A stretch of 64,000 nucleotides of DNA, taken from Gemmatimonadota bacterium. Lineage in GTDB: Bacteria; ARS69. Numbering within the stretch: position 1 is the first letter of the stretch; every line of letters starts with the position of its first letter. Of this stretch, positions 1 through 64,000 are shown in pieces. The notes beneath the pieces are model-generated. The model was given only the letters and a program-made list of their open reading frames with translations. It was not told where the DNA came from and searched no databases. The stretch is from positions 1-64,000 of the forward strand of contig JASLLL010000001.1 of assembly GCA_030747075.1 (NCBI GenBank), written 5' to 3'. The translations under genes and the position numbers were made by a program.

Positions 1-163
1 AGAGCGCCGTCATCCGTCGCAAGGCGCAGGAAGTAGACGCCCGCCATCACCTCCGCGCCGTGCGCGTCCCGGCCATCACGCGGAACTCATCCACCGCCGC
101 CTCCACCAGCGAAGGGTCCCCCGTGTCGCTGGCAACGAACTTCACCTGCCCGGGTGTTCCGAC
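1..163 (-). pseudogene. Decayed partial copy of the M36-like protease 3' end
   Basis: Bases 1-77 match 997-1073 essentially base for base. Bases 78-162 then match about 1300-1389, so roughly 226 bp of the parent is missing. The junction lies in a shared CCGGCCA heptamer, and a 6-bp CACCTG repeat unit has also been lost further on. On the minus strand this corresponds to the FlgD-like sorting tail and part of the preceding beta-sandwich of the protease encoded at 969-3923. The 226-bp loss is not a multiple of three, so the frame is broken. The copy may continue beyond the left edge of the window. Confidence 0.85.
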
Positions 164-207
164 CGACCAAGCATGACCCGCAGGACATAGACACGCTGGA
201 AACGCGA

Positions 208-723
208 CTATGTCCTGTCGTGGTCCATGCTCTTGTTCGGCTCATTCCTCTTCTTGAGGTAGTTCACCACGCGAAGGATGCGCAACTGATCGACCTCCTG
301 CACTGACAGACCCGGGACACCCTTGGCGGTGAGCAGTTTCTCCCGCTTCTCGTCGGACACATTGTCCGACAACCAGGTTTCCAGTGTGGTCAGAATCGCT
401 TTCTCCTCCACTCCGCCTTCGGCGATCATCACGGCGCCCGTGTCTAGCGGATGGGTCGCCCCCACATAGAGAAGCCAAGGCTGAAGCGGCGTCCCCACCT
501 CTTCTTTCTGCATACGACCGTCGAGGCACAACTTGAACTCCTTGCCATCAGAATCCTCCAGAACAAGTCCCGTCGTGCCTCCGTCCCTGTAGTACAGGAC
601 AGTCTTGACTTGGATTGGCGCCTTCGGAAGAGTGATTCCATCCTGCTCTTCAGCCATTCCACGGATAGGGCCCAAAGCGGCGCATATCAGAGCCAGGGCC
701 AACATTGCCTGAAGTGCCTTCAT
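208..723 (-). CDS. Small secreted protein of unknown function
   Basis: This encodes 171 residues. An N-terminal signal peptide is clear: positive start, then a hydrophobic stretch at residues 5-20 ending in Ala/Gly before MAEEQ. I recognise no domain in the mature part. It contains a short beta-rich section around residues 38-90, with a possible small strand-turn-strand near a YYRDGG motif, and a charged helical C-terminus ending in a KKRN/DHDRT tail. There is a plausible Shine-Dalgarno GGAGGATGC directly before the ATG. It lies between the decayed protease-tail copy and the parental protease gene, all on the same strand, so it may have been inserted between two protease-like genes or left behind by the rearrangement. 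An exported role is inferred from the signal peptide only. Confidence 0.6.
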   Translation of the reverse strand: MKALQAMLALALICAALGPIRGMAEEQDGITLPKAPIQVKTVLYYRDGGTTGLVLEDSDGKEFKLCLDGRMQKEEVGTPLQPWLLYVGATHPLDTGAVMIAEGGVEEKAILTTLETWLSDNVSDEKREKLLTAKGVPGLSVQEVDQLRILRVVNYLKKRNEPNKSMDHDRT

Positions 724-968
724 GCATCCTCCCTTTGATTTCTCCGCCCGGCGACCGCCCTTCGCTTCAGCGGCAAGGGCGGCCAGCGCGGCGCCGGGTC
801 TGCCAACCGTGTGACGGCCGCAAGTAACTGTTCAGGGGCAAGTCATCGTACAGCTGCGCTATACTGTTGTTCATTGAAGAAGAATAAGCAAGTCCGGATT
901 CCGGACCCCTCCCCCGGGCGCTGCCGATCGGGCAATGCCAGGACCGTGTCCATCGCGGACTTGATCCG

Positions 969-3923
969 CTAACGGACTACCGTCATCTTCCGGGTGAGAG
1001 CGCCGTCATCCGTCGCAAGGCGCAGGAAGTAGACGCCCGCCATCACCTCCGCGCCGTGCGCGTCCCGGCCATCCCAGCGGGCGCGATGCGTACCGGACTC
1101 CCGCACTCCGGAGAAGAGCGTCCGCACGAGCCTCCCGCTCACATCGTACACGGAAAGAGAGACGGCTCCCCTCGCGGGCAACGCATAGTCCACCCATGTC
1201 GTGCCGGGCACCGGATTGGGGTGGGCCGGCGAGAGCGCCAAGGCACTCGTGGCGATGACCGCATCCGCCACACCCGTGGGCTGCCCGGTTCCGGCCAGCA
1301 CGCGGAACTCGTCCACCGCCGCCTCCACCAGCGAAGGGTCCCCCGTGTCGCTGGCGACGAACTTCACCTGCACCTGCCCGGGTGTCCCGAACATCTCGCG
1401 AACATCCACTTCCACGCTCTGCCACGAAAGTGCCGGCTCCTGCGTGTACTCGATGTTGAACCAACTGCCTCCGCCGTCGTTGGAGATCTCCACCTCCCAG
1501 ATGTCCGTTCTCGGGGCCGTCCCCGTCTGGTTGGAATACCAGCGCTCGTACTTCACCTTCGCGTTGTCCGCCCAACTCACATCGAACACCGGGGAAAGGA
1601 GCGTGGTCGCCCCCCCGTCCACATCGTTGCAACCCAGCGTGCACCCGGCATGACACTGCATCCCCTCGCACTGACCCGTGACGAAACACATCGCCCCCGG
1701 GTCAGGAGTGGCATCATTCTCCGGCTGCGCCATCGTCCCGATCGGGTCCACAAGTTCCCAGATCCCGGTCGTGGCATCGTCTCCCGCGTAACCCACGGTC
1801 CACCCCGGTCCGCCGGACTCCAGGTCGTCGTACGCAACGGTCAGGTCAAACTCGTGGAGTTCCCCGGGAGCCGCCGCCGGATTCATCCCTTCGTTTCCAT
1901 AGATGTCCTTGGCATGCAGGTAGTACTCGACTTCGCCCATTCCCCCAAGCTCCGTGAGCTCTGCTCGATATCGGTCCTGCGTGCCTTCCGGTGCCATCAG
2001 AACATATTGGAAAGCGCCCCCGTTCACACGATAAGCCAGCCGGACTTCCGACGGATCCAGTGGACCCTCAGTGGACACGATGTCCGCCACGACCTCTCGT
2101 CGGGAAGTGGTGTCCGGGCAGTGCCCGAGGGGTGTGTGTGAAATCAGCACGCCGACAAGAACCGGCGGACATTCGAAGCCGTGGTTTGTGGCCGCCACGC
2201 AGAGGTCTTCGTGGTGCGGCGTGCCGTTGTCGAGATTCCCGTCGACATCATCCGCCCAGAACGACCACAGCACTTGGTCGGGGAAGGTCTGCGGAAGCCC
2301 GAGCACGCGGGAGTAATGCCACACGGCGCGCGCCACGGAGTCCGCTTCGGCTTCCGGCAGAGAGGCTCGAAGTTCCCGCCAGGCATCCCAGTGAAAACCG
2401 GCGAGAATCTGACCGCTGGTGTGAGGCTGGCCGGGGACCACATCGTCCGGCCACTGGAGCGTGTTCTCTGAATCCCGAACGCCGGTCACGCAGTCTCCGT
2501 CGAAATACCCGACGCCGATGACCGAACTTCCCGTCATGAGATTCGCGAGAATGTCCGAGTTCCCTTCGTGCATATCGTTGGGGGGATCCGTGGTTCCGCC
2601 TGCGGTGTAGATTCCATTCGTCACGCCATGCCCGTACTCGTGGTACAGGACATCCGAAATCCGCCCCGTGTTCGCATAGGCCCCCTGCTCCGCGCAGAGG
2701 TTGATGGATCCGTCGGCGAAGTCCCACCACGCGTTTCCCGGGCAGTACCCGTCCGATCGGCCGACCCGTGTCGTGACGGGACGATCCATCCCGACAAACC
2801 CCGGATCGATCGTCTTCAGAAAGTCGTGCGCGCGGTTGCCATTGATGAAGGCATCCCGTTCGTCGGGCAGGGAGTTCTGATCGTCCCAGGAGATCGTGAG
2901 GAGGCTCCCGGGAGAGACCATTTCGAAGTGCGTTGCGTCCTGCCCGTACGATCGGTCCACATCGATCCACAGACCCGAAAGTTCCATCTTCAGGAGCGCG
3001 TACCCCGCGCCGGAGACGGGAACGGAGAAGTACCCGGAGGAGTCGGTCCATGTGGAGTCCACACCGATCACCCCCACCATCTGACTTGACGAAGGCACCG
3101 GGGCGTATCCATCGCAGTAGGAAGGGCACTCCGCCTCCGCCAGCACCGTCCCCGCCACCTCCAGCGTGTGATTCAGATTTCGTCGCCCCAGAAGGTCGCC
3201 CGAGTGCGCGTCCAGAAACACCTCCCACTCTCCGAGTGGAACTTCGCTGGAGAATCGGACACGCCATGCCAGCGTCGGAACAAACGCCTCCACCCCCGGC
3301 GCGGGCATGTAGACCAGATCCGCCGAGGTTTCCCCGGAAGCATCGGGGACCGTGCCCAGTTGCGAAGCCGCCAGCGCAATCGCCGAGGACGCATCCATCC
3401 CGGGAACGGGACTCCCGAACCCGTCCGGGAAGAAGTCCGATCCGAAAGCCGCCGCCATGCCTTCGTCCGTCAGCAGAACGAAGGCTCGCGCGGAGACGAC
3501 GGGCAGCCCGTTTGCGACTTGCCGGAAATGCACGGCCCACTTGCCACGCTCATGAAACGCGCCAAGGAAGATCGCGTTGGCATTGCTGACCGCGAACGCG
3601 TCCGGATAGGAGCGGAGGAACGCGAGCGCCACCATTCGGGCGTCGGCCGCGCATCGGATTCCGCCCGGCGCAAGAAGCAATCCCTCTCCCCAGACCGCGT
3701 GCGCCGTTCCGGTCCAGGGATTGTGTCGAGCGTGCCACCGGCCACCCAGCTCCAGGTGCCGCCCGCATGGACTGTCCGGGAGTGTGTCCGTGCGGACGGT
3801 CGCCTCAAGACGCCGGTACGCCGGGACCACCTCCGCGCCGCCAACCGGGGCGAACGCATACGCAACACCGCACACCGGCATCCCGATGGCAAGCCAGAGG
3901 AGTAGGGATGGACCCCGACGCAT
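969..3923 (-). CDS. Secreted M36 (fungalysin)-like metalloprotease with FlgD-type sorting tail
   Basis: This encodes 984 residues. A signal peptide covers about residues 1-24. Residues 90-250 look like the FTP/PepSY-type propeptide of M4/M36 proteases. The zinc site is HEYGH at 428-432, with the third ligand supplied by HEGNSD (E453), as in gluzincins. About residues 750-890 form a beta-sandwich (MAM/jelly-roll-like). The last 80 or so residues are a FlgD-like Ig sorting module with WDGRDAHG and AGVYFLRL motifs, ending in VVR. Such tails direct secretion or surface attachment in FCB-type bacteria (family knowledge). Expected role: an exported, self-processed protease for protein degradation. 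It is monocistronic on the minus strand, with a good TATAAT box about 80 bp upstream. Part of its 3' end is duplicated at the window start. Confidence 0.88.
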   Translation of the reverse strand: MRRGPSLLLWLAIGMPVCGVAYAFAPVGGAEVVPAYRRLEATVRTDTLPDSPCGRHLELGGRWHARHNPWTGTAHAVWGEGLLLAPGGIRCAADARMVALAFLRSYPDAFAVSNANAIFLGAFHERGKWAVHFRQVANGLPVVSARAFVLLTDEGMAAAFGSDFFPDGFGSPVPGMDASSAIALAASQLGTVPDASGETSADLVYMPAPGVEAFVPTLAWRVRFSSEVPLGEWEVFLDAHSGDLLGRRNLNHTLEVAGTVLAEAECPSYCDGYAPVPSSSQMVGVIGVDSTWTDSSGYFSVPVSGAGYALLKMELSGLWIDVDRSYGQDATHFEMVSPGSLLTISWDDQNSLPDERDAFINGNRAHDFLKTIDPGFVGMDRPVTTRVGRSDGYCPGNAWWDFADGSINLCAEQGAYANTGRISDVLYHEYGHGVTNGIYTAGGTTDPPNDMHEGNSDILANLMTGSSVIGVGYFDGDCVTGVRDSENTLQWPDDVVPGQPHTSGQILAGFHWDAWRELRASLPEAEADSVARAVWHYSRVLGLPQTFPDQVLWSFWADDVDGNLDNGTPHHEDLCVAATNHGFECPPVLVGVLISHTPLGHCPDTTSRREVVADIVSTEGPLDPSEVRLAYRVNGGAFQYVLMAPEGTQDRYRAELTELGGMGEVEYYLHAKDIYGNEGMNPAAAPGELHEFDLTVAYDDLESGGPGWTVGYAGDDATTGIWELVDPIGTMAQPENDATPDPGAMCFVTGQCEGMQCHAGCTLGCNDVDGGATTLLSPVFDVSWADNAKVKYERWYSNQTGTAPRTDIWEVEISNDGGGSWFNIEYTQEPALSWQSVEVDVREMFGTPGQVQVKFVASDTGDPSLVEAAVDEFRVLAGTGQPTGVADAVIATSALALSPAHPNPVPGTTWVDYALPARGAVSLSVYDVSGRLVRTLFSGVRESGTHRARWDGRDAHGAEVMAGVYFLRLATDDGALTRKMTVVR

Positions 3924-4002
3924 GCAGACACTCCAAGAGGCGGGAAAGGCTTGAACGATTCACCACGGGGGGGAAGTGGCGGTGGCGGGTGGATCTGAAA
4001 TC

Positions 4003-4008
4003 ATTATA
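4003..4008 (-). promoter_or_regulatory. Putative -10 box for the M36-like protease
   Basis: On the minus strand a perfect TATAAT lies 80-85 bp upstream of the protease ATG at 3923, preceded directly by CTG. The -35 region 17 bp further up (TTTCAT) is a poor match. The rest of the gap between 3923 and 4137 shows no gene. Confidence 0.5.
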
Positions 4009-4137
4009 CAGGATCGTGCGACCGGATGAAACCGCCCTGACCGCGACTGTCCCTGTCCGCCCCGGCGATGCCGCGCGCCTTCGCGCCGGGACCGCTTTCC
4101 GCGAGGGGGGCGGGCGCGTGTCCGGACGAAAGGAATG

Positions 4138-4221
4138 ATGCGGGCCGTCGCGTCCGGCGTATACTTCGTGCGGCTTGCGGGGCCGTATGCGGACCCCGTT
4201 CGGAAGATCCTGCTCATTCGC
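4138..4221 (+). pseudogene. Orphan fragment of a FlgD-like sorting tail
   Basis: Reading from 4138 in frame gives AVASGVYFVRLAG, a short linker, then VRKILLIR. This is the closing strand pair of the FlgD-like sorting module that ends six intact proteins in this window. No upstream body of a protein is present and the expected stop after the final Arg is lost. It sits just before the Tll0287-like gene, whose Shine-Dalgarno lies a few bases beyond. I read it as the 3' remnant of a deleted secreted-protein gene. The TATACT hexamer inside it encodes the VYF residues and should not be read as a promoter. Confidence 0.65.
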
Positions 4222-4237
4222 CGACCGGGAGGACAAC

Positions 4238-4837
4238 ATGAGGGAAGTCGCGGCCGCCACCCTTCTTCTTCTGGCGGTCGCGGTCGCAAGACCCGCCGCG
4301 GAGGATGACATTTCCCGTGGGGTCACCCATGAGCAGATGAAGGTCCGGATCGCCCGTGAAGAAGCTCGCGTCCGGGGCGTACTGGCCGCCGACCTTCTCA
4401 CGAAGACGCTCGGCGCGGAACTGAAGGCCGCCGTGTCCTCCGGGGGGCCAGCTGAGGCAGTGACCGTGTGCGCCTCGCGAGCCATGGCACTGACCGACAG
4501 CGTCTCCGCCGTGCTCGGTCTTCGCATCCGCCGTGTCAGTGATCGGAACCGCAATCCGGGCGGCGCTCCGAACCAGCTCGAACGCGCAGTCCTCGCGCGT
4601 TTCTCCGAGGAGGGCGCCCCGGCCGACACCTTCTTCGCGGACAGTGCCGGCGACTGGCATTACCTGCGCGCCATTCGCATTGAGAAGCCGCTCTGTCTGA
4701 AATGCCACGGCCCGAAAGAGGAGCTGGCCGAAGATGTCCGCGCCGTTCTTCGGCAGGACTACCCGGAGGATCTGGCCACCGGGTATCGGTTCAGGGAGCT
4801 TCGGGGAGCGTTCTCGGTGACTGTCCCCGCCCGGTGA
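4238..4837 (+). CDS. Tll0287-like (DUF3365) periplasmic haem-binding protein
   Basis: This encodes 199 residues from the ATG at 4238, which has GGGAGG nearby; an ATG 63 bp upstream is in frame but precedes the signal peptide. A signal peptide covers residues 1-21. The C-terminal half carries a single c-type haem motif, CLKCHG (C153, C156, H157), followed by an FRELRGAFSV segment. That is the layout of the DUF3365/Tll0287-like family, where a haem-bearing PAS-like fold is thought to sense redox state or gas. No kinase or cyclase is attached, so it would be a stand-alone periplasmic haem protein. Its 3' end overlaps the 3' end of the convergent RND permease gene by 47 bp. Confidence 0.8.
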   Translation: MREVAAATLLLLAVAVARPAAEDDISRGVTHEQMKVRIAREEARVRGVLAADLLTKTLGAELKAAVSSGGPAEAVTVCASRAMALTDSVSAVLGLRIRRVSDRNRNPGGAPNQLERAVLARFSEEGAPADTFFADSAGDWHYLRAIRIEKPLCLKCHGPKEELAEDVRAVLRQDYPEDLATGYRFRELRGAFSVTVPAR

Positions 4838-7800
4838 TGCGGGCGGCCATCCGCCGCACATCCTCCAGCACGACATACCCCACGGGGACGAGGCCCAGCG
4901 TGATGAAGGTCGAGAAGATCACACCAAACGCCAGCGACACCGCCAGCGGAATCAGGAACTGCGCCTGAACGCTCTTCTCGAACAGCATGGGGCTCAGGCC
5001 CGCGAAGGTAGTGAGCGAGGTCAGCATGATCGCACGGAAACGCTTCACTCCGGCTTCGCGCGCGGCTTCCAGCGTGCCCTTTCCTTCGGCCACGCCCCGA
5101 TTCACAAAGTGGACCAGAACGAGGCTGTCGTTCACAACCACGCCGGACAGTGCCACCACGCCCGCAAGGGATAGAATCGTCAGGTCCATCCCCATGATGA
5201 TGTGGCCCCAGATTGCACCGACAATCCCGAATGGAATGGCGGACATCACAATGATCGGCTGGATATAGGACTTCAGGGGAACGGCCAGCAGGACGAAGAC
5301 AAACAGCATCGCGACGGAGAACCCCCGGATCAGATGGTCGATCATCTCCCGTTGCTCTTTCTGTTCGCCCTCCAGCGAATACGACACATCCGGATGGTCA
5401 CGCAGAACCGCCGGGAGAACGTCCGTCGTGACTGCGCGGACAATCTCGTTGGAACTGGCGATGCTCAGGTCCACATCGCCGATGACATCGATGACGCGCT
5501 TGCGGTCGGAACGGTTGATCGCGGAATACCCCCGCCCCTTCTCCGCGAACGCCACTGTCCCGAACGGCACCTCCACTCCGCCCGCCGTTCGAATGCGCAT
5601 CCGCTCCAGATCCCCGAGAGAGCGACGCCGGTTCTCGGGATAGCGCACCATGACTCTGACATCGTCGCGACCGCGCTGAATGCGCTGCACCTCTTCACCG
5701 TAGAATGCCTGTCGCACCTGCCGCGCCAGATCGATCAGCGTGATCCCCAGCACTTCCGCTTCCGGCCGAAGCGACAGGCGAATCTCTTCCTTCCCCAGCC
5801 GGAAAGAGTCTCCGACATCGAGCGTTCCCGGGTATTCGCGAATCCTCGCCTGCACCTCCTGCGACACTTCACGCAACTCCGCAAGGTCCGGCCCGGCCAG
5901 CTGCACATGGATCGCCTGTCCCGCATCAAAGAGGCTGGAGGTATAGGTCAGTTCCTCCACATCGGGAATCGGGCCCGTCAGTTCCCGCCACCGGCGAGCC
6001 AGGTATGCGCTGGAGATCTTTCGGCCCTCCGACGGGGAGAGTTCCAGGTGGACCTCCGCAAGATGCTCCCCGCCAAACGACGCAGCCACTCCCAGCGGGC
6101 CATGCGCCGCACGGGCACGATACGGTTGCGCCCCGACCGACACGAGTCCATGTCGAATGGCCCCGGCATTCTCCGGGGAGTCCTCTTCAATCTCCCGCCG
6201 CAGGAGGTCCGCGGAATCGGACAGCCGGGAGACCATCTGCTCGGTAACTTCCGCTGGCGTTCCCTTGGGCATGGTGAGGAAGGAGACGATGTGGTCCGCC
6301 TCCACCGGAGGGAAGAACACGAAGCGAAGCCAACCGCCGCCCACCAGTCCGACCGTGATCAGAAGCGTGGCAAAGCCCACGGCCAGCGTGAGGTATCTCC
6401 AGCGCAAAGCGAAGTCAAGCCCGGGCCGGTAGTAGTTCCGGACCACCCGCTGAAGCCCCGCGTCTACTTTCCCCTGAAACCGGTTCCACCCGGAGAGAAG
6501 CCCCGTCGCACGGTCTCGCAGGCGCACATGCGACAGGTGCGCCGGAAGAATGAAGAGCGATTCAACCAGCGAAAGCAATAGCACCGGGATCACGATCAAC
6601 GGGATCACCCGCCAGACCTGCCCCATGGTCCCGGGGAGCGTCAGAAGGGGCGTGAAGGTGACGATGGTGGTAAGCACCGCGAAGCACACGGGCGTCATGA
6701 CGCGAAGCGCTCCCTGAACGGAGGCCTCCACGCCACGCTCACCACGCTGAAGCCGGGAGTAGATGCTCTCCCCCACCACGATGGCATCATCCACGACAAT
6801 CCCCAGCACGACGATGAACCCGAAGAGCGAGATCAGGTTGATCGACACGCCCATTGTCGGCATGAGCCACACCGCGCCCAGGAAGGAGATGGGGATCCCC
6901 AGCGCGACCCAGAACGCCAGGCGAAGCCGAAGGAAGAGCGCAAGACACAGGAACACCAGCGCGAGACCCGTCCGACCGTTCCGAATGAGCAGACTGAGGC
7001 GCCCGCGCAGGATCACGGAGTCGTCCTCCCAGACGGTCAGCGAGATCCCCTCGGGATAACGACCTGAATCCGAAGCCCGAGCCACGAACTCCTTCACGCG
7101 GTCCGCCACATGAAGAGCGTTCTGGTCGCCCACGCGAAAAACGCGCACGAGAAGCGCGGGTGCTCCGTCGAAGAACGCCTTCTCTCCGGTATCGCGGAAG
7201 CCGTCGCGCACCGTGGCGACATCCCGCAACAGCACGCGTGTCCCGTCGGGTCGAGTCATCAGCACGATGTCGCCGAAATCTCCCCCGGTGTACGCCTGCC
7301 CGCTCGTCCGGAAGAGCACTTCGCCGCCCGCCGTCTTGACCGATCCACCCGGAAGTTCCAGCGACGATTGCCGGACGGCACGCGCAACCAGATCGATCGT
7401 GAGACCATGTCGCTCCAGAGCATCCTCCGAAACCTCCACGGAGATCTCGTAAGGACGGGCAAAGCCCAGATCCACCTGCGTGATTCCCTCAAGCGCGGCA
7501 ATGTCATCCCGGACCTTCTCCGCATAACGCTTGAGCGATGCTTCCTCGGCATCTCCGGAGACCGCCACGGAGAGCACCTGGCGTCGAACCACAACATCTT
7601 CGACCACGGGGTTTTCGGCGTTCTCGGGAAAGTTCTCGATGGCATCGACGCGCGCCTTGATCTCGTCCAGGAGATCGCTGTGGTCCTTTCCGGGAACCGT
7701 CTCCGCCGTGACCTGGCCGGCCCCCTCCGCGGCGGTTGCGGTGATCCTCCGAATGCCCTCCAGCCCTTCAATCTCCTCTTCAATGCGAAGGCAGATCCCG

Positions 7801-7985
7801 TTCTCCACCTCCTCCGGAGACGCGCCCGGGTAGAGGACCGATACCGCGATCATCCCGGCGGATATCTCGGGAAAGATCTCGCGCTTGATGATCGGATAGG
7901 TGAGCATCCCGCCCACGAGGATCAGCACCATCAGGAGATTTGCGGCGACCGGGTTGCCGGCCATCCATCGAACAGGGGCTCTCAA
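4791..7985 (-). CDS. RND multidrug efflux permease (AcrB/HAE1-like)
   Basis: This encodes 1064 residues, the normal length for a resistance-nodulation-division permease. Twelve transmembrane segments are expected, with two large periplasmic loops between TM1/2 and TM7/8. The N-terminal part reads NPVAANLLMVLILVGGML. The TM4 proton-relay region GIVVDDAIVVGESIY carries the paired Asp of HAE-type pumps. It is the last gene of the tetR-OMF-MFP-RND operon. Its start overlaps the adaptor gene's stop by 4 bp (ATGA), implying translational coupling. Role: inner-membrane proton/drug antiporter of a tripartite pump; substrates cannot be told from sequence. The 3' end overlaps the convergent haem-protein gene by 47 bp. 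Confidence 0.93.
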   Translation of the reverse strand: MRAPVRWMAGNPVAANLLMVLILVGGMLTYPIIKREIFPEISAGMIAVSVLYPGASPEEVENGICLRIEEEIEGLEGIRRITATAAEGAGQVTAETVPGKDHSDLLDEIKARVDAIENFPENAENPVVEDVVVRRQVLSVAVSGDAEEASLKRYAEKVRDDIAALEGITQVDLGFARPYEISVEVSEDALERHGLTIDLVARAVRQSSLELPGGSVKTAGGEVLFRTSGQAYTGGDFGDIVLMTRPDGTRVLLRDVATVRDGFRDTGEKAFFDGAPALLVRVFRVGDQNALHVADRVKEFVARASDSGRYPEGISLTVWEDDSVILRGRLSLLIRNGRTGLALVFLCLALFLRLRLAFWVALGIPISFLGAVWLMPTMGVSINLISLFGFIVVLGIVVDDAIVVGESIYSRLQRGERGVEASVQGALRVMTPVCFAVLTTIVTFTPLLTLPGTMGQVWRVIPLIVIPVLLLSLVESLFILPAHLSHVRLRDRATGLLSGWNRFQGKVDAGLQRVVRNYYRPGLDFALRWRYLTLAVGFATLLITVGLVGGGWLRFVFFPPVEADHIVSFLTMPKGTPAEVTEQMVSRLSDSADLLRREIEEDSPENAGAIRHGLVSVGAQPYRARAAHGPLGVAASFGGEHLAEVHLELSPSEGRKISSAYLARRWRELTGPIPDVEELTYTSSLFDAGQAIHVQLAGPDLAELREVSQEVQARIREYPGTLDVGDSFRLGKEEIRLSLRPEAEVLGITLIDLARQVRQAFYGEEVQRIQRGRDDVRVMVRYPENRRRSLGDLERMRIRTAGGVEVPFGTVAFAEKGRGYSAINRSDRKRVIDVIGDVDLSIASSNEIVRAVTTDVLPAVLRDHPDVSYSLEGEQKEQREMIDHLIRGFSVAMLFVFVLLAVPLKSYIQPIIVMSAIPFGIVGAIWGHIIMGMDLTILSLAGVVALSGVVVNDSLVLVHFVNRGVAEGKGTLEAAREAGVKRFRAIMLTSLTTFAGLSPMLFEKSVQAQFLIPLAVSLAFGVIFSTFITLGLVPVGYVVLEDVRRMAARITGRGQSPRTLPEAP

Positions 7986-9142
7986 CGCGCGCCTCCCGGG
8001 ATCTCTTCCAGAACGGTCCGCACGGTCATGCCCTCAACAGGGGCAGCCATGGCCGACAGGCACACGAGGTCCCCGTCGGCAAGCCCGCTTCCGATCACGG
8101 CATCCTCCCCGTGCACGCGCACGACGCCGACGCTCCGGTAGCGAAGCTGGTCCCCCTCGACAAGAAGCACCCGGTCCCCGCCCCGCAACACCGACCGGGG
8201 GAGAACGACCGCATCGTCCATCGTGAGACCCTCCACACGCGCTTCCACGAAAAGTCCCGTCATCAGCGGCGGGCGACCATTCGCTCCGGGAGTCATGGGG
8301 TCCGCAATGCGTGCGACGAGTTTCACGGTGCGCGTTCTCGGGTCGATCTCGCCCTCTGCTCGTGCGACGACGCCGCTCCATTCGTGGGTGCGCCCCGCGA
8401 AGTCCCCGGTCAGACGAACCGCTGGCTCTGCGGCCGTATCCACGAACGCCATGTCCTCAACAGGAACTGGCAGTCGGACAAGCGCCGCCTCGCTGCCGTA
8501 GATCCTCCCGAGCGGCGTACCGGGCGCCACCTGTCCCCCGACATCGACCGCCTTCGCGCGCACCTGTCCGTCATAGGGAGCGCGCACGACCGTGCGGTCG
8601 AGGTCGAGTCGCGCACGACCCAGCAACGCCTCCGCCGCCGCATGCTGCGCACGCGCTTCCGCTACATGGGGCAGTCGCAGCACCAGTGCGTCCGGAGCGT
8701 CGGCCCCACCGAGCCGCTCCCAGTCGGCGCGAGCCACCTCGGCCTCTCCTTCTTCATGCAGGAGCCGGACCCATGCCTGCGCGACCGCCGCTTCGGCCTG
8801 AACGACGGCCAGTTCATAGTCGGCCGGGTCAATCCGCAGAAGAAGATCCCCATCATCAAAGAACCCACCCGCGACAAACGACGGCGACACCTCCATGACT
8901 TCGCCCGCCACGCGCGCGACAAGGTCCGTTTCCACTTCCGCTTCGACCATCCCCCGGGAGTAAACATCCAGACGGACTCGGCTCGTCTCCACCTCCATGA
9001 CACGGACGAGCGGCGGCGGAACCGCCGTGGCTTCGGACCGAACCGCACGCCGGGTCTTCACCAGCGTGACGGCTCCGATCGCTCCGAGAGCGACGACAAG
9101 AACGGGAAGGAGAACTTTCGGGTGAATCTTCATGAGCCTCAT
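7982..9142 (-). CDS. RND periplasmic adaptor (membrane fusion protein)
   Basis: This encodes 386 residues. An N-terminal anchor segment covers about residues 6-25. A lipoyl/biotinyl half-domain follows (ETDLVARVAGEVMEVS), then an alpha-helical hairpin rich in Ala/Glu/Gln at about 100-160 (QAEAAVAQAWVRLLHEEGEA). The second lipoyl half (VRAPYDGQVRAKAVDVGGQV) and a beta-barrel and membrane-proximal domain complete the HlyD/AcrA-type fold. It links the inner-membrane permease to the outer-membrane channel. It overlaps both neighbours by 4 bp, so the three pump parts should be made in fixed ratio. It lacks an obvious lipobox, unlike the adaptor of the second RND cassette. Confidence 0.92.
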   Translation of the reverse strand: MRLMKIHPKVLLPVLVVALGAIGAVTLVKTRRAVRSEATAVPPPLVRVMEVETSRVRLDVYSRGMVEAEVETDLVARVAGEVMEVSPSFVAGGFFDDGDLLLRIDPADYELAVVQAEAAVAQAWVRLLHEEGEAEVARADWERLGGADAPDALVLRLPHVAEARAQHAAAEALLGRARLDLDRTVVRAPYDGQVRAKAVDVGGQVAPGTPLGRIYGSEAALVRLPVPVEDMAFVDTAAEPAVRLTGDFAGRTHEWSGVVARAEGEIDPRTRTVKLVARIADPMTPGANGRPPLMTGLFVEARVEGLTMDDAVVLPRSVLRGGDRVLLVEGDQLRYRSVGVVRVHGEDAVIGSGLADGDLVCLSAMAAPVEGMTVRTVLEEIPGGAR

Positions 9143-10587
9143 CCTTCGGAATCGGGTTCGCGGGGAGCGTCCCCGACGGTCGGCGGCAGTTCCCCGCCAA
9201 GGGCAAGATGCAGATCGACGCGGTTCACAAGACGACGAAGGCGCACGGCGACGAGGCCGCTTTCAGCAGCATGGGCGCCGCGGCGGGCCTGAAGCAGCAT
9301 GATGACATCGGACAGGCCGGACTCGTACCGCTCCGTCGCGAGACGCTCGGCCTCCTGCGATTCCCGGGCCGCTTCACGCCGGGCCGCCTCCGCTTCGGCA
9401 AGATGCGCATCCGCCGCGAGAAGCCCCTCCACCTCCGCGCATGCCCCCAGCACATCCCCCGCCCATGCGGCGAGCGCCTGATCTTCGATCGCACCGGCCT
9501 GTGCGACGCGCGCGCGGAGCTTCCCCCGCTGGAAGAGCGGCTGCAGAACTCCGGCGACGAGTCCCCAGGTGGAGAAGTCCCCTTCCGTAAGGTCCTGCAG
9601 CGCCGAACTCGTGCGACCGCCTGACGCCGTGAGGCTGATGCGCGGGAGCAGAGCGCGGCGCGCTTCGGACCGCGCGGCCCCGGCTGCCGCCAGGCGCCGC
9701 TCCGCCGCCACCAGATCCGGACGACGAAGCAGCAGATCCGCCGGGAGCCCGGCGGGAACGGATTCCGGAATCGGGAGGGGGCCCTCCGGGTGCATTTCTC
9801 CAGCAGGATAGCGTCCCAGCAGCACTTCGAGCGACCGCGTCAGTCGGTCCAGCGCGATCCTCCGGTCGGCCAGCACCGCCTCGGCCCCGGCCGCTTCGGC
9901 GCGAAGAAGCCGGAGATCGAGCGAGGGCCTCAACCCGCGCCGATAGCGTTCGCGAACGCGACTCTCCGCGGCCCGGTAGCTGCCGACCGTCGCCCGGGCG
10001 AGTTCCTCCTGCTGCCGCGCTTCCACTACCGCGAACCAGCTCTTGACCGTCTGCGCGGCAATGGACAAGCGCGCGGCCTCATACTCCGCGGCGGTGGCCT
10101 CATACGACGCGACCCCCGCCGAAGCGGCGGCCCGCACCCGTCCCCAGAGGTCCACTTCCCAGGAAACATCCACTGACGCCCCGTAACCGGTGGAGGTCGA
10201 CGAGATCCCCCCTCCGGAACCCCCGGGAATCGGCAGGCCGACGAACACCTGTCGGGATCGTGTCCGCTGGAGACCAGCCTGCACGCCCGGCAGAAGGCCC
10301 GCTCCGGCCATGCGAGCCTCGGCGGCGGCGGCCTCCACTCCGGCGGCGGCGGCGACGAGATCCCGATTGTGCAGGAGCGCTTCTTCCACAAGCCCGGGAA
10401 GACGCGGATCCCCCAACGACTCCCAGAACCCGGCGGCGGAACCGGCGGCGGAGTCCGGCGGCGCGGCGGTGAACGACGACGGAAAATCCGGCGCAAGACG
10501 GGTTGGCGTGCGCGGCGGCGAAGATGCGCACCCCGCGGTCAGGAGCGCAGCGACGAGAGAGGCCGCGGCCGGGGACCACACACGCAT
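9139..10587 (-). CDS. Outer-membrane efflux lipoprotein (OprM/NodT-type OMF)
   Basis: This encodes 482 residues from the ATG at 10587; a longer in-frame start adds a spurious arginine-rich segment inside tetR. The N-terminus MRVWSPAAASLVAALLTAGC is a lipoprotein signal with Cys20 as the lipidation site. Two OEP repeats of long Ala/Arg-rich coiled-coil helices follow (AEYEAARLSIAAQTVKSW; ADRRIALDRLTRSLEVLLG), with the NodT-family LPADLLLRRPDLVAAERRLA segment. Role: trimeric channel tunnel through the outer membrane for the pump. Its ATG shares one base with the tetR stop (TGATG), and its stop overlaps the adaptor start by 4 bp. Confidence 0.92.
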   Translation of the reverse strand: MRVWSPAAASLVAALLTAGCASSPPRTPTRLAPDFPSSFTAAPPDSAAGSAAGFWESLGDPRLPGLVEEALLHNRDLVAAAAGVEAAAAEARMAGAGLLPGVQAGLQRTRSRQVFVGLPIPGGSGGGISSTSTGYGASVDVSWEVDLWGRVRAAASAGVASYEATAAEYEAARLSIAAQTVKSWFAVVEARQQEELARATVGSYRAAESRVRERYRRGLRPSLDLRLLRAEAAGAEAVLADRRIALDRLTRSLEVLLGRYPAGEMHPEGPLPIPESVPAGLPADLLLRRPDLVAAERRLAAAGAARSEARRALLPRISLTASGGRTSSALQDLTEGDFSTWGLVAGVLQPLFQRGKLRARVAQAGAIEDQALAAWAGDVLGACAEVEGLLAADAHLAEAEAARREAARESQEAERLATERYESGLSDVIMLLQARRGAHAAESGLVAVRLRRLVNRVDLHLALGGELPPTVGDAPREPDSEG

Positions 10588-11273
10588 CACGACGCCCCCC
10601 CGGCATCCGGGTCCACCGCATTCGACCGGAACCCGGCCACCACGAACGGAATGAGATGGTCCAGAACCGGCCCGTCGCAACAACTCCCGCTGTCGTCAGG
10701 ATGACCAGCCCCCATCCGGGAGCCATGGATCATCGCGAAGGCCATGGCGCCCAGCGCGAACCGCATCCGCCACAGAATGACCTCCTGCGGAACTCCCGGA
10801 AGCGCGCGCGACAACGCCGCCGAGAATCTCCCCAGCACCTCATGGAAGAGAGACGCAATCAGCGGACGCAACTCTTCGCCCGCTTCCATGTGCGCGCGCC
10901 CCATAAGCTGCATGAAGGTGAAGCCGCCATCTTCCGACCGCTCCCCAAGGCGAAGCGCCGGAGACAGAAGCGCGGTGAAGATGTCCTCCAGCGCAGGGCC
11001 GCTCTCCGGGGCGGCGGCCTCACACGCATCGAGCAAACGGATTCGCTCCGCATTCATCGGCTGGACCCGGCGGGCGAAGACGGCCTTCACGAGTTCCGCT
11101 CTCGACCCGAAGTGGTAGTGGACCGCTGCGAGATTCGCGTTCGCCTCGTAAGTGACCTGCCGCAAGGAAGTCGCGGCAATCCCCTGCCTGGCAAAGAGCT
11201 GTTCCGCCGCATCGAGCAGGCGATCCCGCGTGGCTGCGTGGGCTTCGCCGGGTAGATCGCTCGGACAGTTCAT
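10587..11273 (-). CDS. TetR-family repressor of the RND operon
   Basis: This encodes 228 residues. The N-terminal helix-turn-helix domain spans about residues 14-60 (RDRLLDAAEQLFARQG, then ATSLRQVTYEANANLAAVHY, HFGSRAEL), the standard TetR pattern. The ligand-binding C-terminal half is larger than average and contains RALPGVPQEVILWRMRFALG and LIPFVVAGF, like regulators of the CerR/AcrR-type branch. It is the first gene of the efflux operon and is joined to the OMF gene by a one-base overlap, so it probably controls its own transcription along with the pump. A promoter with an embedded inverted repeat lies 55-90 bp upstream, and GGGAGG precedes the ATG. The inducing ligand is unknown. Confidence 0.92.
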   Translation of the reverse strand: MNCPSDLPGEAHAATRDRLLDAAEQLFARQGIAATSLRQVTYEANANLAAVHYHFGSRAELVKAVFARRVQPMNAERIRLLDACEAAAPESGPALEDIFTALLSPALRLGERSEDGGFTFMQLMGRAHMEAGEELRPLIASLFHEVLGRFSAALSRALPGVPQEVILWRMRFALGAMAFAMIHGSRMGAGHPDDSGSCCDGPVLDHLIPFVVAGFRSNAVDPDAGGAS

Positions 11274-11294
11274 GGAGCCTCCCGAACAGTGAAT

Positions 11295-11309
11295 CGGTCT
11301 CTGAGACCG
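11295..11309. repeat. Perfect 7-bp inverted repeat in the tetR leader
   Basis: CGGTCTC-T-GAGACCG lies between the predicted transcription start and the tetR ATG. It could be a secondary operator or a small hairpin in the 5' leader. It is separate from the main operator at 11328-11345. Confidence 0.5.
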
Positions 11310-11327
11310 TGCGAATCAAACGGGGGT

Positions 11328-11345
11328 TTCAAACATACGCTTGAA
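11328..11345. promoter_or_regulatory. Candidate TetR operator
   Basis: An 18-bp imperfect palindrome, TTCAAACATACGCTTGAA, has 14 of 18 positions symmetric. Its form resembles operators of TetR-type efflux repressors (an ACATAC core with outer TTGAA arms). On the minus strand it covers the end of the spacer and the whole -10 box of the operon promoter, so a bound repressor would block RNA polymerase directly. Confidence 0.6.
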
Positions 11346-11360
11346 TGATCGGCAGGTCAA
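11332..11360 (-). promoter_or_regulatory. Sigma70-type promoter of the tetR-RND operon
   Basis: On the minus strand, TTGACC (11360-11355), a 17-bp spacer and TATGTT (11337-11332) form a good housekeeping promoter, with a leader of about 50 nt to the tetR ATG at 11273. Beyond the promoter, the rest of the gap up to 11598 shows only the plus-strand -10 box of the next gene. Confidence 0.65.
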
Positions 11361-11558
11361 ACGGTACCCTTCACCGCCTTGAGTTGGGCACCTGGGGAGT
11401 GGGGTCGCCTGACGGAGTCCACTCATCGCAAGGAGACACCCGATTGAGACCGGAGGGGGCAATAACTCCCGGCAAGCTCCAACGCTAGCCAGTCTTGCCA
11501 AGAGAATCGCTAACTCCCGTGGTTGCATCGCATTTGGCTCCACACGGGTCTTGCTCTG

Positions 11559-11567
11559 TGCTATACT
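11559..11567 (+). promoter_or_regulatory. Extended -10 element for the beta-helix protein
   Basis: TGCTATACT, an extended -10 (TGnTATAnT) motif, ends 31 bp before the ATG at 11599. No convincing -35 is visible, which is common for extended -10 promoters. The same nonamer precedes the PHP-domain gene at 49760. Confidence 0.45.
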
Positions 11568-11598
11568 TCGCTCACCTTCCGCCCCGGAGGTTGAACGA

Positions 11599-12849
11599 AT
11601 GGCTGCTTCTTCACGGTCCACTCTCCCGGCGCGACTGCTCATGCTGGCCGCACTTCACCTGCTTTCCGCCGCTCCGGCAAAGGCCACCGTCTATTACCTC
11701 CGCGCGGACGGAACGGGCGACATCGCCACGATTCGCGAGGCGCTGGACATTGTGGTGAACGGGGATGTCATCGAACTGGCCGACGGGACCTACCGCGGCT
11801 GGGGCAGCTGGGGGCTGGAGTTCCACGGCAAGGCCATCACGCTCCGCTCCGGAAGCGGGAATCCGGAAGACTGCATCATCGACTGCGAAGCGTCGGAACG
11901 CGCGCTCATCTTCTGGGCGTTCGAGGGGCCGGATTCGCGGGTGGAGGGCATCACCATCCGCAACGGACAGGTGACATACGGCGGGGCGATCTACTGTTCG
12001 TATTCTTCGCCCACGATCACCAACTGCATTCTCACGGAGAATGTCGCCACACTGAACGGCGGTGCCGTCTTCATTCAGCACGCTTCGCCGGTCATCGAGG
12101 ACTGCGTGATCACCGAGAACTCGTCTTACTTCTCCGGCGGCGGGATTCGATGCGAACGCTCCGCCTCCCCGACCATCCGAAACTGCACCATCTCGGGGAA
12201 TGAGGCCGGCTACGATGGCGGCGGTGTTTCCTGCTACGAGTACTCCTCACCGCTCATCACCGGCTGCACGATCACGGCGAACACCGCCGTCTTCAGCGCG
12301 GGCGGCGTACAGGGGAACTACCACTGCGATGTCGAACTGGTGGACTGTGTTGTCGTGGGCAACGCGGCCGGGGCCTACGGCGGCGGCTGCTCCTTCGTGA
12401 CGGATTCAGAGCCCGTCGTCGAAGGCTCCACCATATCCGGCAACCGCGCCACCAGCTACGGCGGCGGCATCTACCTTCAGGGGTCCCAGCCCGAGGTGGA
12501 GCGGTCCATCCTGTGGGGCAATTGCTCCAACGACGGGCCCGAGCTCTACACCGCCGATGCCACATCCGACATCCAGTTCCTGTGCTGCGTGGTCGACTCC
12601 TCCGCGTTCTTTGGACCGGGCGAAGTCGACTTCTCGCCGGGGAGCGTCTTCACCGACCCGCTCTTCTGCGCGGGGTGGCCCTGCGCGTCCGCACCGTCCG
12701 GCTGGGGTGATTACACGCTGGACGGCGCCTCCCCGTGCATCGCGGAGAACAACAGCTGCGGCGTGCAGATCGGGGCGCTCGGCTTCGGGTGCGGCGTGGA
12801 CGCGCTGTCCCCGGCTTCCTGGGGTGCCGTCAAGGCTCGCTACCGCTGA
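11599..12849 (+). CDS. Secreted right-handed parallel beta-helix protein
   Basis: This encodes 416 residues from the ATG at 11599, which follows GGAGG; an earlier in-frame ATG lies upstream of the signal peptide. A signal peptide runs to about residue 29 (PAKA). Residues 45-330 are repeated beta-helix coils of about 22-25 residues with the pattern P-x-I-x-N-C-x-I-x-x-N-x-A-x-x-x-G-G-G, typical of Pbh1/NosD-like and polymorphic-membrane-protein-like repeats. Paired Cys occur in several coils. The C-terminus ends in SWGAVKARYR, not in the FlgD-like tail used elsewhere in the window. Role: probably a surface or secreted carbohydrate-binding or adhesive protein; no catalytic site of polysaccharide lyases can be assigned. 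Confidence 0.75.
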   Translation: MAASSRSTLPARLLMLAALHLLSAAPAKATVYYLRADGTGDIATIREALDIVVNGDVIELADGTYRGWGSWGLEFHGKAITLRSGSGNPEDCIIDCEASERALIFWAFEGPDSRVEGITIRNGQVTYGGAIYCSYSSPTITNCILTENVATLNGGAVFIQHASPVIEDCVITENSSYFSGGGIRCERSASPTIRNCTISGNEAGYDGGGVSCYEYSSPLITGCTITANTAVFSAGGVQGNYHCDVELVDCVVVGNAAGAYGGGCSFVTDSEPVVEGSTISGNRATSYGGGIYLQGSQPEVERSILWGNCSNDGPELYTADATSDIQFLCCVVDSSAFFGPGEVDFSPGSVFTDPLFCAGWPCASAPSGWGDYTLDGASPCIAENNSCGVQIGALGFGCGVDALSPASWGAVKARYR

Positions 12850-12865
12850 CCCTGCGCGGGACCGC

Positions 12866-12906
12866 CCCCGCCTGCTCTCGCTGGTGAACAACGGGTGCAG
12901 GCGGGG
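12866..12906. repeat. 10-bp perfect inverted repeat (terminator or REP-like)
   Basis: CCCCGCCTGC (12866-12875) and GCAGGCGGGG (12897-12906) are perfectly complementary around a 21-nt loop. It follows the beta-helix gene by 17 bp and could act as its terminator, though no T-run follows. It also lies right beside the RAYT transposase remnant, and such enzymes are associated with REP palindromes. Which reading is right cannot be settled here. Confidence 0.5.
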
Positions 12907-12917
12907 AAGGCCGGCGA

Positions 12918-13138
12918 TCACCAGTCGATCCTCTCGGGCTGTGGCGCCTGGCCGCCCAGTTGGCCGGGTTGGCCCGGATGTACTCGCGGATGCGATTCAG
13001 CGAGGGTGCGCTTCGAATGATGCTGTCGTGGTAGTTGCGTTGCCAGACCCTTGTGCCTGGAGTGTTGTACAGCATGCGGATGCGGCGAGTCGTGGCCGAC
13101 TTGAATCCGCCAACCAATGCGCCGATCGACTTGGGGCG
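12918..13138 (-). pseudogene. REP-associated tyrosine transposase (RAYT) C-terminal remnant
   Basis: Minus-strand translation gives RPKSIGALVGGFKSATTRR, then RVWQRNYHDSIIR, then SLNRIREYIRANPANW. This is the conserved C-terminal third of RAYT/Y1-transposase-like (TnpA_REP) proteins. After NPANW a one-base frameshift is needed to recover the usual ending, here PERIDW followed by TGA at 12918. The N-terminal two thirds, including the HUH motif and catalytic Tyr, are absent. The upstream sequence switches abruptly to a PAS domain in another frame. The gene is dead. Confidence 0.8.
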
Positions 13139-13140
13139 CG

Positions 13141-13536
13141 GACCGCGTTCCCGTCGGCGTCACGCTCCATGACCTTCCCGCGATCCAGAATCCACTTCCA
13201 TTCCCCGGACTTCGTGAGAAGACGATGCTCCGTTTCATAGAACGGGGTTTCCCCGTCCAGGTGCTTCTGAAGAACGGCCATCACCATGGGCATGTCGTCG
13301 GGGTGGACCAGTTTCTCCCAGGTGCTGACATTCCCTTCCAGCTCACCCGGCAGGTACTCCAGCATCTCCATCCAGCGGCGGCTGAAGTGAACATCTCCCG
13401 TGACGATATTCCAGTCCCACACACCCTCGTCAGATCCGGCAAGAGCGAGCTTCAACCGCTCTTCGCTTTCGCGCAGAGCTTCCAGTTCCTGACCGTGCAA
13501 CGACTGCCCGGCCGACCACGGCTTCGCGGAGTCCAT
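13141..13536 (-). pseudogene. Truncated PAS-domain sensor fragment
   Basis: From an ATG at 13536 with GAGG before it, about 132 residues read as a clean PAS_3-type domain: a coiled-coil lead LEALRESEERLKLALAGSDE, then GVWDWNIVTGDVHFSRRW, LVHPDDMPMVMAVL and SGEWKWILDRGKVMERDADG. The normal continuation (GTHTDIT, then a kinase or cyclase output domain) is missing. Translation instead runs about 48 more residues, to 12997, through RAYT DNA in the wrong frame. It is therefore the N-terminal stump of a larger sensor protein whose output half was lost at the junction. A short PAS-only protein could still be made. Confidence 0.75.
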
Positions 13537-13614
13537 GACACCTCGCCTGGGGGAACTGCGTGCTTCGGGCCTGGGGGAAAGACGACCCGTGCGGCTACTC
13601 TACGCCAATCGGCT

Positions 13615-13629
13615 GAAGTGTAGCACTTC
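13615..13629. repeat. Inverted repeat upstream of the flippase operon
   Basis: GAAGTG-TAG-CACTTC is a perfect 6-bp inverted repeat in the short gap between the PAS remnant and the flippase gene. It could be an operator or chance; no -35/-10 pair is evident beside it. Confidence 0.35.
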
Positions 13630-13677
13630 TTGAACTCTCGGACCATCCCGGCCACAATGCCCCGGTTCACCGGTCGG

Positions 13678-15183
13678 ATGGGAGTCCGGGTGCGCAGGGT
13701 TGCCGGGTCGCGGGAGAGCCTCTTGTCCACAAGTCGGACCATTGCGAAGAACGCTGGTTTCCTGTTCCTGATGCGGGGTACGGGGTTCGTGCTGTCGTTC
13801 GTGCTCGTGATGGCCATCGGCCGAATCCTCGGCCGCGAAGGGCTGGGCGTCTACACGCTGGCCACCGCTTTCCTTCAGGTGTTCGTCCTCATCCCGAACT
13901 TCGGACTCGACACGCTGGCCATCCGCGATGTCGCCCGCGATCGCAGGCGAGCCGGTTCCTACTTCGCGGAGATGATGGGCGCGAAGCTGGCGCTCACGCT
14001 TCCCGCCTGCCTGTTGATGCTGGGCGCGGTGGAACTGCTCCACTATCCGCCGGAGACGACCACCGCCATCCGACTCCTGTGCCTCGCCCTCCTGGCGGAT
14101 CCGCTGGCCGAGGCCGCCGCGGCCGTTTATCAGGGCTTCGAACGCATGGAGTTCATGACCATGGCGTCCGGCGGGATGAAGATCGTCGTCACGGGAGTGA
14201 GCCTTGCGCTTCTCGCTCGCGGGGCGGGGGTGGTCGATGTGCTGGTGGTTCAGGTCGCGGGGAGCTTTGCCGTCATTCCCGTGCACCTGCTCCTCCTCCG
14301 CCGACTCTCCCTTCGCATTCCGCAACGCCCTTCCCGCGCGGGAATGATGACACTCCTCCACGAAGCCTACCCGCTCTTCCTCACGAATCTCGTCGGGTTG
14401 CTCTACTTCCGCATGGATGTGGTCATGCTGTCCAAGCTCCGCGACGAAGCGGAAGTGGGTCTCTACGGCGCGGCATACAGTGTGCTGCGCGCGCTCGTGA
14501 TGATTCCGTCCATCTTCGTGACCGCGATCTATCCGGTGCTCTCACGCCTCTACGGAAACGACGGCGCGTCACTCCGGCGTCTCTGCGATACGGCATTCCG
14601 TTACCAGCTGGCGGTGGGCCTTCCGCTCGTGGCCGGCCTCTCCACGCTCGCGCCGGAGACGATGCATCTCGTATACGGCGACGACTTCGCGCCTTCCGGC
14701 CCCGCGCTCCGAATCCTGATCTGGACGCTCTTCTTCTTCTTCACGAACACCCTCCTCGGGTACATGCTCTTCACCGCCGGGAAGCAACGCAGCTTTCTGT
14801 CGATCAAACTCATCGCGCTGGCTGTCAACGGAGTCGCCAATGCGATCCTCATCCCGCGTTACGGCATTCAGGGCGCCGCAGCGGCCACCGTCGGGACCAC
14901 TTTCGTGAGCTTCGCCCTGCATCATCGCCTCGTGACGCAACACCTCTACCGCGTGAACTTCCCGAAGATCCTCTGGCGACCCGTGGTGGCTTCAGCGGTG
15001 ATGGCGCTGGCGGTTCACCTCGCCCGCGATTGGCCGACCGGCGCGGTGATCCCGGCAGGCGCGGCCCTGTACGCGTTCGTGGCACTCGTCCTTCTTCGCA
15101 TTCTCGGTCCGGACGACCGGGAGATCCTGCGGACCATCCTGCGGCGCGGATCCACCGCACCGCCTCCGGAAGGAACACCATGA
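13678..15183 (+). CDS. Wzx-like polysaccharide/lipid-linked glycan flippase (MOP superfamily)
   Basis: This encodes about 501 residues with some 12-14 predicted transmembrane segments. The N-terminal helix carries the signature of the Polysacc_synt family (TIAKNAGFLFLMRGTGFVLS, then GRILGREGLGVYTLATAF). The central DVVMLSKLRDEAEVGLYGAA segment is typical of Wzx/MurJ-type flippases. Role: moving lipid-linked sugar units across the inner membrane. The start is uncertain. ATG 13678 is used here; TTG 13630 is the longest option, and TTG 13723 has the best Shine-Dalgarno (GGGAG) and gives the usual N-terminus STSRTIAKN. The stop overlaps the next gene's ATG by 4 bp, so it heads a four-gene unit. 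Confidence 0.85.
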   Translation: MGVRVRRVAGSRESLLSTSRTIAKNAGFLFLMRGTGFVLSFVLVMAIGRILGREGLGVYTLATAFLQVFVLIPNFGLDTLAIRDVARDRRRAGSYFAEMMGAKLALTLPACLLMLGAVELLHYPPETTTAIRLLCLALLADPLAEAAAAVYQGFERMEFMTMASGGMKIVVTGVSLALLARGAGVVDVLVVQVAGSFAVIPVHLLLLRRLSLRIPQRPSRAGMMTLLHEAYPLFLTNLVGLLYFRMDVVMLSKLRDEAEVGLYGAAYSVLRALVMIPSIFVTAIYPVLSRLYGNDGASLRRLCDTAFRYQLAVGLPLVAGLSTLAPETMHLVYGDDFAPSGPALRILIWTLFFFFTNTLLGYMLFTAGKQRSFLSIKLIALAVNGVANAILIPRYGIQGAAAATVGTTFVSFALHHRLVTQHLYRVNFPKILWRPVVASAVMALAVHLARDWPTGAVIPAGAALYAFVALVLLRILGPDDREILRTILRRGSTAPPPEGTP

Positions 15184-16322
15184 CTGCCCACCCACTCGCG
15201 ACCGCCCGCGCGGCGGAAGCGTTCCTCGCCTGCCCCGAGGATGGAGCGCGGCTGAAGACCGGGCCTGGCGAAGTGACTTGCCCGTCCTGCGGGACCCGGT
15301 GGCCACGCATCGGCAAGGTCCCCGTCTTCTCCGATCCCGACGGATACTGGGGCGAGATTCCCCAGCGTGAAATGGAGCCTCTTCTGGAGGAGGCGGAACT
15401 GGAAGGCTGGGACCGGGCGCTGCGCAGGAGGCTTCTCGGAGAGACGGGAGAACTCCGCGACAGGCCTGACGCCGGGGCCGACGAAGAAGGCGCCGCCCCG
15501 CGCGGGCGATTCCTCTACGACTACGCCACCGACGCCTCGCGAGCGGACTGGCGATTTCTTCTTCCGCTGAACGAAGACAGCCGTGTGCTGGACATCGGCG
15601 CCGGATGGGGCGCCCTCTCGATGGCGATCGCCCCCGAGGTGGGACTCGTCGTCGCAGCGGACGACATGGTAGAGCGCGCCCGCTTTCTTGAGATCCGCGC
15701 CCGCCAGTCCGGCTTCGACCATGTGCAGCCCATCGCGACCCCCGCTCAGGACATCCCCTTCCCGGACGGCACCTTCGATCTGGTCATCCTGAACGGCGTG
15801 CTGGAGTGGGTGGGGCTGTCCCGAGTGCGACGCAACCCGCGCGATGTCCAGCGCCTCGTGCTGGAGAACATCCACCGGAAGATCGCGCCGGGGGGCAGCC
15901 TCTACATCGGAATCGAAAACCGATACGGCTACCACTACTTCACCGGCACTCCCGATGACCACACGAAGCTCCGAGGGACCAACCTCATGCCCCGATTCAT
16001 GGCACAGGCATGGACTCGGATGCGGACCGGACGGGACTATCGCGCCTACACGCACTCGCTGGACGGCTACCGAAGGCTTCTCAAGAGCGCGGGCTTCGGG
16101 GGGATCTCCTTCCACGCAACGCTCCCCACCTACCGGAACCCGCGGGAGATCATCCCGCTCGATGATCCCACCGTCTTCGACCACTACGCGACGCGCACCC
16201 CCGCACGGACCGTCGGCCGCCGGGTGAAGGTGGCGCTGGCCCGCGCGGGATTCCGCGCCGGAGTCATCCCGAGGCTCATCCCGCACTATGCCATCCTCGC
16301 CACGCGGGAGAGGTCGCGATGA
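15180..16322 (+). CDS. SAM-dependent methyltransferase with Trm112-like zinc ribbon
   Basis: This encodes 380 residues. Residues 15-50 are a Trm112p-like ribbon (C18, C34, C37) ending in KVPVF. The Rossmann methyltransferase domain follows, with motif I VLDIGAGWG at 136-144, an acidic VVAADD strand and IPFPDGTFDLVILNGVLEWV, as in class I (Methyltransf_11-type) enzymes. A long C-terminal extension contains ENRYGYHYFTGTPDDHT. The substrate is not evident. Its position between a flippase and a sugar-kinase-like gene suggests a glycan or lipid-linked intermediate. It is coupled to both neighbours by 4-bp overlaps. Confidence 0.82.
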   Translation: MTAHPLATARAAEAFLACPEDGARLKTGPGEVTCPSCGTRWPRIGKVPVFSDPDGYWGEIPQREMEPLLEEAELEGWDRALRRRLLGETGELRDRPDAGADEEGAAPRGRFLYDYATDASRADWRFLLPLNEDSRVLDIGAGWGALSMAIAPEVGLVVAADDMVERARFLEIRARQSGFDHVQPIATPAQDIPFPDGTFDLVILNGVLEWVGLSRVRRNPRDVQRLVLENIHRKIAPGGSLYIGIENRYGYHYFTGTPDDHTKLRGTNLMPRFMAQAWTRMRTGRDYRAYTHSLDGYRRLLKSAGFGGISFHATLPTYRNPREIIPLDDPTVFDHYATRTPARTVGRRVKVALARAGFRAGVIPRLIPHYAILATRERSR

Positions 16323-17356
16323 TCGACATCCTTCGCAAGACGATCGCCGACCGGTGGGAACGCATGAACCTCCCCGGGAACCCGACGCTGGATCTGTCGT
16401 TTCTCCTGTCCGGGGGAGTCGGGGGACGGCACGGCAAGGTGCTGCTCTTCGCATTCCGCCGGGGAGATCCACGCCCGCTTCTCCTGGTCAAGATGCCGCG
16501 CGTGAAGACCGCACACCGCTGGGTCGAGCACGAGTATTCGTTCCTGGAGGAACTGGCCGAAGCCGCCCCCACCGGAGTCGGGCACCTCTTCCCCGAGGCG
16601 CTCTTCCGGGTCACGGACGGGGCGCGGCTTGCCACTGCGCAGAGCATCCTGCCCGGTGTTCCGATGGACCGTCTGCCGACGCCGGGATCTCCCGGTGCGC
16701 CCTCCTCGGAAGACTTGCTGGACCTTGCCCGGCGATGGCTGGCGCGATTCTGGCGCGCGACCACCTTTCCAGAAGGAAACGAGCGCGCCCTCTGGCAGCC
16801 GGTCACCGACGCGGTGGAGCGGTTCCCACGGGAGCGTGATCACCTGCCCGCGCCGGTGCTCGACGGGGCCGAGGAGGTTCTCGCGGGAATCCACGCGCGG
16901 AAGGAGAAGACCTCTCCGGTCGCAATCGGACACGGCGACTTTCTCGCGTCCAACCTTATCCTCCACGGGGCCAGCGCGGGTGCGGTGGACTGGGAGTTCG
17001 GCGCAAAACGGCAACTCCCGTGGGTGGACCCCGTCCACTTCGCCGTGGATCACTGCCTCCGGCACGGAATGCAGACCGGACGCGGACGACTCGGGGGGTT
17101 CCGCGAGGGGTTTCTGGAGCGGTCCGCCCTCTCGCACCGCATTCGCGACTTCCTCTGGGAGTGCGCGACGGAAGGCGGCGTCCCTCACGAGGTGCTTCCG
17201 ATCGCGCTCCCCGCCTACATCATGGCATCCACGGTCCGCATGGAGACCTTCTTCTCGCGCGATTACCCGGTTACCCGCGAATGGGAAGCGATCGCGGCCG
17301 AGTGTCTGCTTCCTGACTCCATCGCACTCCTCCACCAGACGCTCGGGATCTCCTGA
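16319..17356 (+). CDS. APH/choline-kinase-fold phosphotransferase
   Basis: This encodes 345 residues. The catalytic loop HGDFLASN (H205, D207, N212) and the metal-binding VDWE (D224) match the aminoglycoside-phosphotransferase/choline-kinase fold. LLVKMP (K58) and EHEYSFLEEL (E71/E74 region) fit the ATP lysine and its partner glutamate. The family includes antibiotic, choline, homoserine and sugar kinases. The operon context (flippase, methyltransferase, membrane protein) favours phosphorylation of a sugar or lipid-linked intermediate over resistance. Its start overlaps the methyltransferase stop by 4 bp, and its stop overlaps the next start by one base. Confidence 0.78.
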   Translation: MIDILRKTIADRWERMNLPGNPTLDLSFLLSGGVGGRHGKVLLFAFRRGDPRPLLLVKMPRVKTAHRWVEHEYSFLEELAEAAPTGVGHLFPEALFRVTDGARLATAQSILPGVPMDRLPTPGSPGAPSSEDLLDLARRWLARFWRATTFPEGNERALWQPVTDAVERFPRERDHLPAPVLDGAEEVLAGIHARKEKTSPVAIGHGDFLASNLILHGASAGAVDWEFGAKRQLPWVDPVHFAVDHCLRHGMQTGRGRLGGFREGFLERSALSHRIRDFLWECATEGGVPHEVLPIALPAYIMASTVRMETFFSRDYPVTREWEAIAAECLLPDSIALLHQTLGIS

Positions 17357-18363
17357 TGACCCCTGACCCCACCCGCGCCACACCAAAGAGCACTCCTTCG
17401 GCGCGCATCGTGCGTGGGGTTGTCAGTGCCGGACTGCTCGGCTTCCTCTTGTGGCGCGCCGATCTCTCGGGGATCGTGGCCCGCCTTGCCGGAGTTCACG
17501 CGGGGAGCCTCCTTGCGGCATGCGTGCTCCTGCATGTGGACCGTATGCTTCAGGCATGGAAGTGGCGCGGGCTTCTGCTCAGTTCCGGCACCCCGATCCG
17601 GCTGCGTGATGCCATCGCCAACACCTACATGGGCAACTTCGCGGGGCAGTTCCTGCCGTCCGGCGTGGGTGGCGATGTGGCTCGCGTCTTTCTGCTTCGC
17701 AAGATGCGCCTGCCCACCGATGAAGTGGTCGCCTCGATCGCCATGGAGCGCGTCGTCGGGTTTTGCGCGCTCCTCGCCACAGCGTCCGTTGCGGTGCTTG
17801 TGGGAGCCTTCCTCGACGCTCCCGCACCCGAAGGCCTCCCCGGCGGCATCCTCGTCGTATCCGCCATTGCCGCCGCAGGTGCCGTCACCAGTCTTTCCCC
17901 GCGCTTTGAGTCCATCACCACGCGACTCTCCCGGCCGCTGGAACGCTTTCGCCTGCGGGCGCTCGCCGACTCTCTGATTCGCGCCTATCGAAGGTACGCA
18001 GGCCGGAAGCGCGCCGTCACCGTGTACTTCTTCCTATCCATTGTGGAAGTGGCGGCGATGACGCTCGTGACTCATGTCGCCTGCCTGTCGTTGAGCCTCA
18101 AGGTCGGCCTTGTCCCGTTGCTCCTCATTGTCCCGGTGACCCTCGTGTCGATGCGCATCCCCGTCTCCGTGAACGGACTGGGCGTTCGCGAGGGCGTGCT
18201 CGTCTTCACGCTCGGCGCGCTGGGCCACTCCGCGGAAGCGGCACTCGCGCTGTCCGTGACTATGCGGTTCCTGGATCTTGGCGTTTCCGCAATCGGCGGC
18301 CTGCTCTTCTGGACACAACGCGGCGAACAAGACCGCCCGCCTTCCCAAGAGCATCCTCGGTAA
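17356..18363 (+). CDS. LPG-synthase-type transmembrane protein (UPF0104/AglD family)
   Basis: This encodes 335 residues with about eight hydrophobic segments and the family hallmarks LLAACVLLHVDRMLQAWKWR, NTYMGNFAGQFLPSGVGGDV and PVSVNGLGVREGVLVFTLG. These define the membrane domain shared by lysylphosphatidylglycerol synthase/flippase and AglD-like proteins. No cytosolic aminoacyltransferase domain is attached, so it may be a lipid or polyprenol-sugar flippase or glycan-associated membrane protein. It is the last gene of the flippase unit. Its final 104 bp overlap, on the opposite strand, the 3' end of a convergent RND permease gene. Confidence 0.8.
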   Translation: MTPDPTRATPKSTPSARIVRGVVSAGLLGFLLWRADLSGIVARLAGVHAGSLLAACVLLHVDRMLQAWKWRGLLLSSGTPIRLRDAIANTYMGNFAGQFLPSGVGGDVARVFLLRKMRLPTDEVVASIAMERVVGFCALLATASVAVLVGAFLDAPAPEGLPGGILVVSAIAAAGAVTSLSPRFESITTRLSRPLERFRLRALADSLIRAYRRYAGRKRAVTVYFFLSIVEVAAMTLVTHVACLSLSLKVGLVPLLLIVPVTLVSMRIPVSVNGLGVREGVLVFTLGALGHSAEAALALSVTMRFLDLGVSAIGGLLFWTQRGEQDRPPSQEHPR

Positions 18364-21352
18364 TGCACACGGTGGTCGGCAGAAGAAGCGAAGTGAGAAC
18401 CGTCGACACGGCCAGCCCCCCGATCAAGACAAGCGCCATCGAGTAGTAGTAGACCCCACCGAGAGCGGGCTTTCGAACCACGATCGGGATCAGCCCCAGA
18501 AGCGTCGTCGCGGCGGTCATGAGAACGGGCCGCAACCGCTCCGCGCCGCCGCGAAGCATCGAATCGCGGCGGGCCATTCCGCTTCGACGATACCCGTTGA
18601 TGTGCTCGATCATCACGATGCCGTTGTTCACCACTACGCCGAGCAGCAGGAACAGCCCCACCGACGCCGGTTGGTCGAAATCCGTCCCGGTGAAGTACAG
18701 CATCCAGAGTGCGCCCGCCACGGCGAACGGAAGAGAGATCATCAGCGACACAGCCTGACGCGCGGATTCAAAGAGAGAGGCCATCACTCCAAAGATCAAC
18801 CCCAGCGCCAGAAGAAGATTCAGAAAAAACTCCCGCTGGCTTTCGCGCGAATCCCTCCGGAAAGAATCGAAGTCCCATGAATACCCGTACGGGAGAGCCA
18901 TCTCCTCCAGCGCGGCCCGCGCCGCTGCCGCGTGCTCTTCCTTCTGCCCTTCCTCGTAGCGCGCTCCCACCCAGACTCCGGTCACTCGATCGTCGCGCTG
19001 GATGTCGTCCGGTCCCTTCACCACCGCAAACTCCGCAACGCTGGCCAGAGGCACCGGCGCGGCGCCCCCGCGGGGCAAGGGAAGGTCATGCAGGCTGTGG
19101 AGGTTTGTCACTTCTCCTTCGTCGAGCGCAAGTTCCATCTCCACTTCGCCATCTGGGCCGAGGAAGCGAGGAAGCCTGCGGCCGCGAAAGGTGAGCCCCA
19201 CGATCTGGCCGGGTTCGTCCACCGGCACGCCGTAAGCCCGCGCACGATCCCGGTCTATCCTCGTTTCCACCTCCAGCTTTCCGCCGTCGGCGGAGGAGTA
19301 GAAGTCAAAGAGTCCATCCACGCCCTCCAGGAGTTGCCGGGCTTCATCGGCCAGTTCCGCGAGTTTCCCCGTGTCCTCTCCGCGTAGTTGAAATGCAACG
19401 CGCTTCCCGCGATTCCGCTGCCAGAAGGGTCGGCTGTCCTGTACCTGAAGACGCACGCCGGGAATCTTCGGCACGACTTCCTGAAGGCCACGCCGGATGC
19501 GGTTCATTTCCTCTTCGTGCGTATGTCCCTCTTCCATGTAGAGGCGCGTGATCATCCATCGTTCGTTCCAGAAACTGTAGATGGAACGGATGTGGAACTC
19601 CTCGCGATGACCGTCGAGCACCTCTTCCACCCGGTTGATCAAGGCCTCTTTCCGGTCCAGCGGAAGTTCCTCACTCAGGATATAGCGGACGCCGACGAAC
19701 ATCTCGGGCGAACTCACATCGAAGTTCTTCTCGACACCGCGGTACGGAACGACGGCCGAGGCCATCACGGCGATTCCCGCCAGCGGCGCGATCCAGCGAT
19801 GATCCAGCGTGAAGTCGAGAGCGCGGACATAGCGGCGGCGAAGCGCCGACATGAAGCGCGAAGTCCCCGGCAGTGCGGCGGTGCGGGATCGGGCCATTGC
19901 CAGTGGAATGAGCGTCTGGCTGATGAAGAGCGACGCCACGAGGGTGAAGCAGATCGTGAGACCCAGTTCCCGAAGGTAGAGGTTCATCTCATTCGGTCGG
20001 GAGAAGATGATCGGCAGGAAGACGATGATCGATGTCAGGGTCGCCGCCGTGATGGCCACGGACACCTCGCGCGACCCGAAGAGCGCGGCAACACGCCCTG
20101 ACATCCCCTTCTCCCGATACCGGTGGATGTTCTCCATCACGACCACCGCGTTGTCCACGAGCATCCCGATTCCTACAATGAGTCCCAGGAGGGTCAGCGT
20201 GTTGAGCGTGGCCCCCCGCGCCCAGACCACGGCACACGCCGCGATGACGGAGAACGGAATGCACGCCACGACAATCAGCGTCGGTCGAACTCTCCGCAGG
20301 AAGAGAAACAGCATGATGGACGCGAGAATCCCGCCCAGAACACCGGTGTGCCGGAGGTCGGCCAGCGTCTTTCGTATCTCCTTCCCCTGATCTTCCCAGA
20401 CAAGGAAACGAATCCCCGACAGATCCGGGTCCGCGTCCATGGCAGCGACACGCGCGCGAATCTCTTCGCTGATGGTGACCGTGTTCGCGCTCGGTTCTTT
20501 CGTGACACTCACGCCGATGGCAAACTGCCGGTCGAGATGCCGCCCGTATTCCAGGGGCGGCTCTGCAAAGGTCACAACCGCGACATCCTCCAGCCGGATT
20601 CCGGACGCGGAAACGGCCACCTGACGAATCTCGTCGATCTCTCGGAAACGCCCCAGGCTGCGCAGCAGGATCCGGCGATCTCCCTTGCGCACCACGCCCA
20701 GCGCACGATCCTGGTTGTTCTCCGCCAGTGCCGACATGACCTCGCGAATGTCCACGCGGTGTCGGGAAAGCGCGTCCAGTCGCAGGTCGATTCGGACTTC
20801 GCGGGGGTTCACGCCATCCAGCGTCACCTGAGCCACACCGGCGATTCGCTCCAGTGGACGAACGATCTTCCGTTCCAGAAGTTCGTAATCGCGACTCAGA
20901 TCCCGAGCGGAGGAGATCCGTCCCTCCATGATCGTCTCGCCCGTTTCCCGGGGATTCCAGTGGGGCGAGATCTGCAGTCGCTCCAGATCGTCCGGGAGAT
21001 CGTCCCGCATCCGGTCCACGCGTTCCCGAATCTCCGCACGCGCGGCATCCAGATCCGTTCCCCATCGGAAGGTGACATTCACGCGACCGCCCTGTTGATC
21101 GCAGCGGGACCAGACTCGTTCCAGCCCTTTCAGCGAGCCGAGTTCTTCTTCCAGCGGACGGATGATGTTCCGCTCCACCGTCTCCGGCGACGCGTTGGGG
21201 TACTCGGCAATCACATAGAGCGCGGGGCGCTCCACTTCCGGCATGAACGCCAGCGGGAGCCTCGCGATGGCGAGAAGTCCGAGAACAAGAATCGAGACGA
21301 GCAGCATTGCGGTCGTGACGGGTCGGCGAATGGCCAGTTCGGGAAGCGTCAC
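18260..21352 (-). CDS. RND efflux permease, second of a two-permease cassette
   Basis: This encodes 1030 residues from the GTG at 21352, which overlaps the upstream permease's stop by 4 bp (GTGA). Longer ATG-started readings run through the upstream gene in the wrong frame. The N-terminus LPELAIRRPVTTAMLLVSIL is the classical RND start. Twelve transmembrane helices and two porter loops are expected. The TM4 segment LIVGIGMLVDNAVVVMENIH has a single Asp (VDN) where HAE1 pumps have a pair. Together with the neighbouring 1029-residue permease and one adaptor it could form a hetero-oligomeric pump like MdtBC (inference). Its last 104 bp overlap the convergent LPG-synthase-type gene. Confidence 0.92.
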   Translation of the reverse strand: MTLPELAIRRPVTTAMLLVSILVLGLLAIARLPLAFMPEVERPALYVIAEYPNASPETVERNIIRPLEEELGSLKGLERVWSRCDQQGGRVNVTFRWGTDLDAARAEIRERVDRMRDDLPDDLERLQISPHWNPRETGETIMEGRISSARDLSRDYELLERKIVRPLERIAGVAQVTLDGVNPREVRIDLRLDALSRHRVDIREVMSALAENNQDRALGVVRKGDRRILLRSLGRFREIDEIRQVAVSASGIRLEDVAVVTFAEPPLEYGRHLDRQFAIGVSVTKEPSANTVTISEEIRARVAAMDADPDLSGIRFLVWEDQGKEIRKTLADLRHTGVLGGILASIMLFLFLRRVRPTLIVVACIPFSVIAACAVVWARGATLNTLTLLGLIVGIGMLVDNAVVVMENIHRYREKGMSGRVAALFGSREVSVAITAATLTSIIVFLPIIFSRPNEMNLYLRELGLTICFTLVASLFISQTLIPLAMARSRTAALPGTSRFMSALRRRYVRALDFTLDHRWIAPLAGIAVMASAVVPYRGVEKNFDVSSPEMFVGVRYILSEELPLDRKEALINRVEEVLDGHREEFHIRSIYSFWNERWMITRLYMEEGHTHEEEMNRIRRGLQEVVPKIPGVRLQVQDSRPFWQRNRGKRVAFQLRGEDTGKLAELADEARQLLEGVDGLFDFYSSADGGKLEVETRIDRDRARAYGVPVDEPGQIVGLTFRGRRLPRFLGPDGEVEMELALDEGEVTNLHSLHDLPLPRGGAAPVPLASVAEFAVVKGPDDIQRDDRVTGVWVGARYEEGQKEEHAAAARAALEEMALPYGYSWDFDSFRRDSRESQREFFLNLLLALGLIFGVMASLFESARQAVSLMISLPFAVAGALWMLYFTGTDFDQPASVGLFLLLGVVVNNGIVMIEHINGYRRSGMARRDSMLRGGAERLRPVLMTAATTLLGLIPIVVRKPALGGVYYYSMALVLIGGLAVSTVLTSLLLPTTVCITEDALGKAGGLVRRVVSRRAGRRLRKRQDPGTA

Positions 21353-24300
21353 GACGCGGCCTCGGGCGTCCCGGCCTCCGCCGCGGCCAGCTCCGCGGCC
21401 AGGTCCCCTTCTTCGGATACGCGCCCGGGTACCGTCAGGTAGAGAGCCGGAATCACCGCCAGCGTCAGGAGGGTTCCCACCGCCAACCCGGCGATCACGA
21501 CCATGGCCAGCGGGGCGCGAAGTTCCGACCCTTCGCCGAAGCTCACCGCCATCGGCACGAGTCCCAGCACGGTAGTCAGCGTGGTCATCACAATCGGGCG
21601 CAGACGCACAAGCGCCGCCTCCACCACCGCTTCCCGCGTCTCCATACCCTGACGACGGTTCCGGTTGATGGCGTCCACCAGCACGATGGCGTTGTTCACC
21701 ACCACCCCGGCAAGGAAGATCGTCCCCAGGAGCGAGATCACATTCAGCGTATGACCGCCCAGTCCCAGCCCCGCCACAATGCCCACCAGAGCCAGCGGCA
21801 ATGTAAAGAGAATCAGAAGTGGATGGAGCAGGTTCTCGAAAGTCCCGGCCATCACGAGATAGACCAGGAAGACCGCCAGCAGAAGCGCGAACCGCAGGCT
21901 GTCGAAGGAGACGCTCATCTCTCGATTCTGGCCGCCTTCCTCCCACGAGATCCCGGCCGGGGGCGGAAACGCGCGCACGACTCCGGCCAGGTCTTCCGAC
22001 ACGGCACCCAGACTCCGGCCTGACACCTCTCCGGCAAGGATCGCCGCGCGACCCTGCTGAATCCGGTGAATCTCAGATGGACCCCGCGCCGCTTCCAGTT
22101 CCGCGACTGCGGAGAGCTTGATCGGAATGCCGCCACGCTCGCTGACGATCAGGTTCTCGATGTCTTCGATGCTGTCCCGGTCAATCTCTCGGTTTCGCAT
22201 CCTGATGTCGATGTGTCTCTCCGCCTCCCGGAATCGAGACGCGACGGTTCCCATGACGCGGTGGTGGAGCGCGTCAGAGACATCTCGAACGGTCAGTCCG
22301 AGCGAAGCCAGCCTGTCGCGATCGAAGACCACCGACAGTTCCGGGTTCCCGGATTCAAGCGAACTTCGCGCGTCGACAAAGCCGGGGATCGCCTCCGCCC
22401 GGGGAAGCAGTTCGGAAAGATATGCGGCGAGCGCGTCCAGATCCTCCCCGTGAAACACCAGTTCGACCGGCGTACTCAGACTGAAGAAGGACGGTCGCGC
22501 CAGCCGGGTTGAAAGGTCCGGGATTGCGGCATACTGCTCGCGAAGGTGTGCCGCGGCGAGAGCCTCTGCGTCCGAGTCGGTTCGATTCTCCATCACGACA
22601 TCCACTTGCCCCAGATTCTCGTCCTGCGTCTTCATGGAAAGCCCGCCCGCCACAAGGCGGCTTCCCACGCTGGAGAACACTCGCGCCACGCCCGGTTCCG
22701 CGCGGGCCGCTTCTTCCATGGACGCCATCACCCGGTCCGTCACCGTGAGCGGCGTCCCCTCGGGAAGAGTGACCTCAAAGTGGAACTCTCCCTCCGTCAG
22801 TTCGGGGACCAGCTCGCGCCCGAGCCGGGGCACGATCGCCACGGCCGCGAGGAACAGCAGAGACGCGACGCCAAGCGTCAGCCCCCGCCGGTCGAGGACC
22901 GCGTGAAGGAAGCGCTCGTACGCCCGGGTGCCGCGGCCTCTCCCTCTCGTGTGGCCCGCCTTCGCGCTCCCTCCGCCGCCGAGCGAAGACAGCATGGGGA
23001 TCACCGTCAACGCAACGACCAGCGACGCCACGAGGCTCGCTGTGACCGTCAGTGCCTGATCGCGGAAGAGTTGCCCGGCAATGCCCTCTACGAAGACGAT
23101 CGGCAGGAACACCGCCACCGTCGTCAACACGGATGCCGCCACCGCGCCGCCCACCTCGCAGGTGCCTTCGATGGCGGCGGCAGCACGGGAGAGACCGTCC
23201 GCGCGCTTTCGGTGGATCGCCTCCAGCACAACAATCGACGCATCCACCAGCATACCGATCCCGAGCGTCAGCCCCCCCAGCGACATGATGTTCAGCGACA
23301 CGCCCATGCGGTACATCAGGATGAAGGTCACCACGATGGACAGCGGAATGGATGTGGCAATCACCAGTGTGGGGCGAGCATCGCGCAGGAAGAAGAACAA
23401 GACCGCAATCGCCAGAAGGCCGCCGAGAAGAAGCGCGCCCCGCACCTCCCGAATCGATCGGCGAATGAAGCGAGCCTGATCGAACAGGACGACCACTTCC
23501 ATGCCGTCCGGCAAGGCCTCTTCGATCAGGGCGATCTTCTCCCGCACCGACGCCGACACGGCGACCGCATTCCCGTCGCCCTCTTTGTGCACGGCAATCT
23601 CCACCGACTCGCGCCCGTCCACGCGAGTGATCTCCTCACGATCCTTCGATCCGCGCACCACCTCGGCGACATCCCGGAGACGCACCACCGCGCCCCCTGA
23701 TCCGGAGACCGCCAACTCCCCGATCTCCTCCACAGTCTCGTACTCGTTCAGCGTTCGCACAAGGTAGCGGCTTTCCTTCGATTCCAGCGCGCCGCCCGGT
23801 TGGTTCACATTGGACGCCGCAAGCACCCGCGCCACCTCGGACGGCTCCACACCGAGTGCGGCCAGTCGCCCCTGGCGGAGGTCCACGCGAATCTCCTCCT
23901 CCAGACCGCCCTTGATCCGCGCGGCCGCCACGCCGGGAATCGTCTCCAGTGACTCCTTCACCTCTTCCTCCGCCACCCGGCGCAGGAACGCGAGATCGTC
24001 CGATCCCGTGAGTGCCATCCGCATCACGGGATCGAGCGCGGGGTCGTATCGGAGCACGATGGGGTCTTCCACTTCCTCCGGGAGTTGAAGGCGATCCAGC
24101 TTTTCGCGAACATCCATGGAGAGTTCGTCCATGTCCGCCCCCCAGCCGAACTCCAGCGTCACCTCCGATACGCCGGACCGGGAGATGGAGTGAATCTCAC
24201 GCAATCCGCGCATGACGCCCACCGTCTCTTCGACCGGGCGTGTCACGAGGTACTCCACTTCCGCGGGCGCGGTATCCGGGTACTCCGTGCGGACGGTGAT

Positions 24301-24438
24301 GGACGGGTAGGTGATGTCGGGAAGGAGATCCAGCGGGAGACGGGAGAATCCCACCACGCCGAACGCGGTCGCCGCGAGCGCCACCATGAGCACCGTGACG
24401 CGCCGGGTCACCGCCGTGCGAACAACCCCGCGAATCAT
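21349..24438 (-). CDS. RND efflux permease, first of a two-permease cassette
   Basis: This encodes 1029 residues. It starts MIRGVVRTAVTRRVTVLM, the usual N-terminal amphipathic and TM1 segment. The porter loop carries LPLDLLPDITYPSITVRTEY and TAPAEVEYLVTRPVEETVG, diagnostic for the family. TM4 reads LTLGIGMLVDASIVVLEAIH, with one Asp. It overlaps the adaptor's stop by 4 bp upstream and the next permease by 4 bp downstream. It is clearly a different subfamily from the permease at 4791-7985. No outer-membrane factor gene is present in this cassette, so the OMF of the first operon or one elsewhere would be needed. Confidence 0.93.
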   Translation of the reverse strand: MIRGVVRTAVTRRVTVLMVALAATAFGVVGFSRLPLDLLPDITYPSITVRTEYPDTAPAEVEYLVTRPVEETVGVMRGLREIHSISRSGVSEVTLEFGWGADMDELSMDVREKLDRLQLPEEVEDPIVLRYDPALDPVMRMALTGSDDLAFLRRVAEEEVKESLETIPGVAAARIKGGLEEEIRVDLRQGRLAALGVEPSEVARVLAASNVNQPGGALESKESRYLVRTLNEYETVEEIGELAVSGSGGAVVRLRDVAEVVRGSKDREEITRVDGRESVEIAVHKEGDGNAVAVSASVREKIALIEEALPDGMEVVVLFDQARFIRRSIREVRGALLLGGLLAIAVLFFFLRDARPTLVIATSIPLSIVVTFILMYRMGVSLNIMSLGGLTLGIGMLVDASIVVLEAIHRKRADGLSRAAAAIEGTCEVGGAVAASVLTTVAVFLPIVFVEGIAGQLFRDQALTVTASLVASLVVALTVIPMLSSLGGGGSAKAGHTRGRGRGTRAYERFLHAVLDRRGLTLGVASLLFLAAVAIVPRLGRELVPELTEGEFHFEVTLPEGTPLTVTDRVMASMEEAARAEPGVARVFSSVGSRLVAGGLSMKTQDENLGQVDVVMENRTDSDAEALAAAHLREQYAAIPDLSTRLARPSFFSLSTPVELVFHGEDLDALAAYLSELLPRAEAIPGFVDARSSLESGNPELSVVFDRDRLASLGLTVRDVSDALHHRVMGTVASRFREAERHIDIRMRNREIDRDSIEDIENLIVSERGGIPIKLSAVAELEAARGPSEIHRIQQGRAAILAGEVSGRSLGAVSEDLAGVVRAFPPPAGISWEEGGQNREMSVSFDSLRFALLLAVFLVYLVMAGTFENLLHPLLILFTLPLALVGIVAGLGLGGHTLNVISLLGTIFLAGVVVNNAIVLVDAINRNRRQGMETREAVVEAALVRLRPIVMTTLTTVLGLVPMAVSFGEGSELRAPLAMVVIAGLAVGTLLTLAVIPALYLTVPGRVSEEGDLAAELAAAEAGTPEAAS

Positions 24439-25556
24439 GAGGATTCCGGCGCTTCCGGGATCTCAACCGGCGCGCCGTCTTTGAGCTTGCGCTGCCCCTT
24501 CACGACAACGCGTTCTCCTTCGGCCACGCCTTCGGTAAGTTCGGTGTCGTCCCCTTCGACGAATCCGGTCGTCACGGTCCGGCGCACGGCCGTGCCGTCT
24601 TCCACCACAAAGACCACGCTCTCCCCTCGATCTTCAAAGACCGCGATCGAAGGAACGATGAGTGTGTTCTCGTGACGCGCCGTCACAATCCGTACCCGCG
24701 CGAAATCGCCGGGGCGCACGGATTCGGGCGCTTCGTGAATCTCCGCGGTCACTTTCACCGTTCCGGAAGTCGGGTCCACCACAGGACTGACCAGGTGGAC
24801 GACCCCACGGAGCGGTTCGGAACAGCCGTCGACCGAAAGCTCGATCTCCTGCGCCTCCGCCACGCTCCCCATCCTCGTCGCGGGGATGTGAATGCGTGCC
24901 AGCAGCGGGTCTGTGTCCATCATCGCAAAGAGCGGCGTCCCGACGGCCACATTCGCGCCGAGATCCGTGAGTCGCGCCGTGACCTTCCCCGTGAACGGCG
25001 CGCGCACGCGTGTCCAGGACAGTTCGAGCCCGGCGCGATCACGCTCGGCCTGTGCCAGCGCCAGCGTATTCTCCGCGGTCTCGAACTCCTCATCGGAGAG
25101 AATCCCCGCCTCTCGCATGGCATCCCGCCGACGGTGCTCCGCCCGCGCCTTCTCCACCCCCAGTTCCGCCTGCCTCAGGCGGAGTACCGCATCGTCGTCC
25201 TCCAGACGCAGCAGTTCGTCACCTGCCGCGACCTCATCCCCCTCCTCATGGAAGACCTCCCGCACCACGCCCGTGGCCCGCGCCCAGATCTCCGCATGGC
25301 TCTCGGCGGCCAGCGTCGTGGTGGATGCGTGATAAGCGGACACCGTTCCGACTCGCGCCAGCTCCACCGCCACCGGTACGCTCTCCCCGCCGCCCGGACG
25401 CTTGCCGCGGCCTCCCTTCCTCTGCGCCCCGTGCTTTTCAACGGCCGGGGACTCTTCAGCCGCGTCTTCCCCCCCACATCCGGGGAACACAAGCAGAAGC
25501 GACAGCCCGACAGCAAACGGAAGTGTGACGGCGAAAGTGCGAAGAAAATGTCTCAT
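24435..25556 (-). CDS. RND periplasmic adaptor lipoprotein
   Basis: This encodes 373 residues from the ATG at 25556; an earlier in-frame start only adds residues before the signal peptide. MRHFLRTFAVTLPFAVGLSL leads to the lipobox LVFPGC, so the mature protein is lipid-anchored. A linker rich in Lys/Arg/Gly follows. Lipoyl halves bracket a short helical hairpin (LRLEDDDAVLRLRQAELGVE; VRAPFTGKVTARLTDLGANV), and the C-terminal domain includes RVVVKGQRKLKDGAPVEI. It is an HlyD/AcrA-type adaptor and the first gene of the two-permease cassette. It is divergent from the S9 peptidase across a 236-bp gap in which I see no clear promoter pair. Confidence 0.92.
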   Translation of the reverse strand: MRHFLRTFAVTLPFAVGLSLLLVFPGCGGEDAAEESPAVEKHGAQRKGGRGKRPGGGESVPVAVELARVGTVSAYHASTTTLAAESHAEIWARATGVVREVFHEEGDEVAAGDELLRLEDDDAVLRLRQAELGVEKARAEHRRRDAMREAGILSDEEFETAENTLALAQAERDRAGLELSWTRVRAPFTGKVTARLTDLGANVAVGTPLFAMMDTDPLLARIHIPATRMGSVAEAQEIELSVDGCSEPLRGVVHLVSPVVDPTSGTVKVTAEIHEAPESVRPGDFARVRIVTARHENTLIVPSIAVFEDRGESVVFVVEDGTAVRRTVTTGFVEGDDTELTEGVAEGERVVVKGQRKLKDGAPVEIPEAPESS

Positions 25557-25792
25557 GGCGGACCTTGTTGTTCCCGGGAAGCAGGTGGCAGACGGCGCGA
25601 CATCAGGCGGGAGGAGCCGAATCACGCAGTCCGTGCACAGGCGGACCCGATGAGCCTAGCAGATCGGACCGAACCGGCCAATCGAATGCGCCGCAAGGCA
25701 AGCGCGATCCGGGCTTGATCTTCCGATTCCCCCCGCTCATTCTGGCGCGAGGATCGCAGCATCAGGCCGTTCACTCTGGAGGGGAGCCACTC

Positions 25793-27736
25793 ATGACCCG
25801 TCGTCTTGTGTTCACTGCTCTTGCCGTCGTCCTTTTCACACTCCCGGCCGCGGCAGAGAGGCGCGAGGAGGGGAACCTCGTCCTCGACGGCGTTCCCGAA
25901 ATCCCGCAGCGGATTGTCGACAAGACAAACCAGTATATGAATGTCCGCTCCGCCTCGTTCTCGGACTGGATTCCCGGAGGCGGGCTTCTGATCTCCACAC
26001 GATTCGGAGAAACGCGTCAGCTTCACCGCGTGGAGAAACCCGGCGGAGCGCGGCGGCAGTTGACCTTCTTCCACGAACCGGCAGGCAGTGGGTCCTTCGG
26101 AAACGATCCCGGATGGTTTCTCTTCACGAAAGACGCGGGAGGAAACGAGGCCAGCCAGATCTTCCGGTACGACCTTTCCACCGGAGAAGCCGTCATGCTT
26201 ACCGACGGCGAAGCCCAGAACGGCGGCCCCGTCTGGTCGAACGCGCGGGACAGAATCGCGTGGCGAAGCACGACGCGAAACAAGCGCGACCACGACATCC
26301 GTGTCATGGATCCGCTCCACCCCGGGAAGGAGCGGATCGCGCTGGAGACGGAAGGATACTGGTTTCCGATGGACTGGTCGCCGGATGACCGCTTCCTCTT
26401 GATCGGGAACTACATCTCCATCACGGAGTCGTACTTCTGGATTCTGGACGCGCAGACCGGAGAGAAGAGACCCGTCGGGAACCACGGGGCCGCGAACGGC
26501 GCCACCATCTCCTACGGCGACGCGCTCTTCGGGGCCGGCGGCGACGAGGTCTTCTACACCTCCGACGAGGGCACCGAGTACCGCACCCTTCGCGTCGCGC
26601 CGGTAGGTTCGACGGACGCTGAGGAGCTGTCCGGGGCCATCCCGTGGGGTGTCGGGTCCATGCGGATGTCGGAAGACCGCACGAAGCTCGCCTTCACGGT
26701 GAACGCCGACGGCGCGGACCAGCTCTTCGTGATGGACACCCGCTCGCGGGAGTATCGGGCGATGGACCTTCCGCTGGGGATTCTCGGTGGAACGAGCTTC
26801 TCGGAGGACGGCTCCACCATCGCCATCACCTTCACGCGTCCGAGTGCACCGGGAGATGTCTACACGATCGACCTCGAGTCGGGAGAGCTGACCCGCTGGA
26901 CGGAAAGCGAAGTCGGCGGACTGGACACCAGTCTCTTCCGCGATTCGGAACTGGTGCACTTCCCCACCTTTGACAACAACCCGGACGGCAGCCCGCGCGA
27001 GATTCCCGCGTTCCTCTACAAGCCTGCCGGCGAGGGGCCCTTTCCCGTCGTCATGAACATCCACGGCGGCCCGGAGAGCCAGAGCCGCGCGTGGTTCTCC
27101 TACACGACGCAATACCTCGTGAACGAACTCGGCTGCGCCGTCATCTATCCGAATGTCCGCGGATCCAACGGATACGGGAAGTCGTACCTGAAGCTGGACA
27201 ATGGATTCCTGCGCGAGGACTCCGTGAAGGACATCGGTGCGCTGCTGGACTGGATCGCGGCGCGGGAGGATCTCGACGAAGGCCGCGTCGGCGTCATGGG
27301 CGGCTCTTATGGCGGCTACATGAGCCTCGCCGCGCTCACGCACTACAGCGATCGACTCCGCGCGGGCGTCGATATCGTGGGGATCTCGAACTTCGTCACC
27401 TTCCTCACGAACACGAAGGACTACCGGCGCGACCTTCGCCGGGCGGAATACGGTGACGAGCGGGACCCGGCCATGCACGCACACCTGGAGAAGATCTCCC
27501 CGACAAACCATGTGACGAAGATCAGCGTGCCGCTGTTTGTGATTCAGGGCGCGAACGACCCCCGCGTTCCGGCGTCGGAGGCGGAGCAGATCGTCACGGC
27601 CGTACGGGAGAGCGGAAGGGAGGCATGGTACATGCTGGCCCTCGACGAGGGGCACGGCTTCCGCAAGAAGACGAACCGCGACGCCATGGGTTATGCGCTG
27701 GCTCTCTTCTGGGAGACCTACCTGCTTCAGGAGTAG
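25793..27736 (+). CDS. Secreted prolyl-oligopeptidase-family (S9) peptidase
   Basis: This encodes 647 residues from the ATG at 25793, preceded by GGAGGGG; upstream in-frame codons do not look coding. A signal peptide covers residues 1-21. Residues 40-390 are a beta-propeller of WD40/TolB-like blades (WSPDDRFLLIG; MSEDRTKLAFTVNADGADQL). The C-terminal alpha/beta-hydrolase domain has HGGP at 424-427, the nucleophile in GGSYGGY (S505), Asp in GANDPRVP (D589) and His in DEGHGF (H621), a complete catalytic triad. It is likely a periplasmic or secreted dipeptidyl or acylaminoacyl peptidase digesting oligopeptides. It is monocistronic and followed by a hairpin terminator. Confidence 0.92.
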   Translation: MTRRLVFTALAVVLFTLPAAAERREEGNLVLDGVPEIPQRIVDKTNQYMNVRSASFSDWIPGGGLLISTRFGETRQLHRVEKPGGARRQLTFFHEPAGSGSFGNDPGWFLFTKDAGGNEASQIFRYDLSTGEAVMLTDGEAQNGGPVWSNARDRIAWRSTTRNKRDHDIRVMDPLHPGKERIALETEGYWFPMDWSPDDRFLLIGNYISITESYFWILDAQTGEKRPVGNHGAANGATISYGDALFGAGGDEVFYTSDEGTEYRTLRVAPVGSTDAEELSGAIPWGVGSMRMSEDRTKLAFTVNADGADQLFVMDTRSREYRAMDLPLGILGGTSFSEDGSTIAITFTRPSAPGDVYTIDLESGELTRWTESEVGGLDTSLFRDSELVHFPTFDNNPDGSPREIPAFLYKPAGEGPFPVVMNIHGGPESQSRAWFSYTTQYLVNELGCAVIYPNVRGSNGYGKSYLKLDNGFLREDSVKDIGALLDWIAAREDLDEGRVGVMGGSYGGYMSLAALTHYSDRLRAGVDIVGISNFVTFLTNTKDYRRDLRRAEYGDERDPAMHAHLEKISPTNHVTKISVPLFVIQGANDPRVPASEAEQIVTAVRESGREAWYMLALDEGHGFRKKTNRDAMGYALALFWETYLLQE

Positions 27737-27773
27737 CGGACCGACGCGCACCACCCGGGAGGCTTGCGGACGA

Positions 27774-27802
27774 ACGGCCCCGACGCCAAGCGCCGGGGCC
27801 GT
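27774..27802. terminator. Hairpin terminator between convergent genes
   Basis: ACGGCCCC (27774-27781) pairs with GGGGCCGT (27795-27802) around a short loop that can extend the stem. It lies between the stops of the S9 peptidase (+) and the PKD lipoprotein (-) and can serve both. T-runs are short, as is common in GC-rich genomes. Confidence 0.6.
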
Positions 27803-27837
27803 CGTTCTTCCGCCCGGAGAAGACGGTGCTGCGGTTC

Positions 27838-29454
27838 CTACCGATAGACCCAGGAACGGTTTGTCGGAATCTCGTCCCTGATGATCTCGATCAACACGCC
27901 GGAGCTGTCGCTTCCGTCACCACCGAAATAGAGCCCGGTGAAGAGGTCGTAGTCCCAACCCGTGTAGTTAGCCGTGTTGAAGTTCCACTGGACCTCGCTG
28001 CCCGCACTCAGGACCGCCTGAAACTCGTTCAGGTAGCCATCTCCCTCGTCGTAGTAGGTCTCCTCATTCCAGTGGAAGAGAACCTGGTCGCTTCCCAGCA
28101 CAAAACCGGCGAAGCCCTCGTCGTCCGAGGTCAAGTCGTCATAGGCTGCAAGAATGAAGGTGTCGGTCGAGTTGCCGTAGTATCCGGTGATCCCCCACAG
28201 AGGCCCGTAGCCCGGACCGTATCCCACGCTCGCGTCTCCCAGGATGGCGTATCCGTTTGTGTCCATCCGGAAGTGGGTGAAGCTCTGCCCGCCCAGCGCG
28301 ACCGGGAAGGGAAGCGCCGTACCGGGGTCACTGGTATGGTCGTCTCTCCGAACGGCCCAGTCGCAATCGCCGTAGGACACTGCGGTCCACTCGAAGGGAA
28401 TCTCCGTGACGGCAGCGGTTCCCGCCACGCCGACAGTGACCTCGACTTCCTCGCGTGCCACATTGCCGGAGGTGTGCGTGACCTGGAAGGCCACCGTGTA
28501 GGTTCCGTCCGCGGCGTAGGTGTGGAACATGTAGGCCGGAAGGTTGGAGGAGAACGAGTCGGTCGATCCATCGCCCCACTCGACCAGCACGGAGAGTTCC
28601 GCATGGTTGGCCACCATGTAGGTGGCGGCCAGCATCGCCATCAACGATTCGGGGACTGCCGGATCCACATGGAGGCTGCCGATGATGGGTTCGTCATTCG
28701 CGTCACGCAGCGCGGGTGCCACCGTCGCGGGCCACGCAAGCTCCGTATTCTGCAGCCAGGATGCGTCCATGCGGAAACCCGTCTCCGCCTCGCCCGGCGC
28801 GAGCACCGCCACGCGGGAGGCGATCCACGGCGTGTTGGCGTGATCCGAATCCCACGCCAGAACCGCCGGGACATGGACGAGGTCGGTCCGTCCGGTTGTG
28901 AAGCCCACGCCGTCCAGCGTCACGGCCTCGGTGCCGACTGTCACGGCCCCGGCGTCCGTATAGGCCGTCACGCGGCTGCCGTAAGACTGGCGTGCACGGA
29001 TCTCGAAGACTTCGGCATCCGCCGGGAGGGAGAGGGCGGAGTCAAAGCGGAGCGCCGTCGTAAGAGCGCCCGCGGACTCGGAGAGAACCAGGTCGATCCC
29101 GGAGCCGTAGACGCTCTCCAGAACCACCGTGCCGTGGTCGTCCGTCGGCGTGACGGAGACGGGCGAGGCGGTCCAGACCACTTGATCCGCGCTGTTGAGC
29201 GCCACGAGGTCGCCCGGGGTCCAGGTCATGGTGCTGGCTCCCCGGCGCAGTTCGATCGCGGGGGCTGCCCCGCCATTGACCACGGTCCAGGAAAGCGCGT
29301 CGGCGAGGAGTCCGTCGCCGGGCTGCTCACCGGCAACCACCGGAATCCCGGTCGGGATGTCGTCGGTACGGGTGGCGTCACGACCGCAGCCAACAACCAT
29401 GGCCAGTGCCGCAATCACGCCGAAGATGATCAGAGTACGGGGGGAGGTACGCAT
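27838..29454 (-). CDS. PKD-domain lipoprotein of unknown function
   Basis: This encodes 538 residues. MRTSPRTLIIFGVIAALAMV leads to the lipobox VVGC, so it is a lipoprotein. Residues 90-270 resemble a beta-sandwich of unknown type. Residues about 300-365 are a PKD-like domain (VLVEWGDGSTDSFSSNLPAY, then HTYAADGTYTVAFQVTHTSG). The last 150 residues form another beta-rich domain (GYAILGDASVGYGPGYGPLW; FTGLYFGGDGSDSSG) reminiscent of nidogen-like extracellular domains. No catalytic residues are recognised. It is probably a surface or periplasmic binding protein. It is expressed from its own strong-looking promoter 133-162 bp upstream. Confidence 0.7.
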   Translation of the reverse strand: MRTSPRTLIIFGVIAALAMVVGCGRDATRTDDIPTGIPVVAGEQPGDGLLADALSWTVVNGGAAPAIELRRGASTMTWTPGDLVALNSADQVVWTASPVSVTPTDDHGTVVLESVYGSGIDLVLSESAGALTTALRFDSALSLPADAEVFEIRARQSYGSRVTAYTDAGAVTVGTEAVTLDGVGFTTGRTDLVHVPAVLAWDSDHANTPWIASRVAVLAPGEAETGFRMDASWLQNTELAWPATVAPALRDANDEPIIGSLHVDPAVPESLMAMLAATYMVANHAELSVLVEWGDGSTDSFSSNLPAYMFHTYAADGTYTVAFQVTHTSGNVAREEVEVTVGVAGTAAVTEIPFEWTAVSYGDCDWAVRRDDHTSDPGTALPFPVALGGQSFTHFRMDTNGYAILGDASVGYGPGYGPLWGITGYYGNSTDTFILAAYDDLTSDDEGFAGFVLGSDQVLFHWNEETYYDEGDGYLNEFQAVLSAGSEVQWNFNTANYTGWDYDLFTGLYFGGDGSDSSGVLIEIIRDEIPTNRSWVYR

Positions 29455-29586
29455 GATGGTTCTTCTCCGGGTTGGGTGCGCAGGTACGAGCGACGGCAGG
29501 GGCCGAACGCTGAAAGGCCTGCGTCTTGTCCTTGAGCCCCGTGGGCCATCGAGTAAGGACCATTGAGTAGGGCTCTGGAGTTACGG

Positions 29587-29616
29587 AGTGTAGCTTACCG
29601 TGTCGGTCTCTGTCAA
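29587..29616 (-). promoter_or_regulatory. Sigma70-type promoter of the PKD lipoprotein
   Basis: On the minus strand a perfect TTGACA (29616-29611) is followed by an 18-bp spacer and TACACT (29592-29587). The leader to the ATG at 29454 is about 125 nt. The remaining gap up to 29739 shows nothing else. Confidence 0.65.
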
Positions 29617-29739
29617 CCCCGGCCGGATGCACTCATCCCGGGGGAAGCCCCCCGTGACTGGTGGGGAAGGCTCGCGCCGACACACTTCCCGGCCGGAAGG
29701 AAAACGGCCTCAGGGGCACCCTCAGGGGCATTCGGAGCG

Positions 29740-30543
29740 TCAGCGCCGGTCCGGCTCATGAATCCGGTGCAACACGGCCCGGAGCGTCCGGCGAAGGCGA
29801 ACGAGTCCCCGCAGATCGTCGCGGACCGTCTTCAGAAGCTGGACACGCGTGTCGAGGTCTTCGATCCAGCCCACCGGCACTTCTCCGATCCCGACCCCCG
29901 CCTTCTCCGCAAGCACCAGAAGTTCCGTGTCGAAGAACCACTTGCGGTCCTCCACAAACGGCACAAGCCGCTCCACGGCCTCCCGGGTCATCGCCTTGAA
30001 CCCGCACTGCGCGTCGCTGAACCGCGTTCCAAAGAACGCCTTGACGAGCAGATTGTACCCTCGCGAGAGGAACTCCCGTTTGATGCTGCGCTGAATGTCC
30101 GACCCGGCCGACAGCCGCGACCCGATGGCCACGCCATTCCCGTCCATCAAGAGTTCCAGCAGTTTCGGAAACGCCTCCAGATTTGTGGAGAGGTCCACAT
30201 CCATGTAGGAGACCATCTCCGCGTCGCTGTCCAGCCACACGGTCTTCAGCGCGCCGCCGCGGCCCTTTTGCCGAATGCGCCGGTACTCCACCTCCGGATA
30301 GATCTCCGCCAGTTCCCTCGCCACTTCCTCCGTGAGATCCGTGGACGCGTTGTCCGTGATGAGGACGCGCCACGGCCCCCGCACATTCCCGCGGAGAAAA
30401 CCCACGAGCGTCGCGACGCTCTCGGGAAGAATGCGCTCCTCGTTGTACACCGGCAGGACAACATCCACGCGAAGACGGTTCTCTCCGGGGAACAGGGGCA
30501 TCGGAGCCGTTTCGGGAAGCGGAACCGTGGGCGTGTCCGTCAT
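29740..30543 (-). CDS. Family 2 glycosyltransferase (DPM1/DPG-synthase-like)
   Basis: This encodes 267 residues from the ATG at 30543, preceded by GAGGA; an upstream in-frame ATG lies inside the previous gene. The GT-A fold is clear: VDVVLPVYNEERILPESVAT, VLITDNASTD and the metal-binding SYMDVDLSTN. A SDAQCGFKAMTREA motif is typical of polyprenyl-phosphate-sugar synthases. No C-terminal membrane anchor is seen. It probably makes a polyprenyl-phosphate sugar donor used by the GT-C proteins encoded upstream. It is the last gene of the minus-strand envelope operon, 29 bp after the previous stop. It is paralogous to the GT2 at 34014-34736. Confidence 0.88.
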   Translation of the reverse strand: MTDTPTVPLPETAPMPLFPGENRLRVDVVLPVYNEERILPESVATLVGFLRGNVRGPWRVLITDNASTDLTEEVARELAEIYPEVEYRRIRQKGRGGALKTVWLDSDAEMVSYMDVDLSTNLEAFPKLLELLMDGNGVAIGSRLSAGSDIQRSIKREFLSRGYNLLVKAFFGTRFSDAQCGFKAMTREAVERLVPFVEDRKWFFDTELLVLAEKAGVGIGEVPVGWIEDLDTRVQLLKTVRDDLRGLVRLRRTLRAVLHRIHEPDRR

Positions 30544-30572
30544 GGAGATCCTCGGCTGAAGGCCCCCGTATG

Positions 30573-32234
30573 CTACCAGAGAGGAGTCGGCGCGAGGGAG
30601 TGGAAGTTCTCCGCAAGGCGAACCATCCAGTACGCGTTGTGGGCCAGCGACAGGAAGAGCGCGCTTCGGAGCAACCAACGGACACGCAGGCCTGAATCAG
30701 CCACCAGCGCGGCCATGAGCACCGCAAGCGCCGGAACCAGAAGGCAGAGGTGCTTCGTCTGCCGCCAGTCGGTCAGCGTGAAGAGCACCGCACCCGCCGC
30801 GACCCAGACTGCGGGCAGCAGCAGCGCGCGTGCCGCCGCCGCGTGCGCGATCCAGGCGCGGAAGACCCACACCAGGGAGAACGCGGCGAGAAGCGTCCAC
30901 GCCCACCCCAGATGCGCGGCGAACTCTCCCCACAGAGCGATGCGTCCCGGATAGGTCGGGCTCCCGGCGCGATCCAGCACCTCTCCTCCGGCGAATCGCC
31001 CCACGCCATGCCCCAGCAGGTGGTCTGTCACGAACTCGACCGGATCCGTCCCGAGCCCATAGAGCGCGAAGGCGGCCCACCCGGCCGCCACACCCAGTAC
31101 CGCGGGAAACGCCGCGCGAAGAAGGCGGGGGTTCCTCGCACGCACCGCTTCCGCCATCCGTCCGGCCGCGGCCCCCAGCGCAAGGAGCAGTGCCTTCTGG
31201 TTCGCGAGGGCCGCCAGCGTACCCGCCGAGAACGCCGCCCGACCGCCCCCCGCGCGTTCCGACGCAAGCCAGGCTCCCGCAGTCAGCGTCGCCGCCGTCA
31301 GCGCGTAGTAGCCGCCATACCCCGACCGCACCACAACCTCCGGGAGGGTGGCGTACGCCAGCGTGACCAGCGCGGCATCGAAGACGCCCGCGCCCAGTCG
31401 CCGTCCCCAAGCGAAAAGCAGAACCGCCACCGCGGCCGCCAGCACGAAGTTCGGTGCGCGCGTCCCCGCCAGCGCCGGGTGCGTGCGAAACGCCGCGTAG
31501 ACATCCCGGTTCCAGGCAAGGGACCGGTCGGGCCGGGGGGTCTTCCCGCGAATCGCTCCTGCCACGGCGCGCAGACCGCGTGGCGCGTCGCCTTCTCCTC
31601 GCTCGGCGGCACGCGCCGCGTCGTAGGCGGACCGCACGGCGTCCAGTTCTCCGGACAGCGACAGTGTCGTGGCATTCAGCAGATGCAGAAGCGGGGGATG
31701 CGCGAAGAAGCGCAGCGTACTCCGGTTCGTGAGGCAGACGGGATCGAGGTCGTGGACGATTCCCCACGCCGTCCCCTGCACTTCCATGTCCTGATCCTCC
31801 AGCGGCGGCACGACGGCAAGCCCTGCCCACGCCGCCAGCGTGAAGGCGGCCGCAGCGACCGCCACGGCTGCCGCATTCCGTCGCAGACCGGGGAGCGTCC
31901 CCCCGCGGCCGACCCCCACAAGACCGGTCGCCACGGTGATGGCCCCGAGCGCGATCGCCAGCGTGCGGGGTGTCGGCTGAACACCCGCGATGCGAAGCAC
32001 GCCAATGGCTGCAATCTGGAGAACCGCCGCGACTCCGAGCGCACGCACGAACCGACCCGCTGTTCCCGCACTCCCGGGCAGCAGCATCCCGGCCGCCCCG
32101 GGCGCGACGAGCGCGGCCACGCACACAAGCACGACGCCCGCACCACCCCCTCCCGGCGTCCACCCAAGCGCGAACGGCGCATACGGCAGAGCGAGAAGCG
32201 CACCGCCCGCCGCCATCTTCGCGCTGCGCGTCAT
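30573..32234 (-). CDS. Multipass membrane protein, GT-C glycosyltransferase-like
   Basis: This encodes 553 residues with roughly 11-13 hydrophobic segments. After TM2-4, the first large loop carries VVPPLEDQDMEVQGTAWGIV, with acidic residues where GT-C enzymes hold the catalytic Asp/Glu, and later PTYPGRIALWGEFAAHLGWA. The overall layout (acidic first loop, many helices, no soluble domain) fits the ArnT/PMT-like superfamily, but I cannot name a subfamily. It is flanked by a GT39-like gene (4-bp overlap) and a polyprenyl-sugar synthase, so transfer of sugar from polyprenyl phosphate on the periplasmic side is a fair inference. Confidence 0.6.
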   Translation of the reverse strand: MTRSAKMAAGGALLALPYAPFALGWTPGGGGAGVVLVCVAALVAPGAAGMLLPGSAGTAGRFVRALGVAAVLQIAAIGVLRIAGVQPTPRTLAIALGAITVATGLVGVGRGGTLPGLRRNAAAVAVAAAAFTLAAWAGLAVVPPLEDQDMEVQGTAWGIVHDLDPVCLTNRSTLRFFAHPPLLHLLNATTLSLSGELDAVRSAYDAARAAERGEGDAPRGLRAVAGAIRGKTPRPDRSLAWNRDVYAAFRTHPALAGTRAPNFVLAAAVAVLLFAWGRRLGAGVFDAALVTLAYATLPEVVVRSGYGGYYALTAATLTAGAWLASERAGGGRAAFSAGTLAALANQKALLLALGAAAGRMAEAVRARNPRLLRAAFPAVLGVAAGWAAFALYGLGTDPVEFVTDHLLGHGVGRFAGGEVLDRAGSPTYPGRIALWGEFAAHLGWAWTLLAAFSLVWVFRAWIAHAAAARALLLPAVWVAAGAVLFTLTDWRQTKHLCLLVPALAVLMAALVADSGLRVRWLLRSALFLSLAHNAYWMVRLAENFHSLAPTPLW

Positions 32235-34024
32235 GGTCCGTCTCCCGCGCGGTGAAGCGCGGCTTCCGCTTCGCGCCGCATTCCGTTCCGCCGGTAAGTC
32301 TCCGCCATTCCGGACAGCGCCCGCGGGCGATTCGTCAGGTCATACAGCCAGATCCCGCCGACGCGCTCTTCGGGTTCCACCTCCACAAGCCACGGGAATG
32401 GCGGTTCGTCGCGACGCGCTCGAATGTACACGCCCTGGAGATTCGTGACGCTCATCGCCAGCCACACCGGCCCGCTCTCCGGAAGCCGCTCCCAGCCGTC
32501 CATCCCCTCCTCCCAGGTGGGTGGCAGGAGTTGCCACCGCATCTCCTCCGCGAAGGGGTTGGCCGTCCCGAAGTAGCAGAGGATGGCGTGGTCCACGCCG
32601 TGGCGGTGCAGTGCGTCCGTCGCGCGGGAGAGATCCTGCCCCCAGTCGAGGCTGGAGTCGCCGAGAATGCGCGCGCCGCCGCTCACGCCACCCGCCGCTT
32701 CATGGAAGTACGAAAGATAATCGGGATGCACGCGCGCTGACCCGCCCAGATGCCACAGAAGGAGACCGCCCGCGATCACGACCCCCACGCGCGAAGACGG
32801 GAGTCCCCGCCGGAAAGGCAGCGCGGCGAGAATCAACAGGAACGGCATCGCGGGGAGCACATGGCGGAATCCGATTCCGAGCCGGGCCAGCATATTCGTC
32901 GCGAAGACGAGCGCCACCGGCAACAAAAGAAAGAGCGTGTCCATCCGATGGCGCCCGCGAATGCGGCTGACCCCCCACAGCACCAGTGCCAGCACGGGGA
33001 GCGGAGTTTTCGCGAAAAACGCCACCGGCGCAAACCACCACCAGCCGTGGTCCGCGCGCATCCCGCACAAGAACACCGGGTGTCCGCCTTCCGTGTAGAG
33101 GAGCACATCCTTCATCCCGCGCGCGAACTCCACCGATGGCCAGGGGATCGTCGCAAGGACCTCATACGGGATGCGGCGAATCAGCGACATCCCCTCCGGA
33201 TGAACGCCGCGTCCGGTCATCCCGATGGAGCGGATGGAAGCGAAGTCGGTCGCCAGTCCATACGAAGCCCACACGACGAGAAGCGTCAGGAGGGCTCCCG
33301 TTCCGGCCAGAACCCCCAGATGGGCGAACCCGCGCCGCAGATCCCGCGACGGCGACGGAATGAGCGCCAGTGCCGCGTACACAGGCGCGTACGAGAACGC
33401 GGAGAACTTGGTCGCCATCGAGGCGGCGAAGCACGCGCCGGCCGCCACCACCCAGCGGGTGCGCCCCGTGCGTCGCGCCGTCCACAGGCACGCGCAAGCC
33501 GCGGTGACCCAGAGCGCCAGCGGGATGTCCGTCGTCACGAGTCGTGAGTGCGCCACGATGTTCGGCTCAAACGCGAAGAGGCCGAGCGCGACCGCCGCGG
33601 ACGCTGCCCCGGCCATCGCTCGCGTCCATACCCAGACGACGAACCCCAGCAGAAGACCCGCCAGAACGGTCGGGAGCCTCGCGGCAAAGAGGATTCGCTT
33701 CCACGACGCCGGGCTCTCGTACAGGACTTCGCGCCCGAATGCCCACTGATCGCCATCGCGCCAGGCATCGCTGCTCTCCGGCATGCGTGCTCCGGCGGCC
33801 AGCGCCGCCGCGCCTGCCGCGAGCTTCGGAAGCGCGGGGTGCTCCGGGTTCATGCGAAAGTCACCCGCCCGGACATACGACACCCCGGCACCCAGATGCG
33901 CCGTTTCGTCGAAGGTCGGGGACTTCCGCGCCATGGAGAGAAGCGACGCCGCGGCAAAGGCCGCCAGCAGCGCCGCGACGAGGACCCATTCCGCTCGCGA
34001 CACCGGAAGGCCTTCAGTCCGCAC
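32231..34024 (-). CDS. GT39/PMT-like dolichyl-phosphate-sugar glycosyltransferase
   Basis: This encodes 597 residues. The first periplasmic loop holds the family signature SPTFDETAHLGAGVSYVRAG followed by DFRMNPEHPALPKL, where the FDE acidic residues are the presumed catalytic site. About ten further transmembrane segments follow, then a soluble C-terminal part (DSSLDWGQDLSRATDALHRH) common in bacterial PMT_2/GT39 relatives. It would glycosylate an acceptor (protein or lipid-linked) in the periplasm using a polyprenyl-phosphate sugar. The two GT2 genes of the operon could supply donors. It overlaps the preceding GT2 gene by 11 bp and the next by 4 bp. Confidence 0.82.
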   Translation of the reverse strand: MRTEGLPVSRAEWVLVAALLAAFAAASLLSMARKSPTFDETAHLGAGVSYVRAGDFRMNPEHPALPKLAAGAAALAAGARMPESSDAWRDGDQWAFGREVLYESPASWKRILFAARLPTVLAGLLLGFVVWVWTRAMAGAASAAVALGLFAFEPNIVAHSRLVTTDIPLALWVTAACACLWTARRTGRTRWVVAAGACFAASMATKFSAFSYAPVYAALALIPSPSRDLRRGFAHLGVLAGTGALLTLLVVWASYGLATDFASIRSIGMTGRGVHPEGMSLIRRIPYEVLATIPWPSVEFARGMKDVLLYTEGGHPVFLCGMRADHGWWWFAPVAFFAKTPLPVLALVLWGVSRIRGRHRMDTLFLLLPVALVFATNMLARLGIGFRHVLPAMPFLLILAALPFRRGLPSSRVGVVIAGGLLLWHLGGSARVHPDYLSYFHEAAGGVSGGARILGDSSLDWGQDLSRATDALHRHGVDHAILCYFGTANPFAEEMRWQLLPPTWEEGMDGWERLPESGPVWLAMSVTNLQGVYIRARRDEPPFPWLVEVEPEERVGGIWLYDLTNRPRALSGMAETYRRNGMRREAEAALHRAGDGP

Positions 34025-34736
34025 GATATCTCCCGACTTCGCCCGTGATGCGCGGAAGCGCCATCAGCATCCGAACGGAATCGCTCAGGGGATCCACGCG
34101 GCTCCCCTCCACATTTTTCCAGACCACCGGGATTTCCCGCACGACAAACCCGTTCCGGTTGGCGCGAAGCACCAGCTCCACATCGAACGCGAAGCCGTCT
34201 TCCCGCAGTTCCCCGGCAAGCACCCGCGCGACCTCGCCGCGCATCAGCTTGAACCCGCACTGCGTGTCCCGAAAGGGAATGCCGGTGATCGCGCGGAGGA
34301 TGAGATTGAAGGTCTTCCCCATGTGCTCGCGATACCATGCCTGCCGCACGACGATGTCCGAACCCGGCAGCCCGCGCGACCCCATGGCCAGGTCCGCGCC
34401 TTTGTCGAGGGCCTCCGTGAGCTTCGCCAGTTCCTCCGGCGGCGTGGACAGATCCGCGTCGGAGAAGAGGACGCGCTCCCCGGCGGACTCCGCAAGCCCC
34501 GCGCGAACAGCCGCGCCCTTGCCACGGTTTGACGGGAGACGCACGACACGCACCGCGGCTCGCGACCCGGCCACGCGCGCGGTCCCGTCGGTGCTTCCAT
34601 CGTCCACGACGAGGATCTCCCACGACTCCGCCCGCGCCTGAAGGTGCGCGATCAGCGTGTCCAGGCTCCGCCCGAGCCGGGCTTCTTCGTTGTACGCGGG
34701 AATGACGATCGTCAGCGCGACACCGCCCGCCGTCAC
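34014..34736 (-). CDS. Family 2 glycosyltransferase (polyprenyl-phosphate sugar synthase-like)
   Basis: This encodes 240 residues from the GTG at 34736, which overlaps the phosphatase stop by 4 bp (GTGA). An ATG start further upstream would be in the wrong frame for the phosphatase and is not used. GT-A motifs include LTIVIPAYNEEARLGRSLDT, ILVVDDGSTDGT and FSDADLSTPPEE, then DTQCGFKLMRGEVARVL. This is a DPM1-like core without membrane anchor. It is a clear paralogue of the GT2 at 29740-30543. Two such donors in one operon suggest that two different sugars are activated. Confidence 0.88.
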   Translation of the reverse strand: MTAGGVALTIVIPAYNEEARLGRSLDTLIAHLQARAESWEILVVDDGSTDGTARVAGSRAAVRVVRLPSNRGKGAAVRAGLAESAGERVLFSDADLSTPPEELAKLTEALDKGADLAMGSRGLPGSDIVVRQAWYREHMGKTFNLILRAITGIPFRDTQCGFKLMRGEVARVLAGELREDGFAFDVELVLRANRNGFVVREIPVVWKNVEGSRVDPLSDSVRMLMALPRITGEVGRYRAD

Positions 34737-35266
34737 GCTCTCAGAATCCACTCCACCGCCTCCACGATCGTCGGGAAGGTGTGCTCCCGCGGATGGTCCG
34801 CCGCGGCTTCGGCGCCGCGTCCCGTCCGCACCAGAAGCGGGGTCGCTCCCGCGGCACGCCCCGCTGCCATGTCCTCGGGAGAGTCGCCCACGAAGTACGA
34901 TGCGTCGAGGTCGATCGCGTGCGCCGCCGCCGCCGCCCGAAGAAGCCCCGGAAGCGGCTTCCGGCACTCGCACCCGTCGTCCGGAGCATGAGGGCAGGTA
35001 TGGAACCCGGCAAAGCGCCCGCCCGCGTCCTCCAGAAGGCGCGCGCACTCCCGGTTCACTTCGTCCACGACTTCCGCGCCGATGATGCCGCGCCCCACGC
35101 ACGACTGGTTCGTGCAGACGGCCACCGGCCATCCGGCCAGACAGAGTCGGGCCACTGCTTCAAACGCCCCGGGATAGGGAACGAACTCCGCGAGGCTCTT
35201 GACATAGAACGGAGGGTTCTCGTTGAGCGTGCCGTCGCGGTCGAAGAGTACGCCCGCGCGCGTCAC
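34733..35266 (-). CDS. gmhB: HAD-IIIA phosphatase, GmhB-like (heptose bisphosphate phosphatase family)
   Basis: This encodes 177 residues. HAD motif I is LFDRDGTL (D9 nucleophile, D11 acid/base), motif II is CTNQS, and the motif III/IV area is ECRKP and GDSPEDM. The zinc loop CPHAPDDGCEC (C91, H93, C99, C101) is the hallmark of D-glycero-D-manno-heptose-1,7-bisphosphate 7-phosphatase. It removes the 7-phosphate in ADP- or GDP-heptose synthesis for LPS core or S-layer glycans. Other heptose genes are absent here, so the gene symbol reflects family likeness. It is coupled by 4-bp overlaps to the propeller gene upstream and the GT2 downstream. Confidence 0.8.
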   Translation of the reverse strand: MTRAGVLFDRDGTLNENPPFYVKSLAEFVPYPGAFEAVARLCLAGWPVAVCTNQSCVGRGIIGAEVVDEVNRECARLLEDAGGRFAGFHTCPHAPDDGCECRKPLPGLLRAAAAAHAIDLDASYFVGDSPEDMAAGRAAGATPLLVRTGRGAEAAADHPREHTFPTIVEAVEWILRA

Positions 35267-37428
35267 GGCGTCACCAGCACCCGGTGCGCGGTGATGTTCC
35301 CCGCGATGTCTCCCGCGTGCAGCATGATGGTGTGCTCCTCGTCCGCGGCGGCCTCGACCGTGAACTCGAACGCCTCACTCATGGAGTCCAGCATACCGTC
35401 TTCGGGAAGGAAATCCGTGTCTTCCAGTCCGTCCACTTCTCTCCGGAGAAGGTAGAGCGGAGAAAGCGCATCCTTCACGCGCCCTGTCACGCGAATGGTG
35501 TCGCCCTTGCGTCTAGCGTCCACCTTTGCGAACACGGGTGCGGTGTTGTCCACCAGGAAGGGTTCGCTCACGGCGGATGCGGTGAGCGAACCTTGCGGGT
35601 TGTCCGGTTCGTCGGAGGCGGTCACGCGAACGACATACTTGCCGTCCGGGTACATCACGCTGTGGAGAGTTCGGATGGTGCGCGTCATGCCTTCGGCCAG
35701 CAGCTTCCATCGCGTTTCGTCCACCGCGCGGTAGTGGAGTTCGTACACCAGCGAATCTCCGTTCGGGTCCCCCGAGACCCATTCCACCTGTCGAATCCCA
35801 CGGGTCCAGTGGGTGGCCGCGGGCTTTGAGGGAGAACTGTTCGACTGCGCCTTCGTGTACTCCACCGTGACCCCGCCGCGAAGACGCTGATAGAGCGGTG
35901 GCGGCGATCCGTCCGGCTCGTCGTGCAGGAAGAGATCTCCTCGCGGGTTCACCACCACGCCCGCGATGAGCGGCGATGCGTTCCGTTCGGTATAGGAGAG
36001 GCGCACCTGCCGGATCTCGGGCGCGTCGGCACCGTCGCTTCGGAGGGTCACTCTCCACTGGAGATACCGGGAAGGTTGCCGAACCGCCAGGGGGATCTCG
36101 CGGCCGCCGCCCAGTTCCACCCAGTCCGACCAAAGCGCTCCGGGTTCCCCGGTGTCACCCGCACGCGCCGAGAACTCCACGGACGAGCCGCCCGGCGTGT
36201 CTCCCGTCCAGAGGATGGTCCCCCAGTGAGCGGGAATGCTGGCGTCCAGTACTTCGGACTTGTAGATGCCTGACGAGGACGGATCGTCGGTCACCAGGTA
36301 AAGCGAAGACGGCCCGGAGGTTGCCAGGAACACGCCGCTTCCGAACGGATCCCGCGCCATCGCGGAGAACTGGCTCTCCCGCCCGGTGCCGAGCAGCGAT
36401 GCTTCCCCCGCAACTCCGGACGCGTGCACCTCATAGAGCGCGGCCGGGTCACCGGTTGCGACCAAGACCCTCCCGTCGGCCGTCTCTTCCAGATCGAAGA
36501 TGAACCCGTCCTCCGGAAACCACGCGGACGCCACTTCGCCTTCCGGGGTAATGCGGTAGAGCCCGGCGGAAGTCCGCCGCGGGGTGACCTCCGCGCGGTA
36601 GTCAAAGTCGTCCAGCGCACTCTGGGAATCGTCCGGCCCGCTTCCGTTGTCGTCGCCGGAACCGGGTGTCGCGGAAGCCCAGACCGACCCGTCCGCCGTG
36701 GCCAGGACCGCCGTCACATCCTCTTCGTCGCAGTCGATCAGCACGCGAAGATCTCCCCCGGAATCCAGACGCAAGACGAGACCCGTGCCCGATGTCCCGA
36801 ACACGAGCCGTCCTTCCGTATCGAAATCCAGACAGAGCACATGTTCTTCGCCCGGTTGGGCAATCCGCTCCGCGACCCCCGTCGCCGGATCGATTCGATA
36901 CACCGCGGCGGGCGCGCCATAAGCGGCGTAGAGCATTCCGTCCGCGCCGAACCCGAGATCCCACGGGTAGGCTTCCTCCGCATCGAACCGCCATGCGTCC
37001 GTTTCGCCCGGCCCCATGCGAAGCACGATTCCGTCCGGCGCGAACCCCGCATACACCGACCCATCCGGCCCGACGGCAATCGAGATGGCCTCCGGAGACG
37101 GTCCCGTCCGGAAAGGCGCCAGGCCGGACATGGTCAACCGGTACACCACTCCTCCGTCTCCCGTGGCCAGATAGGCGCGCTGCCCGGTCGGGTCTGCCGC
37201 GGCGTCCCAGATGTAGGGCACATCCACGCTGCCAAAGAGCCGGAGGTCGGGGGCCGGGCGGAGCGCCCCGGCCCGGGTGACCGCCACGCCTTTGGGACTT
37301 CCGTCCAGAAAGTGCTCCGCACTGTCGTAGACGATGAACTCCGTCGTCACGGCACTCGACTCGCCCGGATGCACGGCGGCCAGCAACACACCGGCCGCTG
37401 CCGCGAAGACTGCGGTTCTCCCTCTCAC
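35263..37428 (-). CDS. Exported beta-propeller/FnIII-type protein
   Basis: This encodes 721 residues from the GTG at 37428. That start makes a GTGA overlap with the upstream stop and has GGGAG five bases before it; an in-frame ATG 24 bp upstream is the alternative. A signal peptide covers about residues 1-26. Residues 45-370 show propeller-like blades (GQRAYLATGDGGVVYRLT; PDGSVYAGFAPDGIVLRMG), like NHL/SMP-30 folds. The C-terminal half has jelly-roll and FnIII-type beta domains (WSDWVELGGGREIPL; WVSGDPNGDSLVYELHYRAV). It lacks the FlgD-like tail. The function is unknown; its place in the envelope operon suggests a periplasmic or outer-surface partner. Confidence 0.7.
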   Translation of the reverse strand: MRGRTAVFAAAAGVLLAAVHPGESSAVTTEFIVYDSAEHFLDGSPKGVAVTRAGALRPAPDLRLFGSVDVPYIWDAAADPTGQRAYLATGDGGVVYRLTMSGLAPFRTGPSPEAISIAVGPDGSVYAGFAPDGIVLRMGPGETDAWRFDAEEAYPWDLGFGADGMLYAAYGAPAAVYRIDPATGVAERIAQPGEEHVLCLDFDTEGRLVFGTSGTGLVLRLDSGGDLRVLIDCDEEDVTAVLATADGSVWASATPGSGDDNGSGPDDSQSALDDFDYRAEVTPRRTSAGLYRITPEGEVASAWFPEDGFIFDLEETADGRVLVATGDPAALYEVHASGVAGEASLLGTGRESQFSAMARDPFGSGVFLATSGPSSLYLVTDDPSSSGIYKSEVLDASIPAHWGTILWTGDTPGGSSVEFSARAGDTGEPGALWSDWVELGGGREIPLAVRQPSRYLQWRVTLRSDGADAPEIRQVRLSYTERNASPLIAGVVVNPRGDLFLHDEPDGSPPPLYQRLRGGVTVEYTKAQSNSSPSKPAATHWTRGIRQVEWVSGDPNGDSLVYELHYRAVDETRWKLLAEGMTRTIRTLHSVMYPDGKYVVRVTASDEPDNPQGSLTASAVSEPFLVDNTAPVFAKVDARRKGDTIRVTGRVKDALSPLYLLRREVDGLEDTDFLPEDGMLDSMSEAFEFTVEAAADEEHTIMLHAGDIAGNITAHRVLVTP

Positions 37429-39221
37429 GGCTTCTCCCTCTTCACCCGACACGGAAGGATGTGCGCACCGAGGACCATGCCGGATTCCCCGGTGGACTGT
37501 TCAGACACCAGTTCTGCAAAGAGATGGTCTCCGCCATCGCTGCGGGATGCGCGTTGGATGACGGAACGCGCCACCCTCGGCAGACGGGGGAGTTCGCGAC
37601 CGTCCACAAGGACTCCGCTCGGCGCGCGATAGAGCGCGATGTAAACATGGTCGCCGCGGCGACGATCACGAATCCGCGTGAGCAGTTCGTCGAGATCCCG
37701 CGCGTCCCGGCTTCGCGGAGACCGCTCCGCCTCCAGTTCCTCCATGGTCGCCGCATCCGCAATGACCACGGCGTGCGCGCCGGGCCCATGATCTTCCGGA
37801 ACGGGAACCGCGAAGCGAACCGCCCTCTCTTCCCCGCGCCAGTCGCGCAGCGTATAACTCCCGCGGAGCGTCCCCCCCCGCTCGATAACCCGGCCATCCA
37901 GATGCGCACGCTCGATCGTGGAGAGGCGTGCCGGAGACTCGAACTCCACCGTCACCTCCACGCCCTTCAGCAGCACATCCTCGAACGGGTTGAGCGCGAT
38001 CCGCCGTGGCGCATCGGTCAGCGCGTCCGCCACCGCGGCAAGCGTGTACTCTCCCGCGATGAGGAACCGACTCTCGGTTTCGCGCCCGTCGTCCAGCAGA
38101 AGTCGCTGCGTGAATCGCACGGTCTCGGACTCCATCATCCCGCGCTCGGAGAGAAACGCGTTCGACGCGGCCAGCCCTACGAGGTTCGGCGTCAGGAAAC
38201 GACTCCGCGCAAGATCGAAGTGATAGGTGCGCCGCTCGCCTTCGCGGACCACCTGCATATCCAGCGAAGTCGTTCGGGGTTCGCGCCCGAGAATCCCCGA
38301 GATGCCCGAACGCCGGTCCCCCGTGAGTGTGCCGATGACCTCCCCGCCGCTTCCCATCTTGAACGAGACATTCCTGCTGGGAATGACTGCGTGAATGTAT
38401 CCGTCCACGAGCGGCATCTCGACGCGACCCAGATGCAGGAAGGGGTGCCCCCAGCCGTGGACACGACGGCCGTCGATCCAGGTGGCGGTTCCGATGGCGG
38501 AGATGTTCATGTCGCCCCCGATGAGGCGAACGCCCAGAGTCGATCCCGGGCGAAGTTCCCCGGCACCGGACGCATCCCCCGCGCTTCCGCCTTCCGTCAC
38601 GACAAACCCCCACGGCTCGAAGACGGATGCGGCGTGGAGAGCCAACCGGGGATCGCAGCCGGAAAAGACAAGCGGGGTGGCGATGGCGGTGGACGCCAGC
38701 GAGGGACCCGGCGGGCGACCTTCGAGAAAGTCCCGTCCGGAAACGGCATCACGCCGGGGCTTCTCCGGCAGGAGCGCGCCGGACTCCCCGGAGCCGGGAA
38801 CTTCCCATTCGACTTCGCCGGTCATCTGCCCGATGGGCGTAATCCCCATCAGCGGTTCCGTGATCATACCCCAGGTGGACGACACGGCCCCCAGCAGTCG
38901 TCCGTTCAGATAGACGGGGCTCCCGCTCATTCCCTGAGACACGCCAAGGCGTTCCATCCGCTCGCCGAGGCCGCGCGCGAGGATCAGGTCCTTTCCCGGG
39001 GCGACATCTCGCACAACCGAGACAATCTCGACGGAGAAGGTGTCGATCTCGGTGCCCTGAAACACGGTGCGACCGGTGGCGACAGCTCCCGGAGAGACTT
39101 CCGACAGCGGAAGGAACGCGGATCCCGCAAGAGCGCACGACGCCGCGAGAAGCGCGGGAAGAAGGGCGGTGGCCATGCCGTGACGGAACGGCCGTCCGGG
39201 CGCGCGCGGCGTGCGGATCAA
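37425..39221 (-). CDS. Exported SpoIVB/S55-peptidase-like protein
   Basis: This encodes 598 residues from a TTG start with GAGAG before it; ATG 39176 is an alternative that still keeps the signal peptide. After the export signal (about residues 16-34), the motif VSQGMSGSPVYLNGRLLGAV (S99, the presumed nucleophile) is characteristic of peptidase S55. RRVHGWGHPF (H259) fits the catalytic His motif. In B. subtilis SpoIVB the His precedes the Ser; here the order is reversed. The rest is beta-rich. Spore genes are absent, so a role in envelope protein processing or signalling is inference. It is the first gene of the seven-gene minus-strand operon. Confidence 0.75.
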   Translation of the reverse strand: MIRTPRAPGRPFRHGMATALLPALLAASCALAGSAFLPLSEVSPGAVATGRTVFQGTEIDTFSVEIVSVVRDVAPGKDLILARGLGERMERLGVSQGMSGSPVYLNGRLLGAVSSTWGMITEPLMGITPIGQMTGEVEWEVPGSGESGALLPEKPRRDAVSGRDFLEGRPPGPSLASTAIATPLVFSGCDPRLALHAASVFEPWGFVVTEGGSAGDASGAGELRPGSTLGVRLIGGDMNISAIGTATWIDGRRVHGWGHPFLHLGRVEMPLVDGYIHAVIPSRNVSFKMGSGGEVIGTLTGDRRSGISGILGREPRTTSLDMQVVREGERRTYHFDLARSRFLTPNLVGLAASNAFLSERGMMESETVRFTQRLLLDDGRETESRFLIAGEYTLAAVADALTDAPRRIALNPFEDVLLKGVEVTVEFESPARLSTIERAHLDGRVIERGGTLRGSYTLRDWRGEERAVRFAVPVPEDHGPGAHAVVIADAATMEELEAERSPRSRDARDLDELLTRIRDRRRGDHVYIALYRAPSGVLVDGRELPRLPRVARSVIQRASRSDGGDHLFAELVSEQSTGESGMVLGAHILPCRVKREKP

Positions 39222-39265
39222 GGGGCTCTCTCTTGGAAGATGTTGGGATACCGTGACTTCCGGTC

Positions 39266-39295
39266 AACCTAGCGCGGCACAAAGGAGAGTGTCAA
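39266..39295 (-). promoter_or_regulatory. Promoter of the seven-gene envelope operon
   Basis: On the minus strand, a perfect TTGACA (39295-39290), an 18-bp spacer and TAGGTT (39271-39266) are present, 45 bp before the TTG start at 39221. Its -35 box is one arm of an inverted repeat (GTCAAC-CGG-GTTGAC, 39291-39305) whose other arm is the -35 box of the divergent gene. Confidence 0.6.
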
Positions 39296-39300
39296 CCGGG

Positions 39301-39329
39301 TTGACTTCGCCGGGGGTGCAGCGAATCAT
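39301..39329 (+). promoter_or_regulatory. Promoter of the deacetylase-like gene (possibly leaderless)
   Basis: TTGACT (39301-39306), a 17-bp spacer and AATCAT (39324-39329) are present. The expected transcription start falls at about 39336, the A of the ATG. No Shine-Dalgarno lies in front of that ATG, which fits a leaderless message. Confidence 0.5.
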
Positions 39330-39335
39330 GCGCTC

Positions 39336-40649
39336 ATGGAACCGACTCGCGTCCGGGACATTCTACTGATCGCCACGGCACTTGCCGGGCCGGGATGCTG
39401 CGGAGACAGCGACGCACCCTCTTCCGTGCGCCTTCTTCCCTTCCCGCCGCCCTTCCGCGCCGCGCTGGCGATCTCCAGCGACATCGACGATACCGAAACC
39501 GTGGAGGAGTTCCTGGCCATTCAGGACTTTCTCTGCGGGAGCGGGACCACGCCGCTCGGCCCCGGACTGGGCATGGAAGTCGGGAACAGCTTCTGGTTCT
39601 TCGACGCCACCGGCGCGACAGAGGTCGCATGGTTCTCGGACGATGCCGGGACACCGTCATTGGCGGCCACGACGCTGGAGGAGTTGATCGCCGCTGGGTT
39701 TGTGGATGTGCTGCACTCGTGGGGAGACTTCAGCGAGGGCGGTTTTCGTCGGGAGTATGCGGAGCGGGGTGCGCGGGAGCTGGCCGCGATCGAACAACGA
39801 ACCGGACGGCGCATTCGCGTCTGGGTAAACCACGGCAACCCGCGGAACTCGCAGAGCGTGGGGCCTCTTCCGTCACAACTCGGCGACAATCCGGAGTCGA
39901 GCGCGCACCACACGGACCTCCTGCGGGAGTGCGGCATCCGCTTCACGCACAAGTGGGAGGTCACGAGAACGGTCGGTCAGGACGCCGGACGAAGCGTGGG
40001 CGACTTTCTGCGCGCATGCGTGTCACAGGCCTGGTGGGCAGCCCGGAAACTCTGCGGTCGATTGCCGCGCGGAACGCGTCGTCCGTTCGCGGACAATGTA
40101 CTCCTTCACGCGGAAACGCTCGACGACGGCACGAGGTGGTTGTCGTTCAGACGGTACATCGGGCGGCGGCGCGGGATCTCGACCGGCGGCGCGGGGGTCG
40201 CGGAGCTCATCGCCCCGGAGATCCTGGACGACCTCACCGAGCGCGGGGGCGTCATGATCGTCTACACGCACCTCGGCGACAACGACGGCCCGCCGCGCTA
40301 CCTTCCGCCGGAAACCGTGCGAGCACTGCGTGGACTCGCCCGGAGAGCGCACGCGGGGGAGATACTCGTGGCGACGACTGCGCGAATCCTCGCCTGGACG
40401 GCTTCGAGGAACTTCCTTCGCTGGAGTGTGCGCGAAGATGCCGCGAGGACGGTGATCGAGATCGCGGGCTTCGACGATCCCGCTACGGGATTCCGGCAAC
40501 CCGATCCGGGAGAACTCGACGGGATCACCTTCGCGGTGAAAGATCCGTCACGCACGCGGATCACCGTATGCGGACAGGATGCGAAAGGTGTGGTCCGCAC
40601 GAAGAGTACGGTCGGCTTCCCGTGGGCCGCGCTGGAGTATCCGCGCTAG
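39336..40649 (+). CDS. Polysaccharide-deacetylase-like exported protein
   Basis: This encodes 437 residues. The N-terminus is hydrophobic and ends in a Cys pair (LAGPGCCGD), a possible lipobox. AALAISSDIDDTETVEEF resembles the first motif of NodB-type deacetylases (the D-D metal/base motif). WVNHGNPRNSQS and SAHHTDLLRECGI could supply the His ligands, and VMIVYTHLGDNDGPP fits a late-barrel motif. The family match is loose and the spacing unusual, so the assignment is tentative. It is divergent from the envelope operon, and its stop overlaps the stop of a convergent secreted-protein gene by 4 bp. Confidence 0.6.
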   Translation: MEPTRVRDILLIATALAGPGCCGDSDAPSSVRLLPFPPPFRAALAISSDIDDTETVEEFLAIQDFLCGSGTTPLGPGLGMEVGNSFWFFDATGATEVAWFSDDAGTPSLAATTLEELIAAGFVDVLHSWGDFSEGGFRREYAERGARELAAIEQRTGRRIRVWVNHGNPRNSQSVGPLPSQLGDNPESSAHHTDLLRECGIRFTHKWEVTRTVGQDAGRSVGDFLRACVSQAWWAARKLCGRLPRGTRRPFADNVLLHAETLDDGTRWLSFRRYIGRRRGISTGGAGVAELIAPEILDDLTERGGVMIVYTHLGDNDGPPRYLPPETVRALRGLARRAHAGEILVATTARILAWTASRNFLRWSVREDAARTVIEIAGFDDPATGFRQPDPGELDGITFAVKDPSRTRITVCGQDAKGVVRTKSTVGFPWAALEYPR

Positions 40650-42193
40650 GGGATTCGGACGACCTTGCGGGTCTCGGTTGCGCCGTCTCTCAGCAGGCGC
40701 AGGAAGTAGCTTCCGGCAGCCGAAGGCCGCCCGGAGTCGTCGCGGCCGTCCCAGACGAAGGGGTGGTTCCCCGCCGCGAACACCCCCGACGCCAGAGTAC
40801 GAACGCGCTGCCCGGCCGCGTTGTGGACCCTCAGTTCGATCTTCGCGGGGGCTCGAATGGAGACTTCCACACGAGTGCTCGCGGAAAACGGGCTGGGCCT
40901 CGCAAGCCCGAGTGCGGCGTCCCCGGGGGGAAGCGAAGCGCTTTCGACGCCCGTGGCGACCGGTTCTGAGAATCCGGCCGCATAGACCTCCCGGTTCCCG
41001 TCCCGCGTGTCGGTCCAGACGCACTCCATGCCTCGCGCGGGGTCCGGTTGGCTCCACTTGTGCCAGGAAGCAAGCGTCGGCACCGAGGAGAACGCCCCCG
41101 CTCCACCGGGGGAAACCTCCACCGGCAGGTCCGGGGTTCCCGGGTCCAGATAGAGAACGGTCGATTCCCCATTCGGGCGATCGTCTTCTTCCCACGCGAC
41201 CACCATGTGCGGACACCAGGTGTACCCGAAGATGTACGGGACCCAAGTGTACACGGTGGCGACGGTCGGGTGGCGCGAAACGCTCGGCGTTGTCACGAGC
41301 GGCGACGGACTCCCCCACCAGCCGGAATCCCCCACGATCATGAAGATGTCGCGCGTGGATGCCCGGTCATCTTCCCAGGCGACGCCCGTGCGGAGGAAGA
41401 TGGCATCCGTGCAGGTGTTCCATTTCATCCATGCGGACGGGTGGCGCGAATCACCGGAGTCATGGGTGAGACGCGTCTCGGCCATCCAGTTCATCCCGTC
41501 GAAGATCCGCGCGTAGATCTCGCGGTTGCCGTCGCGATCATCCTCCCATGCAACCAGCACGGCATCCCCCGCGCCCGTCCATGAACCGGGGGACGCGACC
41601 GACGCATACGCGGACACGCCCTCCGACACGGACACGCGCGTTCGCGCTCCCCAGCTGCCGTCTGTCTCCCACAACGCGTGGTAGATCTCGCGGTTGCCGT
41701 CGGAGGTCTCCTCCCAGACGAGATTCCCTGCAGGCTGGTCGAGGGCAGGACGGGCGGACTCGTGTGCATCGCAGGTGAGACAAGTGTCGGGCGACCACGC
41801 GCTTCCCGGCAGGCGACGGGTCGCGTAGATTTCCCGACGCCCCGAGCGGTCATCCTCCCAGACGACGCGCACCTCCCCCGACTCCGTACACCCCACCGCC
41901 GGGTGGCGCGATGCCCCCGGGTCGGTGGTGAGTCGCTCCACCGCGCTCCAGGCCCCGCCGGTTCGCTCCCGGTAGAGGATCTCCGCGTTTCCGTGCCGGT
42001 CGTCGCTCCATACCACCAGAAGCGAGTCCCGCGAAGACCACGCGTTGCGGCCGCCGTCCACTTCCGTGTCGGAGTATCCCGGATCGTTGGTGACGCGCAC
42101 CGGAGGGTCGAACACCGCCGCGGGTGCCGCAATGGCCCCCAGCATCGACACGATTGCAAGGAGTCCGTAGAGGGGTCGTTCGTGATGCTTCAT
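40646..42193 (-). CDS. Secreted BNR/sialidase-like repeat protein with FlgD-type tail
   Basis: This encodes 515 residues. A signal peptide covers residues 1-26. Residues 30-370 hold about six repeats of the form VxWEDDRxGNREIYAR, spaced 50-60 residues apart, giving a beta-propeller like those with BNR/Asp-box repeats. No sialidase catalytic Arg triad or Glu can be assigned. Residues about 430-515 are the FlgD-like sorting tail (LRVHNAAGQRVRTLASGVFA, WDGRDDSGRPSAAGSYFLRL, ending KVVRIP). It is likely a surface-exposed binding protein. Its stop overlaps the convergent deacetylase-like gene by 4 bp. The next minus-strand gene upstream stops 17 bp before its start, so the two may be co-transcribed. 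Confidence 0.78.
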   Translation of the reverse strand: MKHHERPLYGLLAIVSMLGAIAAPAAVFDPPVRVTNDPGYSDTEVDGGRNAWSSRDSLLVVWSDDRHGNAEILYRERTGGAWSAVERLTTDPGASRHPAVGCTESGEVRVVWEDDRSGRREIYATRRLPGSAWSPDTCLTCDAHESARPALDQPAGNLVWEETSDGNREIYHALWETDGSWGARTRVSVSEGVSAYASVASPGSWTGAGDAVLVAWEDDRDGNREIYARIFDGMNWMAETRLTHDSGDSRHPSAWMKWNTCTDAIFLRTGVAWEDDRASTRDIFMIVGDSGWWGSPSPLVTTPSVSRHPTVATVYTWVPYIFGYTWCPHMVVAWEEDDRPNGESTVLYLDPGTPDLPVEVSPGGAGAFSSVPTLASWHKWSQPDPARGMECVWTDTRDGNREVYAAGFSEPVATGVESASLPPGDAALGLARPSPFSASTRVEVSIRAPAKIELRVHNAAGQRVRTLASGVFAAGNHPFVWDGRDDSGRPSAAGSYFLRLLRDGATETRKVVRIP

Positions 42194-42210
42194 CTGGGGT
42201 GTCTCCGTCT

Positions 42211-43020
42211 CTAGTCCAGCCCGCGCTCCTTCAGGTCGTCCTCGTCCCAGCCGAGATGGTGGCCGATCTCGTGAAGAACGGTGGTGCGGATCTCGTTCTC
42301 CAGGGTTTCGCGATCGGTCGCAAAGCGTTCCAGATTGTTCTGGAAGAGGTGGATTGTGTTGGGAAGCGTTCCCGTGTCGGACACGGACTGATCGACAAGG
42401 CTCGTTCCCTGAAAAAGCCCGAGTATCTGCGGATCAAGCGGGGGGGCATCCAGCGTGAGGAGATCATCCGGAGGAATGGGCTGTACGAAAAGCGAGGTGT
42501 TCTCCATGACCTTGAGAACTTCGGGGTCCAGACCCGCGACGACTTCCTCCGCCACCTGAAGGAACTCCTCTTCGGACATTTCGTACGGCTCCGGGAACAC
42601 CTCCGGATCGAGACGCCGTGCCTGGGCGAAGGCGACCACCGCCAGCGAGTCATCACCCGCACGCTCCGCAAGAAGGCCGCGAAGCTGGTGGGCGTCGGCC
42701 AGTTCCGGATCCGCCTCCAGGGCAGCCACGAGCTGCTCTCCGCACTCCGCAAACTTCCCCGCTCGGAAGAGCGCCCACCCCAGCGCGGAGTGGCCTTCCG
42801 CCCACTCTTCGGTGCCCTCCACCGCGCGACGGAGTTCCGCTTCGGCAGCCACCACCTCTCCACAGTCGAGCAGCGCGATCCCGAGCAGATAGCGGAGTTC
42901 CGGATCGTCCTCGCTTTCGTTCAGTGCGCCCAGTGCGGCAGCCGCTGCCTCCCCGGAGCGGCCCGCCGTCAGGAGCGCCCAGATCTCGTCCCAGAGAGTC
43001 GCACTGCGGTTGGCCACCAT
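42211..43020 (-). CDS. TPR protein fused to a minimal zincin metallopeptidase domain
   Basis: This encodes 269 residues from the ATG at 43020, which has GGAGGT six bases before it; longer readings add a low-complexity Arg-rich lead. Residues 5-140 are TPR-like helical repeats (ELRYLLGIALLDCGEVVAAE; GHSALGWALFRAGKFAECGE). Residues 155-269 match the small zincin family (DUF1025/MpnZ-like), with LFQNNLERFATDRETLENEI and the zinc motif HEIGHHLGWDEDDL (HEIGH at 250-254). The family usually stands alone at about 115-130 residues, so the TPR fusion is notable. It appears cytosolic, with no signal peptide. Substrate and function are unknown. Confidence 0.8.
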   Translation of the reverse strand: MVANRSATLWDEIWALLTAGRSGEAAAAALGALNESEDDPELRYLLGIALLDCGEVVAAEAELRRAVEGTEEWAEGHSALGWALFRAGKFAECGEQLVAALEADPELADAHQLRGLLAERAGDDSLAVVAFAQARRLDPEVFPEPYEMSEEEFLQVAEEVVAGLDPEVLKVMENTSLFVQPIPPDDLLTLDAPPLDPQILGLFQGTSLVDQSVSDTGTLPNTIHLFQNNLERFATDRETLENEIRTTVLHEIGHHLGWDEDDLKERGLD

Positions 43021-43065
43021 CACGCACCTCCGTCCTCGACGGCCGTCCCCGCCGGATGTGTTCCG

Positions 43066-43071
43066 ATTGTA
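43066..43071 (-). promoter_or_regulatory. Putative extended -10 for the TPR-zincin gene
   Basis: On the minus strand TGCTACAAT, an extended -10 form, lies about 46 bp before the ATG at 43020. The -35 region is not convincing. Confidence 0.4.
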
Positions 43072-43111
43072 GCATTTCGGGCCGTCGCAAAGGGAAACCG
43101 ACCGCCCCCGC

Positions 43112-43291
43112 TTACTTGTCCGCGACATCCTCGTACTTTAGCGAGTCACGCCCGTCGAGCTTGCTGAATCGAAAAGCCGGCTTCGGCCCCTTCTTGAGTG
43201 TGCCCTTTGCCGCGCCGTCTTCGGGTGTACGAACGCCGTCTTCTCTCTCTTCGGGAACTTCCTGTCGGGAGTGCTTCTCTTTCTCGGTCAT
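43112..43291 (-). CDS. 59-residue peptide coupled to the radical SAM gene (candidate RiPP precursor)
   Basis: This short gene has its ATG (43291) overlapping the radical SAM stop by 4 bp (ATGA), with GGAG six bases upstream, and it ends with TAA at 43112. The N-terminal 35 residues are very rich in Glu/Lys/Arg/Asp and look like a soluble leader (MTEKEKHSRQEVPEE). The C-terminal part is short and more aromatic: KPAFRFSKLDGRDSLKYED, with F40, F42 and Y53. There is no Cys or Trp. No known family is recognised. Because the preceding enzyme has a PqqD-like peptide-binding domain, I infer that this may be its peptide substrate. It could equally be an unrelated small cytosolic protein. Confidence 0.65.
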   Translation of the reverse strand: MTEKEKHSRQEVPEEREDGVRTPEDGAAKGTLKKGPKPAFRFSKLDGRDSLKYEDVADK

Positions 43292-45507
43292 GCGTGACTC
43301 CTTTCTCTGGCCGCCTCCAGTATGAGGCCTTCGGCCGCCAGCGCTTTCAGAAAACTGCCCGCGTCCGCACGGATCGCGGGGTCCAGGCCCTGAAGAACTT
43401 CCTGAGTGGTGCGGTCACCGCGACACGACGCCAGCAGTTCCGCCCCTTCCGGCGACAGACACGCCACTTCGCCGGAACGCGGATCCAGCACGAGTACCGC
43501 CTTCGACGGAGCGATCGGTGAAACCGTCCGGTCCAGCGTCTCCAGCACTTCGCCGCTGATCAGGTCGAACTGGTAGCGCGGCAGCGTCAGTCCATCGGTG
43601 GCCGCCTCCAATGCGGTGTCCACTTCATCGCGATCGAAACGAATGGGAAGAACGCGAAGCCCTGCCGCTGCCGAGGGACGATCCGGAAGGCCGCCGGGCG
43701 CCGACCGCTCCCGGAACGCCCCCTCCATCAGCGCGTCGACGCTTCCCGCCTTCACGAGGTAAAGGAAGTAGTGGGACTTCAGTTCGTGATAGAGAACATT
43801 CCGATTCTGAAAGACCGGCAGGTGGCTCTTGAGGCGGCGCAGCATCTCCATGTACATCCGGCGCGCACGCGCGCGGTCCATTCCGCTGCCGGTTCGGAAG
43901 TCGTGGTAGATCTGGAGATCCGTGCTCTCTTCTGGGAACACCTCGGCGATGTCAAAGTCCTTCGGTCGGCGAAACACCTCGGACTTGTAGTCGAGATAGA
44001 ACACGCGAAGGCTGACCTCTTCGAAATAGCGGCTGTTCTCCACCAGCGTGTTCAGCGTGAGTTGCGCTTCCTCTTCCGTCTCGGTGGGGAACCCGACCAT
44101 GACATAGAGAGTGACGGAGATGCCTGCATCATGGACTCGACGGATGACCTCCATGCCAAGCTCCGGATCCGACCCCTTGCACATGAGATCGAGAACGCGG
44201 CGGCTCGCGGATTCGTATCCGAAAGCCAGGCGGCGACACCCGGCCTCGGCAAGTTGCGCGCAGACCTCCGGGGTGAACACCTCCGGTTCGAGCTTGGCGT
44301 CGCACCACCAGTCGATATCGAGATTCGCCTCCAGAAGCGCTTCGGGAAGACGGCGCACCATGCTCGGCGGGAGGTCTTCGATGGGGAAGTAGAAGTGCCG
44401 GGACCCCCAGCGCTCCTTGAGGAAAGCGATGTCCTCCACCGTCTTTTCGATCGAGCGACCCCGATAGCCGGGGCCGATCACTTCATGAAGCGTGCAGAAC
44501 ACGCACTTGCCCCAGTAGCACCCTCGTGTGATCGCCAGCGGAATGATGAACTCCGGCGAGAAGTACAGGTCCAGCGGCATCCCCTCGAAGTCCGGCGTCG
44601 GGAGTGAATCGATGGGAAGCGGTTCGATGCGCGGGTTCGAACAGACTTCGCCGTCAGGGTTGCGGAAGATGATGTTCGGGATGTTCTCAATGGTGGCGCA
44701 GGTGGCGATCGCTTCGGCGATTTGCGAGAACGGCCGCTCCCCCTCCAGGACGACGAGCGTGTCAAGGAGATCGAACACATCGGGGCGCTTCGCGAGTTTC
44801 TCGCCCAGGTAGGCAACCAGTCCGCCCCCCACCGAGACATGCACTTCCGGCTTCCACTCCTTCAGCATGGCCGCAAGCGTGAGCGCGGGAATCGCCTGGC
44901 TTGCAAAGGTAAGCGAGATCCCGACGAGGTCCGGGTTGAGTGCGCGAATCTGAGGCATCGTGACTTCGCGGAAGAACTCGATGAATGGATTCCCTTCCGC
45001 GTCTGCGGCCCCTGCCAGGAGGTCGTCTGTTCGCTGCACCGAGTGGCGCATGGAGAATCCGTGCGGCGTAAAAGAGGTGGGGTGATGTTCCGCACTCACG
45101 AGCGCCAGTCCATGCTCGATACAGCGCGCAGCCCGCGTGTACTCCTCGTAGTCGTAGAAGCGATCGGGGTCGCGCAGGGCCGCCTTCGCGTCTTCGATCT
45201 CCTCCACGACCCAGTCGCCGGCGACTTCCGCCTGCGTGAAGCTCCGGTACGCGGACATCTCCGCGTAACCGAGGTGGGCGCGCGACTCCAGCTGGCGGAG
45301 ACGCCCGGACATGCGAATGCGATCGAGCGACTGAGACAATCGCGACCGGGAAAGAAAGTAGTGGCAGGCCTCGATGTTCGCGTCCATGACATGGGTGTCA
45401 GGGAAGCCTTCCTGTCGCAGGTAGGCGGCCAATGTGGGGAGCGCGAGGTAAGGCTGCGTGAAGTGCGCCTGGGGCGGAAAGAGAAGAAGCGTACGCATGC
45501 TGTTCAT
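43288..45507 (-). CDS. B12-binding-type radical SAM enzyme with C-terminal PqqD-like (RRE) domain
   Basis: This encodes 739 residues. The N-terminal 280 residues resemble a cobalamin-binding Rossmann domain (TLLLFPPQAHFTQPYLALPT; PDLVGISLTFASQAIPALTL; VSVGGGL), but no DxHxxG motif is seen. The radical SAM core begins with RGCYWGKCVFC (C330, C335, C338), so four residues rather than three separate the first two Cys. FGYESASRRVLDLMCKGSD and VTLYVMVGFPTETEEEA follow, as expected. Residues about 660-735 (LVLDPRSGEVACLSPEGAEL, then FLKALAAEGLILE) match the PqqD fold, the RiPP-precursor recognition element. It is coupled by 4-bp overlaps to a CRTAC1 protein upstream and a 59-residue peptide downstream. 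Confidence 0.85.
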   Translation of the reverse strand: MNSMRTLLLFPPQAHFTQPYLALPTLAAYLRQEGFPDTHVMDANIEACHYFLSRSRLSQSLDRIRMSGRLRQLESRAHLGYAEMSAYRSFTQAEVAGDWVVEEIEDAKAALRDPDRFYDYEEYTRAARCIEHGLALVSAEHHPTSFTPHGFSMRHSVQRTDDLLAGAADAEGNPFIEFFREVTMPQIRALNPDLVGISLTFASQAIPALTLAAMLKEWKPEVHVSVGGGLVAYLGEKLAKRPDVFDLLDTLVVLEGERPFSQIAEAIATCATIENIPNIIFRNPDGEVCSNPRIEPLPIDSLPTPDFEGMPLDLYFSPEFIIPLAITRGCYWGKCVFCTLHEVIGPGYRGRSIEKTVEDIAFLKERWGSRHFYFPIEDLPPSMVRRLPEALLEANLDIDWWCDAKLEPEVFTPEVCAQLAEAGCRRLAFGYESASRRVLDLMCKGSDPELGMEVIRRVHDAGISVTLYVMVGFPTETEEEAQLTLNTLVENSRYFEEVSLRVFYLDYKSEVFRRPKDFDIAEVFPEESTDLQIYHDFRTGSGMDRARARRMYMEMLRRLKSHLPVFQNRNVLYHELKSHYFLYLVKAGSVDALMEGAFRERSAPGGLPDRPSAAAGLRVLPIRFDRDEVDTALEAATDGLTLPRYQFDLISGEVLETLDRTVSPIAPSKAVLVLDPRSGEVACLSPEGAELLASCRGDRTTQEVLQGLDPAIRADAGSFLKALAAEGLILEAARERSHA

Positions 45508-47255
45508 CGGGTGCCCCGGGTCTCGAAGGCGGGAGAAGGTTCGACAATGGTGAGAACTCGATCCACGGGCACGCCTTCAACAACCGCCACGCTGCCGGAG
45601 GGCCAGCGCACTTCCACGCGATCCACCCACGCCGTCCCGCCAAGGCCAAAGCGCGTGCGCGGGTCGTGGGACGAGTAGATGCCCTGATTCGGCAGAACCC
45701 ACGCCGTGCGTGTCCGGCCACCCGCCGTCACGCGAACCCGTGCGCCGTAGGAGTCGCGGTTGCTCTTCGTGCCCTTGGGGAGAACGGCAATCCAGTGCCC
45801 CTGTGCACGCGTACGGTTCTCAAGAAGTCGCGGTCGGGAATCCATGTCGACGATGAGTAGATCGAGATCCCCGTCCTCATCCGCATCGGCGACCGCAACG
45901 CCGCGACTGGACTTCAAGACCGCCATCGGACCCGCCGGATCGAAGAGAACTTCCCGGAAGTGCGGCGGCTCCCCGGGGAAGGTCTCGTTCAAGAAGAACT
46001 GGTCCGGCATCTCCCAGGGAGACAGACCGATCGCGGGTCCGTCCGGGTAAACATGGCCGTTCGCGACAAAGAGATCGAGATCGCCATCGAACTCCACATC
46101 CAGGAAGGCGCATCCCCAGCCGAGTCGGTCGATCACAGGTTCGTGCAACCCGGCGGCAGCCCCTTCGTCGGTGAAGAACCCGTGGCCGTCGTTGATGTAG
46201 AGGTTGTTCGGTTCGGTGTCGAAGTTGGTGACATAGAGATCCGGGTCGCCGTCGTCGTCGATGTCCGAAACGGCGATTCCCATCCCCGCCTGAAACCGAC
46301 CGTTCGCTCCGCGCGCGAATCCGCGTGCCTCTCCCTCTTCGGCAAAGTGCCCGCCGCCCCGATTCATGAAGAGGTTGTTCGCCTGCGCATCATTCGCGAC
46401 GAGAAGATCCAGCCAACCGTCCTCGTCTACATCACAAAAGACCGCGCCATAGGAGCAGAGCGGCTTCTCAAGGAGCAGGCCGCGTGCCTTGGCGGATTCG
46501 GTGAAGTGACCGGTCCCGTCGTTTACGAAAAGCGCGTTGGCCTCTCCGATGTTGATGCCGGGGTTTTCGGCTTCCGGACCCCACATGACCGCGACCCCCT
46601 CGATCATGAGAGGCTCGCCGCCCGCGGGCGGGTTCAGGGGATCGAACACGACATACGATGCCACGAAGAGATCCAGGTCGCCGTCGTTGTCGATGTCGCC
46701 AAACGCCGCGCGCGCGCTCCAGCGATCGCTGGCGGCTCCGCGCGGAACTCCCTCGGAGGCGAAGGTTCCGTCGCCCTGATTTACATAGAATGCGTCCTGA
46801 CCGAGATTCGCCACATAGAGGTCCGGGTCGCCGTCGTTGTCGATGTCGCCGACCGCACACCCGTTCCCCCATCCGCGGTCACCGACTCCCGCCTTCTCCG
46901 TCACATCGGTGAAGCGCCAGTCGCCGTCGTTCCGATAGAGGCGGTTTGCCGCGTCCGGGAGGTAGCGAAGCCGTGCGCCACCGTCTATCGCCTCAATCCC
47001 GTTTCCGTTGACCATGTAGATGTCGAGATCTCCGTCCCCGTCGTAGTCCAGCCAGGCGGCTCCACACCCGTTGCTCTCGGGGATGAACATTCGGTCCCCC
47101 CCGCACAGGTTTGGAACGGTGAGGCCAGCCTCCACCGCGCGGTCCACAAAGACCGGCTGGGCCGCGACGGGACGAAAGGGTAGAAACGCGAAGAGAAGAA
47201 GCGGCACGACCCGGGACAGGCGCTCCGGAAGTGGGGGGGAAATGCAGGCTGACAT
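45504..47255 (-). CDS. Secreted CRTAC1-like protein (FG-GAP/VCBS repeats, ASPIC/UnbV domain)
   Basis: This encodes 583 residues from the ATG at 47255; a longer reading adds 92 residues that lie before the signal peptide. The signal peptide reads SRVVPLLLFAFLPFRPVAAQ. About seven FG-GAP/VCBS repeats of the type DIDNDGDPDLYVANLGQDAF follow; they fold as a propeller and bind calcium through the D-x-D-x-D-G loops. The last 90 residues (ENRTRAQGHWIAVLPKGTKS; VRVTAGGRTRTAWV; RVEVRWPSGSVAVVEG) are the ASPIC/UnbV domain. It is a presumed extracellular binding protein. It is the first gene of the three-gene unit with the radical SAM enzyme. Confidence 0.88.
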   Translation of the reverse strand: MSACISPPLPERLSRVVPLLLFAFLPFRPVAAQPVFVDRAVEAGLTVPNLCGGDRMFIPESNGCGAAWLDYDGDGDLDIYMVNGNGIEAIDGGARLRYLPDAANRLYRNDGDWRFTDVTEKAGVGDRGWGNGCAVGDIDNDGDPDLYVANLGQDAFYVNQGDGTFASEGVPRGAASDRWSARAAFGDIDNDGDLDLFVASYVVFDPLNPPAGGEPLMIEGVAVMWGPEAENPGINIGEANALFVNDGTGHFTESAKARGLLLEKPLCSYGAVFCDVDEDGWLDLLVANDAQANNLFMNRGGGHFAEEGEARGFARGANGRFQAGMGIAVSDIDDDGDPDLYVTNFDTEPNNLYINDGHGFFTDEGAAAGLHEPVIDRLGWGCAFLDVEFDGDLDLFVANGHVYPDGPAIGLSPWEMPDQFFLNETFPGEPPHFREVLFDPAGPMAVLKSSRGVAVADADEDGDLDLLIVDMDSRPRLLENRTRAQGHWIAVLPKGTKSNRDSYGARVRVTAGGRTRTAWVLPNQGIYSSHDPRTRFGLGGTAWVDRVEVRWPSGSVAVVEGVPVDRVLTIVEPSPAFETRGTR

Positions 47256-47669
47256 GTCTCGATCCCGTTTGTGTGTGGGCGGAAACCACCCGTGGGGCCT
47301 TCGCCCGGCACCGTATCCGACGCGGGAAGCGGGGTCAACAAAGTGCCGGGCAGCAGGGGGTGGTTGTGCGGTGAGAGGCGGCCTCAGGCCATTTTCCACC
47401 GGTGTTGCGAAGAGTGTGGGTGGCCCGGAGACGGCACTTCCGACACTGCCAGCCCCGCCACAAGCCTGCCATTCTGGCAGCGTCGTGCCCGACTCGCTGT
47501 CCGGCACCCGATCCTTCGCGCAGCCCACCACGCCTGGCCGCTACCGTAACTCGTGGCCTGTTCGTATCTTACCGGACACCTGCCGCCCTCTTCCCCTTTC
47601 GGCACGACCCTTGCGAGGTCCTCCGCCGACATATTCCGTCACCCTACCTGTCCAACCGGAGGGAATCTC
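47256..47669. other. Divergent intergenic region between the CRTAC1 gene and dnaK
   Basis: These 414 bp contain no convincing gene. On the plus strand, CTTGCGA, 13 bp, then CATATT, about 25-55 bp before the dnaK ATG, loosely resembles a heat-shock (sigma32) promoter. No CIRCE element (TTAGCACTC-N9-GAGTGCTAA) is present. GGAGGG precedes the dnaK ATG. Confidence 0.4.
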
Positions 47670-49586
47670 ATGGGCAAGATCATCGGTATCGACCTCGGCA
47701 CCACCAACTCGTGCGTCGCGGTCCTCGAAGGCGGGGATCCCGTCGTCATCGCAAACGACCAGGGCAACCGCACCACACCGTCGGTCGCGGCCTTCACCGA
47801 CGGCGACGAACGCCTTGTCGGCGAAGTCGCCAAGCGGCAGGCCGTCACCAACCCGACCAACACCGTCTATTCCATCAAACGCTTCATGGGCCGACGCTAC
47901 GACGAGGTCGGCACCGAGATCACCGAAGTGCCCTTCAAGGTCGTCAAGGGCGGGAACGGTGACGCGCGTGTCGAGATTGGCGGGAAGACCTACTCGCCGC
48001 CGGAGATCAGTGCCATGACGCTTCAGCGAATGAAGCGCGTCGCGGAGGAGTACCTGGGGCAGGAAGTCACGGAAGCCGTGATCACTGTGCCTGCGTACTT
48101 CAACGACTCCCAGCGACAGGCCACCAAGGACGCCGGAAAGATCGCCGGCCTCGAAGTCAAGCGCATCATCAACGAACCCACTGCCGCAGCGCTCTCCTAC
48201 GGCCTCGACAAGAAGACCAACGAGAAGATCGCTGTCTTCGATCTGGGCGGCGGGACCTTTGACATCTCCATTCTGGAACTTGCCGACAGCGTCTTTGAGG
48301 TGAAGTCCACCAACGGGGACACGCATCTCGGCGGAGACGACTGGGACCAGGCCATCATCGACTGGCTCGCTGAAGAGTTCATGAAGGAGAACCCCGGCAT
48401 CGACCTTCGCAAGGACCCGATGGCACTCCAGCGCCTGAAGGAGGCCGCCGAGAAAGCGAAGTGCGAACTCTCGACCGTCCCCGAGACGGATGTGAACCTT
48501 CCCTTCGTCACGGCGGACAACACCGGCCCGAAGCACCTGAACATCAAGCTCGGGCGTGCGGCTTTCGAACGCATCACGGACGCCCTCTTCGAGCGGCTGA
48601 AGGACCCGTGCCTGGGGGCACTCTCCGATGCATCCATGTCGCCGTCGGACATCGACGAGATCGTGCTCGTCGGAGGCTCCACGCGCATCCCCCGCGTCCG
48701 GGAGATCGTGAAGGAGATCTTCGGCAAGGAACCGCATCACGGCGTGAACCCGGACGAGGTGGTCGCGGTCGGCGCAGCCATCCAGGGCGGAGTTCTCTCG
48801 GGTGAGCGGAAGGATGTTCTGCTTCTGGATGTGACGCCGCTCTCGCTCGGCATCGAGACGCTCGGTGGTGTCTGCACGAAACTCATCGACCGCAACACGA
48901 CCATCCCGACACGCAAGAGCCAGGTCTTCTCCACGGCATCCGACAGTCAGCCGGAAGTGGAGATTCATGTGCTCCAGGGCGAGCGCGAGATGGCCGTGCA
49001 CAACCGGACGATCGGCAAGTTCAAGCTCGCCGGCATCCCGCCCGCACCGCGCGGTGTGCCGCAGATCGAAGTGACCTTCAACATCGACGCGAACGGCATC
49101 ATGGAAGTCTCCGCGGTGGACAAGGCCACCAGCAAGGAGCAGTCGATCAAGATCGAGGCGTCGAGCGGGCTCTCCGAATCCGAGATCGACAAGATGGTCC
49201 AGGACGCGGAAACGCACGCCTCGGAGGACAGCGAGACGCGCGAGAAGGTGGATGTTCGCAATGCGGCGGATCAGGCCGTCTACCAGACGGAGAAGCAGAT
49301 GGCCGAACTGGCGGACAAGATGGACGACGCAGCGAAGAAGCGCATCACGGATGCCACCGAGGCGGTGAAGCAGGCGCTCACCACCGAGGACACGACCGCG
49401 ATGAAGGACGCGACCGAAACGCTGCAGAAGGCATGGCACGAGGAAGCCGGCAAGCTGTATGCACAGGCCTCGGATGCCGCCGGGGCGGAGCAGGCGGAGG
49501 GTGGGCCGCAGGCGGAAGAACCCGCGTCCGCAGACGGCGAACCGATCGACGCGGACTACGAAGTCGTGGACGAGGAAAAGAAGTAG
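47670..49586 (+). CDS. dnaK: Molecular chaperone DnaK (Hsp70)
   Basis: This encodes 638 residues from the ATG at 47670, which follows GGAGGG; the longer reading has an unrelated lead. Hsp70 signatures are complete: [17 protein letters not shown] at the N-terminus, [16 protein letters not shown], and [16 protein letters not shown] in the ATPase domain. The linker [19 protein letters not shown] leads to the substrate-binding domain and a helical lid, with an acidic tail ending [12 protein letters not shown]. It is an ATP-driven folding chaperone in the cytosol. Neither dnaJ nor grpE is next to it, so this is an isolated dnaK copy. It is followed by a hairpin terminator and can serve as the best phylogenetic marker in the window. 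Confidence 0.98.
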
Positions 49587-49611
49587 CCTCTTTCGCGCAA
49601 GAGTGACACGG

Positions 49612-49637
49612 GGCCGGATGCCTTGCGGTGTCCGGCC
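49612..49637 (+). terminator. Hairpin terminator after dnaK
   Basis: GGCCGGA (49612-49618) pairs with TCCGGCC (49631-49637), with two further G-C pairs inside and a TTGC loop, 26 bp after the dnaK stop. The following T-run is weak. Confidence 0.55.
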
Positions 49638-49660
49638 CTCCTGCGCGGGTGTGCGCCGGT

Positions 49661-49688
49661 TTCGCCTGGCCGCCAACCCTGCTATACT
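49661..49688 (+). promoter_or_regulatory. Extended -10 promoter of the PHP-domain gene
   Basis: TTCGCC (49661-49666), a 16-bp spacer and TATACT (49683-49688), with an upstream TG giving TGCTATACT, are present 71 bp before the ATG at 49760. The nonamer is identical to the one before the beta-helix gene. Confidence 0.5.
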
Positions 49689-49759
49689 GTTCGCAGATCA
49701 TCTCCCCCAGCACCCCGGATCCGCATCACGCCACGAGGCGGCGGAAGGAGAACTCCCTG

Positions 49760-51820
49760 ATGACTTCCCGAGTTGTGCGCCCGTTGCTCATCGCGGCTCT
49801 TCTTGCTGCTGCCGCCCAGGCCAACGCCCAGTACACGCTGTACTATGGGAACTTCCACAGCCACTGCAGCCTCTCCGACGACGCGGCCGGGTCCGGGACG
49901 CCTGCGGAGGCGTTCCAGTACGCTCGCGACACGGCGGGAATCGATGTGCTGGCGCTGACGGATCACACGCACTACATGTCCACCTACGAATACAACACGC
50001 TCCGAACCGACGCCACCACCTACACGCAAAACGGAGTCTTCGTCGCGATCGCCGCGCAGGAGCACGGCAGCCTTTCAACGAGCGCGTCCGGGGCCTTCGG
50101 GCACATGAACATCTACGACTCCATCTCTCTCATCCCGCAGTACGATAACGGCACGGACTATCGGTACAACCTGCTCGGCACCTACTCCTGGATAGCCACC
50201 CGCACCGACGCCACCTCGGGGGCGCCGCTTGTAGGGACATTCAATCACCCGTACAGCACCGGTGGCGCCGGGATCTGGGCACGGTTCCAGGACTTCACCT
50301 ACAGCACGACCGGAGACATGGGCGTTCAGTTCATTGAGGTGCTGAACGGGAAACGCAGTTCCGCCTACGAGCCGGAGTACTTCGACTGCCTGTCCAAAGG
50401 CTGGCATGTCGGCGCACTCGGAAATCAGGACAATCACCAGGGCGAGTGGGGTGATCAGGTCAACAATGTCGGCAACATACCGCTCACGGGAATCTGGGCG
50501 CCGGCACTCACGAAGGCGGACATCCTCCAGGCGCTGGCGAACCGACGCACCTACGCCATGGAAGTGGATCCGGTGACCGACCGCATCTCGGTGGAGTTCC
50601 GCATGGACGGAAACTGGATGGGGTCGGAATACGGGTCCGCCGCGGACAGTCTTCAGGTGGAGGTCGTGGTTTCGGCCACCAACCCCGTCAGCAGCATCAA
50701 CCTCTTCCGGAACGGGATTCTTGTGAAGTCCACGGGTACCGGCGGCTCGCCGTCGTACACATGGAACACTTACGACACACCCGGCCCCGGTGAGTTCTCC
50801 TATGTCGTGCGCGTCTCCCAGGCGGACGGCGATCGCGCGTGGACCAGCCCCATCTGGGTGTCGTCCACATCTTCGTTCACCACGCCGTTGGCGCAGGTCA
50901 ACGAGGACGACGCAAACGGGCTTCCCGTCATGTGGTTCCAGAATGTGATGGTGCAGGGAATCGTCACCGTGGATACAGACACGCTCGACACAACGGACAA
51001 TCTCTTCTACCTCCAGGACGATACCGGGGGCGTTCAGGTCTGGGAGGTCGGCGCACAGACAACGCCGGTCGCTCTCGGAGACAATGTCCTCGTCTCCGGA
51101 TTCGTGAACACCTACCAGGGGCAGACCGTCATCATCCCCTCGTCCGTCCAGATCCAAAACTCCGGCGCAACCTCCCCCACTCCGGTGGAACTCTCCACGG
51201 CAAGCCTCGCTGCGGGCGGCGAACTCTACGAAGGGCAACTCGCCGTTCTCCGCAATGTCTCCACCGTCTCCGGCAGCTGGCCCGCCGCGGACACCAGCAC
51301 CGTCGTGACCGTGGACGACGGATCCGGCCCGTGCGACCTCTTCATCGACGGGGACACCTCCTGGGATGAACTGGGTGCGCCCGTGGAACCCTTCTCCATT
51401 ACGGGGATTCTCTGGCAGGAAGACACCAGCATGCCGTATCTTTCCGGCCATCGGCTGACGCCGCGCTATGCGGAGGACATCGTCAACCAGACCGGTGTCA
51501 ACGACCCCGTCGCTCTGCCGAACCACCACAGCATTCACGGAACGCGCATCACCGACAACACGCCGAACCCGTTCCGGCCGGCGACCACGATTCGCTTCGA
51601 GATCGCAGGGTCCCGGGAGGTGGCTGCCTCACTCGCGGTGTATGACATCACCGGCCGACGCGTTCGCACGCTCGTGCAGAAGACCCTGCCCCCGGGTGAG
51701 TTCGAAATCCTCTGGAACGGACGGGACTCTGACGGCCGAAAGCTCGCTGCGGGCGTCTACTTCGCAAGACTTCAGGCGGAGGGCGTGGAGGATTCTCGGA
51801 AGATGGTGCTGCTGAAATAG
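49760..51820 (+). CDS. Secreted PHP-domain phosphoesterase-like protein with OB-fold and FlgD-type tail
   Basis: This encodes 686 residues from the ATG at 49760, with AAGGAG nine bases upstream. A signal peptide covers residues 1-23. The PHP (CehA/McbA-like) metal-binding motifs are FHSHCSLSD (H33, H35) and LALTDHTHYM (D68, H69, H71), with NHPYSTGG and NQDNHQGEW further on, enough for a metal-dependent hydrolase site. About residues 370-540 look like a YhcR/OB-fold domain (VMVQGIVTVDTDTLDTTDNL; GDNVLVSGFVNTYQG). The last 85 residues are the FlgD-like sorting tail (NTPNPFRP; WNGRDSDGRKLAAGVYFARL, ending VLLK). Role: an exported phosphoesterase, perhaps acting on nucleic acids or phosphate esters; substrate unknown. 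Confidence 0.82.
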   Translation: MTSRVVRPLLIAALLAAAAQANAQYTLYYGNFHSHCSLSDDAAGSGTPAEAFQYARDTAGIDVLALTDHTHYMSTYEYNTLRTDATTYTQNGVFVAIAAQEHGSLSTSASGAFGHMNIYDSISLIPQYDNGTDYRYNLLGTYSWIATRTDATSGAPLVGTFNHPYSTGGAGIWARFQDFTYSTTGDMGVQFIEVLNGKRSSAYEPEYFDCLSKGWHVGALGNQDNHQGEWGDQVNNVGNIPLTGIWAPALTKADILQALANRRTYAMEVDPVTDRISVEFRMDGNWMGSEYGSAADSLQVEVVVSATNPVSSINLFRNGILVKSTGTGGSPSYTWNTYDTPGPGEFSYVVRVSQADGDRAWTSPIWVSSTSSFTTPLAQVNEDDANGLPVMWFQNVMVQGIVTVDTDTLDTTDNLFYLQDDTGGVQVWEVGAQTTPVALGDNVLVSGFVNTYQGQTVIIPSSVQIQNSGATSPTPVELSTASLAAGGELYEGQLAVLRNVSTVSGSWPAADTSTVVTVDDGSGPCDLFIDGDTSWDELGAPVEPFSITGILWQEDTSMPYLSGHRLTPRYAEDIVNQTGVNDPVALPNHHSIHGTRITDNTPNPFRPATTIRFEIAGSREVAASLAVYDITGRRVRTLVQKTLPPGEFEILWNGRDSDGRKLAAGVYFARLQAEGVEDSRKMVLLK

Positions 51821-51839
51821 GGCGGGCTTCGCTCCAGCC

Positions 51840-51926
51840 CGGCAACCCGTGTCCGCCGGTGTCTACTTCGTGCGATGGGATGACGGGGAGACCCGCGCGG
51901 CCGGGAAGGTCGTCGTTCTCGACTGA
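51840..51926 (+). pseudogene. Orphan 3' fragment of a FlgD-like sorting tail
   Basis: In a frame different from the preceding gene, RQPVSAGVYFVRWDDG leads to AAGKVVVLD and a TGA at 51924. This is the last 28 residues of a sorting module with its own stop codon. Nothing coding precedes it apart from the end of the PHP gene, 19 bp away. DNA identity to that gene's tail is low, so it is not a recent tandem copy. A strong hairpin follows 17 bp later, so the fragment seems to be the end of a lost gene that kept its terminator. Confidence 0.65.
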
Positions 51927-51942
51927 TTCCTCCCCGCAAGAC

Positions 51943-51988
51943 GCGCCCCGCCGGGCCGGTATCAAACCGGATCCCCGCGGGGCGCTTT
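51943..51988 (+). terminator. Strong two-part hairpin terminator
   Basis: GCGCCCCGC (51943-51951) pairs perfectly with GCGGGGCGC (51977-51985), and an inner CCGGT/ACCGG stem caps it. TTTCCCCT follows the outer stem. It ends transcription from the PHP gene and, originally, from the lost gene represented by the fragment just upstream. Confidence 0.7.
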
Positions 51989-52002
51989 CCCCTCCCATGC
52001 GC

Positions 52003-52008
52003 TATCAT
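52003..52008 (+). promoter_or_regulatory. Putative -10 box of the GH13 gene
   Basis: TATCAT lies 64 bp before the ATG at 52073, just after the terminator. No good -35 is visible, so this is tentative. Confidence 0.35.
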
Positions 52009-52072
52009 CCGCCCTCGGGAGTCCCCGCACCCGCGGTGCCCTCCCGCGACCCTGATCCCGAGGTGACCGACC

Positions 52073-55018
52073 ATGCGTGATCGCGTTCTCCGTCTCCTTC
52101 CGGTGCTTGCCATCCCCCTTGTCCTCACTGGCGCCCTCGGGGAAGCCGCGACCGCCGAGCCCGTGGGATTTCGATTCCGCCCGGACGCATCCGTGCAAAG
52201 CATGTTCGTGGCGGGCGATTTCAACCACTGGAACCCGTCGGGCCTCCCGATGGCCGATGAGGATGGCGACGGGCAGTGGGAAGCAACCGCAGACCTTCCG
52301 CCCGGTCGGTACGAGTACCTATTCGTGGTGGATGGAGAGTGGCTGGAGGATTCCGACGCGGCCGAATCCGTGCGGAACGCGTTCGGGGGAAGAAGTTCCG
52401 TGGTGGTGGTCGGGGAGTCCGATGCGCAGGGTGCGTTCGTGAACGCGACGAGCGCCGGTTCCGCACCCGACGGGGACGCCATCAACACCTCATTCCGCTA
52501 CCAGCCTCTCATCTCCGGAGTGGAGCATGTAATGCTGGCCGGTTCCTTCAACGACTGGAACGCTTCCGCGACGGAGATGGCCGACGACGACGGCGACGGC
52601 GTCTACACCGCCACGCTTCCCCTCCCTCCCGGAGAGCACCGGTACAAGTTCGTCGTCGACGGGAACTGGATCACCGATACCGCCGCCGAGTCGTTTACCG
52701 ACGACGGGTTGGGCGGGACGAACTCCGTCGTGCATGTGGGCGAAGCGGCTGCCCGGCCTGCGGGGATGGGGCCGCGACGGGTGCTCTTTTCGTGCGAGCC
52801 TCCCTCCGCACCCGGCGAGATGTACCTGGCCGGAACATTCAACGACTGGGCTGTCGGCAAGACCCCCATGTCGGACGACGACGGAGACGGCCTCTGGACA
52901 ACCACGCTCCTCCTCCCGCCGGGCCGCCATCAGTACAAGTTCGTCGTCGATGGAAACTGGATCACCGATGAATCGGCCGACGCGTTCAGCGACGACGGCT
53001 TCGGAGGACAGAACTCGATCATCGAGGTGGATGCGCGGCACGAAGAGGTCACTCTCCGGCGCGGGGACGGGTTGATCCTGACCGAGGGCATTGTCCATCG
53101 CCAGACACTCCGCGAGGTGAACCGCGCCTCGGAGGAAACCGCCGTCATCACCGCCCGCGCCTTCGCCGGGGATGTGGAGGGAATCGACCTTGTGGCATTC
53201 CCGGCGGGAGTCGAGACGCGAACGCCGATGGCAAACGCCGGGCGCGACGCCACGCATGAGTTCTTTCGCGGAGACCTGGTCATTCCGGAGGGCGCCGACG
53301 CTTTCGAGTATCACTTCGTCTACCGGGACGGCGACGCACACGTCGCGCTGACTCCGGGCGGCTTCGCCCCGGAAGCGGAGCGCGGACCGGGATTCACCTT
53401 CTCCGCGGACACCATCACGCTCTTCGACACGCCCGACTGGATCCGGGACGGCGTGATCTACCAGATCTTCCCCGAACGATTCGCAAACGGAGACCCGTCC
53501 AACGATCCCGACTTCCAGGAACCCTGGTACGACGGAAAGACAACGCTCCCGCGAAGCGGAAGCACGAACGAAGTCTACTACCACGCTACCGAGGACTGGT
53601 ACGACACCGCCGGACTCGCAAAGAGCCCCTACCGGACAGACGGACGGCCCGACTACTTCTCCTTCTACGGCGGCGACATCGAAGGGGTTCGGCAGAATCT
53701 GGACTATCTGGAGGATCTCGGGATCTCGGTGATCTACTTCAACCCGCTCTTTCCGGCAGAGTCCAACCACAAGTACGACGCCTGCGACTACCGGGGCGTG
53801 GACCCGCACTTCGGCGACGAAGCCACCTTCCGCGCCTTCGTGGACGAAGCGCACGCGCGCGGCATTCGGATTGTGGCGGACTGGGTCATCAACCACACGG
53901 GCGATTGCCACTATGCCTTCCGCGACACCATGGAGAAGGGGCCCGAGTCCGCATACTGGGACTGGTACGAATGGAAGCGCTGGCCGCTCCCCGATCGGAT
54001 TCCCGAGGGCGAACGAATGGACGCGTACTACGCCTGCTGGTGGGGGTTCGGGTCGCTCCCGGAACTCAACTTCGATCTCTCGCGCCCGAATGCCGCCGAG
54101 AACAACATTGGGGACATCGCCGATGCAGAGGTCAACCAACCGGTCATCGACAATGTTCTGGAGTCCGCGCGTTACTGGCTGACCGATCTGGATGTGGACG
54201 GCTTCCGCCTTGATGTTCCGAACGAGGTTCCCTTCTGGATCTGGAAACTCTTCCGCGCGGAGGTCAAGCGCATCAAGCCGGATGCGTATCTCGTCGGCGA
54301 GATCTGGGGAGATGCAGGGGACTGGGTTTCGCCGGAGTGCTTCGATGCCACCATGAACTACCGGTACTTCAAGGATCCGGCCGTCGGGTTCCTCGGCAAG
54401 GGAGAGATCGACGCGAAGCGGTTTGACGCGGACCTTGCATCCGGACGCATGGCGTACCCGGAGCAAGCGGTGCGGGTGATGATGAACCTCGTGGACAGCC
54501 ACGACACGCCCCGGCATCTCACGGCGATCGGCGGTGACATCCGCCGACTTCTTCTGACAGCGCTCTTCCAGATGACCTATGTCGGGTCGCCGCACATCTA
54601 CTACGGAGACGAAATCGCTATGACCGGAGGCGCCGACCCGGACTGTCGCCGCCCGTTCCGCTGGACCTGGCGCGACGAACCGGAACGCGTCGCCGTCCAC
54701 GACCGATACCGTGAACTGATCCGACTTCGACGGACACATGCGGCCTTCACCTCCGGCGAATACAAGACTCTCTTCGCCGAGGGCGGCGTCCACGCCTTCG
54801 CCAGGTTCGACGAGAGCGAGTTGTTCATCATCGCCATGAATGCGTCCGACCGTGCGGCCAGCGCCTCCGTTCCCCTCCACGGTCTTCCCTGCGAGCCGGA
54901 TGCCGCCTTTCGGAGCGCGCTGGAAGGGGGAGCCGATGCCGTGGCCTCCGATGGCACGCTTGCCCTCCCGCTGGACGCGGTCTCCGCTGTGATCCTCCGG
55001 ACTCCCGCGTCGCCTTGA
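52073..55018 (+). CDS. Secreted GH13 alpha-glucan hydrolase with three N-terminal CBM48-like modules
   Basis: This encodes 981 residues. A signal peptide covers about residues 1-27. Three similar beta-sandwich modules (about 28-120, 135-222, 235-322) each contain a FxAGDFNxW or MxLAGxFNDW motif followed by an MADDDGDGxW turn and YKFVVDGNW; they match the isoamylase-N/AMPK-type glycogen-binding family. A neopullulanase-type N-domain follows, then the (beta/alpha)8 barrel. Catalytic residues are D714 (DGFRLDV), E743 (LVGEIWG) and D811 (VDSHDTPRH). It hydrolyses alpha-1,4 (perhaps 1,6) bonds in starch, glycogen or pullulan outside the inner membrane. It lacks the FlgD-like tail of its neighbours. 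It sits at the head of an alpha-glucan locus. Confidence 0.92.
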   Translation: MRDRVLRLLPVLAIPLVLTGALGEAATAEPVGFRFRPDASVQSMFVAGDFNHWNPSGLPMADEDGDGQWEATADLPPGRYEYLFVVDGEWLEDSDAAESVRNAFGGRSSVVVVGESDAQGAFVNATSAGSAPDGDAINTSFRYQPLISGVEHVMLAGSFNDWNASATEMADDDGDGVYTATLPLPPGEHRYKFVVDGNWITDTAAESFTDDGLGGTNSVVHVGEAAARPAGMGPRRVLFSCEPPSAPGEMYLAGTFNDWAVGKTPMSDDDGDGLWTTTLLLPPGRHQYKFVVDGNWITDESADAFSDDGFGGQNSIIEVDARHEEVTLRRGDGLILTEGIVHRQTLREVNRASEETAVITARAFAGDVEGIDLVAFPAGVETRTPMANAGRDATHEFFRGDLVIPEGADAFEYHFVYRDGDAHVALTPGGFAPEAERGPGFTFSADTITLFDTPDWIRDGVIYQIFPERFANGDPSNDPDFQEPWYDGKTTLPRSGSTNEVYYHATEDWYDTAGLAKSPYRTDGRPDYFSFYGGDIEGVRQNLDYLEDLGISVIYFNPLFPAESNHKYDACDYRGVDPHFGDEATFRAFVDEAHARGIRIVADWVINHTGDCHYAFRDTMEKGPESAYWDWYEWKRWPLPDRIPEGERMDAYYACWWGFGSLPELNFDLSRPNAAENNIGDIADAEVNQPVIDNVLESARYWLTDLDVDGFRLDVPNEVPFWIWKLFRAEVKRIKPDAYLVGEIWGDAGDWVSPECFDATMNYRYFKDPAVGFLGKGEIDAKRFDADLASGRMAYPEQAVRVMMNLVDSHDTPRHLTAIGGDIRRLLLTALFQMTYVGSPHIYYGDEIAMTGGADPDCRRPFRWTWRDEPERVAVHDRYRELIRLRRTHAAFTSGEYKTLFAEGGVHAFARFDESELFIIAMNASDRAASASVPLHGLPCEPDAAFRSALEGGADAVASDGTLALPLDAVSAVILRTPASP

Positions 55019-55035
55019 ATCGTCCGCAAGTGCAT

Positions 55036-55044
55036 TGATATACT
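55036..55044 (+). promoter_or_regulatory. Extended -10 element of the GH57-like gene
   Basis: TTGATATACT contains TGATATACT, an extended -10 form, about 95 bp before the ATG at 55140 and 18 bp after the GH13 stop. No clear -35 is visible. Confidence 0.4.
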
Positions 55045-55139
55045 GGGAGGTGACGCACTGATGATCCGGGGTGGAACGGTGCCCTTCGCGCGGCCCCCAT
55101 CGACTGAGAATGGACATCCACACTGAGGAGACCCGCCCC

Positions 55140-58100
55140 ATGCGCTTCCGATCTGCGGCCGCAGTTCTCGCTCTGTTCGCACTTGTCCCGACAGCGCCCG
55201 GCGCCGCGCTCTCCCCGCACGCGCTCGGCGACGCGGACGCCTGGGACTCGCACCCCATTCGTGCGCTGGACCCGGTATACGACACCGCCTTCCCGGGATC
55301 CGCGGGCGACCTCATGTCGCTCCGCTTTGTGCGTGTCGGAAACCAGCTCATCTTTCGAGCGGGCGTCATGAATCTCCTGCATGAACCGAGCGCCGATGTC
55401 GTCTTCCTCGTGGACTGCCGGGCCGGAGGCTCCCACGAACTCCCGGGCACCGACGATGCACGCGCACCCTTCGCGTGGGACTTCGCGCTCCGTGTATCCG
55501 GAGGGCCGGGTGATGCTCGCGTCCGTTCCTCCGTTGCGGGTGAACTGCGCGCATCGTCTCTTCCCGCACTTGCCGCCATCACGCCCGATGCGGACATGGT
55601 GGAAGCGTCGGTCGCCGCCCCGTCTTTTCTTCCTGCCGCCGACTCGTTCCGGATTGCCGCAGTGACGCTCTCCGACGGGCGACTGCAGGACACGATCGTC
55701 ACTGCTGCGAACTCCCGCGTTGGCGCGAAGAATGTCTCCTTCGTTCAGCACGGGAATCAGGGTCTTACCTGGTCCAGTGTGTTTCTGGGGGAGCGCGGCG
55801 AAGCCTCCACCTCTCCGGGTGATGTCAACAATCCCGACGACGGGTTTGACGAAGTCCTGGAGGCGCACAGCTTCTACTCGATCCCGGGGTGTTTCCATCT
55901 GGCCTCCACGCTTCAGGCCTCCGCCGAGTGGCACAACCCGGCGTTCAACGATTCGCTGGTCGCCGGTGTTGCCGCTGGATGGGCCGACATGGTGACCTCC
56001 GCCTATGCGCAGCACATGATGCCCTTCGTGCGAGACGAGATGAACGACTGGTCCGTCCATGTCGAGAAGAACATGACCGACTGGAGATACGGAACGAACA
56101 GCACCGTCGCGTGGGTTCCCGAACGCGTCTGGGTAGAAAGCCCGGACACCGACGGCAACGGTACCGACGCATCCTGCGGAGTCGTCGACGCCACCATCTC
56201 CGACAACTGGCTCCCGCACGGAGTAGAGGCCGTCATCCTCGATGACTACATCCACGGCGCCTACTACGACGATGCGCTGAACGATCGACACATCCTCGTG
56301 CTTCCGAACGGCCTCAAGGTCATTCCGATCGACAACACCTTCGTCGGCGACCTGAACTGGGACTGGGGCACGGCATGGAACACAATCATCACGCTGTCCT
56401 CCGATGAACTTCTCGTCTACGGCAATGACTGGGAAATGGTCGCCGAGGTGAGCCAGGGTGCGTCGAACATGGATGCGCTCAACAACTACATACAGGTCTT
56501 GAGACAGTGTTCGCTCAACAGCGGGACCGTGTCCGCCTGGAAGATCTCCGATGCCATCCACGAGCCCGCCTTCATCTCCGGCGTGTCCGGGCCCATCATT
56601 CAGAATGGAACCTACGGGCTTCTGGGAGGATTCGGTGGATACGGCGGCGCGTGCAACTCATGGTACACGGACTGGGCCGCCTACGCGGACCCACAGCACC
56701 AGTGGGATCAGCACTCCCCGGTCTGGGACTACGGGACCATCTGGAACAACACCTATACCAAGATCATGGGCGTCCCGCAGAACAGCCTCTCCGAGTCCGC
56801 ATGGTATGTCATGATGACCAATCTCCACGAGACGGGCTGGCACGACGACGGCCAGATATCCGGATGGATCTATCGCTACTCCAACCACATTCACAACGCG
56901 AACGCCTATGCCGAAGCGGCACGCTGGGCCGATGGCCTCTACGCCACCACCACCGGGGCTTACCTGGAGGACATCGACATGGATGGCCAGACGGAGGCCG
57001 TCATCTACAACGACCGCGTCATGGCTGTCTTTGAACCGGCGGGTGGACGCGCCGCCTGGATCTTCGCGAAGGGTCCGACCCTCGCCGACTACGAGTACTC
57101 CGTCGCGGGGAACTGCAATGTCTACTGGTCAAGCACCGAGGGCGACTACAATGAGGGGAACCACATCGCGTGCCTCTCCGATGTCTCCGTATCTGGAGTT
57201 GACCGTGAGCATGAACCCTACGCGTTTCAGATTGTGCAAGGGGCCGGTTCCACCGTGTCCCTTGAGTTGGCGCACCCCAGCGTAACGAAGACCGTCTCCC
57301 TCACTCTCGGCGACAAGTATCTTGATATCGCCTACCTGGCCGCCTCGGACAATGTCTATGTGAAGAACGCGTTCAGCCCCGACCTGGTGGACCTCGCGTG
57401 GAACGCTCGCACCGAGAGGATCTGGTCTCCCGCGCCGTCCGGGTCGTGGTTCGGTCATCGCAACCCGAACACCGGGGCGACCGGTGCCGTCGTCGTGGGG
57501 TCCGCGGGGGCCACGCACAACTTCCAGTTCAGCTCCACGCTCCTGGAGGGTGATGAACTGCGGGGACCCCGCAAGTTCCGCATCTACCTCTTTGCGGGAG
57601 AGACCACCACGCCCGACTCTTCCGGAGCGCTGGCGGAACTGGACGCGCTCGCCGCCGGACTCACGGACACCTTCCCGCCCGCCGCCATCTCTGCGTCCTA
57701 CTACCCGAACCCGGACAAGTTGACGATCTCATTTGATGAGACAGTCGCCCATGCCACGGTCTCTGTGACCGGATTCGGCATCGACGCAGACAACGACGGC
57801 GTCGCGGAGGTGGCACTCTCACCCGGGTGCGTCGTCCTGAATACTGCGGACTCCGACCGGATCGACATCACGCTTGACACCACCACCGCCGCCGCGCTGG
57901 AAGCACTGGGCGGTTCCGCGGAACTCCTGATGGCCGCCGCCACGGTCTTTGACGGTTCCGGAATCGGAAACGACCCGCTCGACCATACGGGCGATGTCCC
58001 CGTCGCGATCCAACCCCCCACCCTCATCACCATCGACGGGGAGTTCGATGCGGCGGAGTGGACGCCCTCCACCTTGGTCGTCGACGACTTCTGGGATTCC

Positions 58101-59021
58101 GGCTGGACAACGCCCGCCCCCGGAGACACGAACGACATCAACGCACTCCATGTCACCTGGGATTCGGCCTTCGTGTATCTCGGCGTGCTCGGGAAGGTGT
58201 CCGGCAACTCGTGGCTTCTGTACCTGGACGCGGACCCCGGTGGACCCAACGGTTCCGCCGACCTGTCCGCCATCAACACCTGGGAACGCGGCACCGTTTT
58301 CACGGGCGGCTTCCGGGCCGACTTCCAGTACGGATGCTATCAGCATCAGAGTGCGTACGACGGCGACAACTTCTGGCGAATCGACACCGACACCACGACC
58401 ACGGATCTGTCGTCCTCCGTCATGACCGCGTTCGACTCCATGCACTCCCACGGCGATCAGGGAGGAAGCGAGCTCGCGATCCCGTGGGATGTGCTCTACG
58501 GAATGGGAGTCGGTGCCGTACCGCCCGGGGCCGGACTTGCAATGGTCGCGTCCATCTGCTGGGACCCGGATCCCTCCGGCGAGCTTGGCGGCGACTCCGC
58601 CCCCGACAACGCCACGGCGACGCTTCCGACGATCGACCGGTGGATCTCGTTCACCGTGGATGCCGATGGAGACGGCGTCCCCGATGCGACACCGCCCGCC
58701 GTCGGCGTTGCCGCACTTCCGACCGCGGTCACACAACCGATCATCTCTTCCGTGGTCCCCAACCCGTTCTCGCCCACAACGCGTGTCACCTTCGCGCTGC
58801 CCGGAGACACCCGTCCCGGGGAGGTGGCCCGCCTGGAGGTCTTCGATGTCGGCGGTCGGTCCGTCCGCGTATTGCACAACGGCCCGGCGAATGCGGGTGC
58901 CCATACAGTAGTGTGGGACGGCACGGACGCTTCCGGGTCCCACCTGGCCGCGGGAGTCTTCTTCGCAAAACTCTCCGCACCCGGCGGACACTCCACGAAG
59001 AAGTTGGTGCTTCTCAGGTAA
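55140..59021 (+). CDS. Giant secreted GH57-like glycoside hydrolase with CBM9/DOMON-like domain and FlgD-type tail
   Basis: This encodes 1293 residues from the ATG at 55140 (GAGGAG nine bases upstream). A signal peptide covers about residues 1-22. An N-terminal DOMON-like beta domain (about 25-205) precedes a GH57-like barrel: HSFYSIPGCFHLASTLQASA, AWVPERVWVESPDTDG (E328), EAVILDDYIHG (D368/D369) and ELLVYGNDWEMVAEV correspond to conserved GH57 motifs. A family-typical helical domain follows. About residues 960-1180 form a CBM9/DOMON-like carbohydrate-binding domain (ITIDGEFDAAEWTPSTLVVD; VYLGVLGKVSGNSWLLYLDA). The last 90 residues are the FlgD-like tail (NPFSPTTRV; WDGTDASGSHLAAGVFFAKL, ending VLLR). 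It is probably an extracellular amylolytic enzyme working with the GH13 neighbour. Confidence 0.8.
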   Translation: MRFRSAAAVLALFALVPTAPGAALSPHALGDADAWDSHPIRALDPVYDTAFPGSAGDLMSLRFVRVGNQLIFRAGVMNLLHEPSADVVFLVDCRAGGSHELPGTDDARAPFAWDFALRVSGGPGDARVRSSVAGELRASSLPALAAITPDADMVEASVAAPSFLPAADSFRIAAVTLSDGRLQDTIVTAANSRVGAKNVSFVQHGNQGLTWSSVFLGERGEASTSPGDVNNPDDGFDEVLEAHSFYSIPGCFHLASTLQASAEWHNPAFNDSLVAGVAAGWADMVTSAYAQHMMPFVRDEMNDWSVHVEKNMTDWRYGTNSTVAWVPERVWVESPDTDGNGTDASCGVVDATISDNWLPHGVEAVILDDYIHGAYYDDALNDRHILVLPNGLKVIPIDNTFVGDLNWDWGTAWNTIITLSSDELLVYGNDWEMVAEVSQGASNMDALNNYIQVLRQCSLNSGTVSAWKISDAIHEPAFISGVSGPIIQNGTYGLLGGFGGYGGACNSWYTDWAAYADPQHQWDQHSPVWDYGTIWNNTYTKIMGVPQNSLSESAWYVMMTNLHETGWHDDGQISGWIYRYSNHIHNANAYAEAARWADGLYATTTGAYLEDIDMDGQTEAVIYNDRVMAVFEPAGGRAAWIFAKGPTLADYEYSVAGNCNVYWSSTEGDYNEGNHIACLSDVSVSGVDREHEPYAFQIVQGAGSTVSLELAHPSVTKTVSLTLGDKYLDIAYLAASDNVYVKNAFSPDLVDLAWNARTERIWSPAPSGSWFGHRNPNTGATGAVVVGSAGATHNFQFSSTLLEGDELRGPRKFRIYLFAGETTTPDSSGALAELDALAAGLTDTFPPAAISASYYPNPDKLTISFDETVAHATVSVTGFGIDADNDGVAEVALSPGCVVLNTADSDRIDITLDTTTAAALEALGGSAELLMAAATVFDGSGIGNDPLDHTGDVPVAIQPPTLITIDGEFDAAEWTPSTLVVDDFWDSGWTTPAPGDTNDINALHVTWDSAFVYLGVLGKVSGNSWLLYLDADPGGPNGSADLSAINTWERGTVFTGGFRADFQYGCYQHQSAYDGDNFWRIDTDTTTTDLSSSVMTAFDSMHSHGDQGGSELAIPWDVLYGMGVGAVPPGAGLAMVASICWDPDPSGELGGDSAPDNATATLPTIDRWISFTVDADGDGVPDATPPAVGVAALPTAVTQPIISSVVPNPFSPTTRVTFALPGDTRPGEVARLEVFDVGGRSVRVLHNGPANAGAHTVVWDGTDASGSHLAAGVFFAKLSAPGGHSTKKLVLLR

Positions 59022-59027
59022 CGGAAG

Positions 59028-59055
59028 GGGCCGGCCGGGTCTCCCCTGCCGGCCC
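59028..59055. terminator. Bidirectional hairpin terminator
   Basis: GGGCCGGC (59028-59035) pairs with GCCGGCCC (59048-59055) between the convergent stops at 59021 and 59079, and can stop transcription from both sides. Confidence 0.65.
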
Positions 59056-59078
59056 TCAACACTCAGACTGCTTCGGCG

Positions 59079-60008
59079 TTATCGAAGCATGACCACGCGG
59101 CGTGCGACGATGCCCTGCGCATCACGCACACGCACGAAGTACACACCGGACAGGACGCGCTCTCCGGTGAGGCCGATGCCATTCCATTGGATCGTATGCG
59201 AATCGTCCGCCGACGAACCCGTTCCCAGAAGCGCCACGCGCCGTCCGCGAACATCCACGACATCGATCGCCTCGACATCCGTGCGGTTCATGCCGAAGCG
59301 AATCGACACATCTCCGCCCGCCGGGTTGGGCCAGACCGACAGCGAACGGGTGGCTGCCCCGTCGGTCGGCATGGTGGAAGACACATTCGGCGTTCCATGT
59401 CCCAAGACATCCATTGTGAGCGTAATCTCAGTTCCGGTGGGACTGTCCGCGGCCGGAATCGTTTCGCTGGAGTGAAGCGTGAAGTCGAAGGTGTTCGTAT
59501 TCAAGCTGGACGCGCTGGTGCCGGCCGAATCCGTACACACCGGCCCCACGCCCACGCAGGTGAGCATGGTATCCGTGTACGCGACGGACGCTCCGAAGAG
59601 TGGGTCGTACACATAGTCCACAATGATCGGCAGGTACTGGTTCAGTTCCACAAATCCGTCGTTGGGCACCGCGTCTTCAACCAGCCCATTGGCCGGGTCA
59701 CCGAGAAGGCTCACAATCGTGACATTCTTGAGCGAGGCCAGTCCCATGTTGATATCGTCCACGGCGGAGTTCAGCGCGCGAATCGTGTCCACTGCACCGG
59801 CCACCAGCGACGGGTCGACGCTGAACTCGAAGGTCCCCTGCATGTTCGCCTCGAAGCTTGATCCAAGAGCCGTGATCGTCACCGTGCTCTGGCTGTAGTC
59901 GATCACATAGTCGTAGTTCATGGACGCGTCTGCGGCGGGCGCCACAAGGACGCAGATCGACGCCGTCAGGAGTCCAAAGAGGCGGGATGTGTTTCGTCTT
60001 GGGGTCAT
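59079..60008 (-). CDS. Secreted protein of unknown function with FlgD-type sorting tail
   Basis: This encodes 309 residues. A signal peptide covers about residues 1-28 (ending DAS). The mature part (29-215) is Thr/Ser/Asp-rich and beta-rich, with NYDYVIDYSQSTVTITALGS near its start and a Cys pair (CVGVGPVC); no family is recognised. Residues about 225-309 are the FlgD-like tail (VWPNPAGGD; VDVRGRRVALLG; LSGVYFVRVRDAQG, ending VVMLR). It starts 11 bp after the 667-residue gene upstream and is surely co-transcribed with it, placing it within the alpha-glucan locus. Binding or structural roles are possible; no catalytic motif is visible. Confidence 0.7.
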   Translation of the reverse strand: MTPRRNTSRLFGLLTASICVLVAPAADASMNYDYVIDYSQSTVTITALGSSFEANMQGTFEFSVDPSLVAGAVDTIRALNSAVDDINMGLASLKNVTIVSLLGDPANGLVEDAVPNDGFVELNQYLPIIVDYVYDPLFGASVAYTDTMLTCVGVGPVCTDSAGTSASSLNTNTFDFTLHSSETIPAADSPTGTEITLTMDVLGHGTPNVSSTMPTDGAATRSLSVWPNPAGGDVSIRFGMNRTDVEAIDVVDVRGRRVALLGTGSSADDSHTIQWNGIGLTGERVLSGVYFVRVRDAQGIVARRVVMLR

Positions 60009-60019
60009 CGTGGGTCTCC

Positions 60020-62023
60020 TCAGGGGATGAGGACGATCTTCCGCGTTTCGCAGAAGCCGTCCATCTCAATCCGGTAGAAGTAGAGTCCGGCGGGAAGCCT
60101 GCGTCCGAACCCGTCCGTACCGTTCCAGATCACCCGGGACGCGCCCCGGGGCCTCTGTCCATCCACGAGCACGCTCACGCGACGCCCGCGTACATCAAAC
60201 ACGGACAGACGAACATCGCCTTCCCGTGCCACACCATAATCGATCTGCACCGATCCACGCGAGGGATTCGGACATCCCTTCGACAGGAAGTTACCCCGCG
60301 CTGATGCGGGAATGTCGGCGCCTGTCACGCCCGTACAGTCTCCAAAGTAGTGAACGGGCAGGATGATCGGGTTCTCGGTTGAGAATATGGAGTCATCGAG
60401 AAACACATTTCTGTTCGGTCCCGGATCGCATTCGTAGACGCCACCCAGCAGATACTTGAACTCGACACTCTTCAATGTCCCGGCGGGAAATGTGAGTCGC
60501 CGCGAGAACACCCCGTCCCCGGCGACACTGTCGGGAAGGACACCGTCATCCGCAAAGAGCGTCGTGGACGGCACAGTCCATGTCAGCGGCAGAGCGCTTC
60601 CGTTGATCGCCAGCGTGTCTGCCGCCCCGAACGGCGGATCTCCATTGGGCGACTGGACGAAGAACAGCACATCGATGTCGACTCCGGTAAAGTCCACCGG
60701 GGCTTCGTCGTTCCACCAGATGTCCAGTGTGTCGGTCCCCGTGGCCGGATCGATCGTGTAGAAGTGGTTTCCGATCGACTCCCAGGTAGCGCAGTTGTGC
60801 GTGAACTTGTATTCCAAATCCACCGGAGTCACGCAGTCCATCGAAAAGTCCACATCCGCTGTATAGACACTGTCCCCGTCCGCATCCAGAAGAAGGTGGT
60901 CGCAGGTGGGACTCCACGACAGAGGCGCCACTCCCCCTTCGATCGCGAAGGTGTCCGGCGGGCTCGAGAACGACACCAGGTACTGGCTCATATGGCCGCG
61001 CACATGCAGCCGGAATCTCATGAACGACGCGACATTACCAGAGCCATCTTCCACAACCGTGTTGTTCGCCAGATCCTTCACGCCCGAAACGGTCACGCTC
61101 TCGCAACTCCCGAAGCCAAACGCCGCGTCCAGTGCCAGCGTGACCCCGGTGGAGTCTCCGGTGAGCGCCGCACCGGATACCGTGACGCCACCACTCAGTG
61201 CGTAGTTCGCCGCATCTTCCGCCGTCACGGCATCCAGCGCTTCGCTGAAGGAGACCACGAGCGAAGTCGGCGCGCCGTCCGGAACACGGGCGGAAAGTAC
61301 CGTCGGCGGGATCGTATCCGAGCCGGTCTGCAGCGGAACATGAGTCGAACACATCACGAAGGAAGTGTCCGCCCAGTTGACGGCGTTCCAGTCATCCGGC
61401 GGGTCATTTGCCGTATCCTGCGCGGGATCGGTCATGCCGCCACCGGTAGACGCCACCTCCACCCAGATCTCCGCGGGATCCCCCAGCCTTGATCGGGAGA
61501 TCTTCCATTCGATCCCCGAAGGCGACCCGGCGGACAGCGCCGCACCGTCCACCGCGCCGACCCCACTCCACGCCGCGCCGGTCCACTCCCAGAATTGCGT
61601 GTCGCTTGCGCCGTAAGGCGGGTTGTCCAGCCATGTGCGGGCCGAATACTCGACAAGGTGCGCATCGTCCACCACAACGCTACGGCCCCACGGGTCTGAT
61701 GTGGCACCCGTGGAGTCGTTCGTGGTGTCGATCAGGAGAAGGTACTTGCCCCAGTTCGCGGACGCGATGTCCTCGTGCACGGTGAAGAGAAAGTACCAAT
61801 ACGCGTTGTCGTTGCACACGAAGAGGTCGCCCAGATCCATCGGGGCATTCCCCTGCGGTGCGTCCACGGGGTCGGTCGCCTCGGGCCCACCATAGACCGC
61901 GTCCACCATACCATCGACGGCCGGGGTGCCGAAACCGGCAGCCCGGACATCCAGAGTCAGGGCGGTCGAGACAAACAAGACGGAAATCCAGAGGGCCAAC
62001 CGCGCATGGCGGTACGCATTCAT
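60020..62023 (-). CDS. Secreted multidomain carbohydrate-binding protein with FlgD-type tail
   Basis: This encodes 667 residues. A signal peptide covers about residues 1-28. Residues 30-215 resemble a DOMON/CBM9-like beta-sandwich (DLFVCNDNAYWYFLFTVHED). About 220-330 is a bacterial Ig-like domain (IPPTVLSARVPDGAPTSLVV; VSGVKDLANNTVV). About 335-440 and 450-570 are further beta domains; the second, with GDGVFSRRLTFPAGTLKSVE and YKFTHN/FKYLLGG-type motifs, looks like a CBM20/CBM48-style starch-binding fold. The last 85 residues are the FlgD-like tail (CPNPSRGSV; WNGTDGFGRRLPAGLYFYRI, ending KIVLIP). No catalytic centre is evident. It is divergent from the malE-like gene and probably helps capture alpha-glucans at the surface. 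Confidence 0.75.
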   Translation of the reverse strand: MNAYRHARLALWISVLFVSTALTLDVRAAGFGTPAVDGMVDAVYGGPEATDPVDAPQGNAPMDLGDLFVCNDNAYWYFLFTVHEDIASANWGKYLLLIDTTNDSTGATSDPWGRSVVVDDAHLVEYSARTWLDNPPYGASDTQFWEWTGAAWSGVGAVDGAALSAGSPSGIEWKISRSRLGDPAEIWVEVASTGGGMTDPAQDTANDPPDDWNAVNWADTSFVMCSTHVPLQTGSDTIPPTVLSARVPDGAPTSLVVSFSEALDAVTAEDAANYALSGGVTVSGAALTGDSTGVTLALDAAFGFGSCESVTVSGVKDLANNTVVEDGSGNVASFMRFRLHVRGHMSQYLVSFSSPPDTFAIEGGVAPLSWSPTCDHLLLDADGDSVYTADVDFSMDCVTPVDLEYKFTHNCATWESIGNHFYTIDPATGTDTLDIWWNDEAPVDFTGVDIDVLFFVQSPNGDPPFGAADTLAINGSALPLTWTVPSTTLFADDGVLPDSVAGDGVFSRRLTFPAGTLKSVEFKYLLGGVYECDPGPNRNVFLDDSIFSTENPIILPVHYFGDCTGVTGADIPASARGNFLSKGCPNPSRGSVQIDYGVAREGDVRLSVFDVRGRRVSVLVDGQRPRGASRVIWNGTDGFGRRLPAGLYFYRIEMDGFCETRKIVLIP

Positions 62024-62104
62024 GGGTCTCGACTCCTTGGAATCATCGGGTCGAAGAGTGGGTCCCCAGGGAGTGGCTGGAGATCCGCGAAGATGTCGAC
62101 ACTC

Positions 62105-62134
62105 ATCGTACCAGAAGAGCGCTGTGCTTCACAA
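62105..62134 (-). promoter_or_regulatory. Promoter of the two FlgD-tailed glucan-locus genes
   Basis: On the minus strand, TTGTGA (62134-62129), an 18-bp spacer and TACGAT (62110-62105) are present, 82 bp before the ATG at 62023. Confidence 0.5.
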
Positions 62135-62173
62135 ACCGGAGCCCACTCGTGGATCCTCGAAAAGCGGACGACA

Positions 62174-62202
62174 TTGACCGTGCGGGGCGATCCGCCCATA
62201 AT
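62174..62202 (+). promoter_or_regulatory. Sigma70-type promoter of the maltodextrin importer operon
   Basis: TTGACC (62174-62179), a 17-bp spacer and CATAAT (62197-62202) form a good housekeeping promoter about 73 bp before the TTG start at 62276. It is divergent from, and separated by 39 bp from, the promoter at 62105-62134. Confidence 0.65.
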
Positions 62203-62275
62203 CCGCGTCTCAGACGGTTTTTCGTCAGTTCGTTGCGCACGCCTTTGTCCATTTTATGTGAACTGTGGAGTCTTC

Positions 62276-63529
62276 TTGCGAATTCTTCCCGACCCTCTTG
62301 TTTTGTGTGTCTTGTTCGCACTCTCGCTGCTTTCCGTCACCTCCTGCGGTCGCGGAGATCGTCCCGATGACTCCGCGACGCTCACGCTCTGGGAGATGAT
62401 GGACCCTCCGGAGCGAGAACTCCTCGCCACGCAGATCACCACCTTCGAGGCGGAACACCCGGGCATTGCGGTGGAAGTCACGCACTTCGGCGTGGAGGAT
62501 GTCCGAAGCCAGTTCCTGACTGCGGTCATCGGCGGGGGCGGTCCAGACATCGTGTACGGCCCTTCCGACCAGGTGGGCCCCTTTTCCGCCGCACGCTCCA
62601 TCCTGCCCATGGACGACCTGTTCGGCGAGGACTTCCTGGCGCGGTTCGCCCCGATGGCACTCGACACGCTCGCCGGTCATGTCTGGGACATCCCCGACCA
62701 GTTCGGCAACCACCTCACGCTTGTATGCAATACGGATCTCGTCCCGACACCGCCGAAGAACACGGACGAGCTCATCCGCATGGCGAAGCAACACACGACA
62801 GACTTCGACGGAGACGGCACGCTGGACCGATACGGTCTGGTCTTTGAGTCGAAGGAGCCGTTCTGGCTGGTGCCGTGGCTCGCCGGATTCGGCGGGTGGG
62901 TCATGGACGACAACGCTCACCCCACGCTGGACTCCCCCGCCATGGCCGACGCGCTGGCATTCCTTCGCGATCTGCGTCACACGCATCAGGTGTTGCCGGC
63001 CGACTGCGACTACGAACTCGCCGACATGCTCTTCAAGGAAGGCCGGGCCGCCATGATCATCAACGGACCCTGGGCATGGTCCGGCTATCGTGACGCGGGG
63101 GTGAGCATCCGGCTTGCGTTGCTTCCTCGCGTCTCCGAAACCGGATTGCTTCCCGCACCGATGATTTCGCATCGCGGGTATTCCATTGCACGATCCTGTC
63201 CGGAAGCCAGGCGTGGCGCGGCACTGGACCTCATTCGCTTCCTCGTTTCCGACAAGGCACAGCGCGACCGCACGCAGCGGCTGGGAATCCTCCCGAGCCT
63301 CGCATCCGCGCTTCAGGATCCGACGCTGCGCGACGACCCCATTCTGTCCGCATCGCTGGAGCAGGCGCTTGCCGGAAGACGCATGCCCGTCGTCCCCGGG
63401 ATGCGCGCCGTCTGGGACGCCATGCGCCCCGGCTTCCAGAATGTCATGAATCGCGAGTTGGAACCCGCAGAGGCCGCGCAGGCCATGCAGGAGGACGCGC
63501 TGAAGAAGATCGCGGAGATGGATCGGTGA
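62276..63529 (+). CDS. ABC-transporter sugar-binding lipoprotein (maltose/maltodextrin MalE-like)
   Basis: This encodes 417 residues from the TTG at 62276, which has GGAG five bases before it; the much longer in-frame reading is non-coding upstream. A lipoprotein signal (VLCVLFALSLLSVTSC) is followed by the periplasmic binding protein type 1 fold: LTLWEMMDPPERELLATQIT, GGGGPDIVYGPSDQVG, EPFWLVPWLAGFGGWVMDDN and MLFKEGRAAMIINGPWAWSG, close to maltodextrin-binding MalE/MsmE-type proteins. It delivers oligosaccharides to the membrane permeases. Its last codons overlap no later gene; the permease begins about 20 bp on. The location beside amylolytic enzymes supports maltodextrin as the substrate. 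Confidence 0.88.
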   Translation: MRILPDPLVLCVLFALSLLSVTSCGRGDRPDDSATLTLWEMMDPPERELLATQITTFEAEHPGIAVEVTHFGVEDVRSQFLTAVIGGGGPDIVYGPSDQVGPFSAARSILPMDDLFGEDFLARFAPMALDTLAGHVWDIPDQFGNHLTLVCNTDLVPTPPKNTDELIRMAKQHTTDFDGDGTLDRYGLVFESKEPFWLVPWLAGFGGWVMDDNAHPTLDSPAMADALAFLRDLRHTHQVLPADCDYELADMLFKEGRAAMIINGPWAWSGYRDAGVSIRLALLPRVSETGLLPAPMISHRGYSIARSCPEARRGAALDLIRFLVSDKAQRDRTQRLGILPSLASALQDPTLRDDPILSASLEQALAGRRMPVVPGMRAVWDAMRPGFQNVMNRELEPAEAAQAMQEDALKKIAEMDR

Positions 63530-63551
63530 CCGCTGCCCCTTGGGTTACTCC

Positions 63552-64000
63552 GTGAGACTGCCCAACTCTCTTCGTCGCCACGGCCTTCCGTTTCTCTTCC
63601 TCGCGCCGTCCTTCGCTGTGATGTTCGCTGTTGTGGTCTATCCGTTCCTGTACAACTTTGCGCTCTCCACCACGAACATGAACCTGTACCACCTCTTCGA
63701 TCCTGAGTTTATCGGCCTCGAACATTACCGGTCCATCCTCGCCGAGTCGGACATGTACCGCGTCTTCGCAAAGACCCTGGCGTGGACCGTGGTGAACCTC
63801 TTCTTCCATGTGACCATCGGTGTCGGTCTCGCGCTTCTTCTGAACCGGGAGATGCGCGGACGGGGGATCTTCCGCGCGCTCCTCATCCTTCCATGGGCAA
63901 TGCCGCAGTTCATCACGGCACTGACATGGCGCGGAATGTTCAACTACGACTATGGCCTCGTGAACCTCCTCCTGACGCGGGTGCTGCATCTCTCCGCCGT
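63552..64000 (+). CDS. ABC-transporter permease (MalF-like), cut by the window edge
   Basis: The open frame runs off the right edge; 149 codons are visible from the GTG at 63552 (TTG 63540 is also in frame; neither has a good Shine-Dalgarno). LPFLFLAPSFAVMFAVVVYP is the first transmembrane helix and FIGLEHYRSILAESD the classic MalF/UgpA-type periplasmic motif. VVNLFFHVTIGVGLALLLNR and RALLILPWAMPQFITALTWR continue the binding-protein-dependent permease domain. It should pair with a MalG-like partner and an ATPase beyond the window, importing the sugar bound by the preceding lipoprotein. Confidence 0.85.
   Translation, partial: MRLPNSLRRHGLPFLFLAPSFAVMFAVVVYPFLYNFALSTTNMNLYHLFDPEFIGLEHYRSILAESDMYRVFAKTLAWTVVNLFFHVTIGVGLALLLNREMRGRGIFRALLILPWAMPQFITALTWRGMFNYDYGLVNLLLTRVLHLSA

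Follow-up and report, generated by a model that had tools for sequence, protein, structure and literature searches.

A B12-type radical SAM enzyme with a C-terminal RRE domain and a conserved partner peptide, centred on Planctomycetota and found in one Gemmatimonadota genome

A gene for a 739-residue radical SAM enzyme in a Gemmatimonadota genome runs directly into a gene of 59 codons, which raises the question of whether the small gene encodes a peptide on which the enzyme acts. The pair lies in a 64,000-nt stretch of a Gemmatimonadota bacterium (ARS69; assembly GCA_030747075.1, contig JASLLL010000001.1, positions 1-64,000), the whole of which is called the window here. The enzyme (43288..45507) and the candidate precursor peptide (43112..43291) are encoded on the minus strand, as are all features within them, and are joined by an ATGA in which the TGA of the enzyme sits within the ATG of the peptide. 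The peptide gene has its own Shine-Dalgarno sequence, AAAGGAG (43298..43304), located within the last codons of the enzyme and 6 nt from the ATG. An earlier note, made from the sequence, had described this overlap and ribosome-binding site and had assigned a B12-type domain, a radical SAM core and a PqqD-like domain to the enzyme. Both descriptions held, the PqqD-like part through Pfam, relatives and a structural model together.

Pfam searches identified a B12-binding domain at residues 184-263 (44719..44958; PF02310, 34.3 bits against a cutoff of 32.1) and a radical SAM core at residues 326-486 (44050..44532; PF04055, 69.3 bits), and both domains were found in all 26 close relatives. The cluster-binding cysteines, C330-x4-C335-x2-C338 (RGCYWGKCVFC; 44494..44520), have an unusual CX4CX2C spacing instead of the usual CX3CX2C, and this spacing was kept in 45 of 45 aligned relatives. 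A PRYQ motif directly ahead of the C-terminal domain (43570..43581) was invariant in 22 of 22 relatives. The fold of the whole enzyme was closest to OxsB, TsrM, MgmA, CysS and TokK. With both domains, the three-cysteine motif and TsrM, OxsB, CysS and TokK as structural neighbours, the protein has the features of a B12-dependent radical SAM enzyme; no SPASM domain was matched by Pfam in the window enzyme or its close relatives. The best NCBIfam matches were the B12-radical SAM families TIGR03975, ApyD, PhpK and HpnJ, all far under their cutoffs (113 bits against 281.85 for TIGR03975 and 83 against 750 for ApyD, NF050148).

The C-terminal domain (residues 672-729; 43321..43494) matched PqqD (PF05402) at 16 bits in the window enzyme, under the cutoff of 23.4. 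However, PF05402 was matched by 15 of the 26 close relatives and exceeded its cutoff at the same position in L096 (41.3 bits), L126 (39.7), L099 (33.4) and L094 (28.5); of the five non-planctomycete relatives that matched, four scored over the cutoff. Because a sequence-profile search of the PDB with this domain gave a sub-threshold match to the PbtF RRE alone (E 0.91), folds were compared. An AlphaFold model of the domain, built from 22 aligned sequences (pLDDT 86), was searched with Foldseek. The top match was TbiB1 with bound leader peptide, followed by another lasso B1 protein with leader; the RRE domains of LynD/TruD, PbtF and CteB matched more weakly, and 6jx3 was also among the matches. 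The best RRE match had a modest E value of 0.012, with a probability of 1.00. Since relatives matched PF05402 and RREs were the best solved matches of the model, the PqqD call stands despite the sub-cutoff score. The C-terminal domain is thus predicted to be an RRE fold, PqqD by sequence agreeing with RRE by fold, and its alignment with PqqD/RRE profiles, which the earlier note had anticipated, was obtained.

To determine how widely the enzyme occurs, 84,980 prokaryote genomes were scanned and the best 80 loci were kept. Among these were 29 full-length or near-full-length relatives with 40-66% identity, nearly all labelled Planctomycetota; one of them (L062) was 66% identical to the window enzyme over its full length. 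Below these 29, identity within the best 80 loci fell to about 35%, in Methanoperedens, Chloroflexota, Nitrospinota, Brocadia and Zixibacteria. Of five genomes from the phylum of the window, all in one family, the window's genome alone had the enzyme, and no relative was detected on viral contigs. An ORF of 50-72 aa followed the enzyme in almost all of the 29 loci, frequently with the same ATGA overlap.

In a survey of 392 Planctomycetota genomes, the RRE-bearing clade of the enzyme, set at 745 bits or more (the next group scored 523), was present in 37 (about 9%). The EDVADK peptide profile, A2, matched exactly the 12 genomes with a window-type enzyme (at least 1170 bits), and profile A6, which covers the TN[VI]FDK and RNIFDK tails, matched exactly the 20 genomes of the FDK clades; neither matched elsewhere in the 392. 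The 25 remaining RRE-clade enzymes were all counted with clade-specific partner tails, one two-peptide locus being cut by a contig end. Where the peptide seemed to be missing, it lay 1.3-6 kb off or, in G656, on a separate contig. A search with the peptide in 290 diverse genomes returned the window and one weak low-complexity match that was judged to be chance. The tail was also considered as a genome-wide tag; this was rejected, as each genome held one full copy of the peptide, at the enzyme. G392 has in addition a short tail fragment of 22 codons, SFKKIAPAYPKNSFDFEDVADK followed by a stop (L166; G392:C29:1335-1391), which has no ATG, lies away from the enzyme and is a decayed copy or a fragment.

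No such peptide adjoined the short enzymes of the family (about 600 aa, without the C-terminal domain), and A2 and A6 were absent from their genomes. Likewise, no small gene was recognisable beside the RRE-less planctomycete and Nitrospina enzymes, and no partner peptide beside the RRE-bearing enzymes of Dehalococcoidia, Methanoperedens and Zixibacteria. Small ORFs near the Nitrospina, Methanoperedens and Chloroflexota enzymes (0.7-3.5 kb searched) were dismissed as antisense shadow or unrelated. Because these distant enzymes have no recognisable small gene, the pairing belongs to one clade; it is a conserved system confined to that clade, and the earlier expectation of a small gene adjoining homologues of the enzyme holds there. 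The peptide ORF is a genuine coding sequence, as about 40 further loci have a homologue of it near the enzyme, the C-terminus being the most conserved part. As a separate observation, genome G009 (L035, L036, L037 and L038) encodes five or more paralogues from this family of B12-radical SAM enzymes that have no RRE domain; two are in tandem, and one adjoins TPR genes and further radical SAM genes.

The peptide consists of two unlike parts. Residues 1-37 (43181..43291) are charged, of low complexity and variable, with a column entropy of 2.53 bits and a pN/pS of 0.67; across loci, the first 35-40 residues vary and are rich in K, E, P, A, D and S. Residues 38-59 (43115..43180) form a conserved unit, a strand-like AFRFSKL followed by DGRDSLKYEDVADK, which we regard as a candidate recognition segment plus core. 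The unit closes with EDVADK (43115..43132), in which E54, A57, D58 and K59 were invariant in 22 of 22 sequences. Most members of the window's subclade end in F[RK][FY]x[KR][LI]DG[RQ]D[SP][LM]K[YF]EDVADK and most of the sister subclade in [YF]xFKIxPADPKNxFDFEDVADK, each directly before the stop codon. Mean entropy over the last 22 columns was 0.96 bits in the EDVADK peptides and 0.70 in the FDK peptides, compared with about 2.5 in earlier columns. Over 16 sister pairs picked on the enzyme tree, pN/pS was 0.18 for the last 20 codons and 0.67 for the remainder, which shows strong purifying selection on this end of the gene.

The earlier note had proposed to check whether the C-terminus is the most conserved part of homologues near the enzyme, and entropy, pN/pS and the roughly 40 other loci all indicate that it is. 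The end that the note delimited stopped at KYED, however, and so missed the residues that vary least (the peptide ends in KYEDVADK). Its description of a Cys-free and Trp-free end was accurate: neither residue occurs in any of the 37 aligned peptides (A2 and A6). The peptides matched no precursor family in Pfam or NCBIfam, those of the PqqA/MftA type included. The charged N-terminal 35 residues had been proposed as a leader, and this part of the proposal was not supported: the segment is variable (2.53 against 0.96 bits) and absent from the enzyme-peptide fusion described below. Conservation of the tail is the reverse of the variable core of antimicrobial type and is at odds with a sequence-specific leader in the N-terminal part.

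Peptide tails co-vary with enzyme clades. In the largest clade the peptide ends in PxETN[VI]FDK, and in the two aligned members of a Phycisphaerales-like clade in PKDRNIFDK. A five-genome clade has two peptides per locus, ending in GFTGQE[RM] and YG[RS]EDIADK, which were found at four loci, the fifth being at a contig end. When the enzyme tree was built with the C-terminal domain left out, the tail classes were monophyletic, with four changes, the minimum. Besides the simple pair, some operons combine two tandem B12-radical SAM genes with a single peptide and others one enzyme with two peptides; both arrangements are consistent with the peptide as a substrate.

In one metagenome-assembled genome, the enzyme and the tail are a single protein. 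At L076 (8181-8283), the enzyme runs in frame past the RRE into PAPKKYEFRILPADPKNAFEFEDAADK and the stop, and no free copy of the peptide was present in the genome. The fused segment is a 24-aa tail that includes the strand-like segment, whereas the variable N-terminal part is missing. The last 24 residues are therefore probably the functional unit of the peptide. In an AlphaFold model of the fusion, the enzyme was predicted with a pLDDT of 90.5, and the tail was disordered, mostly below 50, and docked on neither the RRE nor the active site; the unplaced tail is uninformative rather than negative. At another locus (L075:8202-9506), about 1.3 kb is inserted between enzyme and peptide, and the 3' end of the enzyme is duplicated before the peptide, so that the GGYADRRGAVAM frame occurs twice. 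This looks like a mobile or duplicated insertion.

Upstream of the enzyme, as the first member of a conserved three-gene unit, the window encodes a secreted FG-GAP / ASPIC-UnbV beta-propeller-type protein (45504..47531, minus strand), identified by Pfam and by its conserved homologues. Its ORF is listed from a GTG, the ATG at 47255 is the likelier start, and it has an ATGA overlap with the start of the enzyme. A homologue lay directly upstream of the enzyme in 20 of 24 relatives in the EDVADK clade. In three of the exceptions (L063, L065 and L066) a larger protein stands between the two, which in L063 has TPR and FG-GAP domains by Pfam; in the remaining one (L064) a contig end cuts the upstream side. 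The L063 unit is part of a larger cluster (L063:399-14193) that also encodes a TPR protein, a multihaem cytochrome (MtrC/C554-like) and several FG-GAP/ASPIC proteins. In the FDK clades, a second B12-radical SAM gene occupies the position of the ASPIC/UnbV gene. This gene (L200-L219) differs from the enzyme, and its C-terminus looks RRE-like by eye.

No peptidase or exporter near the pair was conserved across the neighbourhoods. After the peptide, the window encodes a TPR protein with a zincin-like metallopeptidase domain (PF06262; 42211-43128), not shared by other loci; its listed start overlaps the 3' end of the peptide gene, and a start near 43020 is likelier. A secreted protein at 40646-42193 has a C-terminal FlgD-like Ig domain (PF13860), of a kind often found at the end of proteins that are sorted to the cell surface, and the protein at 49628-51820 has an end that is similar by eye.

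None of the other four genomes from this family contained the three-gene unit (43288-47531 plus the peptide), and the window enzyme was nested within Planctomycetota on the tree. Contamination by a planctomycete contig was rejected, since the window's DnaK was 71-77% identical to that of the genome's own family, compared with 61-63% to Planctomycetota. These identities indicate a native contig, and the ASPIC/UnbV-enzyme-peptide unit was probably transferred whole into this genome by horizontal transfer.

To account for the gene pairing, the conserved tail, its co-variation with the enzyme and the RRE fold, we propose as the likely explanation an RRE-dependent B12-radical SAM system that modifies the C-terminal tail of the peptide and forms a RiPP-like family; binding, site of modification, chemistry and role are parts that we infer. 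The RRE domain would hold the partner peptide, and the most likely point of contact is the strand-like segment, which lies some 15-20 residues before the C-terminus. If the peptide is bound, this segment (AFRFSKL here, YVFKI or LDLxxLDLTVE elsewhere) is the likelier recognition site. The conserved C-terminus, LKYEDVADK, would then be offered by the RRE to the active site of the B12/radical SAM core and modified there. C-methylation, the reaction that B12-radical SAM enzymes most often catalyse, is one candidate. The variable N-terminal part may serve as a tether rather than as a sequence-specific leader. A tail that hardly varies within a clade and occurs in one copy per genome makes a diversified toxin a less likely product than a constant molecule or a modified small protein, whose role would be housekeeping or would resemble that of a cofactor or signal. 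Two features of an RRE-dependent RiPP system, a linked short precursor gene and an RRE/PqqD-fold domain, were found, whereas a processing peptidase or exporter, which does not define all RiPPs, was not found in the cluster; release of a mature product is therefore not apparent. The RRE-bearing Dehalococcoidia, Methanoperedens and Zixibacteria enzymes that have no recognisable partner, together with the modest Foldseek E value, count against this explanation. Of the RiPP-type pair originally suggested for the locus, the pairing, the RRE fold and the conserved Cys-free end are supported and the N-terminal leader is not.

The main rival, which we consider unlikely, is that the peptide is not a substrate but an obligate accessory (a plug, regulator or tether) of an enzyme that modifies something else, e.g., a lipid, a cofactor precursor or the ASPIC protein. 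It would explain a tail that is constant, always kept and in L076 fused to the enzyme, and it agrees with the lack of conserved processing genes and with the short RRE-less enzymes of the family, which act without a peptide, so the ancestral substrate may differ. However, RRE-fold domains bind peptide substrates in solved complexes, and loci with two tails for one enzyme or two enzymes for one tail suit substrates better than subunits. A doubtful further possibility is that the enzyme builds on the constant tail a new kind of cofactor or signal, derived from the peptide and used in the EDVADK clade by the secreted ASPIC/UnbV protein; this would extend PQQ-like logic beyond all known peptide cofactors.

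A classical RiPP, with the charged N-terminal 35 residues as leader and a C-terminal end released by cleavage as a secreted bioactive peptide, would match the order of the peptide parts, the lack of Cys and Trp and the TPR-zincin metallopeptidase gene adjoining in the window. We regard it as improbable, since the N-terminal part has no conserved motif (2.53 bits, pN/pS 0.67) and is missing in L076, the core is near-constant, unlike those of diversified antimicrobial RiPPs, and neither that metallopeptidase nor an exporter is conserved at other loci. It is very improbable that the peptide is a scaffold built on at its C-terminal Lys, with the radical enzyme tailoring the added group, in the manner of TglA, to whose C-terminus amino acids are added in 3-thiaglutamate synthesis (PMC9016710). 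The most invariant part is indeed the very C-terminus, with a free -DK in all ADK and FDK classes, but no ligase gene is conserved near the pair (it could be elsewhere) and, at the two-peptide loci, the GFTGQER tails have no terminal DK. Finally, although small ORFs are common in GC-rich DNA, a hitch-hiking or artefactual ORF is already refuted by the exact co-occurrence (12 of 12 and 20 of 20), purifying selection and co-variation of tail and enzyme.

The analysis points to an undescribed enzyme-modified peptide family centred on Planctomycetota, a phylum with, to our knowledge, almost no characterised RiPPs. In the open-access PMC literature we found no description of these peptides or of the system, and the main texts of RRE-Finder and its 2025 structure-based update make no mention of Planctomycetota or cobalamin enzymes. 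The system links B12-radical SAM chemistry with a fused C-terminal RRE and supplies natural experiments in substrate recognition: co-varying tails, two enzymes for one peptide, two peptides for one enzyme and an enzyme-substrate fusion. A cofactor or signal, as suggested by the constant tail, would be more surprising than another antibiotic.

Known systems resemble the pair in part. TIGR03975 (rSAM_ocin_1, a RiPP maturation radical SAM C-methyltransferase) and ApyD share the B12-binding domain, the radical SAM core and the RiPP context, but the enzyme described here, with its CX4CX2C motif, is a related branch of the superfamily and not a member. TsrM, CysS, OxsB and TokK have the nearest overall folds, yet are only 14-19% identical to it; TsrM acts on tryptophan for a RiPP antibiotic, and the substrates of OxsB, CysS and TokK are small molecules or carrier-bound. 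In borosins (OphMA type), the substrate forms the C-terminal tail of the modifying enzyme itself, as at L076; however, OphMA is an N-methyltransferase, and the fusion occurs here in L076 alone, a separate gene being otherwise normal. Sactipeptide and ranthipeptide enzymes need Cys in the core, whereas the core here is Cys-free (0 of 37 peptides) and no SPASM domain was matched, so the separation from both classes that had been drawn from the absence of Cys is upheld. Proteusin epimerases (OspD type), CteB, SkfB and SuiB are radical SAM enzymes with a fused RRE, as here, but do not bind B12; in the proteusin epimerases the RRE is C-terminal too (PMC8326336). The PQQ (PqqA/D/E) and mycofactocin (MftA/B/C) systems likewise combine a radical SAM enzyme, an RRE and one short, single-copy precursor, and conserve a product rather than diversity. 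Their radical SAM enzymes belong to the SPASM type and do not depend on B12, in contrast to the B12-type enzyme with a C-terminal RRE described here. The mycofactocin RRE, MftB, is a separate protein. The same is true of the PqqD RRE (PMC8326336). Downstream oxidase or peptidase genes are not conserved in our loci, and the tails are unrelated by inspection. In the constancy of its tail, the system is most like PQQ or mycofactocin, and in its working it is most like the RRE-dependent radical SAM RiPP systems.
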